Positions 1-64,000 of a stretch of DNA of 64,000 nucleotides are shown here, one piece after another. The position numbers and the translations under genes were made by a program. The DNA comes from Halobaculum sp. XH14 (GTDB taxonomy: Archaea; Halobacteriota; Halobacteria; Halobacteriales; Haloferacaceae), in the NCBI RefSeq assembly GCF_032116555.1, contig NZ_CP134949.1:2728001-2792000 (forward strand). The letters are read 5' to 3'. The notes under the pieces are model-generated. The model saw nothing but the letters and a program-made list of their open reading frames with translations. It was not told where the DNA came from and made no database searches. Numbering within the stretch: position 1 is the stretch's first letter; every line of letters starts with the position of its first letter.

Positions 1-349
1 CATAAAAAATAACCATCCAGAGAAGGGCCTGTTCGGTACACGATAGCGAATCTTTCACTCCGACGCCTAACTTTGCTCCTGAATGACTCTGCTGCCGTGC
101 ACGTTCATACGCTTCGGTCAGCCATCGCCCTCTTTCAGTTAGTTCGCCTTCATCCAGAAGGTCAAGCAGTTCCAAGAGTCGAGTCACATGCTGAACTTTT
201 CTTGACCCAACGACACCTCTGTTGAAGGCTAATGTCCGCAGATCGGCATTCGGCTCACGCCGTCGCAACTCAAGCAATTCGCAAGCTAGCGGAAGGTCGT
301 CCCAATCCGGCTGAACCGTCTCGAGGTGCCTGACTGACGACGTTTCCAC
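1..349 (-). CDS. Partial unknown protein, divergent from the preQ0 cluster
   Basis: An open reading frame on the minus strand runs off the left edge of the window. It begins at a GTG (349-347) with an in-frame TGA about 33 bases upstream, so the start cannot lie much further out. The visible 116 residues are rich in charged and Leu residues (for example LLELLDLLDEGELTERGRW). This looks like a helical or winged-helix segment ending in the usual 'L..G.LT..G' turn. I do not recognise the family. It is transcribed away from queD, so the 108 bases between them must hold two divergent promoters. It could be a regulator or another part of the island; only the complete gene would tell. Confidence 0.55.
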   Translation of the reverse strand, partial: METSSVRHLETVQPDWDDLPLACELLELRRREPNADLRTLAFNRGVVGSRKVQHVTRLLELLDLLDEGELTERGRWLTEAYERARQQSHSGAKLGVGVKDSLSCTEQALLWMVIFY

Positions 350-457
350 GACTATTGGTTCTAATTTACCAACTGCAATATAATTTCCTCACGTGATTAG
401 AGACATAGTGAGTATGCTACCGATAATACTTAGTGAATACTGGGAGAGCCTCTTGGT

Positions 458-913
458 GTGCATCTTGAACAAGAATCGGTCCCTGATCTTACTGAGTCTG
501 GTAAGAGAACACTATTCGTAGGAAAGGACAACCCGATCCGAATCAGCACCGGGCATCGCCTCCTCCACCATGATGGGAAATGTAGCCGTCCACACGGCCA
601 CAACTATGAGATCTCGGTTGAGGTCACCGGATCTCTCACTCAAGATGGCTGGGTTGTAGACAAAGGAGATATTACCTCAGTAATAGATGACTGGGACCAC
701 CGCTTCCTCCTCGAGAAGGACGACCCGCTCATCGACGCCTTCGAACAGAGCGGCGACGGTGATTCACTCGTCGTTCTTGAACACCCACCGACCGCGGAAG
801 TGATGGGGCTCGTCTTGGAACAAAAACTCCTCGAGACACTCCCAGAGTCACTCTCAGACATCTCAGTGACGGTGCGGGAGACATCAGAGCTCTGTGCGGG
901 GGCGACGCACTGA
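458..913 (+). CDS. queD: 6-carboxytetrahydropterin synthase QueD
   Basis: A member of the 6-pyruvoyl-tetrahydropterin synthase family. QueD converts 7,8-dihydroneopterin triphosphate to 6-carboxy-5,6,7,8-tetrahydropterin, the second step of preQ0 synthesis. The zinc ligands are visible as H33 in TGHRLLHH and H46/H48 in PHGHNY, and the catalytic Cys is C42. A long N-terminal extension of about 20 residues precedes the core. The start is a GTG at 458. The stop TGA shares its last base with the ATG of queE, so the two are translationally coupled. It is the first gene of queD-queE-folE-queC. The family call is secure; the QueD rather than PTPS assignment rests on the neighbours. Confidence 0.92.
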   Translation: MHLEQESVPDLTESGKRTLFVGKDNPIRISTGHRLLHHDGKCSRPHGHNYEISVEVTGSLTQDGWVVDKGDITSVIDDWDHRFLLEKDDPLIDAFEQSGDGDSLVVLEHPPTAEVMGLVLEQKLLETLPESLSDISVTVRETSELCAGATH

Positions 914-1686
914 TGCCAGTCAGTTCGACAGCTGATGAGCAGCCAACGGACGATGTCGATGGCGCGGCGCTGCCGGTCAACGAGCTCTTCTACTCGCTCC
1001 AGGGCGAGGGCAAACTCACCGGGACACCGTCGGTGTTCGTCCGAACGAGTGGCTGTAACCTCCGATGTTGGTTCTGTGACTCCTACCACACCTCATGGGA
1101 ACCGACCCACGCTACCATAAGCGTCGACGACATCGTCAAGGAGGTCCAGTCACACGACGACGCCGACCACGTCGTCCTCACTGGTGGCGAACCGCTCATC
1201 CATGACGATTCGGTCACCCTCCTGAAACACCTTGATGATCTCGGGTACCACACCACCGTCGAAACCAACGGCACCATCTACCGCGACGCCCCCATCGATC
1301 TGGCGAGTATCAGTCCGAAACTCGCCACCAGCACACCCACCACCGAGAAAGACCCCAAGGGCGATGGCGAGTGGGTGGACCGCCATGAGGACCGTCGTAT
1401 CGACCTCAACACGCTGAGCGCGCTCGTCGACGACTACGGTGCACAACTCAAGTTCGTCGTCACTGGCCACGACGATCTGCCCGAGATCGAATCCCTCCTC
1501 GCCGACGTCCGCTCGAAAGCGGCGAGTCACATCCCTGACTCCGACGTGTTGTTGATGCCGGAGGGAACGACTCGGGACGAACTCGACGCTCGCCGGAACG
1601 AGGTCGCCGACCTCGCGATGGAGTACGGCTACCGATACACGCCCCGCTTGCACGTCGACTTGTGGAACGACGCTCCCGAAACGTAA
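913..1686 (+). CDS. queE: 7-carboxy-7-deazaguanine synthase QueE (radical SAM)
   Basis: A radical SAM enzyme that contracts the ring of 6-carboxytetrahydropterin to 7-carboxy-7-deazaguanine. The iron-sulfur cysteines are C48, C52 and C55 in CNLRCWFC, with the CxxxCxxC spacing of the superfamily. They are followed by a SAM-binding TGGEP motif near residue 94 and an N-terminal NELFYSLQGEG segment typical of QueE. The length of 257 residues is normal. The ATG overlaps the queD stop codon by one base, and folE begins one base after the queE stop. Three of the four steps to preQ0 would be impossible without this gene, and it looks intact. Confidence 0.94.
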   Translation: MPVSSTADEQPTDDVDGAALPVNELFYSLQGEGKLTGTPSVFVRTSGCNLRCWFCDSYHTSWEPTHATISVDDIVKEVQSHDDADHVVLTGGEPLIHDDSVTLLKHLDDLGYHTTVETNGTIYRDAPIDLASISPKLATSTPTTEKDPKGDGEWVDRHEDRRIDLNTLSALVDDYGAQLKFVVTGHDDLPEIESLLADVRSKAASHIPDSDVLLMPEGTTRDELDARRNEVADLAMEYGYRYTPRLHVDLWNDAPET

Positions 1687-1687
1687 T

Positions 1688-2296
1688 ATGACGAGTACGC
1701 ATTCCCAATTCGCAACTGATGAGGTGGAATCAGACATCGACTACGAGAAGGCCCAGCGCGGCGTTCGCCTCCTGTTAGAGGCTGTCGGCGAGGACCCGGA
1801 CAGTGACGCGCTCGCGGAGACCTGCCAGCGGCGCGTTCCGGACACATTCGCGACACTCACTGAAGGTCAACGGGAGGCCGCGAAGCCGACGATGCGGACC
1901 TTCGACGCCGAGACAACCGACCTCGTCGTGAAAACCGGCATTCCCGTATACTCGCTGTGTGAACACCACTTGCTGCCGTTCTTTGGAACAGTCCATCTCG
2001 CGTATCAGCCGACAGACGAGGTAGTAGGGCTCTCGAAGCTGACTCGGTACGTTCGCTGGCAGTCACGCCAACTCACAATGCAGGAACGGCTGACGAACGA
2101 CATTGCGTCGGGGCTCAAAGAAGAACTCAACGCAGACACTGTTCTCGTCGAAGTGAACGCAACGCACCTCTGTGAGGCGATGCGTGGCGTCGAAACGGAA
2201 AGTACGACCACCACGAGAGCGACAGCCGGCGAACCGACCGCGGCCGAACGTGAGCGGTTCCAGGCAGCGATCAAGGGTACGGAGGGGCAGCGATGA
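1688..2296 (+). CDS. folE: GTP cyclohydrolase I, classical FolE type
   Basis: This enzyme opens GTP to 7,8-dihydroneopterin triphosphate, the first step of both folate-type pterin and preQ0 synthesis. The zinc site is visible: C91 and H94 in SLCEHHLLPF, and C162 in THLCEAMRG. At 202 residues it has the length of bacterial and eukaryotic FolE (type IA). Haloarchaea generally use the unrelated MptA/FolE2-type enzyme for this step, so a type IA enzyme here is unusual and points to import of the whole cassette. The start is one base after the queE stop. Its stop TGA overlaps the ATG of queC by four bases (ATGA). Confidence 0.93.
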   Translation: MTSTHSQFATDEVESDIDYEKAQRGVRLLLEAVGEDPDSDALAETCQRRVPDTFATLTEGQREAAKPTMRTFDAETTDLVVKTGIPVYSLCEHHLLPFFGTVHLAYQPTDEVVGLSKLTRYVRWQSRQLTMQERLTNDIASGLKEELNADTVLVEVNATHLCEAMRGVETESTTTTRATAGEPTAAERERFQAAIKGTEGQR

Positions 2297-2988
2297 GTGA
2301 CCAGCGAGCAGTTATCTTGGCTTCTGGGGGGATGGATAGCGCGACGGCTGCCGCTGTCGCGCAGGATACCGGCTACGAGTTGTACATGCTGCACACGTCC
2401 TACGGCCAGCAGACCGAGAGTAAAGAGTACGACTGTGCAAAGGCTCAGGCTAAGACCGTCGGCGCCGCTGATTTCCTTCACCTGACAACGGATCATCTCT
2501 CGAAAATCGGTGCGTCGAGTCTTACCGACGATGAGATGGACGTTGAGGAGGCGGACCTCGAAAGTGACGAAATTCCGTCAAGCTACGTGCCGTTCCGGAA
2601 CGCGAACCTGCTGTCGATGGCAACCTCGTACGCGGAAGCCAACGACTGTGCGGCTGTGTTCATCGGTGCGCACAGCGAGGACTTCTCGGGGTATCCGGAC
2701 TGCCGGCCGGAATTCTTCGAGGCATTCCAGCAGGTCGTCGACGTCGGCACGAAACCGGAGACGGAGATCAGCGTCGAAGCGCCGTTCGTCGAGTTGTCGA
2801 AGACGGACATCGCCGAGCGCGGTCTCGAACTCGAGGTCCCCTACGAGCACACTTGGAGTTGCTACCGGGACGAGGCACCAGCGTGTGGCACGTGTGACGC
2901 GTGTGCGTTCCGCCTCCAGGCGTTCCAGAATCTCGGCGCGCGCGATCCGATCGAATACGCCGAGCGCCCGGACTATACCGAATCATAG
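2293..2988 (+). CDS. queC: 7-cyano-7-deazaguanine (preQ0) synthase QueC
   Basis: An ATP-dependent enzyme of the PP-loop family that turns 7-carboxy-7-deazaguanine into preQ0. The PP-loop SGGMDS lies at residues 11-16. Four cysteines near the C-terminus (C190, C198, C201, C204; the last three in CGTCDAC) form the structural zinc site of the family. At 231 residues it has normal length and no visible lesion. It overlaps folE by four bases and ends the preQ0 cassette. The product could feed archaeosine in tRNA or a 7-deazaguanine modification of DNA. The gene next door, after a 438-base gap, belongs to a restriction-like block. Confidence 0.94.
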   Translation: MSDQRAVILASGGMDSATAAAVAQDTGYELYMLHTSYGQQTESKEYDCAKAQAKTVGAADFLHLTTDHLSKIGASSLTDDEMDVEEADLESDEIPSSYVPFRNANLLSMATSYAEANDCAAVFIGAHSEDFSGYPDCRPEFFEAFQQVVDVGTKPETEISVEAPFVELSKTDIAERGLELEVPYEHTWSCYRDEAPACGTCDACAFRLQAFQNLGARDPIEYAERPDYTES

Positions 2989-3426
2989 ACGCCGCTGAGC
3001 CGATATATCCATGGTTAACCTGGTCTGCGTTAATTCTTCTCGACGCGGGGGCTCACGAAGAGGAGGTCCGATGCTGGAGACACCGAACCCAGAGTACCTG
3101 TTGCAGACAGCAATTTGAGTATCATCCAACTGTTCTAGCCTGCGAATTCCTATGGGGGTTTCACCTATTCGCCTAATCGGTCAACTAAGGTGGTCATGGC
3201 CAGTCCATACATTACTACAACCGGTAACACCCACATCAACCGATCAATGGGTTAGCACTAACTGACGAGGCGCTAAACAGGACAGTGACCAAAATACTAT
3301 TAGATTATACCCAGGATGGTGAAGCTAACATACTGCTAATGGTGGAAGAAATTCATTCACAGAGGGGCGGCGGGATACATTCAATATGATTAAACTATTT
3401 TGTGACCTGGCAGAGGGGGAGGACTG
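2989..3426 (+). other. Gap between preQ0 cassette and PglZ block
   Basis: This 438-base stretch has no convincing gene. Base composition changes inside it, from the GC-rich queC to the AT-rich pglZ. Its 3' part holds AT-rich promoter-like tracts such as AATACTATTAGATTATA near 3292. A short frame, ATG at 3387 to TGA at 3424-3426, overlaps the pglZ start and could be a 13-codon leader, but nothing else supports it. The gap implies that the restriction-like block has its own promoter. Confidence 0.5.
3415..3423 (+). promoter_or_regulatory. Strong Shine-Dalgarno in front of pglZ
   Basis: GGGGGAGGA is a near-perfect anti-16S complement. It is 3 bases from the ATG at 3427 and 6 bases from the next ATG at 3430, so the second ATG is the better-spaced start. 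Such strong sites are uncommon in haloarchaea, which favour leaderless transcripts. Confidence 0.6.
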
Positions 3427-5322
3427 ATGATGGGCCTGGATCTTGACATACCTGACCAAAGAAACTCGTGGGGGACTCTAATAACATATACTACACAAAA
3501 GGAGAAGGAGAAAGTGATTGAATATTTAGGAGAGGAAATAGACAACCTACAGCGCCGAAATATTGGGGATATAGAAGATTTTGACCCCGCAATTGGCGTT
3601 GTGAATTGTGTTGATATTTCTGATAAGAGTGAAATTGTTCTGTCCGAACCTAAGGCAGGAAAGCAGGTAATGGGCTGGGTCAAAACCTACAAAACAGTTC
3701 TCCTCTGTAAGACCTGGCAATGGAAACTCCTCCAAACTCGAGACGGAAGATGGACTAGTCACCTGAACTCAATCCACCATATCTCCGACCACTCACCAAT
3801 TGAGAAGTCCGCACAACACCTCCTCAAAGAAGAAAATATATCGAAAAAGCAAAGCCGACTAGCTATTCACGAATACCTCCAACAAAGGGATCTCTTCACC
3901 GAGTTCCTTGATGAAGCTGGAATTAACCCTAACCGGCTTCAATCTATTATTGACCGAAAAGGGCTTTGGAATCTAAGCGACTCAGAGAAAGCACTCTTAC
4001 TTCGTCCAAACAAAGAACTCCTTCGCTACATAGCCGCTCAAGAGCTAAGAGAACGACAAGGAGGTCGGTTCGCCCGACAAGACTTCGTCAATCTCTTCGG
4101 CGAAATCCCCCGCCAAATCCAATCTAACAGCCAAAGATTCGAAGATATTCTTGAAGAAATGACTATTGAAGAAGGCGATATAGAGGAATTCAGTACAATT
4201 CAGGTTCTAGCAGGCATACTATGTCTCGATACCTTTGAGAACCAGTTGGAGCAAGCCATACGCGATAACCTTGCAAGGGAACCGAGTGACGTCCTTAATA
4301 ACATCGAAGAAGTAGACCGAAGCCAATTCCTGGAACGTTCAAGCTATATCGCCGAGTTTCTGGAGTCAGACCCCACAAGAAGCATCTTCTCAGCACTACT
4401 CACTGCAGTTAATCTAGATGGGATTAGTGGTGGGGATCCGTTCTTAGATATCCTAAAAAGATACCAGATGGAAGTCACGTCCAGAGATAAGGCCTTAGTG
4501 ACGAGACTTCTAGTCGAGAAAATTATTAGTGGGGACTACTCCTCTTCAAAAAACCACAGCGTGATAGCGGACTTCTTAGATGAAGATGGACCGAAAATAG
4601 TTCTCCTATTAGATGGTCTCCCACTCGCCACCCATGAAACGGCAGGATTCCTGTCTGAAAGGAAAACGGACGAGCGATGGGAAATTCAGCAGGCAATCGC
4701 CCCAATCCCGTCAGTAACGGAGATGTTTCGATCTTCCCTCAGCAGCGAATTAGACTTTGACGACTTAGGTGGATTTACTGATGGCGAAGATGGACTAGCA
4801 GGACTTGATTTAGATGCATTTCTCGGAGATGAAAAAGAGGAGGAACTCTTCGAAATGCTTCAGAATGGTGATTCAGTAATCATATACAACGCCGACATCG
4901 ATCAGGGTGCACGCTACCCTACAGATATTCATCGGAAGATAGACGCTCACTTGAGAGAAAATATCCCAGAATTTATACGAAAATACGGGGACCACGCTGA
5001 TATCTTAATCACATCAGATCACGGAATGGTCGAAACGCTTGAGTCGGAAGCTATTCCACGACCCACAGAAGCGAATCAAAGGGGAATGAGTCACTGTCGT
5101 GGAACATTTGTAGACGACGTCGATGAAATAAGGGGGGAACTCTCAGATGACACGGTAAGTTATATTGAAGTGGGATTACCAGACAGTGATGAGAATTGTG
5201 TGATGCTAAATCCTAACAACCCTAACGCGAAGTTTGGGACTCAAAGCTCCGACCTTTGGATTCACGGCGGAGTTTCTATAGAGGAGTCTGTTGTTCCTGT
5301 CGCAATTTGGAGGGGTGTATGA
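3427..5322 (+). CDS. pglZ: PglZ-domain protein (BREX-type alkaline phosphatase fold)
   Basis: The protein has 631 residues. Its C-terminal half carries the PglZ domain, an alkaline-phosphatase-superfamily fold found in BREX and related phage-exclusion systems. The metal-site motifs are visible: D396-G-L after a hydrophobic strand (VLLLDG), the diagnostic SDHG with D531-H532, and H613-G-G in WIHGGVSIEE near the C-terminus. The first 380 residues are helical and unlike anything I recognise. The family is required for phage resistance, but its substrate is not settled. It starts the AT-rich five-gene block, and the next gene begins one base after its stop. No PglX methyltransferase, the usual partner, is present. 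The start may be 3430 rather than 3427. Confidence 0.82.
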   Translation: MMGLDLDIPDQRNSWGTLITYTTQKEKEKVIEYLGEEIDNLQRRNIGDIEDFDPAIGVVNCVDISDKSEIVLSEPKAGKQVMGWVKTYKTVLLCKTWQWKLLQTRDGRWTSHLNSIHHISDHSPIEKSAQHLLKEENISKKQSRLAIHEYLQQRDLFTEFLDEAGINPNRLQSIIDRKGLWNLSDSEKALLLRPNKELLRYIAAQELRERQGGRFARQDFVNLFGEIPRQIQSNSQRFEDILEEMTIEEGDIEEFSTIQVLAGILCLDTFENQLEQAIRDNLAREPSDVLNNIEEVDRSQFLERSSYIAEFLESDPTRSIFSALLTAVNLDGISGGDPFLDILKRYQMEVTSRDKALVTRLLVEKIISGDYSSSKNHSVIADFLDEDGPKIVLLLDGLPLATHETAGFLSERKTDERWEIQQAIAPIPSVTEMFRSSLSSELDFDDLGGFTDGEDGLAGLDLDAFLGDEKEEELFEMLQNGDSVIIYNADIDQGARYPTDIHRKIDAHLRENIPEFIRKYGDHADILITSDHGMVETLESEAIPRPTEANQRGMSHCRGTFVDDVDEIRGELSDDTVSYIEVGLPDSDENCVMLNPNNPNAKFGTQSSDLWIHGGVSIEESVVPVAIWRGV

Positions 5323-5323
5323 G

Positions 5324-6319
5324 ATGTCTTTAAACAAACCTATGCCGAAAGGAGGTTATCGCACTATACTTGAAATCGTGAATATCCTAGGAGGTGAGGG
5401 AAGTCAATCCGTTAGAGACCTAGTATCAGAGCTTGACCAATTTGGCTACAGAATAGTTCAGGATGACAGTGGAGAAGACCATAGTCCTGCCCTCAGCCCA
5501 GGAGGACACACCTACTCTGAGATCACTCAGCTCCTGAACTTTGTAGAAGCTAAAGGTGATGACCCTCTAGATACTGAACTCAGTTTAACAGAAGAATCAG
5601 AGAACAACTTCGGCACCAAGACAAGCGGCAGAAAAGTCTACGATATTTTATCTACCGATAAATTAGATGATGAGACAAAAAGAGGAGCTGTTAGCGCATT
5701 AATACTCTCTCTTCTCTGCGAAGCCGATATTGATACCTCAAATGTGACTATTCCCAACGCATTCCGGACCTTCCTAACTAAAGTATGGGAACAAAAGGAT
5801 AAGTCTACAGGTCGTTATCAAACAAACTGGAGAAAAGACAACACGTACTTCAAAGATATCCTAACCGATCCTGAAATATCTGAGGACTGGAACGAAGAAA
5901 AGCTTCGCCACTGCGCAACAAGAGCTATTGACCTCGGTGTTTGCCGGCGCTCAGAAAGAGGCGGCAGCTCAGACCTCATATGCCCTGTACTTGTTGAAGA
6001 CATCTTCCAAGCGAGCGTGTTCTACATGAACCATCACTACCGAAAAGACCTGGCCGATACAACTCCAAATATACGGCAATTTTACAGTGATCTTAGCAAA
6101 TGGTATCCGATAGCCAAGGAGTTCTTCGAACAGAATGTCCTCTATGATGGCATTCTACACCAGAATACCAAAATATCTGATAAAACCTACCCTGTGCTTC
6201 ATGACCTGCTCAACCGGAATAACAATGAGACAAACAATTATCAAGTGAGATGGTTCGAAGGAGAGGATAGCTGGGATGAAAACGTCCGCTTCGCTGAATT
6301 CGAATTTGGAGTGATGTAA
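5324..6319 (+). CDS. Unknown protein of the PglZ-ATPase-helicase block
   Basis: A 331-residue protein with no motif I recognise. The N-terminal 90 residues (from GGYRTILEIVNILG) look like a winged-helix fold, with a helix-turn-helix followed by a Gly-rich turn (SPGGHTY). The rest is helical with Trp and charged residues (KWYPIAKEFFEQN). It has no signal peptide, membrane segment or cysteine cluster. It starts one base after the pglZ stop, and two bases separate its stop from the ATPase start. It is therefore almost certainly co-translated and a system component. I chose the ATG at 5324 because the upstream alternative lies inside pglZ. It could be a DNA-binding or adaptor subunit; that is a guess from position and fold impression only. 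Confidence 0.6.
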   Translation: MSLNKPMPKGGYRTILEIVNILGGEGSQSVRDLVSELDQFGYRIVQDDSGEDHSPALSPGGHTYSEITQLLNFVEAKGDDPLDTELSLTEESENNFGTKTSGRKVYDILSTDKLDDETKRGAVSALILSLLCEADIDTSNVTIPNAFRTFLTKVWEQKDKSTGRYQTNWRKDNTYFKDILTDPEISEDWNEEKLRHCATRAIDLGVCRRSERGGSSDLICPVLVEDIFQASVFYMNHHYRKDLADTTPNIRQFYSDLSKWYPIAKEFFEQNVLYDGILHQNTKISDKTYPVLHDLLNRNNNETNNYQVRWFEGEDSWDENVRFAEFEFGVM

Positions 6320-6321
6320 AA

Positions 6322-9300
6322 ATGGCTAAAAAACTGGAATCTGAAGCAGAAGAGGCACTTGAGTCGGAGTTGGGCATCAACCCACAACGATTCGATGTCG
6401 TATTCTCGCAGGTCTGGGACTCGGACGAAGATCCCGAGGATCGAGTCCACATCGATACAGAAGTCGAATCAGAAGTTCTCCGCCTCGTAGATGACTGGGC
6501 AGATCAAATCCACGATTCTGCAGGTAATCCCGGTGGCTCAGATGACGGCCTATTTCTCGTGATCGAAGGAGCTCAAGCTACCGGGAAGACCACGATGACC
6601 CGGTATACTCGGAACCAGTTAGACCCCACTGAAAATCCAGATCAATCGAATATCCCAATGATCATCCCGGTCTGGGATTCAACTGATCCAAATCCAACCT
6701 CCTTCAAATACAGAGGCCTCCTACAGAATGAGGGTCGCAGAGTCTTTGAGGAGTTAGATGTTCCTGACATAGACGACAAGATAGAACTTCTCAACGGAAT
6801 GGACGCAGAACTATCTGATGAAGAGATCTCAAAGATAGGGGAGCAACACGGAGCTAACGCAGAACAAGTCAAAGGAATTCTAGGAGAAGCAGGATTCGGA
6901 GGGGGAGAATACGAACCCAAGGAAGTTGTAAGCCAACTCGCCAGCGAAGGCTATCTCTTCCTATTCATCTTCGACGAGATGGTCTCTGAGAATGACGCAG
7001 AAAAAGCCAAATCTGTACTAAAATGGTTTAAAGACCACCTCTACCCATACGTTGGCCTTGTACTCTTCTCCCATCCAGACGTCTCTAGCGCCATTAAGAG
7101 CGAAATGCAGGACCAAGCTACCAGGAGAAATATTGACAGAACTCTCAACATCGCTGGGGAAACTTACGACATCAAAGAGGATATTGTCATCAACATCCGG
7201 GGCAAGCAGCACCGGATAATAGATATCGAAAAACTGCTCCAAGACTACTTTTCGGATGTATATATAGAGGAGGACCATCCCGATTACGGGCCTCTGGACG
7301 AGGCAAACCTCGAATGGATGAAACGGCTCTTAGCAGCAGGTGGTCTAATAGGGAACCTCATCGACGGCCTAAATACTGCTATCGAGCGATTCGCTCAGGA
7401 CAGAGCAGACGGTAATGACGAAAAAGAGATCGGGGCATATCTATTCGACGAATGCAGCCGGAAGATGAGTCACGTTCAAATCAAGCAACGGTTTGAGGGT
7501 AACTCAGATCTAGATCCGGATGAAGAAACAGAAGCAGTTTGGAGGGCAAAGGAACTGATCACGCAATCTACAGGCTTAGAGGAAGTGGAAGACGAGATTC
7601 AAAATGAGTTAGAACAAGCCCGTGTCCTGATTGAGGACTCCGACAGCGGAGTGCTCGATCTGAACCCATATTTGATGAACTATGAAGAGTCTGACTACTC
7701 TCGGTCGAGAGAAACCACTCCACGTACAACAGAGGAACCAGAAGGTCAGTTAGCAGCCTACCGGGATACAGTACAAAGCTTCAGTGATGACAAGGCCAGT
7801 GACCGCGGAACACTACGGAGAAATGTTGACATAGGTCTTTCAACTCTACTGGAAAGAGTTAATTCCCAGCAGGCGAACATTTCCCAGTCGTCTTCTCTCG
7901 CTCTTCCAGGCGGCAACAACCCTGAATCCGATTTCTTAGAACTAATAGGTTCCTCAACTACAGGACGTGCTGAGAAAATCGAAATAAGCGACGGAAACCT
8001 TTCCGAATACGACTATCGATTCCTCGCCACAACCCTCTTCTCAGATGACTCACTGAATGATCCAGAAATCCGCGACGATATCCAAGAGTGGTTTGACGGA
8101 GACAACGGATTACTCATCGTCACTAACAAAGATCCAGAGGATATCTCAAAACCGGGTTGGTTTGATGACACTATCGATAAACAGCGGTGGAGAGAAAACG
8201 AATACACGTGGGCAAATATAACCCAGATAATCCACGTTGACCGGCTAAGAGACTTATTAGGCCTTTACCGTCATCTCCAAGAGGAAGACTTCGAGAACGA
8301 TAGCGAAGTCTTAGCAGAAATCAGAAGACTTTCTGACCAGTCACAATTCCCGGAACTCCCTGATTTGGAGGATTTAGTAACGGGGCTTTACGAGGACTCC
8401 TCAGAAGCGGTCCGCAACATCCACAATAGCATCTACGAAAAGTATGATGGACCGACTATAGACGAAGCAGAAGCCTTCTCGGAAATCCTTGATGAGGTCA
8501 AGGATCGAGGCTTCATTTCAGATGAAGTTCTGGATAAGCTTCGGGAAGATCATGGAGTTGAAATAGAATCTCTAATCAAAAAAGGCGCTATAAAACGGTT
8601 CGAAACAGAAGATGATCGGACAGTCGTCTATTTGAAGCAAGAGTTCGGTGGAGCATCTAAGATTGGAAGAGTCAGTGACAAAAGAGACCTCTTCCCGGTG
8701 GGGCCAGAAATCTTCGATAAACTCGAAGAATTCCACGGGATGGAATCCGGCCGTGTCATGCGGGATGACGACGAAATCAGTAACAGGCTGGATAACCTGG
8801 AAAAGAAGAGCAGCATAGTCGACTTCTTCCTCTATAACGAGGATAAACTGGCAGACATCAAAAGCGAGATCAATGACTCCGATGTCAAAATCTTCTCTGA
8901 CGTCTTAGACAAGATTGCAGAAGCAAAACAGACTGACGAGGAAGACTTTAAACTCGTAAGAGAAAAATTTGAAGCCGATCAAGACCTCTGGTCAAAAATA
9001 CAAGACTTAGATGTCGATGATGACATCTCACCAATTCACCGAGAGCTCTTCTACGCTAAACTCCCAGAACAACCGCCAAATTGGGCCACAGACTACATAG
9101 ACGACGACAGAGACTATCCTACTCTAATCTACGATCTTCACAAAACAATTCAGCAAATACTGGAAGAACTCGATGACGTGGATGAGGAAGTCTCTGAGGG
9201 ATTCGAAGACGAAAGCAGCGACCTGGAAGAGCTACGTTCCGACTTAGAAGAATTCGCGGATATTGATTCAAGCTCGGAAGATGATGTTGAACTCAATGAT

Positions 9301-10086
9301 TCGAACTCAGAGACTCTATCAGAACTGTCCAAAGAAGATCTCGAGGACTTCGACTTCGAGTCCTTCATCTCGGACATTGCTGAGAATGAATCCAAAAGAA
9401 GCAATCTGAGCAGTGCGACCGGACTACTAACTAGAGCGGATCGAACCCGTAACACCTTCGTTGAGACCCTAGACATAGAATCTCTAAAGGACATAGACCA
9501 CGACAAAGCTTCAGACCACACCGATGTCGGAAAGCAGATCGTCCAACGACTATTAGACGACGACGTCCTCTTCGACGACGACAGCGATGAACCAGAGATA
9601 GTCCTTCAAGACCTTCAGGACTTCTGTGAGAATACCAGGAAGCTAATCCAGGACTCCTCAAAATTACAAGAGTTGACAGAAAATGCAGAAGAGGAGCAGG
9701 AGAAGGTAGAATCGGTTCCCGGAGATGATATAGAGGATAAGCTGGAGCATCTCGAAGAAAAGGTCGAGGACATAGATAACGCTGAGAGGTACCTCAAACT
9801 CAAAGAAGAACACTGTGAGGTCTGTAAAAGCGATTGGAAGGATCTATCGCTGGAACGGAAAGAAGAAATTGAAGATGAGCTGGAACGGATGGAAGAGGAT
9901 TATCCGGATGTCGACTTCTCCTTAGACTCTATTGAATCAGAAAAGGACGCCGCTGAAGACAAAAAAGAGGAAGCAGACGACGTAGAAGAAGAGTTGGAAA
10001 AGATAGAGAGGAAGAAGGGTCAAATCGATCTCAGCGAATACACCAGTGAGTTAGGAAACCTCCAGGAGAAGTATGCCTCAGATTAA
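6322..10086 (+). CDS. Giant P-loop ATPase with zinc-hook-like coiled coil (BrxC/PglY-like)
   Basis: A 1254-residue protein with one ATPase domain near the N-terminus. Walker A is GAQATGKT at 83-90 and Walker B is LFIFDE ending at D218-E219. After about 850 residues of helical sequence, the C-terminal quarter is extremely acidic and predicted coiled coil. Around C1165 and C1168 (HCEVCKSDW) two long Glu/Lys-rich helices flank a CxxC, resembling the hook of Rad50. The size, single N-terminal P-loop and position next to PglZ recall BrxC/PglY of BREX. The large ATPases of Dpd or Pbe systems are alternatives. I see no nuclease or methylase motif. ATP-driven assembly or DNA handling is an inference. 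Confidence 0.72.
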   Translation: MAKKLESEAEEALESELGINPQRFDVVFSQVWDSDEDPEDRVHIDTEVESEVLRLVDDWADQIHDSAGNPGGSDDGLFLVIEGAQATGKTTMTRYTRNQLDPTENPDQSNIPMIIPVWDSTDPNPTSFKYRGLLQNEGRRVFEELDVPDIDDKIELLNGMDAELSDEEISKIGEQHGANAEQVKGILGEAGFGGGEYEPKEVVSQLASEGYLFLFIFDEMVSENDAEKAKSVLKWFKDHLYPYVGLVLFSHPDVSSAIKSEMQDQATRRNIDRTLNIAGETYDIKEDIVINIRGKQHRIIDIEKLLQDYFSDVYIEEDHPDYGPLDEANLEWMKRLLAAGGLIGNLIDGLNTAIERFAQDRADGNDEKEIGAYLFDECSRKMSHVQIKQRFEGNSDLDPDEETEAVWRAKELITQSTGLEEVEDEIQNELEQARVLIEDSDSGVLDLNPYLMNYEESDYSRSRETTPRTTEEPEGQLAAYRDTVQSFSDDKASDRGTLRRNVDIGLSTLLERVNSQQANISQSSSLALPGGNNPESDFLELIGSSTTGRAEKIEISDGNLSEYDYRFLATTLFSDDSLNDPEIRDDIQEWFDGDNGLLIVTNKDPEDISKPGWFDDTIDKQRWRENEYTWANITQIIHVDRLRDLLGLYRHLQEEDFENDSEVLAEIRRLSDQSQFPELPDLEDLVTGLYEDSSEAVRNIHNSIYEKYDGPTIDEAEAFSEILDEVKDRGFISDEVLDKLREDHGVEIESLIKKGAIKRFETEDDRTVVYLKQEFGGASKIGRVSDKRDLFPVGPEIFDKLEEFHGMESGRVMRDDDEISNRLDNLEKKSSIVDFFLYNEDKLADIKSEINDSDVKIFSDVLDKIAEAKQTDEEDFKLVREKFEADQDLWSKIQDLDVDDDISPIHRELFYAKLPEQPPNWATDYIDDDRDYPTLIYDLHKTIQQILEELDDVDEEVSEGFEDESSDLEELRSDLEEFADIDSSSEDDVELNDSNSETLSELSKEDLEDFDFESFISDIAENESKRSNLSSATGLLTRADRTRNTFVETLDIESLKDIDHDKASDHTDVGKQIVQRLLDDDVLFDDDSDEPEIVLQDLQDFCENTRKLIQDSSKLQELTENAEEEQEKVESVPGDDIEDKLEHLEEKVEDIDNAERYLKLKEEHCEVCKSDWKDLSLERKEEIEDELERMEEDYPDVDFSLDSIESEKDAAEDKKEEADDVEEELEKIERKKGQIDLSEYTSELGNLQEKYASD

Positions 10087-10107
10087 GCCTGAGGAGAAGT
10101 GGTCTCA

Positions 10108-13100
10108 ATGAATATCCTAGATATCAAAAACAGGTCTGTTGATCACCTCACCGAGACGATTTGGTGGAACAAAGGCCTGACTAAACTCAACGAAGATACG
10201 ATTTCGAACTACAACGAGTTTATCGATAACCTGGTTCAGGTCAAGGGGCCTTATCTCGAAAAAGTCCAACCACCTAAGTTTTCGAATCAACCTTGGCCCT
10301 ACTACTGTGAAAACCACGACATCCAACATGAGGTACAGTCAGCGATCCGCGACGTAGTTTTCGGTGGAGGTGACGGTCGTCTTTACCGACACCAAGGAAG
10401 AGCAGTAGGATCTATCTTGGACTCAGTCCACGGAGACACAGAAGACGACGTCATCATAACAGTTCCGACTGCCACAGGGAAAACAGAGTGCTTCGTAATA
10501 CCCGCTCTCGACACCGCTATCAGAAATCAACAAGAGCGAGAATTCCCTCGACAAATCAAATCACTCATCATCTATCCTCAGAAGGCACTCGAAACCGACC
10601 AACTTGACCGCCTGGTGAAATACACATACGAAATCAATAATCAACGGCCCAGCACTGAAGGCGTCAAAATAGGCATCTATGACGGAGACACCCCAAGAGG
10701 GCAATATAAAATCTCCAGCGGCCAAAACGTCCGAGGATTAGAATGCCCTGAATGCGACCAGAAATTAGGCTGGGATCAAGACTCTGGAACGATGGTCTGC
10801 ACAAACACTGAGGAACATCGCAGGCCAGTTGAAATCGACTTCTTGGAGCTCACCCGAGACGATATTGAAGAAAACGGGGCGGACATCCTACTCACGAATC
10901 CCGAGGCGCTTGAGTTCCGATTCTTTTCCTCTGATTCACGAGATTTAGTCAACTCTGATCTCTTGGATCTCGTGGTTTTCGACGAGGCCCACGTCTGGAA
11001 CGGGAACGGAGGTAAAGCAATCTCGCAGTTCATCAGCCGTTTAAGAAATCGTTACGGCTCCACAATGGTCTTGGCCAGTGCTACCATTGCCAACCCCAAG
11101 GAATTCGCTTCAGACCTTCTCAACCGTACTGAAACAGGTATAGATCATATTGACTTCGAAGCAGGGAATGTGGATACAAGACATCGAAGCACCAGCGAAT
11201 TCACCTCCTTAGATTTCCTATCCCCTCAGAACGGTTTCCGGATGCTGAGAGAAATCAGAGAAGGGAATCCAGACGTATCTGACCTAAAATCACTTGCGGA
11301 AGCTTCAGAAAAAGAGGTCCAGTCTACACTGACTCTTCTCCAGAGAATCGGTTATTTGGATAGTCAACAGGAGGCTACAGAACACGCAGAAGAACTCTTA
11401 GACGAGATAGAGAAACGAAATACAATAGAGGATAATGAACTCCAATCCGTATTCAACGAAGTTCTAAGATTCAGAGAACAGATAGCGGACAGCTTAGTCA
11501 ACGAAGTTCCCCAGGTTGCAGAGATATTCGACCAATTTGGCGAAGAAAATTTCATCGAAGTAGAAAGACTACTGGAGAGCATATTCACCGATCAGATTCA
11601 AGAAAACCAGTTTGAGACGCTCACTAATCTACTCGAATGGTGTAAATTAGGTGGAGTCCTCTACGACCGCTATCACTACTTCATCAAGCCGTATGTGAAC
11701 TTTTTCTACTGTCCTGACTGCCAAAGCATGTTCACGGAACGAGTTTCGGAGGGAGGAAGAGATCACCATTCTCTCCGAGAAGTCAAATTCTGCTCCAACT
11801 GCCACACACCATATTACGTAGACAGAGGCGAAGAATATGCAATCGGAGAACCTTGCTCCTGCTCCAGGCGCAGCTATACTGAGCCACCAATGCAGACAAC
11901 CACTTTCCTATCCTACTTCCTATCTAAGCTCGGTAGAGATATGAAGGAATTCGGAGCAGGCAAAGTCCTAGTCTTCTCTAATCGGAGAGGAGACGCAGAA
12001 GGAGTCGGCTCTCTAATGATGAAACTCGACTACTCGTTGGAAAGCGAGAGAATGATGGTATCATTATTAGAAGAGCAGGATGACGACCAATTCTACTCCG
12101 TCTCAAATCTCCGAGAAGACCTATACGAAGAGCTGAAAGAATACTACGTAAAGCAACCTTACACATATTTGGAGGACGAAACGCTCTCGCAAGGCCTCTT
12201 CTCGCAGCTAGGTGCTCTAGCAAATCCTCTCGACAAAGGCAACCATCGGAAATTGTGGGATGCAGGGATTCTCAGTGTTAGACCCGAGTCAGAAAACGAT
12301 GAAATCAACCTCATAGCGAACGAGATCGTGAAAATTCTGGCGTTCAAACCCCATACTGATCTGGATCAAAGTAATAGCATCAAAATCGATTCTCTAAAAT
12401 CTAAACTCTCAAACTCGGTGCCGACCTATTTCGATTCAGCACCTGATCTTGACGCGAAACTTGACGAAGCACTCTCCGTCTTGGAGCAAGCAGACATTAT
12501 TAGCCGAGAAAGAGAGCGGTCTAGCGATGAAGTCGTAACTATCCTCACCCTGAGAAGGAACTTCCTCGAGCTAGATGTTCAAAAAGAAGCCTGTGTTTGC
12601 GAATTTTGTTATTCAGGATGGCCATTCTGGGATAGAAGTTACTGTCCAGACTGTGGCGAGCACTTAGTCGAAGTGGACCGGGATTCATACGATAAAGTCG
12701 AATTCGACCAGGAAGAGTACTCACTAGACCACTGGGGAAATGTGGTCCTCGGTCACGGAGTTGATCCTCTCGTAAGTGCAGTGCATAAGGCCGGTATAAA
12801 GACCGATACTCGGAATAAAATCGAAGAAGGGTTCGGCGCAAATCCGCCCAAGATCAACGTAGTATCAGCTACAAACACCCTGGAGCTCGGCATAGACATA
12901 GGAACTCTCGATTGCATCGCCGGGCTGGGTATTCCACCTACAAAGACAAGCTATGTCCAGCGAGCTGGTCGTACTGGACGTAGCTTAGACCAGTCCTCAA
13001 TGGTGTTCACGGTTGCTCGTCCTCACAACGCCGTGGATAACTTCTATTTCGAAGATATAGAAAGTAGATTCCTCAATGCACCTTCCAAACCGGTACAGAT

Positions 13101-13947
13101 CAACCACCTCAATTACGATATCCTTAAGACACAGGTGATGTCCGAGGTACTCACATATCTGAATCTGAACGATCTCGACTATGGACGATTTGAGCGGTTC
13201 AAAACGGGCCAGGATATTGACGATGTGATTAATGAAGTCTACGACGGTGTAGAAGCATTACTGGATACTGTCGATGAAAATCAAGACTCTATCAAGGAGC
13301 ACTTGGAAGGTGCGTTTAAATCGGGTGAAGAGGACCTTGAACAAGCATTAGAAGATCTGTTTGAGAGCCCGTCTGAAGTAAAACAGCGTGTGCTTCGCCG
13401 ACTTTTCAAATTCTACACAACCTTCCGGGCATTGGAAAAGGAAACTGGCCAGGGTGCTCAGGGTCTCAGAAGGCGGAGAGTCATCCAGGAAGAAATTCTT
13501 CAGGAACTGGAGAGGGAAGTTGGATACCTGCCAATGCTTCTGTCCAGTGCCGGAATGATCAGCCAATACCGTTCCACCGAGGATTCAGTAGCGCTCTTCC
13601 GAGAAAAGGAAAGTGAGGAAAACGGTCAAGTCCATCTCAGCTACGAATCCAAGAGCGTCTCACAAGCATTGAGAGAATCATATCCAGAAGCAATGGACAC
13701 CTATGGAGGAGTCGACTACGAGGTTGTGAGTGCACAAGTTAGTCGAGATGAAATTTTCTCCACCAGCGTTTGCACAAACCAATTATGCACTCTTCCCTAC
13801 AATGAATACCCTGCCTTAGAAGTCTGCCCGCTCTGTGGAGATGACTTAGAGGAAATCAGCGTTCACGAATACTTGGGAGCGGTGCTCAAATCATCCAGAT
13901 CCAGAAAGAGAACACGGCCGCTGATAATGCGAGGTGTTGACTTTTGA
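10108..13947 (+). CDS. DEAH-box helicase with zinc clusters (DrmA/DpdJ-like)
   Basis: A superfamily-2 helicase of 1279 residues from the ATG at 10108. Motif I is TATGKT (121-126, K125), motif II is DEAH (292-295), motif III is SAT, and motif VI is QRAGRTGR (951-958). The two RecA lobes are separated by a long insert with several CxxC pairs (CPDCQSM, CSNCHTPYY, CEFCYSGW, CPDCGEH). Another CxxC pair (CPLCGDD) lies close to the C-terminus. This layout is typical of helicases that carry a C-terminal DUF1998 domain, as in DISARM and Dpd systems, but here that domain is encoded by the next gene. An upstream GTG at 10099 is possible, but the GAGGAG at 10091-10096 would be too close to it. Confidence 0.82.
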   Translation: MNILDIKNRSVDHLTETIWWNKGLTKLNEDTISNYNEFIDNLVQVKGPYLEKVQPPKFSNQPWPYYCENHDIQHEVQSAIRDVVFGGGDGRLYRHQGRAVGSILDSVHGDTEDDVIITVPTATGKTECFVIPALDTAIRNQQEREFPRQIKSLIIYPQKALETDQLDRLVKYTYEINNQRPSTEGVKIGIYDGDTPRGQYKISSGQNVRGLECPECDQKLGWDQDSGTMVCTNTEEHRRPVEIDFLELTRDDIEENGADILLTNPEALEFRFFSSDSRDLVNSDLLDLVVFDEAHVWNGNGGKAISQFISRLRNRYGSTMVLASATIANPKEFASDLLNRTETGIDHIDFEAGNVDTRHRSTSEFTSLDFLSPQNGFRMLREIREGNPDVSDLKSLAEASEKEVQSTLTLLQRIGYLDSQQEATEHAEELLDEIEKRNTIEDNELQSVFNEVLRFREQIADSLVNEVPQVAEIFDQFGEENFIEVERLLESIFTDQIQENQFETLTNLLEWCKLGGVLYDRYHYFIKPYVNFFYCPDCQSMFTERVSEGGRDHHSLREVKFCSNCHTPYYVDRGEEYAIGEPCSCSRRSYTEPPMQTTTFLSYFLSKLGRDMKEFGAGKVLVFSNRRGDAEGVGSLMMKLDYSLESERMMVSLLEEQDDDQFYSVSNLREDLYEELKEYYVKQPYTYLEDETLSQGLFSQLGALANPLDKGNHRKLWDAGILSVRPESENDEINLIANEIVKILAFKPHTDLDQSNSIKIDSLKSKLSNSVPTYFDSAPDLDAKLDEALSVLEQADIISRERERSSDEVVTILTLRRNFLELDVQKEACVCEFCYSGWPFWDRSYCPDCGEHLVEVDRDSYDKVEFDQEEYSLDHWGNVVLGHGVDPLVSAVHKAGIKTDTRNKIEEGFGANPPKINVVSATNTLELGIDIGTLDCIAGLGIPPTKTSYVQRAGRTGRSLDQSSMVFTVARPHNAVDNFYFEDIESRFLNAPSKPVQINHLNYDILKTQVMSEVLTYLNLNDLDYGRFERFKTGQDIDDVINEVYDGVEALLDTVDENQDSIKEHLEGAFKSGEEDLEQALEDLFESPSEVKQRVLRRLFKFYTTFRALEKETGQGAQGLRRRRVIQEEILQELEREVGYLPMLLSSAGMISQYRSTEDSVALFREKESEENGQVHLSYESKSVSQALRESYPEAMDTYGGVDYEVVSAQVSRDEIFSTSVCTNQLCTLPYNEYPALEVCPLCGDDLEEISVHEYLGAVLKSSRSRKRTRPLIMRGVDF

Positions 13948-14624
13948 CTGAGTTCTCCGAGAACTTCGAAGAAGCACTTGACTTGGACGAAGACGAGATA
14001 GAAGGAGGTCTAACACGAGACGCCGAAACACTGGATGAGACATACTTCAAGGATCTTCACATCCGCTTCGTATCTAACCTGAAAGTTCGAAGTACCGTGC
14101 CCAAAGTCGAAATTAGCTATTTCTCCAACAGCAACGTCGAAGACGCAAAAGGAGATATCCTGAAATTTGAAGATGGGGAAGTGAAATGGGATCACGCTAT
14201 TCCCGGTCATCAACATCCAACCGATGGGATCGTCTTTCTACATAGAATCGAAGATCTCAGATCGAAGCTCGGATCGAATGATAACAGGAAGGCAATTACA
14301 GCTGCATACTCGGCCGGATATGGACTTAGATCTATAATTTCTAGAAATCTCGGTGTCGACAGCTTGGATATCCAGTGTTCTGTAACAATGTCTCAACGGT
14401 TTATTCAGCTAATTGTCTATGACGCCGACGTAGGCGGAGCAGGATTATCCCACGCAGTCTATCAGGACTTAGAAGAGTTCCTATGGGAAACGAGAACCGC
14501 TCTGGATGATTGTGTCTGCCCGGATTTCTGTGAACAATGTCTCCTCCTACCACGAACACCCACACATATCATTGAAGAGGGGCTTCTGAATCGGTTTGAT
14601 GGCCTAAAGTTCCTCTCTGACTGA
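13944..14624 (+). CDS. Stand-alone DUF1998-type protein, partner of the helicase
   Basis: A 226-residue protein starting at a TTG that overlaps the helicase stop (TTGA), so it depends on translation of the helicase. Its C-terminal half has the DUF1998 signature: a hydrophobic strand into YDADVGGAG, then a helix and a cysteine cluster C190, C192, C196 and C199 in CVCPDFCEQC. In most relatives this domain is the C-terminal end of the DEAH helicase or of a DrmB-like protein. Here it looks like that domain made as a separate subunit. The first 60 residues are acidic. It ends the nine-gene directional run. Confidence 0.72.
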   Translation: MTEFSENFEEALDLDEDEIEGGLTRDAETLDETYFKDLHIRFVSNLKVRSTVPKVEISYFSNSNVEDAKGDILKFEDGEVKWDHAIPGHQHPTDGIVFLHRIEDLRSKLGSNDNRKAITAAYSAGYGLRSIISRNLGVDSLDIQCSVTMSQRFIQLIVYDADVGGAGLSHAVYQDLEEFLWETRTALDDCVCPDFCEQCLLLPRTPTHIIEEGLLNRFDGLKFLSD

Positions 14625-15105
14625 CTCGATACAAAGCTTATTCTCGATGTCGTGTTGTTTGAGCGTCATGACACTATCTGGTAGCATGTTCCGGGCTGGA
14701 TTCCCCGAAAAAATACGATCTCTCAGACACCCTGATTCTCGTCAATCAATTCGGCTACCGGACTTTCATCTCTGGACTAAAACTTAGTGGTCGAGTCTAC
14801 TATACCGACTGAACCCTCCTTGAGAAGTAGTTTCTTTCGCATCCACAAAATGCGCATCACCTGTTTCCATACTTCGCAGGTGGGTAGTCGGTCAAGCGTC
14901 CGTGAGTAGCTTGATAGTTTATGTATTACTCTCTAACCATCAGTGACCGTACCAAGCCCTCGATGAACAAGCGATGCAGAGCTGCTGTGTTCCTGGAAGT
15001 GAGTAGACTACGAAAACAGAAATCAAGTGACTGCGTTCAGTCGAAACGGCTCTCAAAAGTCATAACAACGTCTTTCCGGAAACAACCCGGTCAGGCTTTT
15101 ATCTC
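14625..15105. other. Gene-free stretch downstream of the defence-like block
   Basis: No frame of credible composition crosses these 481 bases on either strand. A small palindrome, TTTCCGGAAA (15073-15082), sits about 30 bases before the orc1 remnant and is loosely reminiscent of a haloarchaeal origin repeat. I see no tRNA or terminator hairpin that I can defend. Confidence 0.4.
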
Positions 15106-15640
15106 TTGACCGAAAAATCAGTCTATCAGAATCAAATGATCCGCGATGCTCGCGTCCTCCGCATCGGATTCGTCCCTCGGGAAGTTGAGCATCGCGACGC
15201 CGCAGTCAACCACTTCTCCAGCGTCCGCGAACCGATAACGAACGGTGAACCCGCCGACACGGCCATCATCACAGGGCCCAGCGGCGCCGGCAAGACCTGC
15301 ATCTCGAAGTTCGTCACCGAACGCCTCCGTGAGGAGGTCCTCGACGTCGAGACCACTTACATCAACTGCTAGTACAACTAAACCACATTCCGGACGCGTT
15401 ATTAGATCCTCGACGACCTCGGCGCCACCATCGACATCCACCGGCAGTCGCGCCTCACGACGATCTCGTCGACCGTCTACAGCAGCACGACGGCCCGCGA
15501 ACCGTCGTCATCCTAGACGAGGTAGACCAACTGGAGGACCCAGCGTCATCTACGACCTCCACAGCCTCCCGCAGTTCACGATTATCTGCATCGCGAACAC
15601 AGAAGCGGAGCTGTTCAACCACGTCGACGACGGCACTCTA
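15106..15640 (+). pseudogene. Orc1/Cdc6 replication initiator remnant
   Basis: The first 88 codons match the N-terminus of haloarchaeal Orc1/Cdc6: the DARVLRIGFVPREVEHRD segment, then Walker A TGPSGAGKT. The frame then meets TAG, TAA and TAG stops. Further homology continues only after frame changes, including a Walker B segment [13 protein letters not shown] and [19 protein letters not shown] in different frames. One base appears to be missing at the ProSer junction around 15540. The gene therefore makes no working initiator. It marks former replicon DNA (plasmid or integrated element) in the island. Confidence 0.85.
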
Positions 15641-15878
15641 CGTGCGAGAGGAGGACATCGACGGCTGGCCGAACGTGATCGAACAGAAGGGGTTCGTCGG
15701 CGGCGGAAACACCGAACTCCGCGCAACCGACGAACACGTCTTCTCTGACGCCCAGACAGGTCAGGGCGTCACGACCGTCTCGATCCCACAGCTGATCGTC
15801 GATCTCCACGACCAGGACGGTCCGGCAGTCGAAGCCGGGGAGCGGCTCATCGCTCGCTAGCACGACGCGAATCTTGAG
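15641..15878 (+). pseudogene. C-terminal fragment of an unrelated haloarchaeal protein
   Basis: After the Orc1 homology ends, a different reading frame carries a well-formed protein tail ([11 protein letters not shown] ... [12 protein letters not shown] ... AVEAGERLI). It then hits TAG at 15858 and again at 15876. I do not recognise the parent with certainty; the tail resembles winged-helix proteins of the AbiEi/nucleotidyltransferase-regulator kind. The abrupt change of homology suggests a deletion that fused two genes, both now dead. Confidence 0.5.
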
Positions 15879-15896
15879 TAGGACGCCCCCGACCCC

Positions 15897-16340
15897 TCAC
15901 GGCGGGTTGGGTTGCTGGAGGCGGTCGAGATCACCGGATTCGACGGCATCCCGCCAGAGTTGGAGGACGGCCAGCGTGACTAACGGAACGACCTCGACCT
16001 CGATACACGACGGGACGGCGTCGTGACTCGCATCCGGCGGTTCGTGGAAGTGCTTCTCGGAGACGTCCGCTCGGGGGTGGCGGCCGTAGCGATAATTGAA
16101 TCCCTCACCTTCGGTGTAGTGATACTTGTAGTGCCCCTTCCCCGTCCACGTCACGTCGAACCGGCCAGTTTCGGCCCGAATGCCAGCATCCATGGAGAGC
16201 TGGAGCGTCTGTGGGTCGACTGGCGAATCGAACGTCGCCTCGCTGACGAGCGGTTCGTGCGCTGTGGCGACGGTTCGTGCCGTCTGAAGTCGCTTCAGGT
16301 CGGGCGACCCAGTCTCGACCCGCTCCCAGTCGTCGACCAT
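15897..16340 (-). CDS. TumE-like (DUF6516-type) protein
   Basis: A 147-residue protein starting at ATG 16340 that overlaps the stop of the upstream regulator (TAATG). The middle contains HYKYHYTEGE, then NYRYGRHP and a KHFH pair about 15 residues later. This pattern of a tyrosine-rich strand, RW/Y-D/R-HP and HxH is what I associate with TumE-family toxins (DUF6516). The pairing with a winged-helix protein fits a regulator-effector or toxin-antitoxin cassette. The functional assignment is inference from motif and operon layout; the coding call is firm because composition and coupling are consistent. Confidence 0.62.
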   Translation of the reverse strand: MVDDWERVETGSPDLKRLQTARTVATAHEPLVSEATFDSPVDPQTLQLSMDAGIRAETGRFDVTWTGKGHYKYHYTEGEGFNYRYGRHPRADVSEKHFHEPPDASHDAVPSCIEVEVVPLVTLAVLQLWRDAVESGDLDRLQQPNPP

Positions 16341-16837
16341 TATGCCTCGGCGAGCCGATGGGCTTCGTCGACCCGGAGGGCGGCCTGGGCGATCGCGAGG
16401 TTCCGCCGCGTGGCACGCCAGCGCCCGACATCCTCCCAGCCGTCGGCGTCGGCGTCGAGTTCGATGGCGAGTTCTTCCGGTCCCTCCACCTCGTAGGTGT
16501 CGCGGTAGTCCTGCAGCTGTGCTTTCATCTCGCGAATGCCGTCGATGAGTTCGTCCCACGAAGTCGTTTCCCGGAGTTCGTAGATGCGTTCGTCGATCTG
16601 CCGGCCGTCGTTGCGCTTGTACAGGGTGGTCCGGCCGTCCTGGGTCGTGACCCCGATGCCGTCCGCGACGAGTTCGTCGAGGTACTTCCGCGTCGTCGGC
16701 TCGCTGGTGCGCGCACGGTCGGCGATCTCCGCAGCCGTCGCGTACTCGGTGGTCTCCTCCAGCACCGTCCGGATGCGCTCGCGACTCGTCGTCTCCTCGA
16801 TCCACGCCTCCGTCGCCCGCTCGTTGATATCGGTCAT
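16340..16837 (-). CDS. Winged-helix regulator of the DUF7342 type
   Basis: A 165-residue protein. Residues 10-75 form a winged helix: a WIEETTSRERIRTVLE lead-in, a recognition helix in EPTTRKYLDELV, and a wing ending in GRTTLYKRND. It is followed by a helical tail (QLQDYRDTYEVEGPEELA) that is characteristic of the haloarchaeal DUF7342 group. It overlaps the downstream TumE-like gene by one base, so the two are co-translated. It most likely represses its own operon. Unlike the neighbours on both sides, it shows no stop or frame damage. Confidence 0.7.
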   Translation of the reverse strand: MTDINERATEAWIEETTSRERIRTVLEETTEYATAAEIADRARTSEPTTRKYLDELVADGIGVTTQDGRTTLYKRNDGRQIDERIYELRETTSWDELIDGIREMKAQLQDYRDTYEVEGPEELAIELDADADGWEDVGRWRATRRNLAIAQAALRVDEAHRLAEA

Positions 16838-16911
16838 ACTGGGGAGTGGGGCCCTAAGACAAAATATCTTTCCCGAAGTCGTATTTGTTATCTTGTCCTG
16901 AGCGTAGCGTG

Positions 16912-17853
16912 TCAGTGATCGTTGTCACCGAGCGCACGCAGTTCGTCCCATCGTGCGCGAATCGTGACTGGGGTCACGTCCGCAACCTCGGCGAGGTCGG
17001 GCTGCGTGACCCGCTCGCACCGTTCTCGAGCGGCTGTATACAGTCAGGCCGCCACGAGGCCAGTCGGAGGACACCTGTTCGCGAGTTGTTCCTCGATAGC
17101 TTTTGCTGCGATTGCCTCCGCCCGGTGCCGTGTCCCGACCGAGAGCCCGAGTGCTGATGCGAATCGGGGAACGTAGGCTGCGGGCGGCGTCGGCATGGCC
17201 GGGAGTCCGAGTTCGCGATTGAGGACGCCGTAGGCGTGCTCGACGCGCTCGGCGGTGGCCTTCGCGACGCCACCAACCTCCGGAACTGTGCGTGGAAGGA
17301 CGTTACAGCGACACACCGCGTAGACGCTCGCGGCGGCGACCGCTTCGATGGAACGACCAGGAAGGAGGTCCTCGCTGGATGCACTGCGATAGAGCGCACA
17401 GGCCTGATCACGAATGCTCTCCGGGAGGTCAAGGGCGCTCGCGAGACGGCGCGTCTCGGCCAGGCCGTGTGCGAGATTCCGTTCGGCTTTCGAGCGCCAG
17501 CGACCGCGGTTGTGCTCCCGTCGGAGTCCGCCCAACTGGCAGCGTTTCTGGCCGGGGAGGGTGTTCCCGTTGCCGTCGGTTTTGCGACCGATTTCGGTCG
17601 ACAGGCCTCGATCGTAGCGGGTTGGGGTTAACGGCGCGCCGGTTCGCTCGGGATCTCTCTCGTCATCATCGAAGGTTGGTCATTCCGGACCATGGTCGAT
17701 CGGCTGTGAGTCGAGTACCAGCCCTCAGTCCTCACAGACCGTTTCCACGGCGTTCGTTGTGACGTGACCGTCGTACTCGGCGCACTGGTTCGCGCTTGCG
17801 TCAGCCTATACGTCTTCGTCGAACGTTCTCTCGTAGATGTCTCTGATTGCCAT
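16912..17853 (-). pseudogene. Transcription factor B (TFB) pseudogene with four stops
   Basis: Reading one frame straight through from ATG 17853 gives a complete TFB: N-terminus MAIRDIYERTFDEDV, a zinc-ribbon remnant (VCED then GLVLDSQPIDHG), the B-finger/linker (GAPLTPTRYDRGLSTEIG), two cyclin repeats, and the C-terminal QPDLAEVADVT helix. Four in-frame stops break it: TAG after DEDV, TGA in place of the zinc-ribbon Cys after VCED, TGA after HGPE, and TGA after LVAA. There is no frameshift along about 940 bases. The longest open piece (17044-17535) lacks the zinc ribbon and the end of the second cyclin repeat. TFBs recruit RNA polymerase to TATA-bound TBP, and haloarchaeal plasmids often carry extra copies. 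Confidence 0.88.
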
Positions 17854-18471
17854 CGTTCTCACCGTGTTCAGGAACTCGCACTATGTCGAGCCCCTCACCC
17901 ATTGAGGGGTCAATAAACGCTATCGAGTACGGACATCGGTTCAGCTGGAGTGTGACTTCGACTATAGCGCTTGAGTCACTGTGAGGCCCCCTCTACAACA
18001 GAGTGATAAACTCCATGAGTGTCGAGGCAAATCCTCTACGGGTAGAAATGAAGGAGAGCTTTTGGGTCTTCTATAGGCTAATACAATCATAATCCAGGAA
18101 CTCAATCCCGTACTGCACGCTGCCCGGAACCCATTATTGTTCTACTTACACGTATATAGGAGTGAACACGAACTGCCGAAAGCCGGCGACAGTCCTCCCC
18201 ACAATGACCTGAACGACGATCTGCTCAACCTAGGTCGGCGGCAGATACTTCGTGAATAAATACTGGAACGCGGTCTACACGGCACTGGTAGTATGACAGC
18301 CTGTTAAGTCCCCAGAGTGCTGGGAGAGGTACGGATGGACAATGGCCGACGACTAGACAGCGTCGCTACTGCGGTAAGGTCGTCGACGATCAATGGATCA
18401 CCCTGTGCGGTGCTGGGGGCTATATACATCAGATAGTCTGGAAGATGCCGGGTTTCGTTTGAGTCGGATAG
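17854..18471. other. Gene-poor gap with possible zinc-ribbon fragment
   Basis: This stretch holds no intact gene. Between about 18355 and 18463 one plus-strand frame reads as a short protein tail (RRYCGKVVDDQWITLCGAGG) ending in TGA. Its upstream part is broken by a TAG in the neighbouring frame (MADD then stop). It may be a decayed small zinc-ribbon gene. The remainder looks like non-coding, mutation-worn DNA. Confidence 0.35.
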
Positions 18472-18732
18472 TTATCGACCGCGCCCCCATCCGCCGGAGC
18501 CACCGCCATCAAGGATTTCGGTGAGGATGAAAATCATAACGGCGATGCCGATGATGATCAAGCCGAGGCCGGTGACGAGATAGAGGGGTGAGACAGTCGC
18601 GGCCGCCGTCCCGAAGATTGGGATTGCCGGTGGCAGTATCGCAAGGCCGATGCCGGCAAGGACAACGAGGACGCCAAGGATTACCGCGGTCAGTGCGACT
18701 CCGATGAGTACGAGTGTTTCATTCATCGACAT
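18472..18732 (-). CDS. Small two-helix membrane protein
   Basis: An 86-residue protein with two long hydrophobic segments, about residues 5-31 (LVLIGVALTAVILGVLVVLA) and 48-75 (YLVTGLGLIIIGIAVMIF). It ends in a Gly/Arg tail (GGGSGGWGRGR). The ATG at 18732 overlaps the stop of the upstream gene; a second ATG two codons later is also possible. It is the last gene of a three-gene membrane operon. No family is recognised. Its function cannot be told from sequence. Confidence 0.65.
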   Translation of the reverse strand: MSMNETLVLIGVALTAVILGVLVVLAGIGLAILPPAIPIFGTAAATVSPLYLVTGLGLIIIGIAVMIFILTEILDGGGSGGWGRGR

Positions 18733-19391
18733 CAGTAGAATACCATGAGGAGAACGCCGGTCAGCATGACGAGGAAGGTCCACGTGAGGTAGCCGCGGAC
18801 AGCGTTAACGTACCGTTCCCGGGTGCGAAGTACCCGGTTGTTGTGGTGGATGCCGTCCACCGCGTCGGCGGCGACCAGGCGGGAAGCGTCGTCACGATCG
18901 ATATCTTCCTCAAATTGTGCGGTCGTGAGTGATCCTCCAGCAAATGTCAAGATTACGACAGGGAGATGGACTGCAGCCTGGGAAAGGAACGTTCTAATGC
19001 GCGTAAGCGTTGATGGTGGATCAGCCGATTCCGCGGGAATGTTCTCGCCGATGTCGCTGTGAACACCAAGTTGGAGGTCGGTGTAAGAGACACGAGCAGC
19101 ACCGACGTGGTTGTACCAGGCAAGGAAGGAGAGGAACGTGATGGTGAACCCGACGACCCATAATGGATTTTGTGTTTGGGGGAGGAATAGTCGGGCGTCG
19201 ATGAGGGAGATGAGCGTGACAAGACCCGCGCCGATAAGTACCTGTGTGCGCGTGGTTCGGAGGAGTTCATCGTTCAGCCGGCGGACGATTTGCAATTGTC
19301 GTTCGATGATGACTTCGACATCATCGACATTGAAGCTAGGAGCACTAGCCTCGGTGGTGGTTGCATCCGATTCCGACTGCTGTTCGCTCAT
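18732..19391 (-). CDS. Membrane protein with helical cytoplasmic domain
   Basis: The protein has 219 residues: an acidic N-terminus, a helix (VEVIIERQLQIVRRLNDELL), two membrane segments (about 49-63 and 74-92), and a 90-residue middle with a possible third segment (LPVVILTFAGG). A last membrane helix closes the C-terminus (TWTFLVMLTGVLLMVF). The plan of paired membrane helices beside a charged helix recalls 2TM effector-type proteins, but I cannot assign it. It overlaps both neighbours by one base, so the three genes are one translational unit. Confidence 0.65.
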   Translation of the reverse strand: MSEQQSESDATTTEASAPSFNVDDVEVIIERQLQIVRRLNDELLRTTRTQVLIGAGLVTLISLIDARLFLPQTQNPLWVVGFTITFLSFLAWYNHVGAARVSYTDLQLGVHSDIGENIPAESADPPSTLTRIRTFLSQAAVHLPVVILTFAGGSLTTAQFEEDIDRDDASRLVAADAVDGIHHNNRVLRTRERYVNAVRGYLTWTFLVMLTGVLLMVFY

Positions 19392-19594
19392 TATAATCGG
19401 GAGGCGATGTTGAAGATGGCGCCGACGATCACGAGCAATACGATGATTCCGGCGAAAAGATCAGGATGGTTCCCGAACCATACCAAAAAAGAATTACTCG
19501 GATCGCCGCCCTGGACGGTTCGCCAAATTGCCAGGGCTACAAGAATCATAAGAAAGAGAACCGCGAGGCCCCCGATAGCGTTCTCTTCCGCCAT
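19391..19594 (-). CDS. Small two-helix membrane protein, first gene of operon
   Basis: A 67-residue protein from ATG 19594 with membrane segments at about residues 6-24 (IGGLAVLFLMILVALAIW) and 43-63 (LFAGIIVLLVIVGAIF). An upstream in-frame ATG at 19618 would add eight residues without a membrane or signal function, so I prefer 19594. It overlaps the next gene through TAATG. No family is recognised. With the two downstream genes it makes a compact membrane complex candidate. Confidence 0.6.
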   Translation of the reverse strand: MAEENAIGGLAVLFLMILVALAIWRTVQGGDPSNSFLVWFGNHPDLFAGIIVLLVIVGAIFNIASRL

Positions 19595-19817
19595 TTGAGG
19601 TAGTATACCGACCGGCACTCCTTAAGCATTCAGTAGCAAACCAGTGGAATTGTGAATTTGAGCGGTAAGTGTATGGTCAATAAAGTCCTACTCCACACTC
19701 CTGAAAATGGTCGTGGCTGCGCGCGCAGCGACCGCAGGGAGCGAGCACGGAGCGGTGGGTGGGGAGGCGGGGTCAGGGTCGGCCTCGGCACACAGCAAAA
19801 AAGGAGACCCAACCCGG
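19595..19817. other. Spacer with the operon promoter and a GC-rich tract
   Basis: Near 19600-19660 an AT-rich segment is the likely promoter of the leftward membrane operon. Positions about 19720-19800 hold a GC-rich, purine-biased tract (GCGGTGGGTGGGGAGGCGGG). It resembles the dispersed repeat DNA seen at 27.2 kb and 52.5-53.1 kb. Confidence 0.35.
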
Positions 19818-20702
19818 CTACTCCCACCACCGCCCCCGCTCGGAAAAGTGAATCGTCGACCACCCGGTCACGGCCAGCGACACGCGCCCCTCGTACCAGT
19901 TCCGCGCCGCCCCGTGAATCCGCACGCGCTCACCCTCCTGCATCCACGGTGCATCCGACCGCTTCCACACGGTCACCTTCACCGTCCCACTCTCATCCTC
20001 TACCAGCCCGACCTGGCTGATACTCGTATGGGATGGCTCCCAGAGCGTCTTCACACGGCCCTCGATGCTCACCTCCTGACGTCGCACCTCCTCCAGCGCC
20101 GCGATCGGAACGACCCGGCCTGGCTCCGTTTGTAGCGCCTCGAAAACTCCAATGACCGCACTCATCAGTGACGACCCATCTACGACTCGTTCTGCCAGCT
20201 TCCGACTGATCGCCGCACTCGTCCAGCCGTCCAGTTTCCGCTCCACCCGCACCGCCTGCTCATTCACTCCCGCCAGTTCCTCCTGGCTCAGTTGTGCCCG
20301 TGGGTCCGGCTCATCCGGGTGTGTCCACTTGTTCACAGACCCTGCTCGCTCCTCGAACACTCGTCCACGCTCAGTGCTTCCCTTCTCGGCCACCTTCTTC
20401 GTCCGCGCCTCCCGGCTCGACTCCTGCCGCGCATCGAATCTCGTCTTCGTCCGCTCGATCTCCCACTCTCTCGCTTCCAACCGCTCTTCCGCTTCCAACG
20501 TGAGCCCGAATGGCCGCGCATCCGGGTGGTTCGCATCCACCTTCGCCTTCATCTCCTGCTCGACCGCTGGCCTGAACTGTGGCGTCTCGTCCACCAGTTC
20601 GAACCCATCCTCGTCGACGACCGGCTCGCCGCTCTCATCGAATCCCTGTTCATCGACCGAAACTACTTGTCTGATTGCGTTCTCAGTAGACATTGGAGTC
20701 AT
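19818..20702 (-). CDS. OB-fold single-stranded-DNA-binding protein (RPA-like)
   Basis: A 294-residue protein. The N-terminal 140 residues are a charged helical region (EAEERLEAREWEIERTKTRF). The C-terminal 110 residues contain an OB-fold of the replication protein A type: VSIEGRVKTLWEPSH, then QVGLVEDESGTVKVTVWKRS and a last strand with VRIHGAARNWYEGRVSLAV. Plasmid and island versions of this domain are common in haloarchaea and probably bind ssDNA during element replication or transfer. An alternative ATG lies three codons downstream (20693). Strong GC-rich hairpins lie directly upstream. Confidence 0.75.
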   Translation of the reverse strand: MTPMSTENAIRQVVSVDEQGFDESGEPVVDEDGFELVDETPQFRPAVEQEMKAKVDANHPDARPFGLTLEAEERLEAREWEIERTKTRFDARQESSREARTKKVAEKGSTERGRVFEERAGSVNKWTHPDEPDPRAQLSQEELAGVNEQAVRVERKLDGWTSAAISRKLAERVVDGSSLMSAVIGVFEALQTEPGRVVPIAALEEVRRQEVSIEGRVKTLWEPSHTSISQVGLVEDESGTVKVTVWKRSDAPWMQEGERVRIHGAARNWYEGRVSLAVTGWSTIHFSERGRWWE

Positions 20703-20788
20703 AGCTCCGAAGGCGTTTCACGACGCCACAACCGCGACCCAAATCGCGGTTTTCACCAACACACGTCTCACTCGACAGCGACATCGAC

Positions 20789-20836
20789 GCGCGCCGCTCG
20801 CGCCTTCGCGAGCGCCCCTGGGCGCGAGCGGCGCGC
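20789..20836. repeat. 16-bp perfect inverted repeat
   Basis: The left arm GCGCGCCGCTCGCGCC (20789-20804) pairs perfectly with the right arm at 20821-20836 across a 16-base loop. It is not followed by a T-run, so a simple intrinsic terminator is less likely than a structural or origin element. Confidence 0.75.
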
Positions 20837-20905
20837 GCCCGACGTCCTTCACAGTACCAGCACCGCGCGCCGACCCGCCCAGCGCGACCGTCCAGCGGAG
20901 TACGC

Positions 20906-20933
20906 GCGGGGGGTGAGCCTGCGAACCCCCCGC
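20906..20933. repeat. 9-bp inverted repeat, G6/C6 stem
   Basis: GCGGGGGGT (20906-20914) and ACCCCCCGC (20925-20933) form a perfect stem around a 10-base loop. It lies 70 bases from the larger hairpin in the same gap. Confidence 0.7.
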
Positions 20934-21331
20934 GGGTACCCGCTGGCGTCAAACCAGACGCCCGGAACGGCGAGCGACGCAGGAGCGAGCCGCACGCCCG
21001 GAATGGTCGGTGACGAGGGCGCGCTGGGCGGCAGCGGCGAGCGGGGCGAGCCGTTACGTACACATCTGTCCAGTCGGCTACGTTGCTCAGTGGACCATCT
21101 ACGGTCCTGGTGGACTCAGAAAGGGCGAGGCCGTCCCCGACCCCGTAAGCACCGCAGGCACGAGGAGCGCAGCGGCGGTCGCGGGATGCAGAGCGGTCGA
21201 GGGCTTTCAGGAAACGAGGACAGTCAATGGCAAGCAGAACTGGATATAGCTCATCGCTAGTTGAGAATATCCGGGTCAGCACTATCTGACACAAATATTA
21301 TATTCATTGTCTTCAAATTTTTCGCTCAGAC

Positions 21332-22252
21332 ATGGCGTCCTATCCATCTGAGAATTCGCTTGTCGTGAATGCAACACACCAAATACTGACTCGTATACGT
21401 GGGCCGTACAATCGGACAACAGCCATCGCACCAACACGGTATCAGGAACATCAGGCTGGTGGGGGATACGATGTTGAACTTCCGTTAGCGATGCGACTTC
21501 TCTTCCAGTACAAAGCACCCAAGGCTGAGCCAAACCGAGGTGTTCGATTCAAACTCGATACTCAGCAAATCACGACACTTGCGACCCGAGAGCCAGGTGA
21601 AGTCGCTTACTACGCATGTCCCGTCGTTGATTCTAACAACCAATTATCCGATGCGCTGACGGAGTGCTATTTTATCGATGCGCAGGCGATCGAAGCTGGA
21701 TCCTCTCAACTCTATATTCCAACCGATTACCCCAATTCGCCTGTCGAGGCGAAATTCAAGGATTCCGCTGACCAATCCGGGTGGATTGGAGATCCAGTGA
21801 ATTACTACGAAATCCCACATCCAGCTGTCAAAATGTGGGACGACCTGAGAACTGGCATCGAGTCACGGAACATTGGGATGGTCATTCGTGAGAGCGGATC
21901 GACAACGGACTCCCACGACGATTTCGTGGACCGGTTACAGGACCTCTGGGCGCTCCATGATGATACTCGTGGCCAAGCACGAACTGACGGTGGCGAGCCG
22001 AATGAGAATAACCAACAGCAAATCGAGCGACTCGTCTCGTTTGCGAGCTCACAACATCGACAGCTATTCGAAGAATCTGACGTAGCAGTGCCCGATATCG
22101 AACGGCATGAACGTCATCTACGAGAGACCCTTGAAGGCTATCAAACTGTCCGACGGCCTGATGTTCACGGAATCGGGCGAGCACAAGAACTCATCGCCCA
22201 ATCTGGGAGCACAGATAGGAGCCGAGCACTCCAGCTCGGGAATCAGCCCTGA
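21332..22252 (+). CDS. Unknown 306-residue protein, possible nuclease-like fold
   Basis: I do not recognise this family. The N-terminal half contains YDVELPLAMRLLFQYKAPK (about residues 48-66), a D..E...QxK order compatible with a PD-(D/E)xK-like core. It is followed by a strand-rich part (GEVAYYACPVV) and a HPAVKMWDDL segment. The C-terminal 100 residues are helical and Gln/Glu-rich. Composition is like its AT-leaning island neighbours, and an AT-rich promoter lies just upstream. It stands alone on the plus strand. The nuclease idea is weak inference; the gene itself is credible from codon use and a clean start. Confidence 0.55.
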   Translation: MASYPSENSLVVNATHQILTRIRGPYNRTTAIAPTRYQEHQAGGGYDVELPLAMRLLFQYKAPKAEPNRGVRFKLDTQQITTLATREPGEVAYYACPVVDSNNQLSDALTECYFIDAQAIEAGSSQLYIPTDYPNSPVEAKFKDSADQSGWIGDPVNYYEIPHPAVKMWDDLRTGIESRNIGMVIRESGSTTDSHDDFVDRLQDLWALHDDTRGQARTDGGEPNENNQQQIERLVSFASSQHRQLFEESDVAVPDIERHERHLRETLEGYQTVRRPDVHGIGRAQELIAQSGSTDRSRALQLGNQP

Positions 22253-22316
22253 ATCTATCGTCGACCGAGCAGGGGTTCTTATTCGTCAGATATCGCTCTA
22301 CAGAACGGTGACCCCA

Positions 22317-22952
22317 TTACAACCGGCCATCCACCGAGGGTAATTCCCTCAGGGCGTAACAACGATATCCCCTCTGCTCGGAACTCTCGTTCTTTCTCGA
22401 ATCTGCTCCAAATTCCTCGATATCGGAGTGCTCGGAGACGACTGGCCGAAGCGCTTGGAGAATCAGCTCCGCAGCCAGCGGCGAGATATCGAGGTCCTCG
22501 GCCATCAGCCGGTGGGTCACCTCGCCGCGTTCGCGTACGACCGCGTAGGTGAGCGCCGTCGCGAGGCCGGCGACGCCGTGGCGGTCGATGTACGTGTCGA
22601 TGTCGGCGTTCGTCTCCCGCCGTCCAACGGCGTCGATGAGTGCCGGCGTGATCGTGTACTCGCGGTCGTCCGCGGCCGTCGTCACGGTCAGGTCGATCTC
22701 GCGGGCCGCGTACGTCCGGGGTTGCTCGTCGGTGGTGACCTCGACGACGCCGGCGTCGTCGAGTCGATTGACGTAGCTGTAGGCGGTTCCCTGGGGGAGC
22801 CCGACGTTGTCCATCACGTCCTGGACGGTCGCGTCCCCCTCGCGAACGAGGGACGCGTACAGCTGGGCCAGCTGTGGCTCCTCGAGGAGGTCCGCAACTG
22901 AGAGGAAGTCGCGGACGATGTCACCGTCGGCGCGGGGTGATGTGCGTGACAC
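22317..22952 (-). CDS. HTH regulator of the DUF7437 type
   Basis: A winged-helix protein of 211 residues from the GTG at 22952. The recognition region is VQDVMDNVGLPQGTAYSYVN followed by a wing (VVEVTTDEQPRTYAA). A second domain contains the conserved VGRRETNADIDTYID and HGVAGLATALTYAVVRERG stretch that I associate with haloarchaeal DUF7437 proteins. The last 30 residues (after SDIEEFGAD) are unlike the family and may result from a 3' frameshift. Upstream in-frame codons exist to 23081, but they encode Arg-rich nonsense and cover a separate gene remnant, so I reject that longer start. Confidence 0.7.
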   Translation of the reverse strand: MSRTSPRADGDIVRDFLSVADLLEEPQLAQLYASLVREGDATVQDVMDNVGLPQGTAYSYVNRLDDAGVVEVTTDEQPRTYAAREIDLTVTTAADDREYTITPALIDAVGRRETNADIDTYIDRHGVAGLATALTYAVVRERGEVTHRLMAEDLDISPLAAELILQALRPVVSEHSDIEEFGADSRKNESSEQRGYRCYALRELPSVDGRL

Positions 22953-22965
22953 GATTCGGCCTTGA

Positions 22966-23106
22966 TTACAGTTTGCAGCGAATCGGTAAAGGGTATTTGA
23001 ATCGCTCCGTCGGCGTCGCCACGAGATACTGTTTAAGCTCGTGTATCCAGTACGCCGCTTGTGCCTCCTCCGTTTAGTCAAGGGCGTCGGTGAATTGATC
23101 GCTCAT
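22966..23106 (-). pseudogene. 47-codon small gene with one internal stop
   Basis: On the minus strand, ATG 23106 opens MSDQFTDALD, hits TAA at codon 11, then continues in the same frame as a natural-looking sequence (TEEAQAAYWIHELKQYL ... PLPIRCKL) to TAA at 22966. The composition and the intact frame suggest a small haloarchaeal gene killed by one nonsense mutation. The parent family is unknown to me. Confidence 0.4.
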
Positions 23107-23144
23107 AGTGGCTCATCATACTGCTCCGGCTTTAATCTAAGCTG

Positions 23145-23156
23145 AAGATTAATCTT
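23145..23156. promoter_or_regulatory. 12-bp perfect palindrome, candidate operator
   Basis: AAGATTAATCTT is a perfect palindrome in an AT-rich tract that also contains TTAATCT and AAGATAAAGAT variants. It lies upstream of the leftward DUF7437 gene and its broken small neighbour. It could be an operator for the HTH protein. Confidence 0.4.
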
Positions 23157-23326
23157 AAGATAAAGATATGGTTGTTTTTCACACTTCGGTCGGTAACAAG
23201 GTGACTGCTCGGTGCTATCCTTTACCACGCTTATATACAATCGAACTTAGAGAGAAGATCGGGGAGCGCGAAGGGTGTTGCCTGTTGTTGAGACGTTTCC
23301 TCAAACCTCGCTACTGAGGTATTACG

Positions 23327-25555
23327 CTACACCTCTCCTACATCGAATATTCTGCTTAAGAATAACTCCAAGTCAGTCGTATCTCCCTCCGAAAATGTAG
23401 TAAAGTTCTCCCTGAGCTCTTCTTGAGAGTAATCTCCTGGAGTGAATTCCATCGCTTTCTGGGTGCTGTGTCCAGAATCTGGATAATAGTCTTCTATAGT
23501 GCCTTCGAGAACGAGGGCATTATTGTCTTCAATGAGGGTTCTGACAAGCTGTGTCCGTTTTTCTTGCACATCAGGATGACCCAAGATCATCTTCTGGTTT
23601 ACTAGGGGTTGGGATGAGTCGTCTCCACGACTCTCCTCGCGGGCGATCAATGTTTCCAGTGACCCAATACCATCTTCTTCGGGTTCTTGCCCTTGCTCTA
23701 GAGCCGAGTGAAGCGATTTTAGATTCTCAACGGCCTCAGATTTCATGTGTTTGAACCGCTCCTCGATTGTGCTATAGTCAAATCCATCAGAAACATCTTC
23801 GTCGGCTACACACTCGTCTGCAGTTTGCTCTAACTCATCAAGCTTCGTCTGAGAACGTCCTGAAAGAGGGAACTCTTGGACTGTTTTTGGAATAGCGTCT
23901 CGGTCCAGAACGGAATACGCGGAGATTCCCAGTTCGGAAAGTACTTTTTCGAAAATAGGAACGTAGTCCTTGCCACTTACTTCTAACACAGGAATATCGT
24001 GACTATTGAAGTCCCATTGCGAGTCGAAATGGGGGGCTATTTTTTCCAGTATTATTTGATCAGTATCTCCTTCCACGAGGAGGACTGTATCTGCGAAAAT
24101 GTAGGAAGAGATCCGATGAAGACGAGTCAGCCTTTCCGTTCCTTGATGTCCTATCGTTTCTAGTGCCCTGTGGAATTGAGAAACGGTGGTTGTATTTTCT
24201 TTTCTGACCACGTTTATTGTGTCAGCTGACCTCTCAGAATCACCTCCGGTATCATATCTCACCATGACAGGGGAGTGGGTTGAGAAAATAACCTGGGCGT
24301 TATTGTCTACTAACTGGTTGAATGCGGACACCAGCGTTGTTTGGAGTTGAGGGTGGAGGAAAAGGTCCGCCTCTTCGTAGAGAATCAAGAGCGGACGTTG
24401 GGTTGTTTCTCCCTCAAGGCTCTCTTCGGGACCCGTTCTGAGACCTAATGTTTCCTCGCGTAGGTCCGCGAGGGTTCGTAACAGGCTAAAAATAAGCGTC
24501 CGCTTGACACCTTCACCGACATTCCGCATTGACAGCCCTTCCAAATCTGTCTCATCTATCTCAAGTTGCATGTCTCGGAGGACATACTCTGATGTGAAAT
24601 CTGGGAATGTGAGGCTCGCTTTCCTGTCCGTGAACGTTTCCTGTAGATGCTGTGTGATATTCTCCTCGATTATACTGATTGCGTTAAACCGATCCTGGCT
24701 ACCGTCAGGTGTTAGCCTACCGCGGAGTGTTTCAAGTTGTTCTTGGACCTCGTTATCAAGAGTGTCCTGTATCGCTTCGGATAGTGCCTGTTGTAATTGC
24801 CCGAGTTCTCCACTCCGTTGTGTTGCTGACTCTACCTCTCGAACTGCTGGGATATTGATGGTGCGAGGCAAGAGCTGTTCGAACAGGGGAGTCTCAACTC
24901 CACTTGGTATATCCAAGGGGACCGCATCGTGGTCTGCGTCTATATTGTTCTCGTCGACACATTTCAGATAACCTTTAAACCACGAATCCTTCTGCTTCAA
25001 CTTCGCCTCGTCTACATACTCTTCAACGAGGCTGTAGTCCTGTCGCAGATGATTTCGATAATCTGTTTTTGTGTCATCGTGATCGTCACTGGTCGCGTTT
25101 TCCCACCACTGGCTATGGTCTGATTCGAATGAATCGAACGCCATCTCCCCTTCCACTGGCACGGATTTCACGAGTTTTGCGTCGGGGTTCGGGTGGTCCA
25201 TTCCAGGTGGAACAATTTGACAAACACCGATTTCTACTGTATCTTCGTCGACTTCGGATAAGAATGGCTCAAGATCTGTCTGAGCTCCCTCGTCTGCTCG
25301 ATTTAACTCGCTTTTGTCAAACCTGAAAAACCCCTTGACCGCCACTTCTCGATTCGTTTCCCGATTCCAGTAAAGTTCTTCATCCAGTTCTTTCTCTGGA
25401 TTATTTAATAAAAACTGAACTGCGGAAAGAATATTTGTTTTACCTGCATTGTTCTTCCCTACTAAACAGTCTACTCCTTTGAAAACAATCGCTTCACCGC
25501 TTTCCTCTCCTTGAATTGAGCGGTAATTCTTTACTATGAGTTTGTGAAGATTCAT
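23327..25555 (-). CDS. OLD-family ATP-dependent nuclease (AAA + TOPRIM)
   Basis: A 742-residue class 1 OLD protein. The N-terminal ABC-type ATPase begins MNLHKLIVKNYRSI, with Walker A GKNNAGKT (33-40) and a later Walker B/signature area (LLILYEEADLFLHPQLQ, then STHSPVMV). The TOPRIM nuclease domain has VEGDTD with E495 and the metal motif D551-R-D553. The C-terminal 150 residues are acidic. OLD proteins exclude phages, and GajA of Gabija is a close relative. No UvrD/GajB helicase lies next door, so this appears to be a stand-alone OLD. Upstream, TTTTAAA at about 25583 is a plausible TATA box on the minus strand. Confidence 0.87.
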   Translation of the reverse strand: MNLHKLIVKNYRSIQGEESGEAIVFKGVDCLVGKNNAGKTNILSAVQFLLNNPEKELDEELYWNRETNREVAVKGFFRFDKSELNRADEGAQTDLEPFLSEVDEDTVEIGVCQIVPPGMDHPNPDAKLVKSVPVEGEMAFDSFESDHSQWWENATSDDHDDTKTDYRNHLRQDYSLVEEYVDEAKLKQKDSWFKGYLKCVDENNIDADHDAVPLDIPSGVETPLFEQLLPRTINIPAVREVESATQRSGELGQLQQALSEAIQDTLDNEVQEQLETLRGRLTPDGSQDRFNAISIIEENITQHLQETFTDRKASLTFPDFTSEYVLRDMQLEIDETDLEGLSMRNVGEGVKRTLIFSLLRTLADLREETLGLRTGPEESLEGETTQRPLLILYEEADLFLHPQLQTTLVSAFNQLVDNNAQVIFSTHSPVMVRYDTGGDSERSADTINVVRKENTTTVSQFHRALETIGHQGTERLTRLHRISSYIFADTVLLVEGDTDQIILEKIAPHFDSQWDFNSHDIPVLEVSGKDYVPIFEKVLSELGISAYSVLDRDAIPKTVQEFPLSGRSQTKLDELEQTADECVADEDVSDGFDYSTIEERFKHMKSEAVENLKSLHSALEQGQEPEEDGIGSLETLIAREESRGDDSSQPLVNQKMILGHPDVQEKRTQLVRTLIEDNNALVLEGTIEDYYPDSGHSTQKAMEFTPGDYSQEELRENFTTFSEGDTTDLELFLSRIFDVGEV

Positions 25556-25715
25556 TGGAGAATAACATCACAGGACCTCCCTTTAAAACGGTCGGCCCTG
25601 TTGAAATCCTCAACCAGTGATAGGATGGCGAAGCCATGCTGAATATGGAGGAGTATCGGACACAGGGGGTCTGGTAGTCGGCAGAGTTTTCATAATTCAC
25701 ACACACACCTTCTGA

Positions 25716-26545
25716 TTAGAGTGTCTGGTCGAGATTGTGGGTGAGACAACCGATGGAAAGTTCGAGGAACTGCTTCCACCAACGTCGAGAACGAACGAAA
25801 GACCCGTATTTCCGCTTGATACGAGAATTAACCGCCTCATTTTGACTTCGCTGACCGTAGAGGTTGGCATCTAATCGTGCGTTCTATGCTTTCTCGAGGG
25901 GCGAGAACTCGCGGTATTTGATGATCGGACGCACCTCTTTCTCACGAGCCAACGTGCGAATCATCTGGTCGTCGTAACCCTTGTCTCCGAGAAGAATCGC
26001 AACATCGTCAGTATTCCGTGTGATGAATGATGGAGCAATCTACGTATCGTGTTTTCTGGTCGTCGTCACGTGTAGGTCAAGGATTGCATTCGCTCTCGTA
26101 TCGACCAATAACGTGACTTACAACTGCTGGATCGTCAGATTCGCTCGCTTCGTGTAGTGCTTGGAGGCATGACTACGGTCGAAGCCCGATGCATCGATCC
26201 CGACGAACCGTTCGTCAGAAGAAGGGGTACAGAGAGATTGAGAAGTACCCTCCACACGGCCATATCGAACCGGTCAAACGCTTTACAGAGGGTTGACGGA
26301 GTCGGAATCCTGGTGAGCCAATAGCCTTCCGGATGCGTGGCATCTCGATGAGTTCGTCAAGTAGGGTGCGGAAAGTCGTATTGATCCGAATTTTGAGACA
26401 CAGAAGGACGATATGCTGGTGAAGCGTGTAGCGTCGTTTCGAGAACTTCGAGGAGTATTGTGCAATTGCTTGTCGAGCCAAGTGAAAGGCCTATCCGACG
26501 AACCGCAGTAACCGCGACTTTGAGAAGGCCTGCATCCACCCACAC
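25716..26545 (-). pseudogene. IS5-family (ISH-type) transposase remnant
   Basis: Read right to left, the pieces of a DDE transposase appear in order but in different frames. They are an N-terminal ARQAIAQYSSKFSKRRYTLH segment, FVGIDASGFDRSHASKHY with the first catalytic Asp, LLVDTRANAILDLHVT, LLGDKGYDDQMIRTLARE with the second, and a C-terminal NEAVNSRIKRKYGSFVRSR with the Glu. Several stops and frameshifts break it. I could not find convincing terminal inverted repeats, so the element ends are not defined. Confidence 0.85.
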
Positions 26546-26640
26546 TACTGATTGAACCTATAATTCCCCGAAGATTTCAACGGAGCCAATACAGTAGTAC
26601 TGTAGGCGTCGATGAGTCACCTCCGTCCTATGCCATGAGC

Positions 26641-26859
26641 TCACGGTCCGGGAAACGCCATCGACTGTGCGACTGGCTCAGCGTCCAGCGTCAGTTCTCG
26701 CACCGACTCGACCTCCTCCTGGTACCACGGTCCCTCGGGCGTCTCCCGCCTTAGTTCGATCCGCTTCCACCCGCCCTCGACGAGCATCGGCTGGAATCTA
26801 AGCTGTCGCTGACTCCCGTCCTCGAGGTCGAACGTGATCGTGAACCGATGCGCTGTCAT
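26641..26859 (-). CDS. Small hypothetical protein, HRFTITFDLEDG type
   Basis: A 72-residue protein of beta-rich appearance (HRFTITFDLEDGSQRQLRF, then GWKRIELRRETPEG). Its ATG lies inside the stop region of the preceding small Cys-rich frame (ATGA overlap), suggesting a two-gene unit. There is no recognised family and no membrane segment. Codon use is haloarchaeal, and I consider it likely real. Confidence 0.5.
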   Translation of the reverse strand: MTAHRFTITFDLEDGSQRQLRFQPMLVEGGWKRIELRRETPEGPWYQEEVESVRELTLDAEPVAQSMAFPGP

Positions 26860-26966
26860 CGCTCACCCGCGTCGACGTCCAGCCATGGTTCCCAGAGTGG
26901 CGTCCGGGTCAGGACCGTCCCGCATCGCTCACAGCAGTCCAGCAGATCACCTGAGAGAACCGTCAC
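26856..26966 (-). CDS. Tiny CCERCG zinc-binding-like protein
   Basis: A 36-residue frame from GTG 26966 with CCERCG and a Trp-rich tail (PLWEPWLDVDAGER). It overlaps the next gene by four bases. The frame is open further upstream, to 27161, but that part has unnatural composition. It looks like either a very small zinc protein or the surviving C-terminus of a larger one. Confidence is low because of its size. Confidence 0.35.
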   Translation of the reverse strand: MTVLSGDLLDCCERCGTVLTRTPLWEPWLDVDAGER

Positions 26967-27741
26967 TGACCGATCTCGCGGGTGGTGTGAACACCGACTC
27001 GGAAACCCGATCAGGGGATCACCCCGCTGGGGAGAGCGAGTCGGAAGGTAGTCGGCAAGCCGTCGTGGAACTGACGCACTGTTGTACAATTCAAAGCACC
27101 TCACCCCGCAGGGGTGCTGATAGACTTTCTGACGTACACACCAGAAAAACACGGACGTCACCCCCGACGAGCCACGGGGTGGGACTGAAAGGGGCCGTGG
27201 CGCTCGGGGAGGAACGGACCGTCAAGCACCACAGCGAGCAACGCGAGCGAGGAGCACAGCGGCCGTACCGAGCCGAGCGCCACGGGGGCTTTCGAGGACA
27301 CCACAACGCCAGACAGCCCCGCGAATCCACACGAGAACCAGCCACCGCATCCAGCAATCACGGAGAGAGAACCCACTTCTGAACCAGTTTGGGCCAGTAT
27401 CGGAGACACTCAGCGATTCGACGGCTGCACTTCTCCCACAATCCGCACACATTGCCTACGCCCCATGGACCGAGGCCGCATTTCGAACCACGTCTCCTGA
27501 TGCGAGACTATCCCTCGAAATGAGACCTATGCTCTATTGATACCTCAACTGCTAACAGATTCGGGGGAAGGGAAGCTACGTACAGGGCATCAAGACAATG
27601 TCAGACGAGCATGGTCTCTTGGAGAGGAATGGGCACAACCAAGGTTGTGAGTCGTCGGCCGAAATTAAACACTGAACGACGCTCGGTTGCTTGTCACCCC
27701 CTGCGAAAGCTATTAACCTTCAAACAAAAACTTGAATTTGA
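26967..27741. other. Gap with dispersed repeat and AT-rich promoter end
   Basis: No gene is convincing in these 775 bases. The middle (27178-27297) is a haloarchaeal dispersed repeat listed separately. From about 27390 the DNA becomes unstructured, and the last 40 bases before 27742 are AT-rich (TATTAACCTTCAAACAAA), the probable promoter of the PIN-like gene. Confidence 0.45.
27178..27297 (+). repeat. Dispersed repeat copy A
   Basis: It begins with GGGTGGGACTGAAAGGGGCC and ends with GGGGGCTTTCGAGG (27284-27297). Between them, GCGAGGAGCACAGCGGCCG and ACCGAGCCGAGCGCCACG recur with few changes at about 52940-52996. No protein-coding frame explains the conservation. Confidence 0.65.
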
Positions 27742-28494
27742 ATGTTGGATGTGATTCTGGATACTAACCACTGGATCGCACTCAAGGAAAACCAGAACAT
27801 CCTTTCTAAATTCGAAAAGTCGAAGCGAAGACATGGATTCAATGTTCTATTCACTCGACCGAATTTCATCGATCTTGCCAAATGGGATCAGCAAGACACA
27901 CTAAGCGATATTATCGCCGAAATCACCGACACATATGTTGTAGTTGAAGACTATAATTCTGATGGATACCATTACTCGGACGACCCTTTGCTAATCCCTC
28001 CGCCCGAAATCCGCGACAACCTCAAGGAATACACGTTGGACTTCGGGGCGGCAAAAACACTGAGATTCTTATTCCGTTCGATGGAGCAAGACCCTGATGA
28101 AGGGTTTTCGGACTTATCTCGCGAGCTTAGTGACATCCATGATGAAGGCGGGGAGAGTTATTTGAAGATGGCTGCATTCTGGCGGTATGTCGAACGAGAT
28201 GACGATCGGGCTCGAGTCGAGTTGAGCGATGCCTCAAAACTCGGCTACGTAAGAAGGCAGCTTACTGTTGAGCACGCAAAGCAGATTCAGCCAAATGAGA
28301 ACATCGAAACACAGGATTATGTAGACATGGAGATTTGTGCCTACGCTATCTATGCATCTGATGCGTTTGTCGGTGAAAAGAAATGGATTAATCAGGATAT
28401 CATTCCAAATGTGTGTGAAGGAATTGAAGGCGACGACGGACCTATATTGATGAAATCTCTTGACGAGTTCTTTGCCGTGTTCCCTGAAGTGTGA
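27742..28494 (+). CDS. PIN-like domain protein
   Basis: A 250-residue protein. It opens with VILDTNHWIAL, the first PIN-type strand with its metal-binding Asp. A second acidic cluster lies near residue 198 (DYVDMEICAYAIYASDAF), followed by EKKW. The middle is helical. PIN domains are metal-dependent RNases, often VapC toxins, but at 250 residues this is almost twice VapC length and I see no antitoxin gene beside it. It may be a stand-alone PIN-like effector. Low GC and isolation between a repeat and a gap suggest acquisition. Confidence 0.6.
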   Translation: MLDVILDTNHWIALKENQNILSKFEKSKRRHGFNVLFTRPNFIDLAKWDQQDTLSDIIAEITDTYVVVEDYNSDGYHYSDDPLLIPPPEIRDNLKEYTLDFGAAKTLRFLFRSMEQDPDEGFSDLSRELSDIHDEGGESYLKMAAFWRYVERDDDRARVELSDASKLGYVRRQLTVEHAKQIQPNENIETQDYVDMEICAYAIYASDAFVGEKKWINQDIIPNVCEGIEGDDGPILMKSLDEFFAVFPEV

Positions 28495-28689
28495 AGCCCG
28501 ATCCCACACAACCCGTCAACTGAAATCATATAGAAGGAATAACTTGGCATGTCGAATTCCACAGGCGGTTGGTTTCACAACAGCAGTGGATGAATTACCT
28601 GATCTATGCGCAGCCCTCCTGAGCGGCTTTTTCACGAGGAGCGATGTCGAATAATATGATTCCAACACAGCCACCGATCGTTATATGCC

Positions 28690-29052
28690 ACTGACCCGGT
28701 GTGAATCGGCATCCCCCTCCATCCACTCATCGTCGCACCGTTCATCGCCCTCCTCGCGATGGGCATCGTCTATTCGGATCCGACCAATCGGTCCCTCTCG
28801 TGGCAGACGAAGCTCCGGTGGACTGCGGGAGTTGGCCTCACCAGCCTCGGAGTTTCTCGCAGTGTTCGCACTCGACGACGTGCTGTTGCGGGTATACCTG
28901 GGTCTGCGTGGCAACCGTTCATCGTTCGCTCTCCCAGGGAGGTACTCGCAGTATTGGTGCTCGGTGGAACTGCGTTAACCGCGATGGCTGTCCTCACGTA
29001 TGGAGTCGGGAGTCGGTACGGGCCACTCAAGATACAGCCACCGTCCCAGTAG
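28690..29052 (+). pseudogene. Frameshifted small membrane protein
   Basis: Three frames must be joined to read one membrane protein: IPLHPLIVAPFIALLAMGIV through KLRWTAGVGLTSLG, then FLAVFALDDVLLRVYLGLRG, then PFIVRSPREVLAVLVLGGTA to VGSRYGPLKIQPPSQ. That makes about three hydrophobic helices with two frame changes near 28855 and 28912. It lies 186 bases before the HerA-like ATPase, as small membrane genes do in transfer clusters. A short intact protein from 28759 cannot be excluded. Confidence 0.45.
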
Positions 29053-29237
29053 AGATCCCCACTGATTCGAGCTCGGTCACACGCGAGCTGTACGCGTCTG
29101 CTCGTCCACACTGGCCAGAGACCGACCGCACACCCCGAAACCCAACCACGAAAGCAGGTCTCAGTAAGACACATCAACGGCCCTGAACGCAGCTTTAAGC
29201 CTCCACACTGGTCGGCATCGAGTACACACGCGACCAC

Positions 29238-32200
29238 ATGGCCACAACACCCACGACCGATCACCCACCGCCCTCCAGACAGTATCTCGAACTCACGCCG
29301 ACCGATGCCGCGTTGAACCCAACAACAGTCGTCTCACAGTTCGGCCGACTCTGTTCGCTCACACGCCCCACGACAGCAGAAGAGATCCCCTGGTATTCCC
29401 GCCTCTGGAACAGGATAGCCAGCGGCCCGGCACCGCTCACGTTCGAGTGGTTGCTCGTCACCGACGGCGACCCCGACACACCGGTCCGCTATTTCATCGG
29501 CGTCGACGACGACGCAGTGTTCGACCAGCTCGAACAGCTCTGTCGGGCGCTCGTCCCGAACGAGTACGAACTCCGGCGCGTCGACTTCCATCCTGCAGAG
29601 ATCGCCCCCGAGACCACGTCAGCCGAAGACACCCCCGACGCTGAACCCAGTGAGGAGAGAGAACAACTCGATTCGGGAGACACTCTCTCTGACACCGACA
29701 GAGAACCCGCAGAACCAGCCAGACCCGCGAACGACCACTACCACGCCATCGAGTTCTATGGACACGCAGCCCGGCGCGACGACTGGATGACACAGCTCAC
29801 GTCTTTCACGTCATTTAGAGACGACGCCGACACCCGCCTCCCGCTCGCAGCCGTCCTCGAAGCTCTCGCACGCCTGGAGACGCCCGCGGTCTATCAGGCG
29901 CTGCTCCAGCCGTTTCCAGACTGGACGAGCGCTGCGACCGGCCGGCTCGGAGACCTGGAGCAGGGCCTCGATACGCCGGCGATGCGAGCGCTCGACGGAA
30001 TCATCCCCACGGACGAGCCAGACACTCATCGCAGAAGCAGGGACCACCCAGAGCAGGGGCGAATGGACGCGATCGACGCGAAGGACTCGCGGCGATCGTT
30101 CGTCTGTACCGCCCGTATCGTCGCCCGACGGCGTGAGACGAATGCCGAGGGGACGCCACCAGTCGCGTTCGACGCCCTGGAGAACGCACTCGAGACGGTG
30201 AGCCACACCTGGTATCGCATCGATGCCCGTGTTCGGAACGGCTCGAAGGCACGAGGCGTCCGCACGGACCTCCTCGACCGAACCGTCCACCCGCCCAACT
30301 ACGACACGCTCACCGCGAAACTCCCGTGGACGCAGAACACGAGTCGGGGCATCGTCGTCGATCCGGACGAAGCGCCCGTGTTCTGTCTGGTCGATGGCGG
30401 CTCGCTCACCACGACTGGGGCGAGAGCCCTGGCCCCGACGCCCGGCGAGCGAACGGCGCTCTCGCGACCGCCCAACCGATTACTTGCACGCTATCGCGGC
30501 TCCGGACTCCCACTCGGGACGCCGCTCACTCAGGACGGCACACCCGATGGCGAGCCACTCGTACTTCCACCGGCCCTCCAGTCGCTTCACGTCGGGATAT
30601 TCGCAAAGACCGGGGGTGGGAAATCGGTCTCCACGGTCAACGGGGTCCTCCAGAACCACGCTGCGACCGACGGCGCGGACATCGTCATCGAACCCAAGGG
30701 CGACGGGATGGCCATCGACTACCTCCGCGCCCATTATGCAGAATACGGCACGCTTGACAATGTCCTCTACTTCGACTGTGCGAAGGTTCTCCCCGCGTTC
30801 GGCTTTTTCGACATTCGCGACGAACTCGATGCCGGCATCTCTCGAACCACTGCGGTCGAGGACGTCACCGATCACTACGTCGAGATTCTCACCCAGATCA
30901 TGGGCCGTGACCGCTTCGAGCAGGCCGTCCGCTCACCTGACGTCATCCGCTACATGGTGAAAGCGCTGTTCGACCCGATCAACGGGCAAGATGCGTTCTC
31001 CCATCGAGAGCTCCATGGCGCCGTTCGAAAGATGCACGAACGCCAATCCGTCCCACCGGTGAGCGATGGCGACCTCGAACGAATGCTCGGTGGCGTGGTC
31101 GCGAACCGCGCTCAGACGTTTGACGAGATCATGCAGGGCGTGGCAAATAGGATGGAGAAGATTCCCGTCGACCAGCGGCTCGCCCGCATCTTCAATCACG
31201 TTCCAGAGGGCAGTGAGAGGGATGACGATGCCGATGACACGGATGAACCAGCAGCCATCGACCCCCACTTCGATCTCGCAGACCACCTCAACGAGAATCA
31301 GGTGCTCATCTTCGATACGGGTGGGTTGCGATCACAGGCACAGCGCGTCCTCACCCTGGTCGTCCTCTCGAACCTGTGGACCGCACTGCGTCGACGGACA
31401 CAGCGTGGTGAGGATGACGCCCTGGTGAACGTCTACGTCGAGGAGGCAGCGAGCGTCGCCGTCTCGGACCTCCTGACGGAGCTGCTGGCCCAGTCACGGG
31501 GGTTCAACTGCTCGATGATGCTCGCCATGCAGTTTCCCGCACAGTTGCGTGAGACCGATGCTGGTGCCTACGATGAGGTGTTGAACAACATTTCGACGTT
31601 CGTGACGGGGAACGTTCCGATCGACCGCCAGCTCGCAGCCCGACTGGCGACAGCCGAGATGGATGCCCAGGCGGTGGGCAATCGGTTACGTGCGCTTCGT
31701 CGTGGCCAGTGGCTCGTCTCGCTCCCCGCCGCCTTCGGCGTTGACGAACCACGACCGTTCACGGTCGAATCGCTCCCCCCACCGCCAGGCCATCCCGCTG
31801 GGCCGCCAGCCGAGCAAGGTGTAGACGGATTCAGTGAGGCGCTGGAGTCGGTCCGCGAGCGGACCCGCAGCGACGTTGGACTCACGCTGGGCGAGCCGAG
31901 CGTCGCAGCCCACGACGAGTCAGCGATCACGGACGACGAGGATGCTCCACAACTGCGGGTCGATACGGCGCTCCCGCATACGAACCGGATGCCGCCGACG
32001 GTCGAGTATGCCCCCGAGATGAACTCGCTCGAATGTACGGGCTGTGGCAATCGCTACGACCCCTCGATCGAGGGGATGAAACGCGCCATCGCGTGTTGTT
32101 CGAGCCTGGATGCCGTCGACAGTGATGACGTCCCCATCTGTGCGGTGAATCTCAAGCTCACCCCCGATGAGCGGCACGTCTCAGACTGGTCAGAGCACCA

Positions 32201-32927
32201 GCTCATGTTCCTCCAGGCGGTCTACAACGCCCAGCAACTGCGGTATGATCCACTAGAATACGACCTTCTCACCGATTCGATGCTCCGCTTACAGGAGTAC
32301 ATCGCCATTGGCTCCGAGTCGATTCAGGATCTGCTCGATGCCGACCTCCTTCGCCACGACACGGACCACCCCCATCGCATGTACACGGTGACGCCAGATG
32401 GGCGCTCGGTCATCGGCGAGAGCTATCGTCAGGGCGTCGATTACGGCCACGGTGCGGGCGATCTCGAGGAGTCGAGCCAGCACGTCTTTGCCGTCGAGAT
32501 CGGCCGGCGCTATCTCGAACGAGCCTTCGTGGCTGATCCAGACTCGCCGGTCGTCGAGGTCGTCCCCTACTACGATCTGGATGAGAACCGTCGGCTCGAC
32601 ATCGCAGGGCTCGACGACGAGGGGGACGTCGTCGCCGCCGTCGAAGCAGAACGGGTGAATCACGACATCAAGCGTGCGGTCCCCGAGGATTTCGATAAGA
32701 TGGCCGACTGTGGGGTGGAAGACGCCATCTGGGTGGTGATGAAACAGTCGGACGGCCACGACGTCCTCCAGGCGTTGAACGATCCGCCCGAGGGCGAGCC
32801 CCGCGTCGAGAAGACGTATGCGAAGACGACCCCGCCCCAGCAGTTCACTATCGAGACGCCAGGGTTGACGGCGATGTATCCGGCTGGGTGGCTCCGTGAT
32901 CGGCTTGCGGATGGTGAGCTGCCATGA
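29238..32927 (+). CDS. HerA/TraD-type ATPase of haloarchaeal mobile elements
   Basis: A 1229-residue protein. It has an N-terminal region of about 440 residues, then a HerA/FtsK-like ATPase with Walker A AKTGGGKS (456-463) and a Walker B strand VNVYVEEAA (E735/E736). A sensor-like motif follows (SRGFNCSMMLAMQFP). A zinc knuckle comes next (C933, C936, then C953-C954), then a winged-helix region, and finally a nuclease-like or restriction-like C-terminal part (LDIAGLDDEGDVVAAVEAE). Such proteins are found on haloarchaeal plasmids and integrative elements and are thought to move DNA during conjugation. The gene is intact although its presumed membrane partner upstream is broken. Confidence 0.78.
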   Translation: MATTPTTDHPPPSRQYLELTPTDAALNPTTVVSQFGRLCSLTRPTTAEEIPWYSRLWNRIASGPAPLTFEWLLVTDGDPDTPVRYFIGVDDDAVFDQLEQLCRALVPNEYELRRVDFHPAEIAPETTSAEDTPDAEPSEEREQLDSGDTLSDTDREPAEPARPANDHYHAIEFYGHAARRDDWMTQLTSFTSFRDDADTRLPLAAVLEALARLETPAVYQALLQPFPDWTSAATGRLGDLEQGLDTPAMRALDGIIPTDEPDTHRRSRDHPEQGRMDAIDAKDSRRSFVCTARIVARRRETNAEGTPPVAFDALENALETVSHTWYRIDARVRNGSKARGVRTDLLDRTVHPPNYDTLTAKLPWTQNTSRGIVVDPDEAPVFCLVDGGSLTTTGARALAPTPGERTALSRPPNRLLARYRGSGLPLGTPLTQDGTPDGEPLVLPPALQSLHVGIFAKTGGGKSVSTVNGVLQNHAATDGADIVIEPKGDGMAIDYLRAHYAEYGTLDNVLYFDCAKVLPAFGFFDIRDELDAGISRTTAVEDVTDHYVEILTQIMGRDRFEQAVRSPDVIRYMVKALFDPINGQDAFSHRELHGAVRKMHERQSVPPVSDGDLERMLGGVVANRAQTFDEIMQGVANRMEKIPVDQRLARIFNHVPEGSERDDDADDTDEPAAIDPHFDLADHLNENQVLIFDTGGLRSQAQRVLTLVVLSNLWTALRRRTQRGEDDALVNVYVEEAASVAVSDLLTELLAQSRGFNCSMMLAMQFPAQLRETDAGAYDEVLNNISTFVTGNVPIDRQLAARLATAEMDAQAVGNRLRALRRGQWLVSLPAAFGVDEPRPFTVESLPPPPGHPAGPPAEQGVDGFSEALESVRERTRSDVGLTLGEPSVAAHDESAITDDEDAPQLRVDTALPHTNRMPPTVEYAPEMNSLECTGCGNRYDPSIEGMKRAIACCSSLDAVDSDDVPICAVNLKLTPDERHVSDWSEHQLMFLQAVYNAQQLRYDPLEYDLLTDSMLRLQEYIAIGSESIQDLLDADLLRHDTDHPHRMYTVTPDGRSVIGESYRQGVDYGHGAGDLEESSQHVFAVEIGRRYLERAFVADPDSPVVEVVPYYDLDENRRLDIAGLDDEGDVVAAVEAERVNHDIKRAVPEDFDKMADCGVEDAIWVVMKQSDGHDVLQALNDPPEGEPRVEKTYAKTTPPQQFTIETPGLTAMYPAGWLRDRLADGELP

Positions 32928-33192
32928 GGAGAATGGTGTGATGGGCGATCGTTCGACTCCGCCGAAACGCTCAGGAGGTGATAGTTTCTGCACCGTCGAT
33001 CGCTCAATACAGGTAGTGAACTTGTCGACGCGAGGAATGTTATCTCGTTCTCTTCGCTGCAGGACGCTGTCATCACTCACCACCGTACTGTGGAAAGTAG
33101 CCGATCCAAGGTCAGCCCAACCCCAGGTAGAGGCATATAGGTCAATGTACCAATGACGACCTCGACCCCAGTACCGGTCCTACATGGAATGT

Positions 33193-33780
33193 TTAGCCGG
33201 GGAGAAAGATGCTAATGACCGCGACGACGATTCCCGCGAGCCCCATCCGAATCCCAGCAACGTACCACTGTTGGCGGGAGATCGACGCCATATAGGCACC
33301 GAAGGCGAACAACACGCCGACCGCGAGCGCTACCGAGATGAGCGTGGCGTGGAACAACGAGAGAACAACACCTTCGAATAGAAAGGGTGTGAGCGGCAAA
33401 ACCATCCCGAACAGCGGACCGAGCCCGCTCATCACCGCATTTACGACTTGAGTACTGGTCTTCTCACGCTCGATCTGGGTATCACTCAAGTCGGTGAGCA
33501 TCGCGTCCTCGATATCGTGTAGTTCGGCACGCATCTCGGCGCGTTCGATCTCCCAGACGCTCCACACGCCAGAGGTGGTGAGACCGACGGCGCCCCCAAG
33601 GCCAATCCTGATGACGGTGAAGCCGTCAGGCACTCCGGAAAGGTACGCGCCGACGGTAACTCCGACTCCGGTGAGCGCACCGTCAAACCCATTTGAAACG
33701 AAGTACCGCCTCGCAATCGGCCCAATTCTGTCGAGCCCCAATCGCTCCGTCAGCGACTCTGAGTTGGATTTCGCCCCCAT
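33193..33780 (-). CDS. VIT1/CCC1-family membrane transporter
   Basis: A 195-residue protein with about five membrane helices: near 28-48 (SNGFDGALTGVGVTVGAYLSG), 56-76, and three in the C-terminal half ending IVVAVISIFLPG. A soluble acidic segment (EIERAEMRAELHDIE) lies between helices 2 and 3, where VIT1-type iron/manganese transporters hold their metal-binding domain. The ATG at 33780 overlaps the stop of the DUF211 gene, and that gene pair is recurrent in archaea. The substrate (iron or manganese) is inferred from the family. Confidence 0.78.
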   Translation of the reverse strand: MGAKSNSESLTERLGLDRIGPIARRYFVSNGFDGALTGVGVTVGAYLSGVPDGFTVIRIGLGGAVGLTTSGVWSVWEIERAEMRAELHDIEDAMLTDLSDTQIEREKTSTQVVNAVMSGLGPLFGMVLPLTPFLFEGVVLSLFHATLISVALAVGVLFAFGAYMASISRQQWYVAGIRMGLAGIVVAVISIFLPG

Positions 33781-34067
33781 CAGTCCTGTGGGGTTGGGGC
33801 GTCCTCCACGATGTACTCCCCACACACTACCTGGTCAACCGAATGAATCGTCCCACCCGCATCCTCAATGATCGTCTTGACGTCGTCGTACTTGATCTCT
33901 TCTCCCTCAATGGTAAACTTAACATTCTGGACCTCTCTGTCAAGTTCGATGAGCGTCGCATTGACGCCGGCGATGCTTTCAGCCTCTGCAATCTGCTGGG
34001 TGAACGCAAGCGTCGGCGGTTCATAGGGTTTCAGCACGTCGACAACCAAGCGGCGTATTGGAGCCAT
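33780..34067 (-). CDS. DUF211 protein
   Basis: A 95-residue protein starting MAPIRRLVVDVLKPYEPP, the hallmark of DUF211 (COG1888). It continues with GVNATLIELDREVQNVKFTI and a closing IIEDAGGTIHSVDQV. These form a ferredoxin-like alpha-beta fold that oligomerises in known structures. It precedes and overlaps the VIT1-like transporter, suggesting a regulatory or metal-sensing role for the pair, though none is proven. I chose ATG 34067, nine codons inside the longest frame, because the family begins there. Confidence 0.82.
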   Translation of the reverse strand: MAPIRRLVVDVLKPYEPPTLAFTQQIAEAESIAGVNATLIELDREVQNVKFTIEGEEIKYDDVKTIIEDAGGTIHSVDQVVCGEYIVEDAPTPQD

Positions 34068-34132
34068 TGAGATTGATACTTCACCTCGTCCCAAAGTAGT
34101 ACTGGTACTGTAGAACGTGAACGCGTGGTCCT

Positions 34133-34315
34133 TCAGCCGGAAGCGGTCATTTGCTCATGAGTCTCGTGACTAACCTGGTACGTCTCTTCGAGATGTGATG
34201 CCTCAGTCGAAACGGTTGTGACGGTAAGAGGTTCAGCCACGGTACTAACCACTAACAAGAGCAGTAAGAACAAGACGAGCAGCGCCAGTAGTATCCAATC
34301 CCATCTCATCGGCAC
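34133..34315 (-). CDS. Small single-pass membrane protein
   Basis: The protein has 60 residues with one long hydrophobic helix (WILLALLVLFLLLLLVVSTV, residues 7-26) and a short polar tail. It is probably exported with its C-terminus outside. It is just upstream of DUF211-VIT1 on the same strand, with a 65-base gap. No family is recognised. Confidence 0.5.
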   Translation of the reverse strand: MPMRWDWILLALLVLFLLLLLVVSTVAEPLTVTTVSTEASHLEETYQVSHETHEQMTASG

Positions 34316-35288
34316 TCACGTACTGTGATAGCTGTGTACATGATTACTTGCCAACAATGTACTTAGGTCTACCTCTGCTGGTCAACCGCTGAGACTCGTC
34401 CCTTAGTACTCAGAGACACACTGTTCTGACTGCTGAATCTGTTTATCTGGGCGGCGGTCAATCCGTCCTCCACTACAGTCATATGTTAATATATCACCAT
34501 TCCTATATATCAACAGATTCTGGTCGCAGTCGATAACTAAGCAGTTCTACCTACCGGCTGGATCAGCTGGAAAGGTGTCTGACCAATACGCGTTCAACGA
34601 AGCCGATAGTTCAGGGTCATAGCTGGGCCGAAGAGCAGCGCGGGACTGAGACGGTCGCTCGCGGTCTCCACGATGGCCATCGGGGTTCATACTCAGCGTT
34701 AACCCCCGGAAGAGGCCCCCTCGACCGGTTCTGTGTCGCGACTAGGTGAGCGGACGGGTTCACGACGTGTGGGCGGTCACCTCCCCTGTGAGTCACGGCT
34801 AGTGACCATCACTCGCGTCTGGGGGTTTCGTGCGTCGACGATGAATCGGTTGTGGGGAGGCGCTCGATACGTAATCGCCAGACTGCAACCGAGTATGAAG
34901 CTGTGAGCACCGCAAGTACCGATCAGAACGTGTCGTCACTGACGGTGTATGCATGGCGTAGACGGCCGCTCGCGCCCGCTATCGGGGGTTGTGTCGGGTT
35001 TGCGTGCCGCTCGTGTTCGCGTCCTAGTTCTGATTGTGATGCGAGGGGGGAGTGTTCTTGCGGGGAATATCCCCGATTATGAGCCCTCCTGCAGGGCTGT
35101 CATTCTCCAGAGAACGTTCATAATCGGTTTTCGTGTGGTGGTTTCGTGTATGGAGTGTGGCCATCCTCTGGCCTCACAGTTGCTCCTGATTGAATGCACA
35201 TTCCACTCAGTATCTATCGACCCACTCTTCATTGGAGGACAGCTCCAGCCACCCCGAGAGTAATGACCCCGCACCCGTAGAGACGACC
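34316..35288. other. Long gene-free border between island and core chromosome
   Basis: I see no credible gene in these 973 bases. An AT-rich tract with near-palindromic character lies at 34480-34520 (TATGTTAATATATCACC, TATATATC). GC content then rises toward the core genes. I looked for a tRNA gene or a duplicated attachment site that would mark the integration point and did not find one. Confidence 0.45.
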
Positions 35289-35516
35289 ATGGACGTCGAC
35301 ACCGACGAACTGCGCGCGTCGCTGACGCCCCGCGAGGAGAACGCCGCCATCAAATCGTTCCAGAACACCGTCTCGGTCGCCTGCCCGGCCTGCGAGCGGC
35401 CGTTCGACGACCTCATCGTCTGCAAGCAGAACCCGACGAGCCTCGACCTCTCCAAGCTGCTCGACCTCTGCGTGGGCGTCGACGACGGCCAGACGTACAT
35501 CTTCACGCACGGCTAG
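35289..35516 (+). CDS. Small CxxC protein (DUF7385 / 'flagella cluster' type)
   Basis: A 75-residue protein beginning MDVDTDELRASLTPREENA, with one CPAC zinc-knuckle pair (VACPACERPFDDLIVC) and a C-terminal IFTHG. Haloarchaea carry many of these, often labelled flagella cluster protein. Only half a zinc ribbon plus a third Cys is visible. An upstream in-frame start at 35190 exists, but its first 33 residues are low quality. It is the first gene with the high GC of the core region. Confidence 0.68.
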   Translation: MDVDTDELRASLTPREENAAIKSFQNTVSVACPACERPFDDLIVCKQNPTSLDLSKLLDLCVGVDDGQTYIFTHG

Positions 35517-35693
35517 CCGCGGCGGTCAGCCAGCGGCGGAGCAGCCCGGAGCGTCGCGGACCGAAGCGTCCCGCGGACGACGGGCCGCAGACTCTTGTGA
35601 ACGGGCGGACAACGTTCTCCGGCACGATGGCGAGGACTCAAACGCAGCCGTCGGGGGCGTCACGACGCGACCGGCCGCGACTCCCCGAGGCGC

Positions 35694-37805
35694 ATGGCTG
35701 ATCGGGACCGGGACCTGTCGGGGCTGTTCTCCCCGGACCGCGTCGCCGTCGTCGGGGCCACCGAGCGCGAGGGGTCGGTCGGCCGCGCCGTCACGGCGAA
35801 CCTCCTCGCCGAGTTTGCCGGCGAGGTGATCCCCGTGAACCCGGGACGGGAGTCGGTGCTCGGCGTCCCCTGCGTCGCGAGCGTGGCGGATGCGGACGCG
35901 GACCTCGTGGTGGTGGCGGTGCCGCCCTCGGCGGTGGCCGACGTGCTGCGTGACACCGGTGAGGCCGGCGTCCGCGACGTCGTCGTCCTCACCGCCGGGT
36001 TCGGCGAGGCGGGGTCGGAGGGCGCGGCGCGCGAACGCGAGTTGCGGGAACTGGCCGCCGAGTACGACCTGAACCTCGTCGGCCCGAACAGCCTCGGCGT
36101 GATGAGCAGCCCGGCGGGGCTGAACGCGACGTTCGGCCCCGACGCGTCCCCGGCGGGGGGCGTCTCGTTCATGAGCCAGTCGGGGGCGTTCGTCACCGCC
36201 GTCGTCGACTGGGCGAGCGAGTCCGGCCTCGGCTTCAACGAAGTCGTCTCGCTCGGCAACAAGGCCGTCCTCGACGAGACCGACTTCCTCCGCGAGTGGG
36301 GGGCCGACCCGGAGACGGACGTCGTCGTCGGCTACCTGGAGAGTATCGAGGACGGGCGCGCGTTCGTCGAGACGGCCCGCGAGGTGACCCGTGAGACGCC
36401 GGTCGTCGTGGTGAAGTCCGGGCGGACCGAGGCCGGCGCGCAGGCCGCCTCGAGCCACACCGGCGCCATCGCCGGGAGCGACCGCGCGTACGGGACGGCG
36501 CTCGCGGAGGCGGGGGTCGTCCGCGCCGACACCGTCCAGGAGCTGTTCGACGCCGCCCGGGCGTTCGCGGCCGGACGGAACCTAGCGACCGACGGCGTCG
36601 CGGTCGTGACCAACGCCGGCGGCCCCGGGGTCATGGCGACCGACGCGGTGGGCGACGCCGACCGGCTCTCGCTGGCGTCGTTCGCGGACGACACCCTCGA
36701 CGCGCTCGACGCGGCGCTCCCCGCCGAGGCGAACGTGTACAACCCGGTCGACGTCGTCGGCGACGCGGACGTCGACCGCTTCGAGGCGGCGCTCGAGGCG
36801 GCGATTTCGGACCCGAACGTCGGCGCGGTGGTCCTCATCACCGCGCCGACGGCGACCCTGGCGTTCGGCGACCTCGCGGAGTCGGCCGTGGCGCTGGGCG
36901 AGGAACACGAGGTCCCGGTCGCCGCCTGTCTCATGGGCGGCCCACGGCTCGCTGACGCCCGCGGGACGTTCGGCGAGGCCGGCGTTCCCACCTACTTCGA
37001 CCCGGCCCGCGCGGTCGCGGGACTGGACACGCTCGCCGAGTACGACGAGCGACGCGGACGCGAGCGGCGCGAGTTCGAGCCGTTCGACGTCGACCGCGAG
37101 CGGGCCCGCGAGACGCTCTCGGCCGTGACCGAGCGGCGGGACAACCAGCTCGGCGTCGAGGCGATGGACGTGCTCGACGCGTACGGCATCCCGACGCCCG
37201 AGGGCGAGGTGGTCGAGGACCCGGCGAAGGCCCGCGCTGTCGCCGAGCGAATCGGTGAACCGGTCGCGCTGAAGCTCGTCAGCCCGGACGTCGTCCACAA
37301 GTCCGACATCGGCGGCGTCAGGGTCGGCGTCGACCCCGCCGACGTGGCCGACGCCTACGAGGACCTCGTCACCCGCCTCCGCAACTACCAGCCCGACGCC
37401 CGGCTGCTGGGCGTCCAGGTCCAGGAGCTGGTCGACGTCGACGCCGGCGTCGAGACCATCGTCGGGAGCCACCGCGACCCGCAGTTCGGCCCGCTCGTGC
37501 TGTTCGGGCTGGGCGGCATCTTCGTCGAGGTGCTCTCGGACGCCACGTTTCGGCTGGCACCCGTGGCCGAGGCGGACGCCCGCGAGATGACCGGCGAGAT
37601 CGACGCCGCGCCGCTGCTCCGGGGCGCCCGGGGCCGCGAGCCGGTCGACCTCGACGGGGTGGTCGAGGCCGTCGGGCGGCTCTCCCAGCTCGTCGCCGAC
37701 TTCCCCGCGATCGTCGAACTCGACGTCAACCCCCTCGTCGCGACCCCCGACGGCGTCCGGGCCGTCGACCTGCGACTCACCGTGAACCCGGAGGAGCTCC
37801 AATGA
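35694..37805 (+). CDS. ADP-forming acyl-CoA (acetyl-CoA) synthetase, alpha-beta fusion
   Basis: The enzyme has 703 residues. It converts acyl-CoA, ADP and phosphate to acid, ATP and CoA, the usual archaeal route for acetate formation. The N-terminal CoA-binding domain starts DRVAVVGATEREGSVG. The succinyl-CoA-ligase-like domain follows, with the phosphorylated His H255 in SSHTGAIAGSD. From about residue 475 the ATP-grasp beta part begins (MDVLDAYGIPTPEGEVV) and ends with IVELDVNPLV. Both subunits are fused, as usual in haloarchaea. The stop overlaps the next gene by four bases. Acetate is the default substrate, but the specificity cannot be read. Confidence 0.88.
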   Translation: MADRDRDLSGLFSPDRVAVVGATEREGSVGRAVTANLLAEFAGEVIPVNPGRESVLGVPCVASVADADADLVVVAVPPSAVADVLRDTGEAGVRDVVVLTAGFGEAGSEGAARERELRELAAEYDLNLVGPNSLGVMSSPAGLNATFGPDASPAGGVSFMSQSGAFVTAVVDWASESGLGFNEVVSLGNKAVLDETDFLREWGADPETDVVVGYLESIEDGRAFVETAREVTRETPVVVVKSGRTEAGAQAASSHTGAIAGSDRAYGTALAEAGVVRADTVQELFDAARAFAAGRNLATDGVAVVTNAGGPGVMATDAVGDADRLSLASFADDTLDALDAALPAEANVYNPVDVVGDADVDRFEAALEAAISDPNVGAVVLITAPTATLAFGDLAESAVALGEEHEVPVAACLMGGPRLADARGTFGEAGVPTYFDPARAVAGLDTLAEYDERRGRERREFEPFDVDRERARETLSAVTERRDNQLGVEAMDVLDAYGIPTPEGEVVEDPAKARAVAERIGEPVALKLVSPDVVHKSDIGGVRVGVDPADVADAYEDLVTRLRNYQPDARLLGVQVQELVDVDAGVETIVGSHRDPQFGPLVLFGLGGIFVEVLSDATFRLAPVAEADAREMTGEIDAAPLLRGARGREPVDLDGVVEAVGRLSQLVADFPAIVELDVNPLVATPDGVRAVDLRLTVNPEELQ

Positions 37806-38926
37806 CACGCACGTTACTCGTCACCTCGACCCGCGAGAGCATCGGCAAGACCGCCATCGCCGTCGCGCTCGGCCGCATCGCGGCCGGCCGCGGCCTGTCG
37901 GTCGGCTACATGAAACCGAAGGGGACCCGCCTGCGGAGCGTCGTCGGCAAGACGCTCGACGAGGATCCGATGCTGGCGCGGGAACTGCTCGACACCGGCG
38001 CGGAGACCCACGAGATGGAACCCATCGTCTACTCGCCCACCTTCATCGAGGGAGCGGTCCGTGGGCGCGAGGACCCCGACGCGCTCCGGGACCGGATCCG
38101 CGAGTCGTTCGACGGCCTGGCGGCCGGCCGGGACCTCGTGCTCGTCGAGGGCGGCGGCGACGTCCACACCGGCGCGGTCGTCGACCTGACCGACCCGGCC
38201 GTGGCCGACCTGCTCGACGCCGAGGTCCTGCTCGTCGCGGAGTACGGGGAGCCCGGCGACGTCGACGAGGTGCTCGCCGCGGCCGCGGACGTGGGCGACC
38301 GGCTCGCCGGCGTGCTGTTCAACCGGGTCGACGACGCGGCCTACGACACCCTGGAGGCCGACGTCGTCCCGTTCCTGGGGTCGCGGGGCATCGAGACGGT
38401 CGGCATCCTCCCGCACCGGCGGGACCTCGCCGGCGTGACCGTCGATCGACTGGCGGCGGAACTCGGAGCGGACCTGCTCACGGGCGGGGACACGGATGCG
38501 CTCGTCGAGCGGTTCCTGGTCGGCGCGATGGGCGGGGACGCGGCGCTGCGGTACTTCCGGCGGAGCCGGGACGCGGCCGTCATCACCGGCGGCGACCGTG
38601 CCGACATCCACACCGCCGCCATCGAGGCGGGCAGCGTGAACTGCCTCGTGCTCACCGGCGGGCAGCGTCCCCCGGGGTCCGTGCTCGGGGCGGCCGAGGA
38701 GGCCGGGGTTCCCGTCCTGCTCGTCTCGGGGGACACCCTGACCACCGTCGAGCGCGCCGAGGACGTGATCCGGAACGGGCGGACGCGCGACGAGCGGACG
38801 GTCGAGGTGATGGAGGAACTGCTCGCGGGCCACGCCGACGTCGGGCGCATCATCGGAAACGTTGCGGGCGAAGGGGGTAAAGAGGGCGAAGAGGGGGCGA
38901 GCGGCGAGGACGACGGGAGTATTTGA
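37802..38926 (+). CDS. Phosphotransacetylase-family protein (P-loop + DRTGG)
   Basis: A 374-residue protein. The N-terminal half is a dethiobiotin-synthetase-like P-loop domain (STRESIGKTAIAVALGR) with LVEGGGDVHTG. The second half is a DRTGG domain (AALRYFRRSRDAAVITGGDRADIH). It lacks the catalytic acetyltransferase domain of true Pta. It overlaps the upstream acyl-CoA synthetase (ATGA), a pairing conserved in haloarchaea, so it probably senses or regulates acetyl-CoA/acetate flux. The last 30 residues are a low-complexity Gly/Glu tail. Confidence 0.82.
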   Translation: MTRTLLVTSTRESIGKTAIAVALGRIAAGRGLSVGYMKPKGTRLRSVVGKTLDEDPMLARELLDTGAETHEMEPIVYSPTFIEGAVRGREDPDALRDRIRESFDGLAAGRDLVLVEGGGDVHTGAVVDLTDPAVADLLDAEVLLVAEYGEPGDVDEVLAAAADVGDRLAGVLFNRVDDAAYDTLEADVVPFLGSRGIETVGILPHRRDLAGVTVDRLAAELGADLLTGGDTDALVERFLVGAMGGDAALRYFRRSRDAAVITGGDRADIHTAAIEAGSVNCLVLTGGQRPPGSVLGAAEEAGVPVLLVSGDTLTTVERAEDVIRNGRTRDERTVEVMEELLAGHADVGRIIGNVAGEGGKEGEEGASGEDDGSI

Positions 38927-38996
38927 CGGACTGGCCGGATGGGAGGTCGACGGGGGCGACAGGCATATCACCTCCTACCCGCCTACGGAGGCCACG

Positions 38997-39605
38997 ATGA
39001 TGGCGACGACCCACGCGCTGGCCGGGATGCTGCTCGCGGTTCCCGTCTCCCTGGTGGCTCCCGAACTGGCACCCGCGGCGTTCGTCGCGGGCGGCGTCGG
39101 TGGGTTCGTCCCGGACCTCGACCTGTACGCCGGCCACCGGAAGACGCTCCACTACCCGGTGTACGGGTCGGTGGCCGCGGTGCCGGCCGTGGGCCTGGCC
39201 GCGCTCGTCCCGACCGAAGCGACGGTCGCGCTCGCGGCGTTTCTCGTCGGGGCCGCCCTCCACGCCCGCATGGACGTCTACGGCGGCGGCCTGGAACTCA
39301 GGCCGTGGGAGGGAACCTCCGAGCGGGCGGTGTACGACCACGCCCGCGGTCGCTGGCGGCGGCCGCGACGGGTCGTCCGCTACGACGGCGCGCCCGAGGA
39401 CCTGCTGGTGTCGCTCGCGTTTTCGGCGCCGCTCCTCGTCGTCCTCGACGCCGCGCCGAACGTCCAGCCGGTCGTGTCGTCGCTGCTCGCCGTCTCGCTG
39501 CTGTACGTCGCCCTTCGAAAGCCGCTCGGCAGGCTCGCCGCCTCGCTCGCCGCGCTCGTTCCGGCCCGGGTTCGCGGCTACGTCCCCGACCGGTACTTCA
39601 CCTGA
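38997..39605 (+). CDS. Membrane metal-dependent hydrolase-like protein (DUF457/YdjM-like)
   Basis: The protein has 202 residues. It starts MMATTHALAGMLLA; the early His, the DLDLYAGHRKTLHYPVYG segment and a later HARMD are the His/Asp pattern of the YdjM/DUF457 membrane hydrolase family. Four or five hydrophobic helices alternate with these motifs. I chose 38997 over the longer frame, whose first 45 residues overlap the previous gene and are basic nonsense. The metal-hydrolase label is by family only. Confidence 0.68.
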   Translation: MMATTHALAGMLLAVPVSLVAPELAPAAFVAGGVGGFVPDLDLYAGHRKTLHYPVYGSVAAVPAVGLAALVPTEATVALAAFLVGAALHARMDVYGGGLELRPWEGTSERAVYDHARGRWRRPRRVVRYDGAPEDLLVSLAFSAPLLVVLDAAPNVQPVVSSLLAVSLLYVALRKPLGRLAASLAALVPARVRGYVPDRYFT

Positions 39606-39834
39606 CCGCGGTCGCTCGTGGGTCGTCACTCGTGCTGGTGAGCCACGAAGCGTCGCCGGCGACGTCGAGTCGGTGAGTTTCCCCGGATTCGGGTCTCGAA
39701 ACTCCACACGTGCCCTTGCTGACGGGCCTGATCGGGGACGTGCGTCCCGTCGCCGGGGAGTATCCGCTGAGAGAGGGGCTCTCTCACGGTCGGGTCACAC
39801 AAAGTATTCAGGACGCCGGGAGCCGGGAACGGGC

Positions 39835-40689
39835 ATGCAGCGACGCGCAGTGCTCGGTCTCTGTGGTGCCGGCCTCGCCGGCCTCGCCGGCTGTTCCTCG
39901 CGACAGGAGGGCGGGGCCGACACGCCGGCGAGCGAGACCGCCGTCTCGCCGACGGCGACTGCGACGACACACTCCGAGAGGGAGCTCACGGTCGAACTCG
40001 ACGCGCTCCAGCCGGCACTCGTCGAACTGGACACCGACTACTACCGGCTGGTCGCGGAGCGCGACCGGCAGTACCTGGTCCTGTCCGTTTCCGTGGTTTC
40101 GGGGTCGCCCCCCTCGCGGTCGGCCCTCCGCTTCCGGTTCGACGGAACCGATCACGCGCCGAAAACGTGGGAACGAATCCCGGCACGCGGGTCCGACGGG
40201 TCGGACGACGAGCAGTACTCCGGCGAGAACGGGTCCGGCTGGGTCGCGTTCGAGATTCCCGCGACCGGCGACGCGAGCGACGCCGCGCTCGTCTGGCCGG
40301 GTGGCGAGTGGCGTCCCGACGACCGACTCCGGGAGCAACTTGACGCACCGTTGCCCTCGCTGTCGCTGGACGGGTGGCGTGTCGCGGAGACCGTCCCGCT
40401 GGGCGGCACCACGACGTTCGAACTCACGGTCCGCAACGAGGAGGACCGGACGGGCTGGTTCGTCGGCGGCATCAACGCGGACGGGTGGTTCCCCCACCGG
40501 CCCGTCGCACACGTCTCGCGTCAGATCCCTGCCGGCGAGACGGTCACGTGGGAGGTCCCGGGCGAATCGATCGACCTCCCGGGGGAGAGCTGGTCGGAAC
40601 GCGTCGGGGACGGGGAGGCGGACGTCCACTACGAGCTGGTCTGGCCCGACGGCGACGAGTCGAAACCGGTCCGCGTCGTCGACGAATAG
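39835..40689 (+). CDS. Tat-exported lipoprotein, unknown function
   Basis: A 284-residue protein. The N-terminus MQRRAVLGLCGAGLAGLAGC has a twin Arg, a hydrophobic stretch and a lipobox ending at Cys20, so it should be exported folded and lipid-anchored. A Ser/Thr/Ala linker follows (TPASETAVSPTATATT). The mature part looks like one or two beta-sandwich domains (TTFELTVRNEEDRTGWFVGG). No catalytic motif is recognised. It is monocistronic. Confidence 0.78.
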   Translation: MQRRAVLGLCGAGLAGLAGCSSRQEGGADTPASETAVSPTATATTHSERELTVELDALQPALVELDTDYYRLVAERDRQYLVLSVSVVSGSPPSRSALRFRFDGTDHAPKTWERIPARGSDGSDDEQYSGENGSGWVAFEIPATGDASDAALVWPGGEWRPDDRLREQLDAPLPSLSLDGWRVAETVPLGGTTTFELTVRNEEDRTGWFVGGINADGWFPHRPVAHVSRQIPAGETVTWEVPGESIDLPGESWSERVGDGEADVHYELVWPDGDESKPVRVVDE

Positions 40690-40806
40690 GCTCCCGCCGA
40701 GCCGCCCGACGGGCGCGGTCCGGCCTCCCTGGCGACCCTCGGAGCCGTCCCGGTCGGCTTCGAGGACCGGAACCACGGACGCCGTCCGCGACAGAATCTA
40801 TTTGCC

Positions 40807-41409
40807 GTGCGGTCCCGTCTGCTGACGGGAGAACACGTGACGGATGCCAGCGAGAGCGGGCGCGGGCAGCACGTCGACCGGACGATCAGGGGCGGGATCC
40901 TGCTCGTGTTCCTGCTCGGGGTTCGACGGGGGAACCCGAACACGGCGATCAACGCGGTCGGCTCGCTCGCCGGCAGCTACCTCCCCGCTCTCGTCGAGGG
41001 GGAGTGTGGCGTCGAGTTGCGACCGTGGCAGCGCGCCTACGTCGAGACGGCGATGCTCACCCACGCCGTGGGGATGGCGGGACCGTACGACGACGTCTGG
41101 TGGTGGGACCACCTCACCCACACCCACTCGGCGACGGTGCTGGGCGGCATCGTCCACGCGGTCGCCAGCCGCCGCGGTCGGGAGCCCGGCCCGCGCGTGC
41201 TGGCCGTCGTGTTCGTCGGCGGCCTCGTCTGGGAGCTCGCCGAGTACGCCATCCACCTGGTGGCCGACCGCCTCGGGCTGGAGCCGCTGCTCGTCTTCTA
41301 CGGCAGGCGGGACACCCTCCTCGACGTCTGCTTCAACCTCCTCGGCGCCCTCCTCGTGATCGCGTTCGGCGATCGGCTGCTGGGGAACCTCGCGCCGTCC
41401 GGCGAGTAG
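40807..41409 (+). CDS. Multi-pass membrane protein (DUF2238/YjdF-like)
   Basis: The protein has 200 residues with four or five membrane helices. The core motif WWWDHLTHTHSATVLGG, with its two His residues between helices, and WELAEYAIHL recall the DUF2238 (YjdF) family. The N-terminal 30 residues before GGILLVFLLG are polar; the GTG at 40807 or a GTG at 40837 may be the real start. Function unknown. Confidence 0.65.
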   Translation: MRSRLLTGEHVTDASESGRGQHVDRTIRGGILLVFLLGVRRGNPNTAINAVGSLAGSYLPALVEGECGVELRPWQRAYVETAMLTHAVGMAGPYDDVWWWDHLTHTHSATVLGGIVHAVASRRGREPGPRVLAVVFVGGLVWELAEYAIHLVADRLGLEPLLVFYGRRDTLLDVCFNLLGALLVIAFGDRLLGNLAPSGE

Positions 41410-41465
41410 CCCGTCGCCGGTCGGTTCCCACCGGCCGAACCGGCACTTCAGGGGGCCCGTCACGG

Positions 41466-43661
41466 TCAGCGTTCGACGGTCACCGTGGCGCGAGCGTCCC
41501 GCGATGACCGGCCGAGTTCCACCGTGAACGCCACCGAGTCGACGGTCCACTCGCCCGCGTCCTCGTCGTAGTAGGCGAACGCCCTGTCGTCGAGATCCAG
41601 TTCGACGGTCCGCTCCTCGTCCGGATCGAGTTCGACGGACGCGAACCCGGCGAGTTCCCGCGGCGGTCGCGGGACGGCCGCGTCCTCGTCCCCGACGTAC
41701 GCCTGGATCACTTCCCTGCCCGCGCGCTCGGCGACGTTCGCGACCGTCACCGAAACCGTCGCGGAGGCGTCCGTCGTCGATTCGACCGTCGCGTCGCGGT
41801 AGGCGAACTCGGCGTAGCTCAGCCCGTGTCCGAACGGGAAGGTCGGCTCGATCCCGTCCGCGTCGAACCCCCGATAGCCGACGAAGACGCCCTCGTCGTA
41901 CTCGGCGACGGGGTACCCCTCGCCGCCGTCGACGCCCGGATGCCGCGTCCGCGAACTCGCCGGGTAGTCGCGCTCCGGCGCGAACGTGACCGGGAGCCGT
42001 CCGCCCGGGTCCGCGTCACCGTACAGCACGTCGGCGAGCGCGCCGCCGACCTCCTGCCCGGGGTACCACGCCGAAAGCGCCGCGTCCACCTCGTCGATCC
42101 ACGGCAGTTCGACCGGTCCCGACGTCTGGAGGACGACGACGGTCCGATCGGCCGCCGCCGCGACCGATCTGACCAACTGATCCTGCTCGCCGGGCAGGGC
42201 GAGCGACTCCCGGTCCCGGGCCTCGGTGGCGACGTCCTGCACGACGACGACGGCGACGTCCGCGCTCCGGGCGGCCCGCTCCGCGTCGGCGACGTCGCGG
42301 CCGGCCCCCTCGTCGGAGAACGGGAGGTCGATCCCGAGCGAGAACGCGTCGAACATCGACGCGCTCTCGATCGGCGGGTGGCCGTACGCGGCCGTCACCG
42401 GCCCCTCCGCCCGGGCGCTGATCCCCTCGATCGGGCTCGTGGTGGTGACCGGCGTGACCTCCGAACTGCCGCCGCCGCCGACCGTCGCCTCGTCGACGTT
42501 CGGGCCGATCACCGCGACGGACGCCTCCTCGGCCAGCGGCAGGACCCCGCCGTCGTTCTCGAGGAGGACGGTCCCGCGGGTGGCGATCCTGCGCGCGAGG
42601 TCGCGGTGGCTCCCGGGCGGCGTGCCGGCCGGACGGTCACCGTCGAGGGAGCCGACCCGGTCGTGGAGGGTGAGCACGCGCCGGACCATCTCGTCGAGCC
42701 GCTCTTCCGGGAACGTCCCGTCCGCCATCGCGGCCGGAAGCTGCTCGGCGAACAGCGACTCCGTGGGGTTCGGGATGCCGCCGCCCGAGATCGCCCGGCG
42801 CAACAGCGGCTCCGCCACGTCGCCGGGGCCGGGAACCGCGTCGGGCCAGCGGTCCTCTATCGTGGCGAGTCGGCCGAACCCGCCGAAGTTCGCCAGCAGC
42901 ATGTCGAACACGCCGACGCCCGGCATCTCCAGGTCCGTGCCGGCCCGCGCCGCGGCGACCCCGTCGTTCACCGCCCACCAGTCCGACATGACCGGGCCGT
43001 CGAACCCGAACTCGTCCTTGAGGACGTCGGTCAGGAGCCGCTCGTGTTCGGTCGCGTGGACGCCGCCGATCCGGTTGTACGCGGCCATCACCGACCCGAC
43101 GTCCGCCTCGGCCGCGGCCTCGAACGCGGGCAGGTAGAGCTCGCGCAGCGCCCGCTCGCCCACCTCGGCGCTCACCGTCGCACGGTCGGCTTCCTGGCTG
43201 TTTGCGACGTAGTGTTTGGCCGTCGCGGCGACGCCACGCGACTGGATCCCCTCGATGGTCGGCCCGACGATGCGCGCCCCGTGGTGGGGGTCCTCGCCGT
43301 AGTACTCGAATTTCCGGCCGCAGTGGGGTACCCTGATCAGGTTACACCCCGGGGCGAGGAGGACGTCCATCCCCTTCGCGCGCGCCTCGCAGCCGATCGC
43401 CTCGCCGAACTCCCGTGCGAGGTCGGGATCGAAGCTCGCGCCCAGCGCGAGCGAGGCCGGGAACGCCGTCGCCTCGTCGAGTCTGACCCCGAGCGGTCCG
43501 TCCGCCATCCGGAGGGGCGGGACGTCGAGCCGCTCGACCGGCGCGACGGTGCCCGTCGCCCGCCCCTCCTCGAGGCGGACCGTCCCCCGGATCAGGCTGA
43601 GCTTCTCGGAGCGCGTCAGTGCCTCGCAGCGTTCGTGCGCGGACTCGTCCTCGCTCGCCAT
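41466..43661 (-). CDS. Glycoside hydrolase family 3 (beta-glucosidase-like)
   Basis: A 731-residue GH3 enzyme. The N-terminal TIM barrel has KHYVANSQE and the nucleophile D227 in VMSDWWAVNDG. The alpha-beta sandwich domain follows (VAVIGPNVDEATVGGGGSS), then a C-terminal fibronectin-III-like domain (VTVANVAERAGREVIQAYVG). This is the normal order for beta-glucosidases and related exo-glycosidases. No signal peptide is visible from ATG 43661, so it acts in the cytoplasm. The longer frame upstream is rejected because it has no family match and runs through the intergenic AT-rich spacer. The sugar substrate cannot be read. Confidence 0.9.
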   Translation of the reverse strand: MASEDESAHERCEALTRSEKLSLIRGTVRLEEGRATGTVAPVERLDVPPLRMADGPLGVRLDEATAFPASLALGASFDPDLAREFGEAIGCEARAKGMDVLLAPGCNLIRVPHCGRKFEYYGEDPHHGARIVGPTIEGIQSRGVAATAKHYVANSQEADRATVSAEVGERALRELYLPAFEAAAEADVGSVMAAYNRIGGVHATEHERLLTDVLKDEFGFDGPVMSDWWAVNDGVAAARAGTDLEMPGVGVFDMLLANFGGFGRLATIEDRWPDAVPGPGDVAEPLLRRAISGGGIPNPTESLFAEQLPAAMADGTFPEERLDEMVRRVLTLHDRVGSLDGDRPAGTPPGSHRDLARRIATRGTVLLENDGGVLPLAEEASVAVIGPNVDEATVGGGGSSEVTPVTTTSPIEGISARAEGPVTAAYGHPPIESASMFDAFSLGIDLPFSDEGAGRDVADAERAARSADVAVVVVQDVATEARDRESLALPGEQDQLVRSVAAAADRTVVVLQTSGPVELPWIDEVDAALSAWYPGQEVGGALADVLYGDADPGGRLPVTFAPERDYPASSRTRHPGVDGGEGYPVAEYDEGVFVGYRGFDADGIEPTFPFGHGLSYAEFAYRDATVESTTDASATVSVTVANVAERAGREVIQAYVGDEDAAVPRPPRELAGFASVELDPDEERTVELDLDDRAFAYYDEDAGEWTVDSVAFTVELGRSSRDARATVTVER

Positions 43662-43762
43662 GAAATATGTCCGTGGATAATTCATCGAGACCCGAGAAAA
43701 GTTCTTCGTGACACGTCGTACGACGTGGGATTTCCCTGATCGCTCTCCGTCGCCCCGGCCGG

Positions 43763-44500
43763 TCAGAAGTGCGCGAACTTGTCCCGGCGGTAGAGGTCGA
43801 GTTCGTTCACCGTGTCCGTCGCGGCCTGGCCCAGACAGAACCGCACCGCCTCCGCGATGGCCCCCGGATCGGTCACGTCCTCGGAGTCGAACCGCTCCTC
43901 GAACGGGTCGCCGTCCTCCGAGCCGAACTCGGTCCGCACCTCGGTCGGGTTGACGACCGACACCGCGACGCCCTCGTCGCCGACCTGGGCCGCGAGGCTG
44001 TGGGCGAACCCGCGGACGCACCACTTGGTCGCGGCGTACACCGGGTTCGCCGGACGGGGGTACTGGCCGGCGAAGCTGCCGACGAAGACGACCGTGCCGT
44101 CGGTCTCGTGGAGGTGCGGGAGCGCCGCGCGGGTCGCGTAGAACGTGCCGGTGACGTTCACGTCCAGCATCGTGTGGTACTCCTCGTCTGTCAACTCGGC
44201 CACCTCGCCGCCGCGTGCGAGGCCGGCGTTGTTCACCAGGCCGTCGAGGCCCCCGAACTCCTCGACCGACGCCTCGATCAGGGCCTCCACCTGCGCCCGG
44301 TCGGTGACGTCGGTCCGGACCGGCCGCACCGCCACGTCGTGTGCCCCGGTCAGTTCGTCCGCGATGGTCTCCAGCCGGTCGAGCCGGCGGGCGCCGAGGA
44401 CGAGGTTCGCCCCCGCCTCCGCGAGCGCCCGCGCCGTCGCCGCCCCGATTCCCGAACTGGCACCGGTGAGTACGATCGCGTCGCCGTCGAGGTCCTGCAT
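43763..44500 (-). CDS. Short-chain dehydrogenase/reductase
   Basis: The protein has 245 residues with a classical SDR plan: TGASSGIG for NAD(P) binding at the N-terminus, NNAG, a Ser in FVGSFAGQ and the catalytic YAATK. The Arg residues after the first strand (GARRLDR) suggest NADP(H). Two starts are possible, 44500 and four codons earlier at 44512. The substrate is unknown. The downstream GH3 gene on the same strand may or may not be co-transcribed. Confidence 0.87.
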   Translation of the reverse strand: MQDLDGDAIVLTGASSGIGAATARALAEAGANLVLGARRLDRLETIADELTGAHDVAVRPVRTDVTDRAQVEALIEASVEEFGGLDGLVNNAGLARGGEVAELTDEEYHTMLDVNVTGTFYATRAALPHLHETDGTVVFVGSFAGQYPRPANPVYAATKWCVRGFAHSLAAQVGDEGVAVSVVNPTEVRTEFGSEDGDPFEERFDSEDVTDPGAIAEAVRFCLGQAATDTVNELDLYRRDKFAHF

Positions 44501-44613
44501 CGTGGAGCCCATCGCGGGCCGTCTCAAAGTGGTTTCCCCCGAACCGACGCGGCGGCGGACGGTCGAGCCGACGCCTGCAGTACCGTTATGGGCCGTCGTT
44601 CCCACCGCGAGCC

Positions 44614-45516
44614 GTGGACGAACCGGAACTCGGATCGACGCGACGATCGGAAGCCCCTTCAGAATCCACCACTGACCAACGGTTGGTGCCCTCCACGCCG
44701 CCTCGAGACGCCGACCTCCGGACGGAAGAGTACGCCCTCTCGGACGGCCGGACGCTCGCGTGTACCATCGGCGGTGATTCACGCGGGCATCCCGTGGTCG
44801 CTCACCACGGGACCCCGGGCTCCCGGTTGTTCGCGGCCTTGCTGTCCGAGCAGGCCGCCGAGGAAGGCGTCCTGCTCGTCGTCCCTGACCGTCCGGGATA
44901 CGGCCGCTCGTCGTCGCCACCGCCGGACTGGACATGGAGTGACTGGCGAGACGACCTGGAAGAACTCCTGGATGCGGCGTCGATCGACCGGGCCGGCGTT
45001 CTCGGGTTCTCCGGCGGTGGCCCGTTCGCACTCGCGGCCGCGAACGGCGACCGAGCGACCCGGCTCGGGCTGATCAGTCCCGTCGTTCCGCCGGCCGAGA
45101 ACGGCCTCACCGCGCTCGCCACGGTTCCGTTCGCGCTCCGCGTGTTCTTTCGACTCTCGAAGGCGGTCGCGTCGATCACGGGACCTGACGCCATCGTCAA
45201 CCAGTACACCGACCGGTCGGTGTCGGGGCCGGTTTCGAACGCCGTCGCGGACGACTTTCACGAGGCCCTCCGACCGGGGGCGAGCGCGGTCGCGCGCGAG
45301 ACGCGGACGTTCGCGACCGGGTCGCTCGAACCGGATCGCCCGGACGTCCCGATTCGTGGCTGGCACGGTACCCGGGACGAGAACACGCCGCTGGCTCCCG
45401 CCCGGAGCCTGATCGAAGCGCTCGACGGGACGCTAGCGACCCCCGACGCCGATCACCTCGGGACCCTCCTCGACCGTCGGCAGGACGCGCTCGAGTGGCT
45501 CAGCGCGGAGGAGTGA
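44614..45516 (+). CDS. Alpha/beta hydrolase
   Basis: The protein has 300 residues. The nucleophile elbow GFSGGG places the Ser at 133, the acid is probably D255 in GTRDEN, and the His is H281 in DADHLG. An oxyanion-hole HHGTPGS precedes the first strands and PDRPGYGRSS follows, as in many esterases and epoxide-hydrolase-like enzymes. The first 35 residues are a polar, low-complexity extension, so an internal start is possible. Substrate not predictable. Confidence 0.85.
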   Translation: MDEPELGSTRRSEAPSESTTDQRLVPSTPPRDADLRTEEYALSDGRTLACTIGGDSRGHPVVAHHGTPGSRLFAALLSEQAAEEGVLLVVPDRPGYGRSSSPPPDWTWSDWRDDLEELLDAASIDRAGVLGFSGGGPFALAAANGDRATRLGLISPVVPPAENGLTALATVPFALRVFFRLSKAVASITGPDAIVNQYTDRSVSGPVSNAVADDFHEALRPGASAVARETRTFATGSLEPDRPDVPIRGWHGTRDENTPLAPARSLIEALDGTLATPDADHLGTLLDRRQDALEWLSAEE

Positions 45517-45603
45517 CCGGCGCGAACCGATCGGCGAGTCGCCAGTAGTGCCGTTTCGCCCACCTCGGCGGGCCTCGTTCGGGCGATTCAGCGACGCCAG
45601 CGG

Positions 45604-46071
45604 TCAGGTATCACAGCTCCCCGACGCGACCGACCACGCGCGTCCCGTCGCGAGCGCCGAGACGAGGACGATCAACACCGCGTTCACCGGATGGACCGCG
45701 GCGACCAGCGAGTCCGACATGCTCGCGGTCGCGTACTGCGCCGAGACCAGCGCGAACAGCCCGGCCGGTGCCAGCTTCGGGAACCGGGGGAGCCGCCCGA
45801 CCAGGCCGAGGAGGAGCAACACCAGGAGTAGCGGCTCGAAGAGGTGGACGAACCCCGCGTGTAGCCGCCAGTTGGCCGGGTCGACGAAGACGGCAATCCC
45901 AGCGAGGTACGTCTGCGCGAGGACACAACAGGTGAAGACGGCCGCGACGAGAACGTAGCCGAGCCGCGCCCACGCGACCGGCCTCGAGCGCGCGGTCGTC
46001 GTCTCCCGCGTTCGGTGGTCCCCGGTTCGATCGTCCCCGGTTCGCCCGGTCCGTGCGGATTCACGATCCAT
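45604..46071 (-). CDS. DUF6220-like membrane protein
   Basis: A 155-residue protein from ATG 46071: a polar, Arg/Thr-rich N-terminus of 33 residues, then four membrane helices (GYVLVAAVFTCCVLAQTYLA; a pair with HAGFVHLFEPLLLVLLLLG; LFALVSAQYATASM; VNAVLIVLVSALATG). The conserved His in LHAGFVHLFE and in AAVHPVNA suggests a heme- or metal-related or DUF6220-type fold. It is monocistronic. Confidence 0.62.
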   Translation of the reverse strand: MDRESARTGRTGDDRTGDHRTRETTTARSRPVAWARLGYVLVAAVFTCCVLAQTYLAGIAVFVDPANWRLHAGFVHLFEPLLLVLLLLGLVGRLPRFPKLAPAGLFALVSAQYATASMSDSLVAAVHPVNAVLIVLVSALATGRAWSVASGSCDT

Positions 46072-46265
46072 CTCGGTCGTTCCATCCGACCGTGGGGCGG
46101 TAAGCCGACCAGCCGATTCGTCGGGAGCGCGTCCGTGGGGAGCAGTTAAATACGAGAACGGCTCGCCCGCGACGAATCGACCCCGGCGGTTCGCGTCGAC
46201 GAACCGGCGACCCCGTCGCCGAACGGAAACCACTTGGTCACCGCCTGACCAGTATCGGTCTCCAC

Positions 46266-47711
46266 GTGTCGAAGATTCCGAACCCCCTCCGCTCGCTCGT
46301 CCTCGCCATCGGGCTGTCGCTCTCCCGGCTCGGCCTGCTCACCGAGCACCGCGCGCGCCGCATCACCGACCTCTCCTGGCCCCGCATCCTCACCGGTCTC
46401 GCGCGGATGTCGAAGAACGCCGTCGACGTCGCCATGGTCGGCATCGCGCTCGGCCCCGCGGCGATCGCGGGCGTCGGCTTCGCCTCGCCCTACTGGGGGC
46501 TGGCGTTCTCGCTCGGCGGCGGCATGGCCGCCGGCACCATCGCGCTCGTCTCCCAGCGCTACGGTGCCGACGCCCACGGCGGCCTCGGGCAGGCGGTCCG
46601 GTCGAGCGCGCTCGTGGTGCTCGCCGTCTCGCTGCCCGTGGCACTGCTGTTTCTCGCCGTTCCCGAGCGCCTCGTCGGCGTCGTCAGCGACGACGCGGTC
46701 GCGGTCGGCTACGGCGCGGACTACCTCCGGGTCGTCGCGCTGGGCGTCCCGTTCGCGGGGCTGAACCTCGTCGCCAGCCGGGTGTACATCGGCGCCGACG
46801 ACGCCTGGACGCCGATGGTGCTCCGGGCCGGCGGCGCGGTCGCGAACATCCTCATCAACGCCGTGCTCATCTTCGGCTTCGACATGGGCGTCGTCGGCGC
46901 GGCGACCGGGACGGTCGTCTCGAACGCGGTCGTGACCCTCACCTTCTCGGGCGGCCTCGTCGCCGGCAGGCTCCCGGTGCTGGGCGACTTGCCCGTCCGG
47001 ATCGATCCCCGGGGGGCGTACCTCGACCGCGGAACGGTCCGCCAGATCGTCGAGATCGGGACGCCGGTCGTCGGCCGCAACCTCGTCTGGACGGTCGCGG
47101 AGTTCCCGATGCTCGCCATCGTCGACGTCTTCGGGCGCGACACCGTCGCCGCGTTCGTCGTCTCCCGGCGCATCTGGGGGCTGATGAACACGCCGGGCTG
47201 GGGCTTCGGGCTCGCCTCCTCCAGCCTGGTCGGCCAGCACCTCGGCACCGACGACGAGACGACCGCCGAGGCGTACGGCCGCGAGATCATCCGCTTTGCG
47301 GTCGCCACGTACCTCGTCTCCGCGCTCCTCGTGTTCGCGTTCGCCCGGCCGATCGTGGTGACGTTCGTCGGCGACCCGACCGCCGGGTCGGTGGAGCCGG
47401 CGGTCGCGCTCGTCCGGGCCGCCTGCGTCGCGGTCGTGCTCCAGGGCGTCTCCGGCGGGGCCGCGGGTCCGCTGGACGCGAGCGGCGACACCCGGTGGCC
47501 GTTCCTCAGTCAGGCGGTCGGGATGTTCTGCGTCTCCATCCCGCTTGCGTACCTCGGCGCGACCACCTCGCTCGGCTTTCTCGGCCTCCAGCTCGCGTTC
47601 CTCGCGGAGACGAGCGTGCCGGCCGCGCTGAACTACTACCGCTTCCGAACCGGGAAGTGGAAGGCGGTAAGTCGAGGCTACCGGCCGGACGCGGCCGCGG
47701 GCGGCGACTGA
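46266..47711 (+). CDS. MATE-family efflux transporter
   Basis: The protein has 481 residues and twelve hydrophobic helices in two related halves. The first has VDVAMVGIALGPAAIAGVGFASP and the usual GTIALVSQRYGA; the second has GVSGGAAGPLDASGDTRWPF. MATE proteins export cationic drugs and metabolites with sodium or protons. The start is a GTG at 46266. It is not in an operon. Family assignment is firm; the substrate is unknown. Confidence 0.9.
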   Translation: MSKIPNPLRSLVLAIGLSLSRLGLLTEHRARRITDLSWPRILTGLARMSKNAVDVAMVGIALGPAAIAGVGFASPYWGLAFSLGGGMAAGTIALVSQRYGADAHGGLGQAVRSSALVVLAVSLPVALLFLAVPERLVGVVSDDAVAVGYGADYLRVVALGVPFAGLNLVASRVYIGADDAWTPMVLRAGGAVANILINAVLIFGFDMGVVGAATGTVVSNAVVTLTFSGGLVAGRLPVLGDLPVRIDPRGAYLDRGTVRQIVEIGTPVVGRNLVWTVAEFPMLAIVDVFGRDTVAAFVVSRRIWGLMNTPGWGFGLASSSLVGQHLGTDDETTAEAYGREIIRFAVATYLVSALLVFAFARPIVVTFVGDPTAGSVEPAVALVRAACVAVVLQGVSGGAAGPLDASGDTRWPFLSQAVGMFCVSIPLAYLGATTSLGFLGLQLAFLAETSVPAALNYYRFRTGKWKAVSRGYRPDAAAGGD

Positions 47712-47757
47712 AGCCGGAGGGTACCGCCCGGGCCGTCCCGGTGACCGCCGACGCCTG

Positions 47758-48405
47758 TCAGTAGCGTTCGACGGCGCGCAACGCCGATCGCTGGTGTTCG
47801 GGCATCACCTCCAGGACGACGTCGCCGTCGAACCGAGCCCGGAGCACCCGAGTCAGCGCCGCCATGTCCATCTCGCCCTCGCCGAAGGGAACGCCGTCGG
47901 CGGTCGGGGTCGAATCCGTGAGGTGGACGACCCGGATGGCGTCGCCGTGCGTCTCGAGTAGCGACTCGGTCCGTGCGACGTAGTCGGCGTGGGCCATGTA
48001 CAGGTGGGCCGTGTCGAGGACGAGATCGTGGCCCCGGTCGAGGACGGTCGCCTCCAGATGGCGGACGCTCGTCCCGGGGTTGTTCTCGAAGCCGAACCGG
48101 GAGAGGTCGAGGGCAGCGAGTTCGGGGACGTGCATCGGCTGGAGGTACTGCGAGTGAACCACGAGGTAGGCGTCGAGCGCGGACGCGAGGTCGTCGGTCC
48201 GCTCGATCAGGCCGAACTCGTCGGCGGTGACGTGTGGCGTGTGGACCGAGGCCACCTCGACGGGCGAGTCGGCGACGGCGTCGCTTATCGCCGTCGGGTC
48301 CGCGAGGTATCGGCGCGGAAGGTGGAGTTCGACCGCCTCGAACCCGTCGTCGGCAGCAGCACGGAGCTCCTCGAGGTCCGGGGGGCACTTTCCGATGACG
48401 CGCAC
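47758..48405 (-). CDS. Sugar phosphate isomerase/epimerase-like TIM barrel
   Basis: The protein has 215 residues of the xylose-isomerase/AP-endonuclease-2 TIM-barrel superfamily. Metal-site residues are visible in FEAVELHLP, ASVHTPHV, FENNPGT, DTAHLYM and VHLTDSTP. It is shorter than most relatives (about 250-280), suggesting a minimal barrel. Its start is 25 bases downstream of the end of the MinD-associated gene on the same strand. It could be an isomerase, an epimerase or a nuclease; the sequence does not decide. Confidence 0.75.
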   Translation of the reverse strand: MRVIGKCPPDLEELRAAADDGFEAVELHLPRRYLADPTAISDAVADSPVEVASVHTPHVTADEFGLIERTDDLASALDAYLVVHSQYLQPMHVPELAALDLSRFGFENNPGTSVRHLEATVLDRGHDLVLDTAHLYMAHADYVARTESLLETHGDAIRVVHLTDSTPTADGVPFGEGEMDMAALTRVLRARFDGDVVLEVMPEHQRSALRAVERY

Positions 48406-48429
48406 ACTCGATCGGCCCCCGAGAACGGC

Positions 48430-49062
48430 TTATCGGTTTCGGCCGTCGGTCCCGGAGTCGCCTTCCCCGCGACCGTCGTCTCCCGTCTCGGAGACCAGTT
48501 CCCCGTCGAGCCCCCACTCGGCCGCACGCCGCTCGGCCTCCTCCCGGGCCTCCCGCCTGATGGCGTCCACGCGCTCCTCGTCGGCCAGAAACGCGGCGAG
48601 CGCGTCGTGTTCCGTCTCGTCGTCGCGGCGCTCGGCCGGCGCCCGATCGCTCGTCCGCTCGGCCAGCCCCGCGTCGTCGGCCAGTTCCCGTGCCGGCCCG
48701 CCGGGCGCGACGCGGAGCGGGTCACAGTCGTGAACGGGAGCGAGTTCGCCCGCCGGAAGCCGGTACGAGGACGCCCGTACCGGGCCCGTCCCCGCGAGCG
48801 ACGCGAGCGCGGCCGGCCCGCCGGCGTCCGAGTCGAGTTCGTAGGCGAGCACCGGCACCCCTGCCTCGAGCGTGATGACGCCGCGCTCGGCCCCGTCGAG
48901 CAACAGCGTCGCCTGCGGTTCGAGCACGAGATAGCCCGTCAGGCTCCGATCCAGCGCGTCCCGCAACGGGTCGGCCACGTCCGAGACGACGCGAGCGGCG
49001 AGCAGGTCCCCCCGAGGCACCGACACCGGCGAACGCGACTCGGCGAGCACGTCGCCGCTCAT
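48430..49062 (-). CDS. Unknown protein coupled to a MinD-like ATPase
   Basis: A 210-residue protein overlapping the upstream MinD-like gene by four bases. The N-terminal 115 residues look like one alpha-beta domain (TGYLVLEPQATLLLDGAERGVITLEAG split by turns). The rest is acidic and helical (FLADEERVDAIRREAREE). The overlap implies a functional partnership, perhaps as cargo or regulator of the ATPase. I do not recognise a named family with confidence. Confidence 0.6.
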   Translation of the reverse strand: MSGDVLAESRSPVSVPRGDLLAARVVSDVADPLRDALDRSLTGYLVLEPQATLLLDGAERGVITLEAGVPVLAYELDSDAGGPAALASLAGTGPVRASSYRLPAGELAPVHDCDPLRVAPGGPARELADDAGLAERTSDRAPAERRDDETEHDALAAFLADEERVDAIRREAREEAERRAAEWGLDGELVSETGDDGRGEGDSGTDGRNR

Positions 49063-49826
49063 GGCCGATTGGGGACCACCGCGCTCCGGAACCGGTCGGC
49101 GACGTCGCCCGCCTCGCCCGGTCGCGGGTCGAGGCGCGCCGTGGCGTCCCGGAACGCCCCCGCTGCCGCCGAATCGGGTGCGTGCGCGAGCAGCGGGACG
49201 CCCGCGTCGCGGGCCGCCCGCGCGGCGTCGCTGTCCGGGACCGCCCCGAGCGCTTCGCCGCCGAAGTAGCGCTCGGCCTGGTCGGCGACGCTCCCGAGGT
49301 CGCCGTGGACCTTGTTGAACAGCACGCCCGCCGTCTCCGTGCCGTACGAGCGGGCGTACTCCTGGACCTTCAGCCCGTCCGAGAGCGAGGGGATGGTGGG
49401 CTGGAGGACGACCACGACCCGGTCGGCCAGCACCACCGGGAGGACGGCCGACTTCGAGGCGAGCGTCGCCGGCGAGTCGAGGAGGATCACGTCCGCGTCC
49501 GCGGCGAGGTCGGCGACGACCGACCGAAGGCGCTCGGGATCGGCCGCCTCGAACGCCGCGAGGCTCGTGCCGCAGGGGACGACGCGCATGCCGTGGCGCT
49601 CGTAGGTCGCGTCCGCGACGTCCGCGGCCGTCCCCTCGACGAGCAGGTCGTGGAGGGTGACCGGCGCGTCGTCGAGGCCCGCGTGGAACAGCAGGTTCGC
49701 CATGCCGGTGTCGGCGTCGACGACGGTCACGTCATAGTCGGCCGCGAGCGCCATGCCGAGCGCGAGCGTGCTCGTCGTCTTCCCCGTCCCCCCCTTGCCG
49801 CTCGCCACGGCGAACGCTTCGACCAT
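49059..49826 (-). CDS. MinD/ParA-family ATPase
   Basis: The protein has 255 residues. The deviant Walker A GKGGTGKTT lies at the N-terminus, with switch I VVDADTGMANLLFHAGLD and switch II LLDSPATL. This is the MinD-like branch that haloarchaea have in several copies for positioning archaella and other polar structures. A membrane-targeting C-terminal helix is not obvious. It overlaps the next gene. Cellular role unknown. Confidence 0.88.
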   Translation of the reverse strand: MVEAFAVASGKGGTGKTTSTLALGMALAADYDVTVVDADTGMANLLFHAGLDDAPVTLHDLLVEGTAADVADATYERHGMRVVPCGTSLAAFEAADPERLRSVVADLAADADVILLDSPATLASKSAVLPVVLADRVVVVLQPTIPSLSDGLKVQEYARSYGTETAGVLFNKVHGDLGSVADQAERYFGGEALGAVPDSDAARAARDAGVPLLAHAPDSAAAGAFRDATARLDPRPGEAGDVADRFRSAVVPNRP

Positions 49827-50013
49827 GGGCGGGATGGTGCTCGCCCGTACAAATAATTTCGCCGTTCCGCCCGCGAAAGGTGTTCGGGCCGGCCTACCGG
49901 GGCGGCCACGCGCCCGGGGGACGCGGCCAAACGCTCAGTATCGCTCGTACCGCTTGTGTTCCAGGATGGAACGGTCGCAAGGCGACGGGAAACGGCGACC
50001 GGACGACTGCCGG

Positions 50014-51090
50014 TTACGCGACGGGCAGCCGCAGTCGGACCGCCACCCCTTCCGGCTCCCGGTTCTCGAACTCCGCGCGACCCCCGGACGCGTCGAGCAC
50101 CCAGTAGATGACCCACAGCCCCAGCCCGGTCACGTGCTGGAGGGGAAGTTCCCGGTCGCTCGTGAGGACCGCGAGCTCCTCCTCGGGAACGTGTGAGCCG
50201 TCGTCGACGACTTCCAGCGTCGCCCGTCCCGCCCCCTCGTCGACGTCGATCGAAACCTCGACCGACAGCTCGTCGGTCGGGTTGTGGACGGCGGCGTTGT
50301 CGAACGTCTCCCGAATGGCGAGGTGGAGATGCCGGCTGGCCTCGACGCTCACCCCGTCCGGGAGGTCGGTCTCGACCGACACCTCGGGACACGCCCGGCG
50401 GAACGCCTCCACCTCCTCCCGCGTGACCGCCCCGAGGTCGACGACCTCGGTCTCACCGTGCTTCCAGAGCTCGGAGAGCAACTGGACGTTCTCCGAGAGC
50501 CGATGCACCCGGTTGACGTGTGCGTCGACGGTGTCGAGTCGCCGCCGTCGGTCGGCCGAGTCGGTCGAGTCGGTCAGGTCATCCAGCAGCCCGCGAACGA
50601 CGGTGACCTCGTTCCTGATGTTGTGCCGGAGCACCCGCTGGAGGATGGTGAGCCGTTTCGTCTGCAGCTCCAGTTCGGCCCGTTCGCGCTCGACCGCCGT
50701 GAAGTAGTAGCCGACGAGCGCACCGCTGCTCGTCCCCAGACACCAGCTGATGAAGAGGATGAACCAGGCTTCCCCCGTGGGTTCGGCCGTGATCCCCCTG
50801 AGCAACAGAAAGAGGGTCCCGAGCAGGCCGACGATCGCGCCGAGCCCCAGACTGACGATGAGGATCCGATACACGTCCGCCGCCGGGAGCCGCTCCGCGA
50901 CGGCCCTGTGGCCGACGAAGAAGACGGCGGCCGCGAACACGAGCAGGATCGAAGCCTCCACCAGTTCCACGGCGAGGACCTCGCGGTCCACGAGGACGTG
51001 GATGCCCGAGAGGAGGACCATGACCGCCCCCAGCAGGTGGACGAGATATCCGACGGTCGGGGTGAGCCGGCCGGCCCGCTGGGTGGACAT
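50014..51090 (-). CDS. Membrane sensor histidine kinase
   Basis: The protein has 358 residues. Four hydrophobic helices (residues about 14-110) are followed by a coiled helix and the dimerisation/phosphorylation box LRHNIRNEV with H156. The HATPase domain has N-box FDNAAVHN, EVVDDGSHVP and GLGLWVIYWV. The H-box type is the haloarchaeal one. No response regulator is adjacent. A TATA-like element with a 14-bp palindrome sits just upstream of the start. Confidence 0.88.
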   Translation of the reverse strand: MSTQRAGRLTPTVGYLVHLLGAVMVLLSGIHVLVDREVLAVELVEASILLVFAAAVFFVGHRAVAERLPAADVYRILIVSLGLGAIVGLLGTLFLLLRGITAEPTGEAWFILFISWCLGTSSGALVGYYFTAVERERAELELQTKRLTILQRVLRHNIRNEVTVVRGLLDDLTDSTDSADRRRRLDTVDAHVNRVHRLSENVQLLSELWKHGETEVVDLGAVTREEVEAFRRACPEVSVETDLPDGVSVEASRHLHLAIRETFDNAAVHNPTDELSVEVSIDVDEGAGRATLEVVDDGSHVPEEELAVLTSDRELPLQHVTGLGLWVIYWVLDASGGRAEFENREPEGVAVRLRLPVA

Positions 51091-51104
51091 TTCGGCCTCA
51101 CTTT

Positions 51105-51118
51105 TTTACCCGGGTAAA
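51105..51118. promoter_or_regulatory. 14-bp perfect palindrome at kinase promoter
   Basis: TTTACCCGGGTAAA, 15 bases from the kinase ATG, directly follows a TATA-like TTATATTTA on the minus strand. In a leaderless promoter, a bound protein here would cover the transcription start. Confidence 0.5.
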
Positions 51119-51393
51119 TATAACTATGCAAAGGTGTTCCTCTCCATTCATCTCCGGTCGACCGCCCGGGGCCAGGCTCACAGTTAACCGCCGTCGCAGA
51201 GTCGGTACGCACGTGCAGCGTGCAGGACCCCAGCGCGACCAGCGGTGGTCGTTCCACCGGGGGTTCGTCCTCGCCGCAGTAGGCGTCGCTGTTCGGCCCC
51301 GTGCTCGTCGCGTCACTGGTCGGCGTACTGTGGGTCGCGCGACGGCCCGGCTAGGAGGACTCTCGGGACCCGGATCAATCGAGTCGACGGGGG
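51119..51393. other. Spacer without a supported gene
   Basis: This spacer is GC-rich. The only open frames are Arg-rich and unlike haloarchaeal proteins. I see nothing beyond the kinase promoter at its left end. Confidence 0.4.
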
Positions 51394-51594
51394 TCACCCG
51401 AGCCGGAACTCGCGCCGTTCGGTGGCGCCACAGCGCGAGCAGACCCGGCGATAGACGAGCCGACCCTCGCGGTAGCGCGTCGTCCACTCGCCGGCCGCCT
51501 CGGCGGTCCCGCAGGCCTCACAGCGCTCGGTCCCGTCGAGGCGGTCCCGGTAACGCTCGAGCACGGTGGTTCCGCGTTTCGGTGCGGATGCCAT
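51394..51594 (-). CDS. HVO_0649-type small zinc finger protein
   Basis: The protein has 66 residues and two zinc knuckles, CEACG and CSRCG, separated by about 26 residues with a basic strand (RYREGRLVYRRV) between. The plan matches the haloarchaeal small zinc finger proteins next to the prefoldin/ribosomal-protein cluster (HVO_0649 group). Zinc binding is seen; a role in regulation is only suggested for the group. Confidence 0.7.
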   Translation of the reverse strand: MASAPKRGTTVLERYRDRLDGTERCEACGTAEAAGEWTTRYREGRLVYRRVCSRCGATERREFRLG

Positions 51595-51678
51595 GTGCTA
51601 ACAGTACGTGAACAGCCGGCAAAAATTGCTAGGACCGTTCATCCGCCGGTCGCCGCCGCCGGACCGGTCAGGGTCGCC

Positions 51679-51927
51679 CTACTCGCCGAACAGGTCGTCG
51701 ACGGCGTCGCGCGCCGCGCGCGCCGCCTCGTCGGCGACCTCGTCGGCGTCCGCCTCGGCGTCTTCCGGCGGGTTGACGTACACGTCGACCTCGAGGACGC
51801 CGTCCTCGAAGGTGACCGCCACGTCGAAGTCCGTCAGGTCGGCCTGGCGGTAGCGCGAGAGGACGACCCCCTCGGCCGCCTCGGAGGCCGTCTCGACGAC
51901 CGCCTCGTCGCTCGGTTCGCCTGCCAT
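51679..51927 (-). CDS. DUF3194 protein
   Basis: The protein has 82 residues with an alpha-beta plan (FDVAVTFEDGVLEVDVYVNPP) and an Ala/Asp-rich helix at the C-terminus. DUF3194 genes lie directly downstream of prefoldin beta in many archaea, and here the gap to pfdB is only 6 bases. Function unknown; the conserved neighbourhood suggests a role near translation or protein folding. Confidence 0.78.
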   Translation of the reverse strand: MAGEPSDEAVVETASEAAEGVVLSRYRQADLTDFDVAVTFEDGVLEVDVYVNPPEDAEADADEVADEAARAARDAVDDLFGE

Positions 51928-51933
51928 CGCCCC

Positions 51934-52329
51934 TTACGCGCCGCCCGCGCCGCCGGGACCCATGCCGGCCGGGCCGCCGCCGGCACCGCCCTGCAGCATC
52001 TGCTGGAGCTCGGACTGGAGGTCCTCGAACTGCTCCTGGACGCGCTCCTCCTGCTTGTCGAAGCGCTCGGCGCGCATCTCCAGGGTGTCGACCTTCTCCT
52101 CGAGGTCCTCGTACGCCTCGTCGTAGTCGGTCTCGACGAGGAGTTCGCCGACCTCGCGGTACATCGGGGTGTCCTCGTCGATCTCCTCGAGCGCTTCGAG
52201 GGCGGTCTTGGACTCCGAGAGCGAGCTCTCGGTGGACTGTTTCTGCTCCGCGAGCTGCTGGGCCTGCTCCTGCAGGTCCTGCAGCTCCTCGATCTTCTCC
52301 TGCGCCTCCGGCGGCATGTTGCCCTGCAT
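51934..52329 (-). CDS. pfdB: Prefoldin beta subunit
   Basis: The protein has 131 residues: a long coiled coil ([20 protein letters not shown]), a central beta hairpin ([16 protein letters not shown]), a second coiled coil, and a Gly/Met-rich tail. Prefoldin is a jellyfish-shaped chaperone that passes unfolded proteins to the thermosome. Start ATG 52329 fits the family; the longer open frame upstream is discarded. In related genomes pfdB follows pcc1 directly; here about 2.4 kb intervene. Confidence 0.88.
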
Positions 52330-53126
52330 GAACGGGTAGTCGGGCTTCGGCCTGAAAAACCCGGTTATTGTGGGACGAAGGGGTTCGGACGTGTGTGGAA
52401 TCGGGCAGGCATCCGGTCGGGAACGCCTCAGGATGGGTTTGCTTTGCCGGGTAGGGTAGAGAACAGTCTTCGAACGCCGCCGGCTGGCTACAAGTCTGGT
52501 GTGTCGCATTCGGTCCTGTCTCGGGTGTCGTGACGGCCGCCTCGAAAGCCCCCGGCTGGGTACGCTACCGGAAGACGGTCCTCCTCGCTGCGCTCGTCGG
52601 CTGCGACTTCCGTTGTCACCCTCGCTGCGCTCGCGTGACTCCCGCGGACCGCGCTGCGCTCCTCGTCACTCGCTTCGCTCGTTCCTGCGATGCTTGCGGG
52701 TCCGGGGTTCGCGTACCCAGCCGGCCCCTTTCAGTCCTACCCACCGCACCCGCACAGCACCGCAGCCACAGCCTCCCCAGCCGATTCCCTCGTCGCTGCG
52801 CTCCTCGCTCATCCCTCGCGCGCGTCTGCTCGCCCTCCGGGCTCGCCGCTACGCGCGCCACCGCACACGCCCAACCAGTCCACGTGGCGCGCGGCGGCCG
52901 AGAGAAGCGAGGACGCTCGTGCGAGGGACGAGCACCGCAGCGGGCGCGAGGAGCGCAGCGGCCGCACCGAGCCGAGAACGGCGGGGGCTTTCGAGGCATG
53001 CGTCACCACAACCGAACCAGCCCTCGAACCGAACGTAGCGGGGGCATTCGAGGTCAGCGTCGGCCGCCTAACCACCGGATCGAAACCGAACGCTACCGAA
53101 AAACGCGACCAACAGCGAACCGAAAC
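52330..53126. repeat. Dispersed-repeat block inside a conserved operon
   Basis: This 797-base stretch has no credible gene. It contains GGGGGCTTTCGAGG at 52983-52996, a variant at 53040-53053 (GGGGGCATTCGAGG), and an inverted copy at 52540-52553. An inverted match to the 27178 motif (GGCCCCTTTCAGTCCTACCC) lies at 52723-52742. Runs of CGCAGCGGCCGCACCGAGCC match the island copy. It splits pfdB from pcc1. Confidence 0.65.
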
Positions 53127-54629
53127 TCACCGAAGCGAGACGTCGATGCTCTTCGTCCGCGTGTAGTGGTTCACCGTCTCGAACGCCGTTTCCCGGCCGA
53201 TGCCGGACTGCTTGTAGCCGCCGAACGGCATCCCGGCCGGGAAGTCCTGGTACTGGTTCACCCAGACGGTGCCGGCCTCGATGTCCTTGGCCGTCCGGTA
53301 GGCCGTCTCGATGTCGGTGGCGAGCACGCCGGCCGCGAGGCCGTAGTCGACGTCGTTCGCGAGCGTCATCATCTCGTCGTAGTCGTCCCAGCGGAACACC
53401 TCCAGCACGGGGCCGAAGATCTCCTGCTGGACCGTGTCGCTGTCGTGATCGAGCCCCTCGACGATGGTCGGGGCGACGAAGCTCCCGCCCGCGAGGTCGG
53501 GGTCCTCGACCGGTTCCCCGCCCGTGAGGAACGTCGCGCCCTCCTCGCGCGCGTCCTCGACGAACGACATCGTGCGGTCGACCTGCTCGGGCGAGACCTT
53601 CGGACCGAGGCGGGTGTCACGCTCCAGCGGGTCGCCCATCGTCAGCCCCTCCGCCGCCTCGACGAGCGCGTCGAGGAACTCGTCGGCGACGTCCTCGTGG
53701 ACGAACAGCCGCGAACCCGCAGTACAGCACTCGCCGGTGTTGTAGAAGATGGCGAGCACCGCCGCGCGGACCCCCTTCTCGACGTCGACGTCGGGGTGGA
53801 CGACGAGCGGGCTCTTCCCGCCGAGTTCGAGCGTCACGTCGGCGATTCGCTCGGCCGCGGCCTTCATCACCTGCTTGCCGACCGGGGTGGAGCCGGTGAA
53901 CGCCACCTTGCCGACGTCCGGGTGTTCGGTGAGCGGCGCGCCCGCCTCCTCCCCGAAGCCCGTGACGACGTTCACCGCGCCGTCGGGAAGGACGTCGCCC
54001 AGGATCCCGGCGAGCTTCAGCGCCGACAGCGGCGTCTCCTCGGCGGGCTTGAGCACGACCGCGTTGCCCGCCGCGAGCGCCGGCGCGAGCTTCCAGGCCG
54101 CCATCAGCAGCGGGAAGTTCCAGGGGGTGATCTGGCCGACGACGCCGAACGGCTCCTGGACCGTCGAGACGTGCCGCGGGCCGTCGTCGGCCGGCAGCGT
54201 GATGCCCTCGTCGAGCCGCGTCGCCGCCGCGAAGAAGCGGAAGTGGTCGGCCGCGACCGCGACGTCGCCGAACGACTCGCCCGTCGGCTTCCCGTTGTCG
54301 AGCGACTCCAGCATGGCGAACGCCTTGCGCTCGGCCTCGATGCGGTCGGCGATCTCGTGGAGCAGTCGCTGGCGGTCGCTCGCGCCCTGCTCGCCCCACT
54401 CGCCCTCGTACGCCTCGCTCGCCGCCCGGACCGCGCGGTCGACGTCCTCCGGTCCGCCCGCGGGGACGTCCGCGAGCACGTCGCCCGTGGTCGGGTCGCG
54501 CGTCTCGAACGTCTCGCCGCTCGCGGCGTCGACGAACTCGCCCCCGATGAACAGCCCGAGCTCCTCGGGCACGACCTCGGCCGCCGTCTCCTCGTGCTTC
54601 TGTCGGATCGACTCCGCGGTGTCTCCCAT
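53127..54629 (-). CDS. Aldehyde dehydrogenase (NAD(P)-dependent)
   Basis: The protein has 500 residues and a full ALDH plan: cofactor region PWNFPLLMAAWKLAPALAAG, FTGSTPVGK, general base in ELGGKSP, and the catalytic Cys at C302 in GECCTAGSR. The C-terminus has EIFGPVLEVF and PFGGYKQSGIGRE. It is close to betaine- or retinal-type aldehyde dehydrogenases, but the substrate is not certain. It lies between pcc1 and pfdB, breaking a cluster that is contiguous elsewhere, and transcribes in the same direction. Codon use matches the core. Confidence 0.92.
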   Translation of the reverse strand: MGDTAESIRQKHEETAAEVVPEELGLFIGGEFVDAASGETFETRDPTTGDVLADVPAGGPEDVDRAVRAASEAYEGEWGEQGASDRQRLLHEIADRIEAERKAFAMLESLDNGKPTGESFGDVAVAADHFRFFAAATRLDEGITLPADDGPRHVSTVQEPFGVVGQITPWNFPLLMAAWKLAPALAAGNAVVLKPAEETPLSALKLAGILGDVLPDGAVNVVTGFGEEAGAPLTEHPDVGKVAFTGSTPVGKQVMKAAAERIADVTLELGGKSPLVVHPDVDVEKGVRAAVLAIFYNTGECCTAGSRLFVHEDVADEFLDALVEAAEGLTMGDPLERDTRLGPKVSPEQVDRTMSFVEDAREEGATFLTGGEPVEDPDLAGGSFVAPTIVEGLDHDSDTVQQEIFGPVLEVFRWDDYDEMMTLANDVDYGLAAGVLATDIETAYRTAKDIEAGTVWVNQYQDFPAGMPFGGYKQSGIGRETAFETVNHYTRTKSIDVSLR

Positions 54630-54722
54630 ACCTCTCCTCGGCACCCCCGTCGCAAAAATTGCGGTGTGAGACGATTCCGCACGGGCGCGCCGATCGGCGG
54701 GCGAACGACCGCAGACTCCCGG

Positions 54723-55004
54723 TTACTCCGCGGCGGAAGCGCCCTCGCTTGCGAGCCCGCAGACGTCCTCGGCCACGGTCAGCAGCCGTGCCCACGTGTT
54801 CGTCCCGGCGCGGAGCGCGACGAGGTCCCGTGCGCCGATCTCGACCGAGACGGTCCGGCCGTCGCGCGAGACGGTCGCCCGCGAGCGGTCGTCGTCCACC
54901 TCGCCGACCTCGACGGCGACCGCGTCGTGCACGTCGCGTGCGCGTCGCTCGTCGGCGTAGGAAACGGAGAAAACTGCGTCGTGTGCGGGGCCGTCCTCGG
55001 GCAT
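54723..55004 (-). CDS. pcc1: KEOPS complex subunit Pcc1
   Basis: The protein has 93 residues with the Pcc1 fold: HDAVFSVSYADERRARDVHDA, a strand VSVEIGARDLVALRAGTNTW and a last helix RLLTVAEDVCG. KEOPS makes the universal t6A modification of tRNA; Pcc1 is its dimerisation subunit. It is ten bases downstream of rpoP in the order eL43-rpoP-pcc1 that is conserved in archaea. Confidence 0.85.
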   Translation of the reverse strand: MPEDGPAHDAVFSVSYADERRARDVHDAVAVEVGEVDDDRSRATVSRDGRTVSVEIGARDLVALRAGTNTWARLLTVAEDVCGLASEGASAAE

Positions 55005-55014
55005 CGGCTGACGG

Positions 55015-55149
55015 CTACTCGACGTCGACTTCCTTCACGACCGGGGCGCGCTCCTTGAGGAGCACGCGGTGCCCGCAGTAGGGGCAGCGGACGCCGCCGT
55101 ACTCGTCGAGTTCGACGTCGCGCTTGCAGCGGGAGCACTTGTAGCTCAT
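55015..55149 (-). CDS. rpoP: RNA polymerase subunit Rpo12 (RpoP)
   Basis: A 44-residue protein starting [19 protein letters not shown], then [13 protein letters not shown]. It has one CSRC and one CPYC knuckle, the zinc ribbon of archaeal Rpo12/eukaryotic Rpb12, a structural subunit of RNA polymerase that binds the Rpo3/Rpo10/Rpo11 platform. Start ATG 55149 and stop TAG 55015 are clear. It sits between eL43 and pcc1. Confidence 0.92.
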
Positions 55150-55187
55150 TGGTGTGTGGTGGGGGTGGAGGTACTTGGACGTGCGGA

Positions 55188-55493
55188 TTACTCCTCGTCC
55201 GCCTCGGCGTCGACCTCGACGTCGGCCGCGCCCTCGCCCTCGAGTGCCGCGCGGATGGACCGCCGGACGCCCCGGCCGCCGGGGGTCTGCGGGCGGTACG
55301 CGCCGCCGGTGAACGTCTCGCCGGTCTCCTCGTTGACCCAGACGCCGGTGCCGACCCGCTTGACCGAGTCGCCATCGACCGTCGCGGACTCCATCTCCGC
55401 CTCGATCTCGGCGACGCGCTTGCGAGCGACACGCCCGTATCGGGCGCCGAACCGCCCGGCGCTGCCGACCTTCCGTGCCTTGGATTCAGCCAT
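55188..55493 (-). CDS. rpl37ae: Ribosomal protein eL43 (L37Ae), cysteine-free form
   Basis: The protein has 101 residues. It opens with [20 protein letters not shown] and ends its core with [22 protein letters not shown], both eL43 landmarks. Most eL43 proteins have a four-Cys zinc site in the middle (CPxCG ... CxxCG); here the corresponding stretch is [20 protein letters not shown] with no Cys at all. The acidic tail is haloarchaeal. It is the first gene of the conserved cluster and there is no second copy in the window. Confidence 0.85.
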
Positions 55494-55598
55494 AGTAGCC
55501 GTGGATTCGGCGGTCGCGGGTAAAAACCCCGCGAAATCACCCGCGGCGGCGGGCAGGCGGCGTCGCCGGGATCGTCCCGGATCGGTTCGACGCCCGCC

Positions 55599-56375
55599 TC
55601 AGGCGAACTCGTCGTCCGCGAGCGCCTCGTTGAGGTCGTCCCGGACGAGTTCGCCCGTCTCGCGGTCCCCGGCGGTCGTCACCACGCGGTTCTCCTGCAC
55701 GCTCGACCCGTCACGCAACAGCAGCCTGACGTTGCCGTGCTCGTCGGCACGGGTCACTTTGGCGCGCAGGCCCGTCCGCGACCCGGACCCGCCGGCGTCG
55801 ATGGGACCGGGGATGAGCTTCTTGACGTGCGGGTGGGCGGCGACGGACCGGATCGCCTGCCAGCCCTTGCGTCCGCCGATGAGCGTCGAGTGGGCCCCGC
55901 CGAGTTTCTCCGCGGGCGCGGCCTCGACGACCTCCAGGGACGGTTCGCCGTGCCGGGCCAGCACGGTCTCGACGGGGTCCTCGTCCGGGACGCGGTAGAA
56001 CTCGTAGTGGAGTTGCGCGCGGGTCTCCCGGAGCGGGTCGCGCTCACCCGCGGCGTACACGGTTTCGGGGCGCTTTCGCCTGATCTCGTCGGCGACGCGG
56101 CCCGCGTAGTTCCGGAGTTGCGTCTGTGCGGTGCGCTCGCCGTCGTCGGCGATCGTCGTCACCGCAGTCTCGCCGAGGATCGCCCGCTCGGGGTCGGACT
56201 CGGTCGAGTCCTCGGCGAACGTGCCGTCGGCATCGGCCGCCTCGCCGTCGAGCATCGTGAGCGTCGCCCGCTCCGGGCCGAAGACGACGACGACGGCGTC
56301 GCAGTTGGCGGTCGAACAGCGCAGACAGTAGTCCCCGGGCCGGTCGAGGGCCGCGCTGCACCGCCGACAGTTCAT
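55599..56375 (-). CDS. DUF2103 metal-binding protein (COG4031-like)
   Basis: The protein has 258 residues. The N-terminal zinc ribbon MNCRRCSAAL and YCLRCSTANC is followed by an acidic region, then a helical and basic RNA-binding-like part (LGGAHSTLIGGRKGWQAIRS, HPHVKKLIPG). A beta-rich tail closes it. This gene family often lies near eL43 in haloarchaea. The function is unknown; a ribosome- or RNA-linked role is inferred. Confidence 0.72.
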   Translation of the reverse strand: MNCRRCSAALDRPGDYCLRCSTANCDAVVVVFGPERATLTMLDGEAADADGTFAEDSTESDPERAILGETAVTTIADDGERTAQTQLRNYAGRVADEIRRKRPETVYAAGERDPLRETRAQLHYEFYRVPDEDPVETVLARHGEPSLEVVEAAPAEKLGGAHSTLIGGRKGWQAIRSVAAHPHVKKLIPGPIDAGGSGSRTGLRAKVTRADEHGNVRLLLRDGSSVQENRVVTTAGDRETGELVRDDLNEALADDEFA

Positions 56376-56645
56376 GCTCGACGGGAGGTGGCGGTTCCGG
56401 ATAAGCGCGTCCGTTCGGCGGCCATGAATCTTATTTTGCTATATGAAATTCGTGGAAAGAGAGTCATACAGCTTCGAAAGGGAGCACAGAAGAGAACCGA
56501 TTTGCGTTCCTCTTTCGGACTCTTTTTCGCGTAAAAGTGACAGATGAGACAGAGGTAAGCGTGATAACCAAACAATGCCCGAAACTCGGAAGAATATCGA
56601 CGCCGAGTGAGAATCGCATCCGCGAGATCGGAACTACTAATAGTA
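56376..56645. other. AT-rich spacer before the siderophore gene
   Basis: No gene is present. The DNA drops sharply in GC (GAATCTTATTTTGCTATATG near 56427) and leads into the iron-box promoter. Confidence 0.45.
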
Positions 56646-56661
56646 TTTAGGCTAGCCTAAA
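56646..56661. promoter_or_regulatory. Iron-box palindrome (DtxR/IdeR/SirR type)
   Basis: TTTAGGCTAGCCTAAA is a perfect 16-bp palindrome ending five bases before the lipoprotein ATG. It matches the TTAGGnnnnCCTAA pattern of DtxR-family metal repressors, which haloarchaea use for iron control. Its position over the expected transcription start suggests repression when iron is plentiful. Confidence 0.75.
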
Positions 56662-56665
56662 ATTT

Positions 56666-57889
56666 ATGTCAGGCGACGACACGAAACACGGGAGGCCCAC
56701 GCGACGCGACTACGTGAAGTACGGCGGCGCGGTCGTCGGCGGCGGGCTGCTTTCGGGCTGTACCGGGGAGTCGGAGGAAGTCTCGACGCCGACCGACACC
56801 GACCGGCACTCCACCGGGACGGCCGAGCCGACCGAGACGGACACGTCCTACGAAGCGTGTATCGAACCCGTCGGCTGTCATCGGTTCGAGGAGGAGCCGG
56901 AAACCTACATCGTGAACAACGGCGAGTGGGCGGACATGGCGTTCGCGCTCGGTCGGCGGGACGGCTTCCTCACCGCCACGAACATGATCCCCGGGTTCCT
57001 GTTCGAGCCGTTCGGGCTGGACGTGCCGCCACTCTCGGAAACCGAGTCGCTGTCGGCGACGAACTGGGACAAGGAGGTGTTCTACGAACTGGATCCGGAC
57101 GTGATCCTGATGGATCCGAACTACATGCACAAGACCGGCTGGGACGACGCCTGGGGGGAGTCGGACACCGAGGAGATCAGCGATACCGTCGCTCCGTTCT
57201 TCGGGAACAACATTCTCCGCCGGCGAGAGTGGCACGACTACCGGCATTACTCCCTGTACGAGGCCCTCAAACGGCTCGCGGATCTGTTCAGGGAACGCGA
57301 CCGATACGAGGCGCTCGAGGAGGTCCACGCGTCCGTCCAGGAGGCGGTTCGGTCCCGGCTCCCGCCCGCCGACGACCGCCCGGAGATCGCCCTGGTCAAC
57401 AGCGCGTCGAACCCGAGCGATGGAACGTTCTATCCGATGCGAACCCAGGTCGAGGGCGTCGAGATGAAGCCGTACCGTGATCTTGACGTCGGCAGCGCGT
57501 TTTCCGCCGAGCACATCGAAGCGGTGACCATCGACTACGAGTATCTCCTGAAGATCGATCCGGAGATACTCGTGTTCCACTGGGGGGTCGGGACGACCGG
57601 CGACGCGGACAGCTTCTCCCCGGAGACGTTCCGTGAGCGGTACGTCGAACCGCTCGAAGCGGACCCGGTCGGGAGCCAGTTGACCGCCGTCCGGGAGGGC
57701 AACGTCTATCCCGGCGCGTTCGGCTCGCAGGGCCCGCTCGTGAACCTTCTCCAGACGGAGATGGTCGCCCAGCAGCTGTACCCGGCGGAGTTCGGCGAGT
57801 TCGAACCCGAGCGGTTCCCCGAGGTCGCCAGGGAGAAACAGCTGTTCGACAGGCAGCGCGTCGCGGACATCGTCAACGGCGACTTCTAA
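56666..57889 (+). CDS. Siderophore/iron ABC-transporter binding lipoprotein
   Basis: The protein has 407 residues. A Tat motif (TRRDYVKYGG) and lipobox LLSGC at about residue 32 anchor it outside the membrane. After a Thr/Glu linker comes a periplasmic-binding-protein fold of the iron-siderophore type: YIVNNGEWADMAFALGRRDG, LDPDVILMDPNYMH, and EPLEADPVGSQLTAVREGNV. The permease and ATPase genes are not adjacent. The iron-box palindrome immediately upstream strongly supports an iron-uptake role. Confidence 0.82.
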   Translation: MSGDDTKHGRPTRRDYVKYGGAVVGGGLLSGCTGESEEVSTPTDTDRHSTGTAEPTETDTSYEACIEPVGCHRFEEEPETYIVNNGEWADMAFALGRRDGFLTATNMIPGFLFEPFGLDVPPLSETESLSATNWDKEVFYELDPDVILMDPNYMHKTGWDDAWGESDTEEISDTVAPFFGNNILRRREWHDYRHYSLYEALKRLADLFRERDRYEALEEVHASVQEAVRSRLPPADDRPEIALVNSASNPSDGTFYPMRTQVEGVEMKPYRDLDVGSAFSAEHIEAVTIDYEYLLKIDPEILVFHWGVGTTGDADSFSPETFRERYVEPLEADPVGSQLTAVREGNVYPGAFGSQGPLVNLLQTEMVAQQLYPAEFGEFEPERFPEVAREKQLFDRQRVADIVNGDF

Positions 57890-58181
57890 CCGCGGAGTCG
57901 TTTGCTCCCCCCCGATCTCAGTTCAGTTACCAGCCGGTTTCTTTCCCGACTATACTGACAGGAAGGCAGGCAACAAGATTACCCCCGAGACGGTGGGATC
58001 CGTGATCGACAAGGTCCCGGGCGCTCTGTACTCCAGATGGATGGGTCCCCCGCCACGTGCCCCAATGGCGGAGTGCCCAGCGCGGTAAGAACGGCACATG
58101 TGGTCGCCCGGCGAGCGACGGGTGATCACCAGCTACCCAGTTAGACCGACCAAAGAGTATAAGAGAACGGAGGCTCGAGTA
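57890..58181. other. Spacer between iron and metal-exporter genes
   Basis: No gene is supported. The left part is GC-rich without structure; from about 58135 it becomes AT-rich and leads to the exporter's operator. Confidence 0.4.
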
Positions 58182-58202
58182 ATATTTGATGAGTCTAAAT
58201 AT
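58182..58202. promoter_or_regulatory. Candidate metalloregulator operator
   Basis: ATATTT (58182-58187) and AAATAT (58197-58202) are inverted across nine bases in an isolated AT-rich tract 55 bases before the exporter start. The right half GTCTAAA resembles the GCCTAAA half of the iron/manganese box. It would fit a Mn-responsive SirR/MntR-type site. Confidence 0.4.
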
Positions 58203-58256
58203 AGAGTTTGGGTCGCCTTCCACCGGCCGGCGACGTCCGGGCCGGGATCGACGGCG

Positions 58257-59522
58257 ATGACGCTCCTCCAGTCCGTGGGCGCGGGGGTGGGGGAGTTGCT
58301 CGACATCACCGCCCAGCAGGCGTTCGACATCCTCGTCTTCTCGGTCAGGGACGGGTTCGTGCAGGTGAGCGCGTTCGTCGCGGTCACGGTGCTCCTCTTC
58401 AGCTACATCCAGTACCGGACCGGGGGACGGATCGTCACGTACCTCGAGAACAACGAGCGGATGCAGCCCATCGCCGGCGCGCTGCTCGGGCTGACGCCCG
58501 GCTGTGGCGGCGCGATCATCGCGATGCCGCTGTACATCCGCGGCACCGTGAGCTTCGGGACGGTCGTCGCCGCCCTCGCGGCGACGGCGGGCGACTCGGC
58601 GTTCGTCATCCTCGCGCTCGCCCCCGAGGCGGCGGCCTACGCCTACGGGATGGCGTTCGTTTCGGCCATCCTGTTCGGCTACGCGATCGACGGCTGGGGG
58701 CTCGGCATCGGCCGGGTCGACCGCGCGGTCGACCGGCTCAGCCGGCCGGTGACCGACGGCGGGTTCGCCACGGCGAACGTCGCCAGCGGCGGCCCCAGCG
58801 TCGACGGCTACGAGATGGAACACGACGGCCACGGGCACGACCCCGAGCAGCCGTCGGGGACGCTGACGACGGTCAGCCACGCGGTCCACGTCCTCTGGTG
58901 GGTCGTCGCCGCCGCAGGACTCGTCGCGGGCGTCATGTACCTGGCGCGGGGCGCCCCGGAGGTCCCCCTCGCGTTCGACCCGACGTTCTTCGGCCTGTTC
59001 ACCGTCGCGGGGCTCGTGGGGACGACCGCGTCGTTCTACCTCCACTTCGTCGGCCGGCGATACATCGGCGAGGGGGAGGCGGGCCGCATCCGGGACAACT
59101 TCTCCAGCGCGTACGAGACGTTCCAGCACGCGGCCATGGAGACGAGCATGGTCACGGTGTGGGTCATCGCCGCCTACCTCATCTACGAGTACGGCATCGT
59201 GATCTTCTCGCTGGACGTCGGCGCGCTCACCGCGGCCGCCGGGGTGCTCGCCCCCATCGCGGGCGCGCTGCTCGGCCTGATCCCGGGCTGTGCGCCACAG
59301 ATCGTCTTCGCCCAGATATACGCGGAGGGCGGCATCCCGTTCTCCGCGCTGACGGCCAACGCGATCAGCCAGGACGGCGACGCGCTGTTCCCGCTGATGG
59401 CGATCGACATGAAGGCCGCCATCGTCGCCACGATCTACACGACGATCCCGGCGCTGATCGTCGGGGTGCTCGTCTACTACCTGTGGCCGTTCGCCCACTT
59501 CGGGTTCGGGGTGCTCGGATGA
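58257..59522 (+). CDS. 10-TM putative metal (manganese) exporter, ArsP_2-like
   Basis: The protein has 421 residues. It has about ten membrane helices in two similar halves, each with an LGL(T/I)PGC motif (GALLGLTPGCGGAIIAMP and ALLGLIPGCAPQIVFAQ). The inverted duplication and the Cys motif are typical of the putative 10TM heavy-metal exporter family, often labelled manganese transporter. A His/Asp-rich loop lies in the middle (EHDGHGHDPE). I start at ATG 58257 because the 53 residues upstream are not membrane-like. A universal stress protein gene follows 63 bases later. Confidence 0.78.
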   Translation: MTLLQSVGAGVGELLDITAQQAFDILVFSVRDGFVQVSAFVAVTVLLFSYIQYRTGGRIVTYLENNERMQPIAGALLGLTPGCGGAIIAMPLYIRGTVSFGTVVAALAATAGDSAFVILALAPEAAAYAYGMAFVSAILFGYAIDGWGLGIGRVDRAVDRLSRPVTDGGFATANVASGGPSVDGYEMEHDGHGHDPEQPSGTLTTVSHAVHVLWWVVAAAGLVAGVMYLARGAPEVPLAFDPTFFGLFTVAGLVGTTASFYLHFVGRRYIGEGEAGRIRDNFSSAYETFQHAAMETSMVTVWVIAAYLIYEYGIVIFSLDVGALTAAAGVLAPIAGALLGLIPGCAPQIVFAQIYAEGGIPFSALTANAISQDGDALFPLMAIDMKAAIVATIYTTIPALIVGVLVYYLWPFAHFGFGVLG

Positions 59523-59585
59523 CCCGCCGACGCCGGCGCGCCGCCGCGGTCGGGGGACGGCTCGCCAGCCACGCCCGGCTGGGAG

Positions 59586-60038
59586 GTGACTGACGTGTAC
59601 GAGCGCGTCCTCGTCCCGACCGACGGGAGCGAGCTCTCGGAGACGGCGGCCCGACACGCCCTCGACGTCGCAGCGCAGTACGGCGCGACGCTTCACGCCA
59701 TCTACGTCGTCGACACGGACACGGGCTGGCTGACCGTCTCGAAGGCGGACGTGCGCGACGCGATCCGGGAGCTCGGCGACAACGCCGGCGAGGAGGCGAT
59801 CGAGAGCGTCGAACGGCTCGCGGCCGACGCCGACGTGGACCTGGTGACGGCCGTCCTCGACGGGTCGCCCGACGACGAGATCCTCCGGTACGCCGACGAA
59901 CACGACGCGGACCTGATCGTGATGGGCACCCACGGCCGGGACGGCATCGGCCGCCGGGTCGTCGGGAGCATCACCGAGCGGGTCGTCAGAGGGGCCTCCG
60001 TCCCCGTGATGGCCGTCAACGCCGGCTCCGACGACTGA
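59586..60038 (+). CDS. Universal stress protein (UspA family)
   Basis: The protein has 150 residues with the USP fold: RVLVPTDGSELSETAARHAL, ATP-binding Gly-rich turn GTHGRDGIGRRVVGS, and VPVMAVN at the end. The start is a GTG at 59586, with a second GTG three codons later. It is downstream of the metal exporter on the same strand and may share its transcript. ATP binding is likely from the conserved Gx2Gx9G(S/T) pattern; the physiological role is generic. Confidence 0.88.
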   Translation: MTDVYERVLVPTDGSELSETAARHALDVAAQYGATLHAIYVVDTDTGWLTVSKADVRDAIRELGDNAGEEAIESVERLAADADVDLVTAVLDGSPDDEILRYADEHDADLIVMGTHGRDGIGRRVVGSITERVVRGASVPVMAVNAGSDD

Positions 60039-60083
60039 GACGCGAGCGTCGGTTCTGTTCGAGTGGCCCCGGTTCCGCGGTCC

Positions 60084-61436
60084 TCAGTGCCGCTCCGGGC
60101 TCCCCTTCAGATACTCCCGCAGCAGCGTCGTCGCGTACGACCCCGACGGCAGCGCGAACGAGAACACCGGGTCGCCCTCGCGCTCCGCGACCGCGAGGTC
60201 GGTCGTCAGTGCGATGGCCCGCCGCGTTCCGGTCGACTCGAACTCGCCCGGGAGCGCGAAGTCCGCCCGCCCGACGTCCAGTTCCGCGAACACCTCGCGT
60301 TCGATCTCGCCAGGTTCGCCGTCCGCGAACTCGGTGTCGGTGCCGACGAGCGGCGCGGTGACGAACGCCCGACCGCGCTCGCAGTGGCGCGCGAGGACGT
60401 CGACCCGACCCTCGGTGGCGCGCTGAACCCTGTCCGTGTCCGGCTTGGGGAATTTCACGTCGCGCTCGGCGAAGCAACAGACGTCGCCCTCGACGGGGCG
60501 GTGGAACGGCAGGCCGCGCCGGAGGCGCTCGCTGAGGATCCTGTTGAACGCGTACGACTGCGCGGCGTTGACGAACAGCCGCTGGAGGTTCGAGGGGACG
60601 GCCTCCAGCGTCTCGCGCCAGTCGGCCCCCTCCGCGAGCCGGTGGAGCATCGACCGCTCGTAGCGCAGTCGACCGGGCATCGCGTCGAGCGCGGCGCTCC
60701 AGTCCGTGTCGGCCGCGTCGGCCTCGCGCTCGACGACGTTCCTGGCGGCTTGCGAGCCCTCGGGTTCCGTCTCGTAGGGGTTGCCGACGTACGCGAGCAC
60801 CGCGCCGCGCCAGTCGCCCCGGAGGACGTGCAGGCCGACCTCGTGGGTGACGGGCCGCCTGCTGCCGAACCGCTGGTGGCCGAAGTAGTTCGGGACGGCG
60901 ACCTCGGCGGGCGCGTCCGCGGATTCATCGAGCCCCTCGCCGTCGTCCCCGGCGAACGCTCGGAGGTCGGCGGTGATGGGGGCGGGGTCGCCCGCCGCGT
61001 CGCGGACGCGGATCTCGAACTCGTTGCCCGCGAGGTCGCCGAAGGTGAGGGCTCGACCCACCCGGCCGAGCACCTCGACGTCGGCGTTCCGGACCTCGGG
61101 AATCCGCTCGGGGTCGACGTCCCGGACCGTGAACAGCTGTGTCGTCACGGCGTGCTTGTCCTTCGTTCCGGCCCAGGAGACGCGCTCGCGGCTGATTCCC
61201 AGGTCGTCGGAGAGCCGCCCGGCGAAGTCGTTCGTGTCCCAGCCGCGCAGCGTCGCCCGGAGGAGGACGTGCGGGTACGAGCCGGGGTCCGAGTCGACGG
61301 GCTCTGGCACCATCCGCTCGCGCTCGCGGACGACGAAGTCCTCGGGCTCCTCGCGGAGGTGGCCGCCGATGCCGTCGGCGTCGCTGACGTAGAAGTCGAC
61401 GCCGACGACCCGTTCGCGGGGGTGGGCCTCGCGCAT
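60084..61436 (-). CDS. truD: tRNA pseudouridine synthase TruD
   Basis: The protein has 450 residues. TruD makes pseudouridine 13 in tRNA. The catalytic Asp is D93 in [13 protein letters not shown], with the family's FVVRERER start and [19 protein letters not shown] later. The longer insertion domain typical of TruD lies between. The ATG at 61436 overlaps the stop of pth2, so the two genes are coupled, an arrangement usual in haloarchaea. No lesion is seen. Confidence 0.93.
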
Positions 61437-61774
61437 CAGTACAGCGGCAGGTCGCCGGTCACCTTGTCGACGACGTCGTCCCGGCCCGGACCGACCGCGA
61501 GCGCGGTGACGGTGCCCGGGTCGAGCTGGGTGTGCCCGGCGTCGCGGACGACGGCGTACGGCAGCCCCTCGCGCTCGGCGACGTCGGCGAGTTCGAACAG
61601 CTGCGACTCGCTCTGGCCCTTGAGGACGACCTTCTTTTGCCCCTCGCCCTTCCACTCCTTGCGGGTTCTCCGGTCGGCGTCCTCGTACGCCGAGAGGGCG
61701 GCGTGTGCCACCTGTGCGGCGAGCTTGCCCGTCCCCATCCCGATGTCGGTCCGGGCGACGATGGCCTGTTTCAT
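61436..61774 (-). CDS. pth2: Peptidyl-tRNA hydrolase Pth2
   Basis: The protein has 112 residues and full family length. It begins [27 protein letters not shown], the Pth2 hallmark, with [16 protein letters not shown] and the end [20 protein letters not shown]. It recycles peptidyl-tRNAs released early from ribosomes. First gene of pth2-truD. Confidence 0.93.
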
Positions 61775-62090
61775 GGTTCGTGGGTGGTTCCGGGCGGGGT
61801 ATAGGTGCTGTTATCCGTATGGGTTGATTTCGGCTCGTTTCGTGGTTGGACGACGTTTTCGATGAGGGGGGCTGGCTCGAACGATCTCGTGGCTCGGTCG
61901 GTCGGTGTGGCCCACGCCTCGAAAGCCCCCGTGGGTGTCGGCTCTTCCGTCGGCTCATTCGGCACCACGACCGCCTGGAAAGCGTGCGTCACGGTGACCA
62001 AACCGACGACCGAGCCCAGAACCACGGATACGATCCGGACCGTGAACGAGTCACAAAACCCATACCGGAGCCACGAAACGCACACCGCAA
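61775..62090. repeat. Spacer with an inverted dispersed-repeat copy
   Basis: CCTCGAAAGCCCCC at 61917-61930 is the reverse complement of the GGGGGCTTTCGAGG motif. It is followed by a Thr/Pro-rich-looking non-coding run, similar to the region after the 52990 copy. No gene is supported. Confidence 0.55.
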
Positions 62091-62819
62091 ATGAGCGGTC
62101 CCCGAACGCCCCTCCTCCGTCCAGGGTCGTACTTCGAATCACACGACGGCTCCCCGCCAGTGGCGGACGCCGCCATCGCCGTCGCGGTCGTCGCGGCCCT
62201 TACGGCCGGCGGCGTCGGCCTGTTCCTCGGCGAGTTCGCGGCCTCCGTCGACGCGACCGTCGAGATGGACAATCCCGAGCACCGGCCCGAGTGGGCCTGC
62301 GAGAACTACGAGAACATGGACGTCTCGACGCCGTCCGGCTGTGGCTCGTCCGTCCCCGAGACGGTCGACCGGGACCTGGGCACGCTCGTCGCCGAGGAGC
62401 TCTCGTGGCTCCCCTGGGCGACCCTGTTCGTCGTTCCCGTCTTCTGGCTGTTCCAGGCCGGCGTGCTCCACGCGCTGACCGCGATGGCCGGCGGCGAGGG
62501 GTCGTTCGCCGGCACGCTCTCGGTCGCCGGTTGGGGGATGGTGCCCAGCATCGCACGGCTGCTCGGCGTCGGCGCGGTGATCCTCTACCAGCTTCGCACG
62601 ACGCCGGTTCCGGGCTCGCCAGAAGGGGCCGTCGCCGCGCTGGAGGCCGCACTCGCCGGGCTGGGAACGATCTCCATCGGTGCCGCGCTCGTGGTGGCCG
62701 TCTGGGGCGGGTACGTGCGGACGTACGGGCTCGCGTCCGCCCGCGACGTCTCGTTCGACGAGGCGCTCATCATCGTCGCCGCGACGACACTCGTCGGGCT
62801 CGGCTTCGAGCTGGTCTGA
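62091..62819 (+). CDS. Yip1-domain-like membrane protein
   Basis: The protein has 242 residues. An N-terminal [16 protein letters not shown] start leads into a first helix; then comes an exported or cytoplasmic loop with two Cys (EWACENY, SGCGSS), and four further helices ([42 protein letters not shown] split by turns, [30 protein letters not shown]). The WGMVPS motif between helices is typical of the haloarchaeal Yip1 group. Function unknown. Confidence 0.72.
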
Positions 62820-62877
62820 TCGGCCGGCCCGGGACGGAGCGGTAGGGTTTACGTCGCCGCGTAACGGTCATCGTGAC

Positions 62878-63495
62878 ATGATACTGGCCGACACCGACAT
62901 CCTCGCGCGCCTCCGCGACGGGGACCTCGTGGTCGACCCGCTCGCGGACGTGGACATGCAGGTACAGCCCGCGAGCATCGACCTCCGACTCGGCCCGGAG
63001 TTCCTCGAGTTCCGGCGGACGAACATCCCCTGTATCCACCCGAACGACGAGCGCGAGGTCGACGAGTACGTGACCCAGACGCACGTCCCCGAGGGCGAGG
63101 ACTTCATCCTCCACCCCGGCGACTTCGTGCTCGGCACGACGAAGGAGCGCGTCGAGATCCCAGACGACCTCGTGGCTCACGTCGAGGGGCGCTCCTCGCT
63201 GGGCCGCCTCGCCATCGTCGTCCACGCGACCGCCGGCCTCTGTGACCCCGGCTACCGGGGCCAGATCACCCTCGAACTGTCGAACCTCGGCAACGCGCCC
63301 GTCGCGCTCTCGCCGGGCATGCGCGTCTCACAGCTCACCTTCACGGAGCTGAAATCGCCCGCGGACCGCCCGTACGGCAGCGAGCGCGGATCGAAGTATC
63401 AGGGCCAGTCCGGCCCGCAGGCCTCGCGCATCGGCGACGACCCGGAGTTCGTGGAGAACGGCCCCGAGGACGTCGACGGAACGGCGGTGGAGTAG
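62878..63495 (+). CDS. dcd: dCTP deaminase
   Basis: The protein has 205 residues. It converts dCTP to dUTP in thymidylate synthesis. Landmarks: [10 protein letters not shown], the catalytic region [30 protein letters not shown] with its Glu in ITLEL, and a substrate-binding tail ([13 protein letters not shown]). The acidic tail is haloarchaeal. ATG 62878. The next gene starts one base after its stop codon. Confidence 0.92.
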
Positions 63496-63496
63496 C

Positions 63497-64000
63497 GTGC
63501 GGTTCATCGAGGAGATCGTCGTCGAGGAGTTCCTCCCGACGGTGCGGTCGATGCTCGCCGGGGAACTCCGCGACCGTGGGCTCACCCAGCGGGAGGTCGC
63601 CGACGTGCTCGGAATTAGCCAGTCGGCAGTCTCGAAGTACGCCCACGGCGAGGTCGGCAGACGGGAGGAGATCCTCCGCGACGAGCGCGTCGTGGCGCTC
63701 GTCGAGCGGGTCGCGGACGGCCTCGCCTCGGGGGACATGAGCCCTGTCGCGGCGCTGGTCGAGTTCGAGGTGCTCGTGCGCGAACTGGAGGACGGCGACG
63801 TGCTCGCGGAACTCCACGAGGAGGCGATGCCGGAACTCGCGGACGCCGAGTACGACTTCGTGGTCCACGACCCCGACAGCGCGCTCCGCGAGCGCGAGCG
63901 GACGCTCGCCTCGCTCCGGCGCGGCCTGCGGACGCTCACCAACACCTCCGGGTTCGCGGGGCTCATCCCGCACGTCGGCTCGAACCTCGTCGAGTGTCTC
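63497..64000 (+). CDS. HTH-ThiN type regulator (ThiR-like), partial
   Basis: The gene opens with GTG at 63497, one base after the dcd stop, and runs off the right edge with 168 residues visible. Residues 1-50 form a helix-turn-helix (LTQREVADVLGISQSAVSKY) preceded by FIEEIVVEEFLPTVRSML. The following part (DMSPVAALVEFEVLVRELEDGDVLAELHEEAMPELA; GLRTLTNTSGFAGLIPHVGSNLVECL) matches the haloarchaeal thiamine-phosphate-synthase-like ThiN regulators. The ThiN domain itself would follow outside the window. Confidence 0.78.
   Translation, partial: MRFIEEIVVEEFLPTVRSMLAGELRDRGLTQREVADVLGISQSAVSKYAHGEVGRREEILRDERVVALVERVADGLASGDMSPVAALVEFEVLVRELEDGDVLAELHEEAMPELADAEYDFVVHDPDSALRERERTLASLRRGLRTLTNTSGFAGLIPHVGSNLVECL

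What the first reader, a model, noticed from the sequence alone, without database searches (positions are those of the whole stretch)
9600..10086. Zinc-hook-like CxxC inside a coiled coil at the end of the defence ATPase
C1165 and C1168 sit at the tip between two long Glu/Lys-rich helices, as in the Rad50 hook, but the ATPase domain is a single AAA-like P-loop and not an ABC type. Dimerisation through a shared zinc could bridge two complexes on DNA. I know of no BrxC/PglY relative with such a hook.
Basis: partly seen in the sequence, partly recalled or inferred. Interest (0 to 1): 0.6.

Follow-up and report, generated by a model that had tools for sequence, protein, structure and literature searches.

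The report
CxxC-tipped tail on haloarchaeal defence ATPase
A salt-loving archaeon carries a rare version of a defence system that probably marks its own DNA with a 7-deazaguanine base, and the tail of that system's large ATPase ends in a helical hairpin-like region with a conserved cysteine pair at its turn, probably a metal-binding contact point that resembles the Rad50 zinc hook in layout but is not shown to be one.

Summary
ORF 6322-10086 (1254 aa) has one CxxC (C1165, C1168; codons 9814-9825), in a Glu/Lys-rich helical tail. In the only homologue found (Halobacteriales QH_7_66_36, 73% identical) the pair sits in the longest invariant run of the tail (19 residues, 1154-1172). AlphaFold2 (two sequences, pLDDT 67) breaks the helix at 1170-1176, just after the pair, so it is not one straight helix; zinc, hairpin orientation and dimerisation are unproven. 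The tip does not match the Rad50 hook profile (CEVC, not CPxC). Type-1 BrxC lack it. The ATPase belongs to an operon PglZ / 331 aa / ATPase / YprA-type helicase / MZB, next to a DpdA-DpdC fusion, a second TGT, a BrxD-like ATPase and preQ0 genes: a Dpd/BRIGADE-like 7-deazaguanine system with a BREX-3-like PglZ instead of the usual nuclease. The second genome has the same kind of locus. A plasmid with a 96% identical DpdA carries a different restriction module there, so modules are exchanged.

The parts
9814..9825 (+). CxxC motif C1165-E-V-C1168 at the putative hairpin tip
9781..9837 (+). 19-residue invariant block A1154-W1172 (AERYLKLKEEHCEVCKSDW)
   Evidence: longest identical run in the tail; 1.6% of shuffles reach it
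9589..9711 (+). helix A of the tail (residues 1090-1130)
   Evidence: AF2 model m0afde17dd1e9; 3.5-residue periodicity
9730..9828 (+). helix B leading into the CxxC (residues 1137-1169)
9829..9849 (+). predicted turn after the CxxC (residues 1170-1176)
9850..9900 (+). helix C leaving the tip (residues 1177-1193)
9922..10023 (+). helix D (residues 1201-1234), after a Pro-containing break 1194-1200
6322..10086 (+). large P-loop ATPase, 1254 aa, BrxC/DpdH-like in layout, unclassified by profile
6568..6594 (+). Walker A GAQATGKTT (residues 83-91)
   Evidence: sequence; weak AAA_22 match 76-141, E 0.049
6955..6978 (+). Walker B-like LFLFIFDE (residues 212-219)
   Evidence: sequence, identical in L001
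3427..5322 (+). PglZ-family protein, closest to BREX-3 PglZ
   Evidence: PADLOC PglZ 3.6e-7; NCBIfam BREX_PglZ_3 4.2e-7, below its curated cut-off; hhalign to BREX-3 PglZ E 9.7e-6
5324..6319 (+). 331-aa partner of unknown family, 74% identical in L001
10099..13947 (+). YprA-type SF2 helicase (DruE/DpdJ-like) with six CxxC motifs
13944..14624 (+). separate MZB (DUF1998) protein overlapping the helicase stop by 4 bases
   Evidence: MZB E 1.5e-10
458..2988 (+). preQ0 synthesis genes queD, queE, folE, queC

Best explanation
The locus is a rare variant of the haloarchaeal Dpd/BRIGADE type of defence. A modification cassette (DpdA fused to a DpdC-like domain, a second TGT, wHTH, BrxD-like ATPase, with its own preQ0 genes) marks host DNA with a 7-deazaguanine. 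A restriction module (PglZ, 331-aa protein, BrxC/DpdH-like ATPase, YprA-type helicase, MZB protein) attacks unmarked DNA, PglZ being the likely nuclease. The ATPase's C-terminal ~160 residues form a helical extension that turns at the CxxC. The cysteine pair most likely binds zinc. Since only two Cys (plus the adjacent H1164) are conserved at the tip, the remaining ligands probably come from a second chain, most simply a second copy of the ATPase (hook-like), joining tails of a multimer or of two complexes. Shown: motif, conservation in the one homologue, predicted helix break, operon and its link to Dpd genes in both genomes. Inferred: DNA modification, nuclease role of PglZ, metal binding, hairpin orientation, partner of the tip.
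For: CxxC and 19-residue block invariant at 64% tail identity. Helix break at 1170-1176 and flanking helices with heptad-like periodicity. Tail cysteines also conserved in BREX-3 BrxC: all three of C-x13-CPxC in 12 of 13, and all lost together in Klebsiella, as expected of a metal site. DpdA E 2e-75 with DpdC hits in the same frame. preQ0 genes. The second genome has the complete set too, with its own DpdA-like protein, FolE, QueD, QueE, QueC, small TGT, wHTH and BrxD-like ATPase beside the same five genes. PglZ as primary nuclease of type-1 BREX is stated in PMC12839542.
Against: Only one homologue, so conservation is one comparison. AF2 used two sequences, pLDDT 67 overall, and arm orientation was not visible. 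Foldseek gave no significant match (best E 0.15). No CPxC and no Rad50_zn_hook match. BREX-3 tips have a third Cys (and often a His in the motif), which suggests an intramolecular site there. Conserved cysteines in the 331-aa protein (C197, C207), PglZ (C61, C94, C557, C591) and the Zn-rich helicase could equally supply ligands.
Confidence: 0.5

Rival explanations
1. The CxxC is half of a zinc site completed by another protein of the operon (the 331-aa protein, PglZ or the Zn-rich helicase/MZB pair), so the tail tip is a docking point for a partner and not a homodimer hook.
For: Conserved Cys/His in the 331-aa protein (H196, C197, C207) and in PglZ; six CxxC in the helicase and a Cys cluster in MZB; co-conservation of the whole module in both genomes.
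Against: The CxxC motifs of the helicase look like self-contained zinc ribbons/knuckles; no covariation can be tested with two loci.
Confidence: 0.25
2. The CxxC is a local intramolecular zinc knuckle, as the C-x13-CPxC of BREX-3 BrxC suggests, capping the coiled-coil tip without joining chains; H1164 or another residue (C1102, H1143) completes the site.
For: BREX-3 BrxC tails have three conserved Cys and often CPHC. C1102, H1143 and H1164 are conserved in both sequences.
Against: In the window protein the nearest other Cys is 63 residues away and H1143 lies in the same predicted helix, about 22 residues off; homology of the two tails is not detectable.
Confidence: 0.18
3. The pair has no metal function (chance retention, or a redox or structural pair in an otherwise ordinary BrxC-like coiled-coil tail).
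For: BREX-3 BrxC of Klebsiella has lost its three cysteines while the protein stays intact; type-1 BrxC have none.
Against: The longest invariant run of the tail contains the pair; Cys is rare in this protein (0.3%); CxxC is unlikely by chance (0.013-0.08 expected).
Confidence: 0.07

Closest known systems
BRIGADE / Dpd systems of haloarchaea (PMC12458937; Dpd: DpdA-K)
   Same: DpdA-type TGT and preQ0 genes, YprA-family helicase with DUF1998, large P-loop ATPase, found in halophilic archaea
   Different: PglZ-like protein in place of PLD or PD-(D/E)XK nuclease; one YprA helicase, not two, with DUF1998 in a separate gene; ATPase not recognised by DpdH models; CxxC tail
BREX type 3 (BrxC = DUF6079, PglZ of the BREX-3 kind)
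   Same: PglZ closest to BREX-3 PglZ; large N-terminal P-loop ATPase with helical tail; tail cysteines including a CxxC
   Different: no methyltransferase or BrxF in the operon; no sequence match of the ATPase beyond the P-loop; BREX-3 tip has three Cys and CPxC about 140 aa from the C-terminus, here two Cys about 87 aa from it
BREX-Related Capture (BRC) system of PMC12839542
   Same: BrxC-like ATPase + PglZ, in some members with a TGT
   Different: BRC is built around HerA/FtsK with DUF4007 and STAND NTPase; none of these is in the window's five-gene operon
Rad50/SbcC zinc hook (PF04423); also hook-bearing RloC and Lamassu LmuB
   Same: CxxC at a turn between helices of a coiled coil on an ATPase
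   Different: no ABC ATPase, no CPxC, no profile match, tail at the C-terminus and not inserted between Walker A and B
BrxC type 1 / haloarchaeal BrxC-PglY-like ATPases
   Same: size, N-terminal P-loop, C-terminal coiled coil with a distal subdomain (PMC12839542)
   Different: no CxxC anywhere in 20 haloarchaeal BrxC/BrxC-like proteins and in those of six plasmids

Membership tests
Rad50-type zinc hook | CPxC motif / PF04423 match | tested here: not met
   CEVC; no PF04423 match for the tip, the window ATPase is not among PF04423 matches in its own genome, and no match to a haloarchaeal hook profile at the CxxC
Rad50-type zinc hook | ABC-type ATPase with the coiled coil inserted between Walker A and Walker B | tested here: not met
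   Walker A 83-91, Walker B-like 212-219, CxxC at 1165 downstream of both
Rad50-type zinc hook | antiparallel coiled-coil hairpin with CxxC at the apex | tested here: inconclusive
   AF2 helix break at 1170-1176, block pLDDT about 60-80, orientation not seen; no significant Foldseek match
Rad50-type zinc hook | zinc-mediated dimerisation | not testable with these tools
   no metal or dimer prediction available; no experiment
BrxC / DUF6079 (BREX) | match to NF033441, PF19557 or PADLOC BrxC models | tested here: not met
   no match; G000 has no match in the genome searches
BrxC / DUF6079 (BREX) | PglZ partner in the operon | tested here: met
BrxC / DUF6079 (BREX) | BREX methyltransferase in the operon | tested here: not met
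   none of the five operon proteins matches one
BrxC / DUF6079 (BREX) | conserved CxxC in the C-terminal tail (BREX-3 only) | tested here: met
   CEVC at 1165-1168; BREX-3 members (similar feature, homology not shown)
DpdH (Dpd ATPase) | match to DpdH models | tested here: not met
   no PADLOC/NCBIfam match; best profile-profile match, limited to the P-loop region, is to haloarchaeal DpdH-like proteins (pairwise E 0.003)
Dpd/BRIGADE | DpdA and preQ0 synthesis genes | tested here: met
Dpd/BRIGADE | YprA-family helicase with DUF1998/MZB | tested here: met
   DruE 1.3e-36, DpdJ 1.5e-34; MZB 1.5e-10 in the next gene
Dpd/BRIGADE | usually two YprA helicases and a PLD or PD-(D/E)XK nuclease | tested here: not met
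   one helicase and PglZ in the five-gene operon
Dpd/BRIGADE | 7-deazaguanine present in the DNA | not testable with these tools
   needs mass spectrometry of DNA

The most novel reading that the evidence does not exclude
A non-ABC (AAA-like, BrxC/DpdH-like) defence ATPase uses a C-terminal zinc hook to join two copies tail-to-tail, bridging two PglZ/helicase restriction complexes on 7-deazaguanine-unmarked DNA: a convergent zinc hook outside the Rad50/SMC superfamily, in a PglZ-bearing Dpd/BRIGADE variant not described in the papers read.
Probability: 0.3. Interest if true: 0.7.

Novelty: new variant of a known kind. Interest (0 to 1): 0.5.

Why it matters
If true, it gives a testable answer to how BrxC-like ATPases assemble: the distal tip of their coiled coils would be a metal-controlled contact in at least two lineages (this family and BREX-3). 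It also shows a PglZ effector paired with 7-deazaguanine marking instead of methylation, and restriction modules exchanged beside a nearly constant modification cassette, which bears on how PglZ systems tell self from non-self.

Tried and rejected
Relatives: genome contigs (1 locus), IMG/VR by sequence and by two profiles (none), plasmids by ATPase and by PglZ (none), 99 + 293 + 295 genomes of relatives/order/phylum (only G000 and G227; the hit in G217 is an intein-bearing MCM-like protein and was rejected), and the surroundings of about 30 haloarchaeal DpdA genes (no further copy). AF2 of the N-terminal 963 residues failed (pLDDT 32), so no fold search was made on it. Foldseek of the tail gave only generic helical proteins, best E 0.15. 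PDB sequence searches found nothing useful. Profile-profile comparison could not place the ATPase in BrxC, DUF6079 or DpdH with confidence. The 331-aa protein matched nothing. Considered and rejected: membership in the Rad50 hook family; filing the ATPase as BrxC or PglY. Limits: loci of about half of the haloarchaeal BrxC-like controls end 75-100 residues before the C-terminus, so a tip very close to the end could be missed in those; 'two sequences' is the whole family available here.

Full report
What was checked. The ORF at 6322-10086 (+) encodes 1254 residues; C1165 and C1168 lie at 9814-9816 and 9823-9825. It is the only CxxC of the protein, which has four cysteines in all; by chance 0.013 (own Cys frequency) to 0.08 (0.8% Cys) would be expected. 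One homologue was found, in Halobacteriales archaeon QH_7_66_36 (L001 = G227), 73% identical over the whole length. The tail (961-1254) is 64% identical, but 1154-1172 (AERYLKLKEEHCEVCKSDW) is an unbroken run of 19 identities, the longest of the tail; 1.6% of shuffles reach it. In 1155-1172 four codons differ, all synonymously, while the 49 codons before carry 24 amino-acid changes. So the motif is real, and this comparison suggests constraint, though it is a single comparison.

Shape of the tail. AlphaFold2 with the two sequences (pLDDT 67, pTM 0.44) gives helices at 1090-1130, 1137-1169, 1177-1193, 1201-1234 and 1238-1252, with the break 1170-1176 immediately after the CxxC. The four longer helices show 3.5-residue periodicity of hydrophobic residues (shuffle p 0.0004-0.03 in the window protein; weaker in L001 for helices A and B). 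Foldseek against the PDB gave only non-significant helical matches (best E 0.15).

Is it a Rad50 hook? By membership tests, no. The motif is CEVC, not CPxC. Pfam finds no Rad50_zn_hook in the tip, and the window ATPase is not among the PF04423 matches of its own genome. A profile made from five hook-bearing haloarchaeal proteins, one of them the Rad50-like protein near a dpdA gene in G034, finds nothing at the CxxC. The ATPase has one P-loop with Walker A at 83-91 and a Walker B-like strand at 212-219, and the tail lies after both. Whether it works like a hook is a separate question. Two cysteines cannot complete a tetrahedral site alone and no third is nearby, so a second chain is the simplest source, but partner proteins of the operon also hold conserved Cys/His.

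The claim that no BrxC relative has such a feature. I checked 20 haloarchaeal BrxC/BrxC-like proteins, type-1 BrxC and BrxC-like proteins from six plasmids, four 'P0001-type' coiled-coil ATPases and 14 haloarchaeal DpdH-like ATPases: none has a tail CxxC (about half of the 20 are cut 75-100 residues short). But the DUF6079 proteins do: 8 of 9 from archaea of this phylum have C-x13-CPxC (or CSxC) about 140 residues from the C-terminus. With four plasmid copies added, 12 of 13 keep all three cysteines, and the one exception (Klebsiella) has lost all three together. Gene order and annotation identify them as BREX-3 BrxC (brxF, DUF6079, methyltransferase, BREX-3 PglZ). PMC12839542 had already compared the distal subdomain of BrxC coiled coils with the Zn-hook and hinge; the passages I read do not mention the cysteines. 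So the window's tip has a counterpart, though homology of the two tails cannot be shown (hhalign not significant).

What system it belongs to. The operon is PglZ-like (3427-5322; PADLOC PglZ 3.6e-7, BREX_PglZ_3 4.2e-7 but far below that model's cut-off; hhalign to a BREX-3 PglZ E 9.7e-6), a 331-aa protein without relatives in any library, the ATPase, an SF2 helicase of the YprA kind (DruE 1.3e-36, DpdJ 1.5e-34) and a separate MZB/DUF1998 protein (1.5e-10). Upstream lie queD, queE, folE and queC (window 458-2988) and, just outside the window, a 967-aa protein that matches DpdA (2e-75) and, further along, DpdC, then a second TGT-like protein (344 aa), a wHTH protein and a BrxD-like ATPase. In the second genome the same five genes stand beside a different DpdA-like protein, the small TGT, wHTH, BrxD-like ATPase and FolE, QueD, QueE, QueC. 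The association is therefore found in both known copies.

Comparison. PMC12458937 describes BRIGADE: Dpd-like 7-deazaguanine systems of halophilic archaea with usually two YprA helicases and a PLD or PD-(D/E)XK nuclease; the word PglZ does not occur in that paper. About 30 haloarchaeal genomes carry DpdA, and those whose surroundings I read mostly have such modules. The window's module, with PglZ and one split YprA helicase, was found in two genomes only. On a Halorientalis litorea plasmid a 96% identical DpdA, the same preQ0 genes and the small TGT/wHTH/BrxD-like set adjoin a quite different module: a 1130-aa coiled-coil ATPase, a DpdJ-like helicase and a PD-(D/E)XK nuclease. Restriction modules are thus exchanged beside a nearly constant modification cassette.

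Mechanism, with status. Shown by sequence: motif, its conservation in the one homologue, helix break (predicted), operon, linkage to dpd and preQ0 genes. Inferred from families: host DNA carries a 7-deazaguanine; the helicase/ATPase complex acts on unmarked DNA; [quoted passage not shown] Inferred from anatomy: the tail tip binds zinc (about 0.65) with a ligand pair from a second chain, most likely another ATPase tail (about 0.3-0.35 for a true homodimeric hook).

Verdict. It is a new variant of a known kind: a PglZ-bearing Dpd/BRIGADE-like system whose ATPase has a cysteine-tipped tail, with BREX-3 BrxC as the nearest known parallel for the tip.

Noticed in passing
L005 8694-11597 (G000 C1:2724694-2727597, just upstream of the window): 967-aa fusion of DpdA (E 2e-75) with a DpdC/DUF6884-like C-terminal part; some other haloarchaea have the two parts as separate genes.
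   Followed up: partly
L064 (Halorientalis litorea plasmid NZ_CP095485) against the window: 96% identical DpdA and the same preQ0 genes, but a completely different restriction module: module exchange beside a constant modification cassette.
   Followed up: partly
L155-L163, L185, L187, L188 (BREX-3 BrxC / DUF6079 tails): Conserved C-x13-CPxC in the C-terminal tail, lost as a set in Klebsiella L186: a probable zinc site not mentioned in the BREX passages read.
   Followed up: partly
window 10099-14624: YprA-type helicase split from its MZB/DUF1998 part into two overlapping genes (4 bases), as in DISARM DrmA/DrmB.
   Followed up: no
L114 8799-12092 (-): Rad50/SMC-like 1098-aa ATPase with a classical CPKC hook in the neighbourhood of a haloarchaeal dpdA gene.
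   Followed up: no
L095 10300-13365 and L116 89-3181: Two DpdH-like ATPases with a three-CxxC zinc cluster in the middle (about residues 518-550), absent from the other DpdH-like proteins examined.
   Followed up: no
L129 14356-16368: 670-aa protein with a P-loop (GQSGSGKTT), possibly HerA/FtsK-like by eye, two genes after queC in the second genome's locus; might link it to capture-type systems.
   Followed up: no
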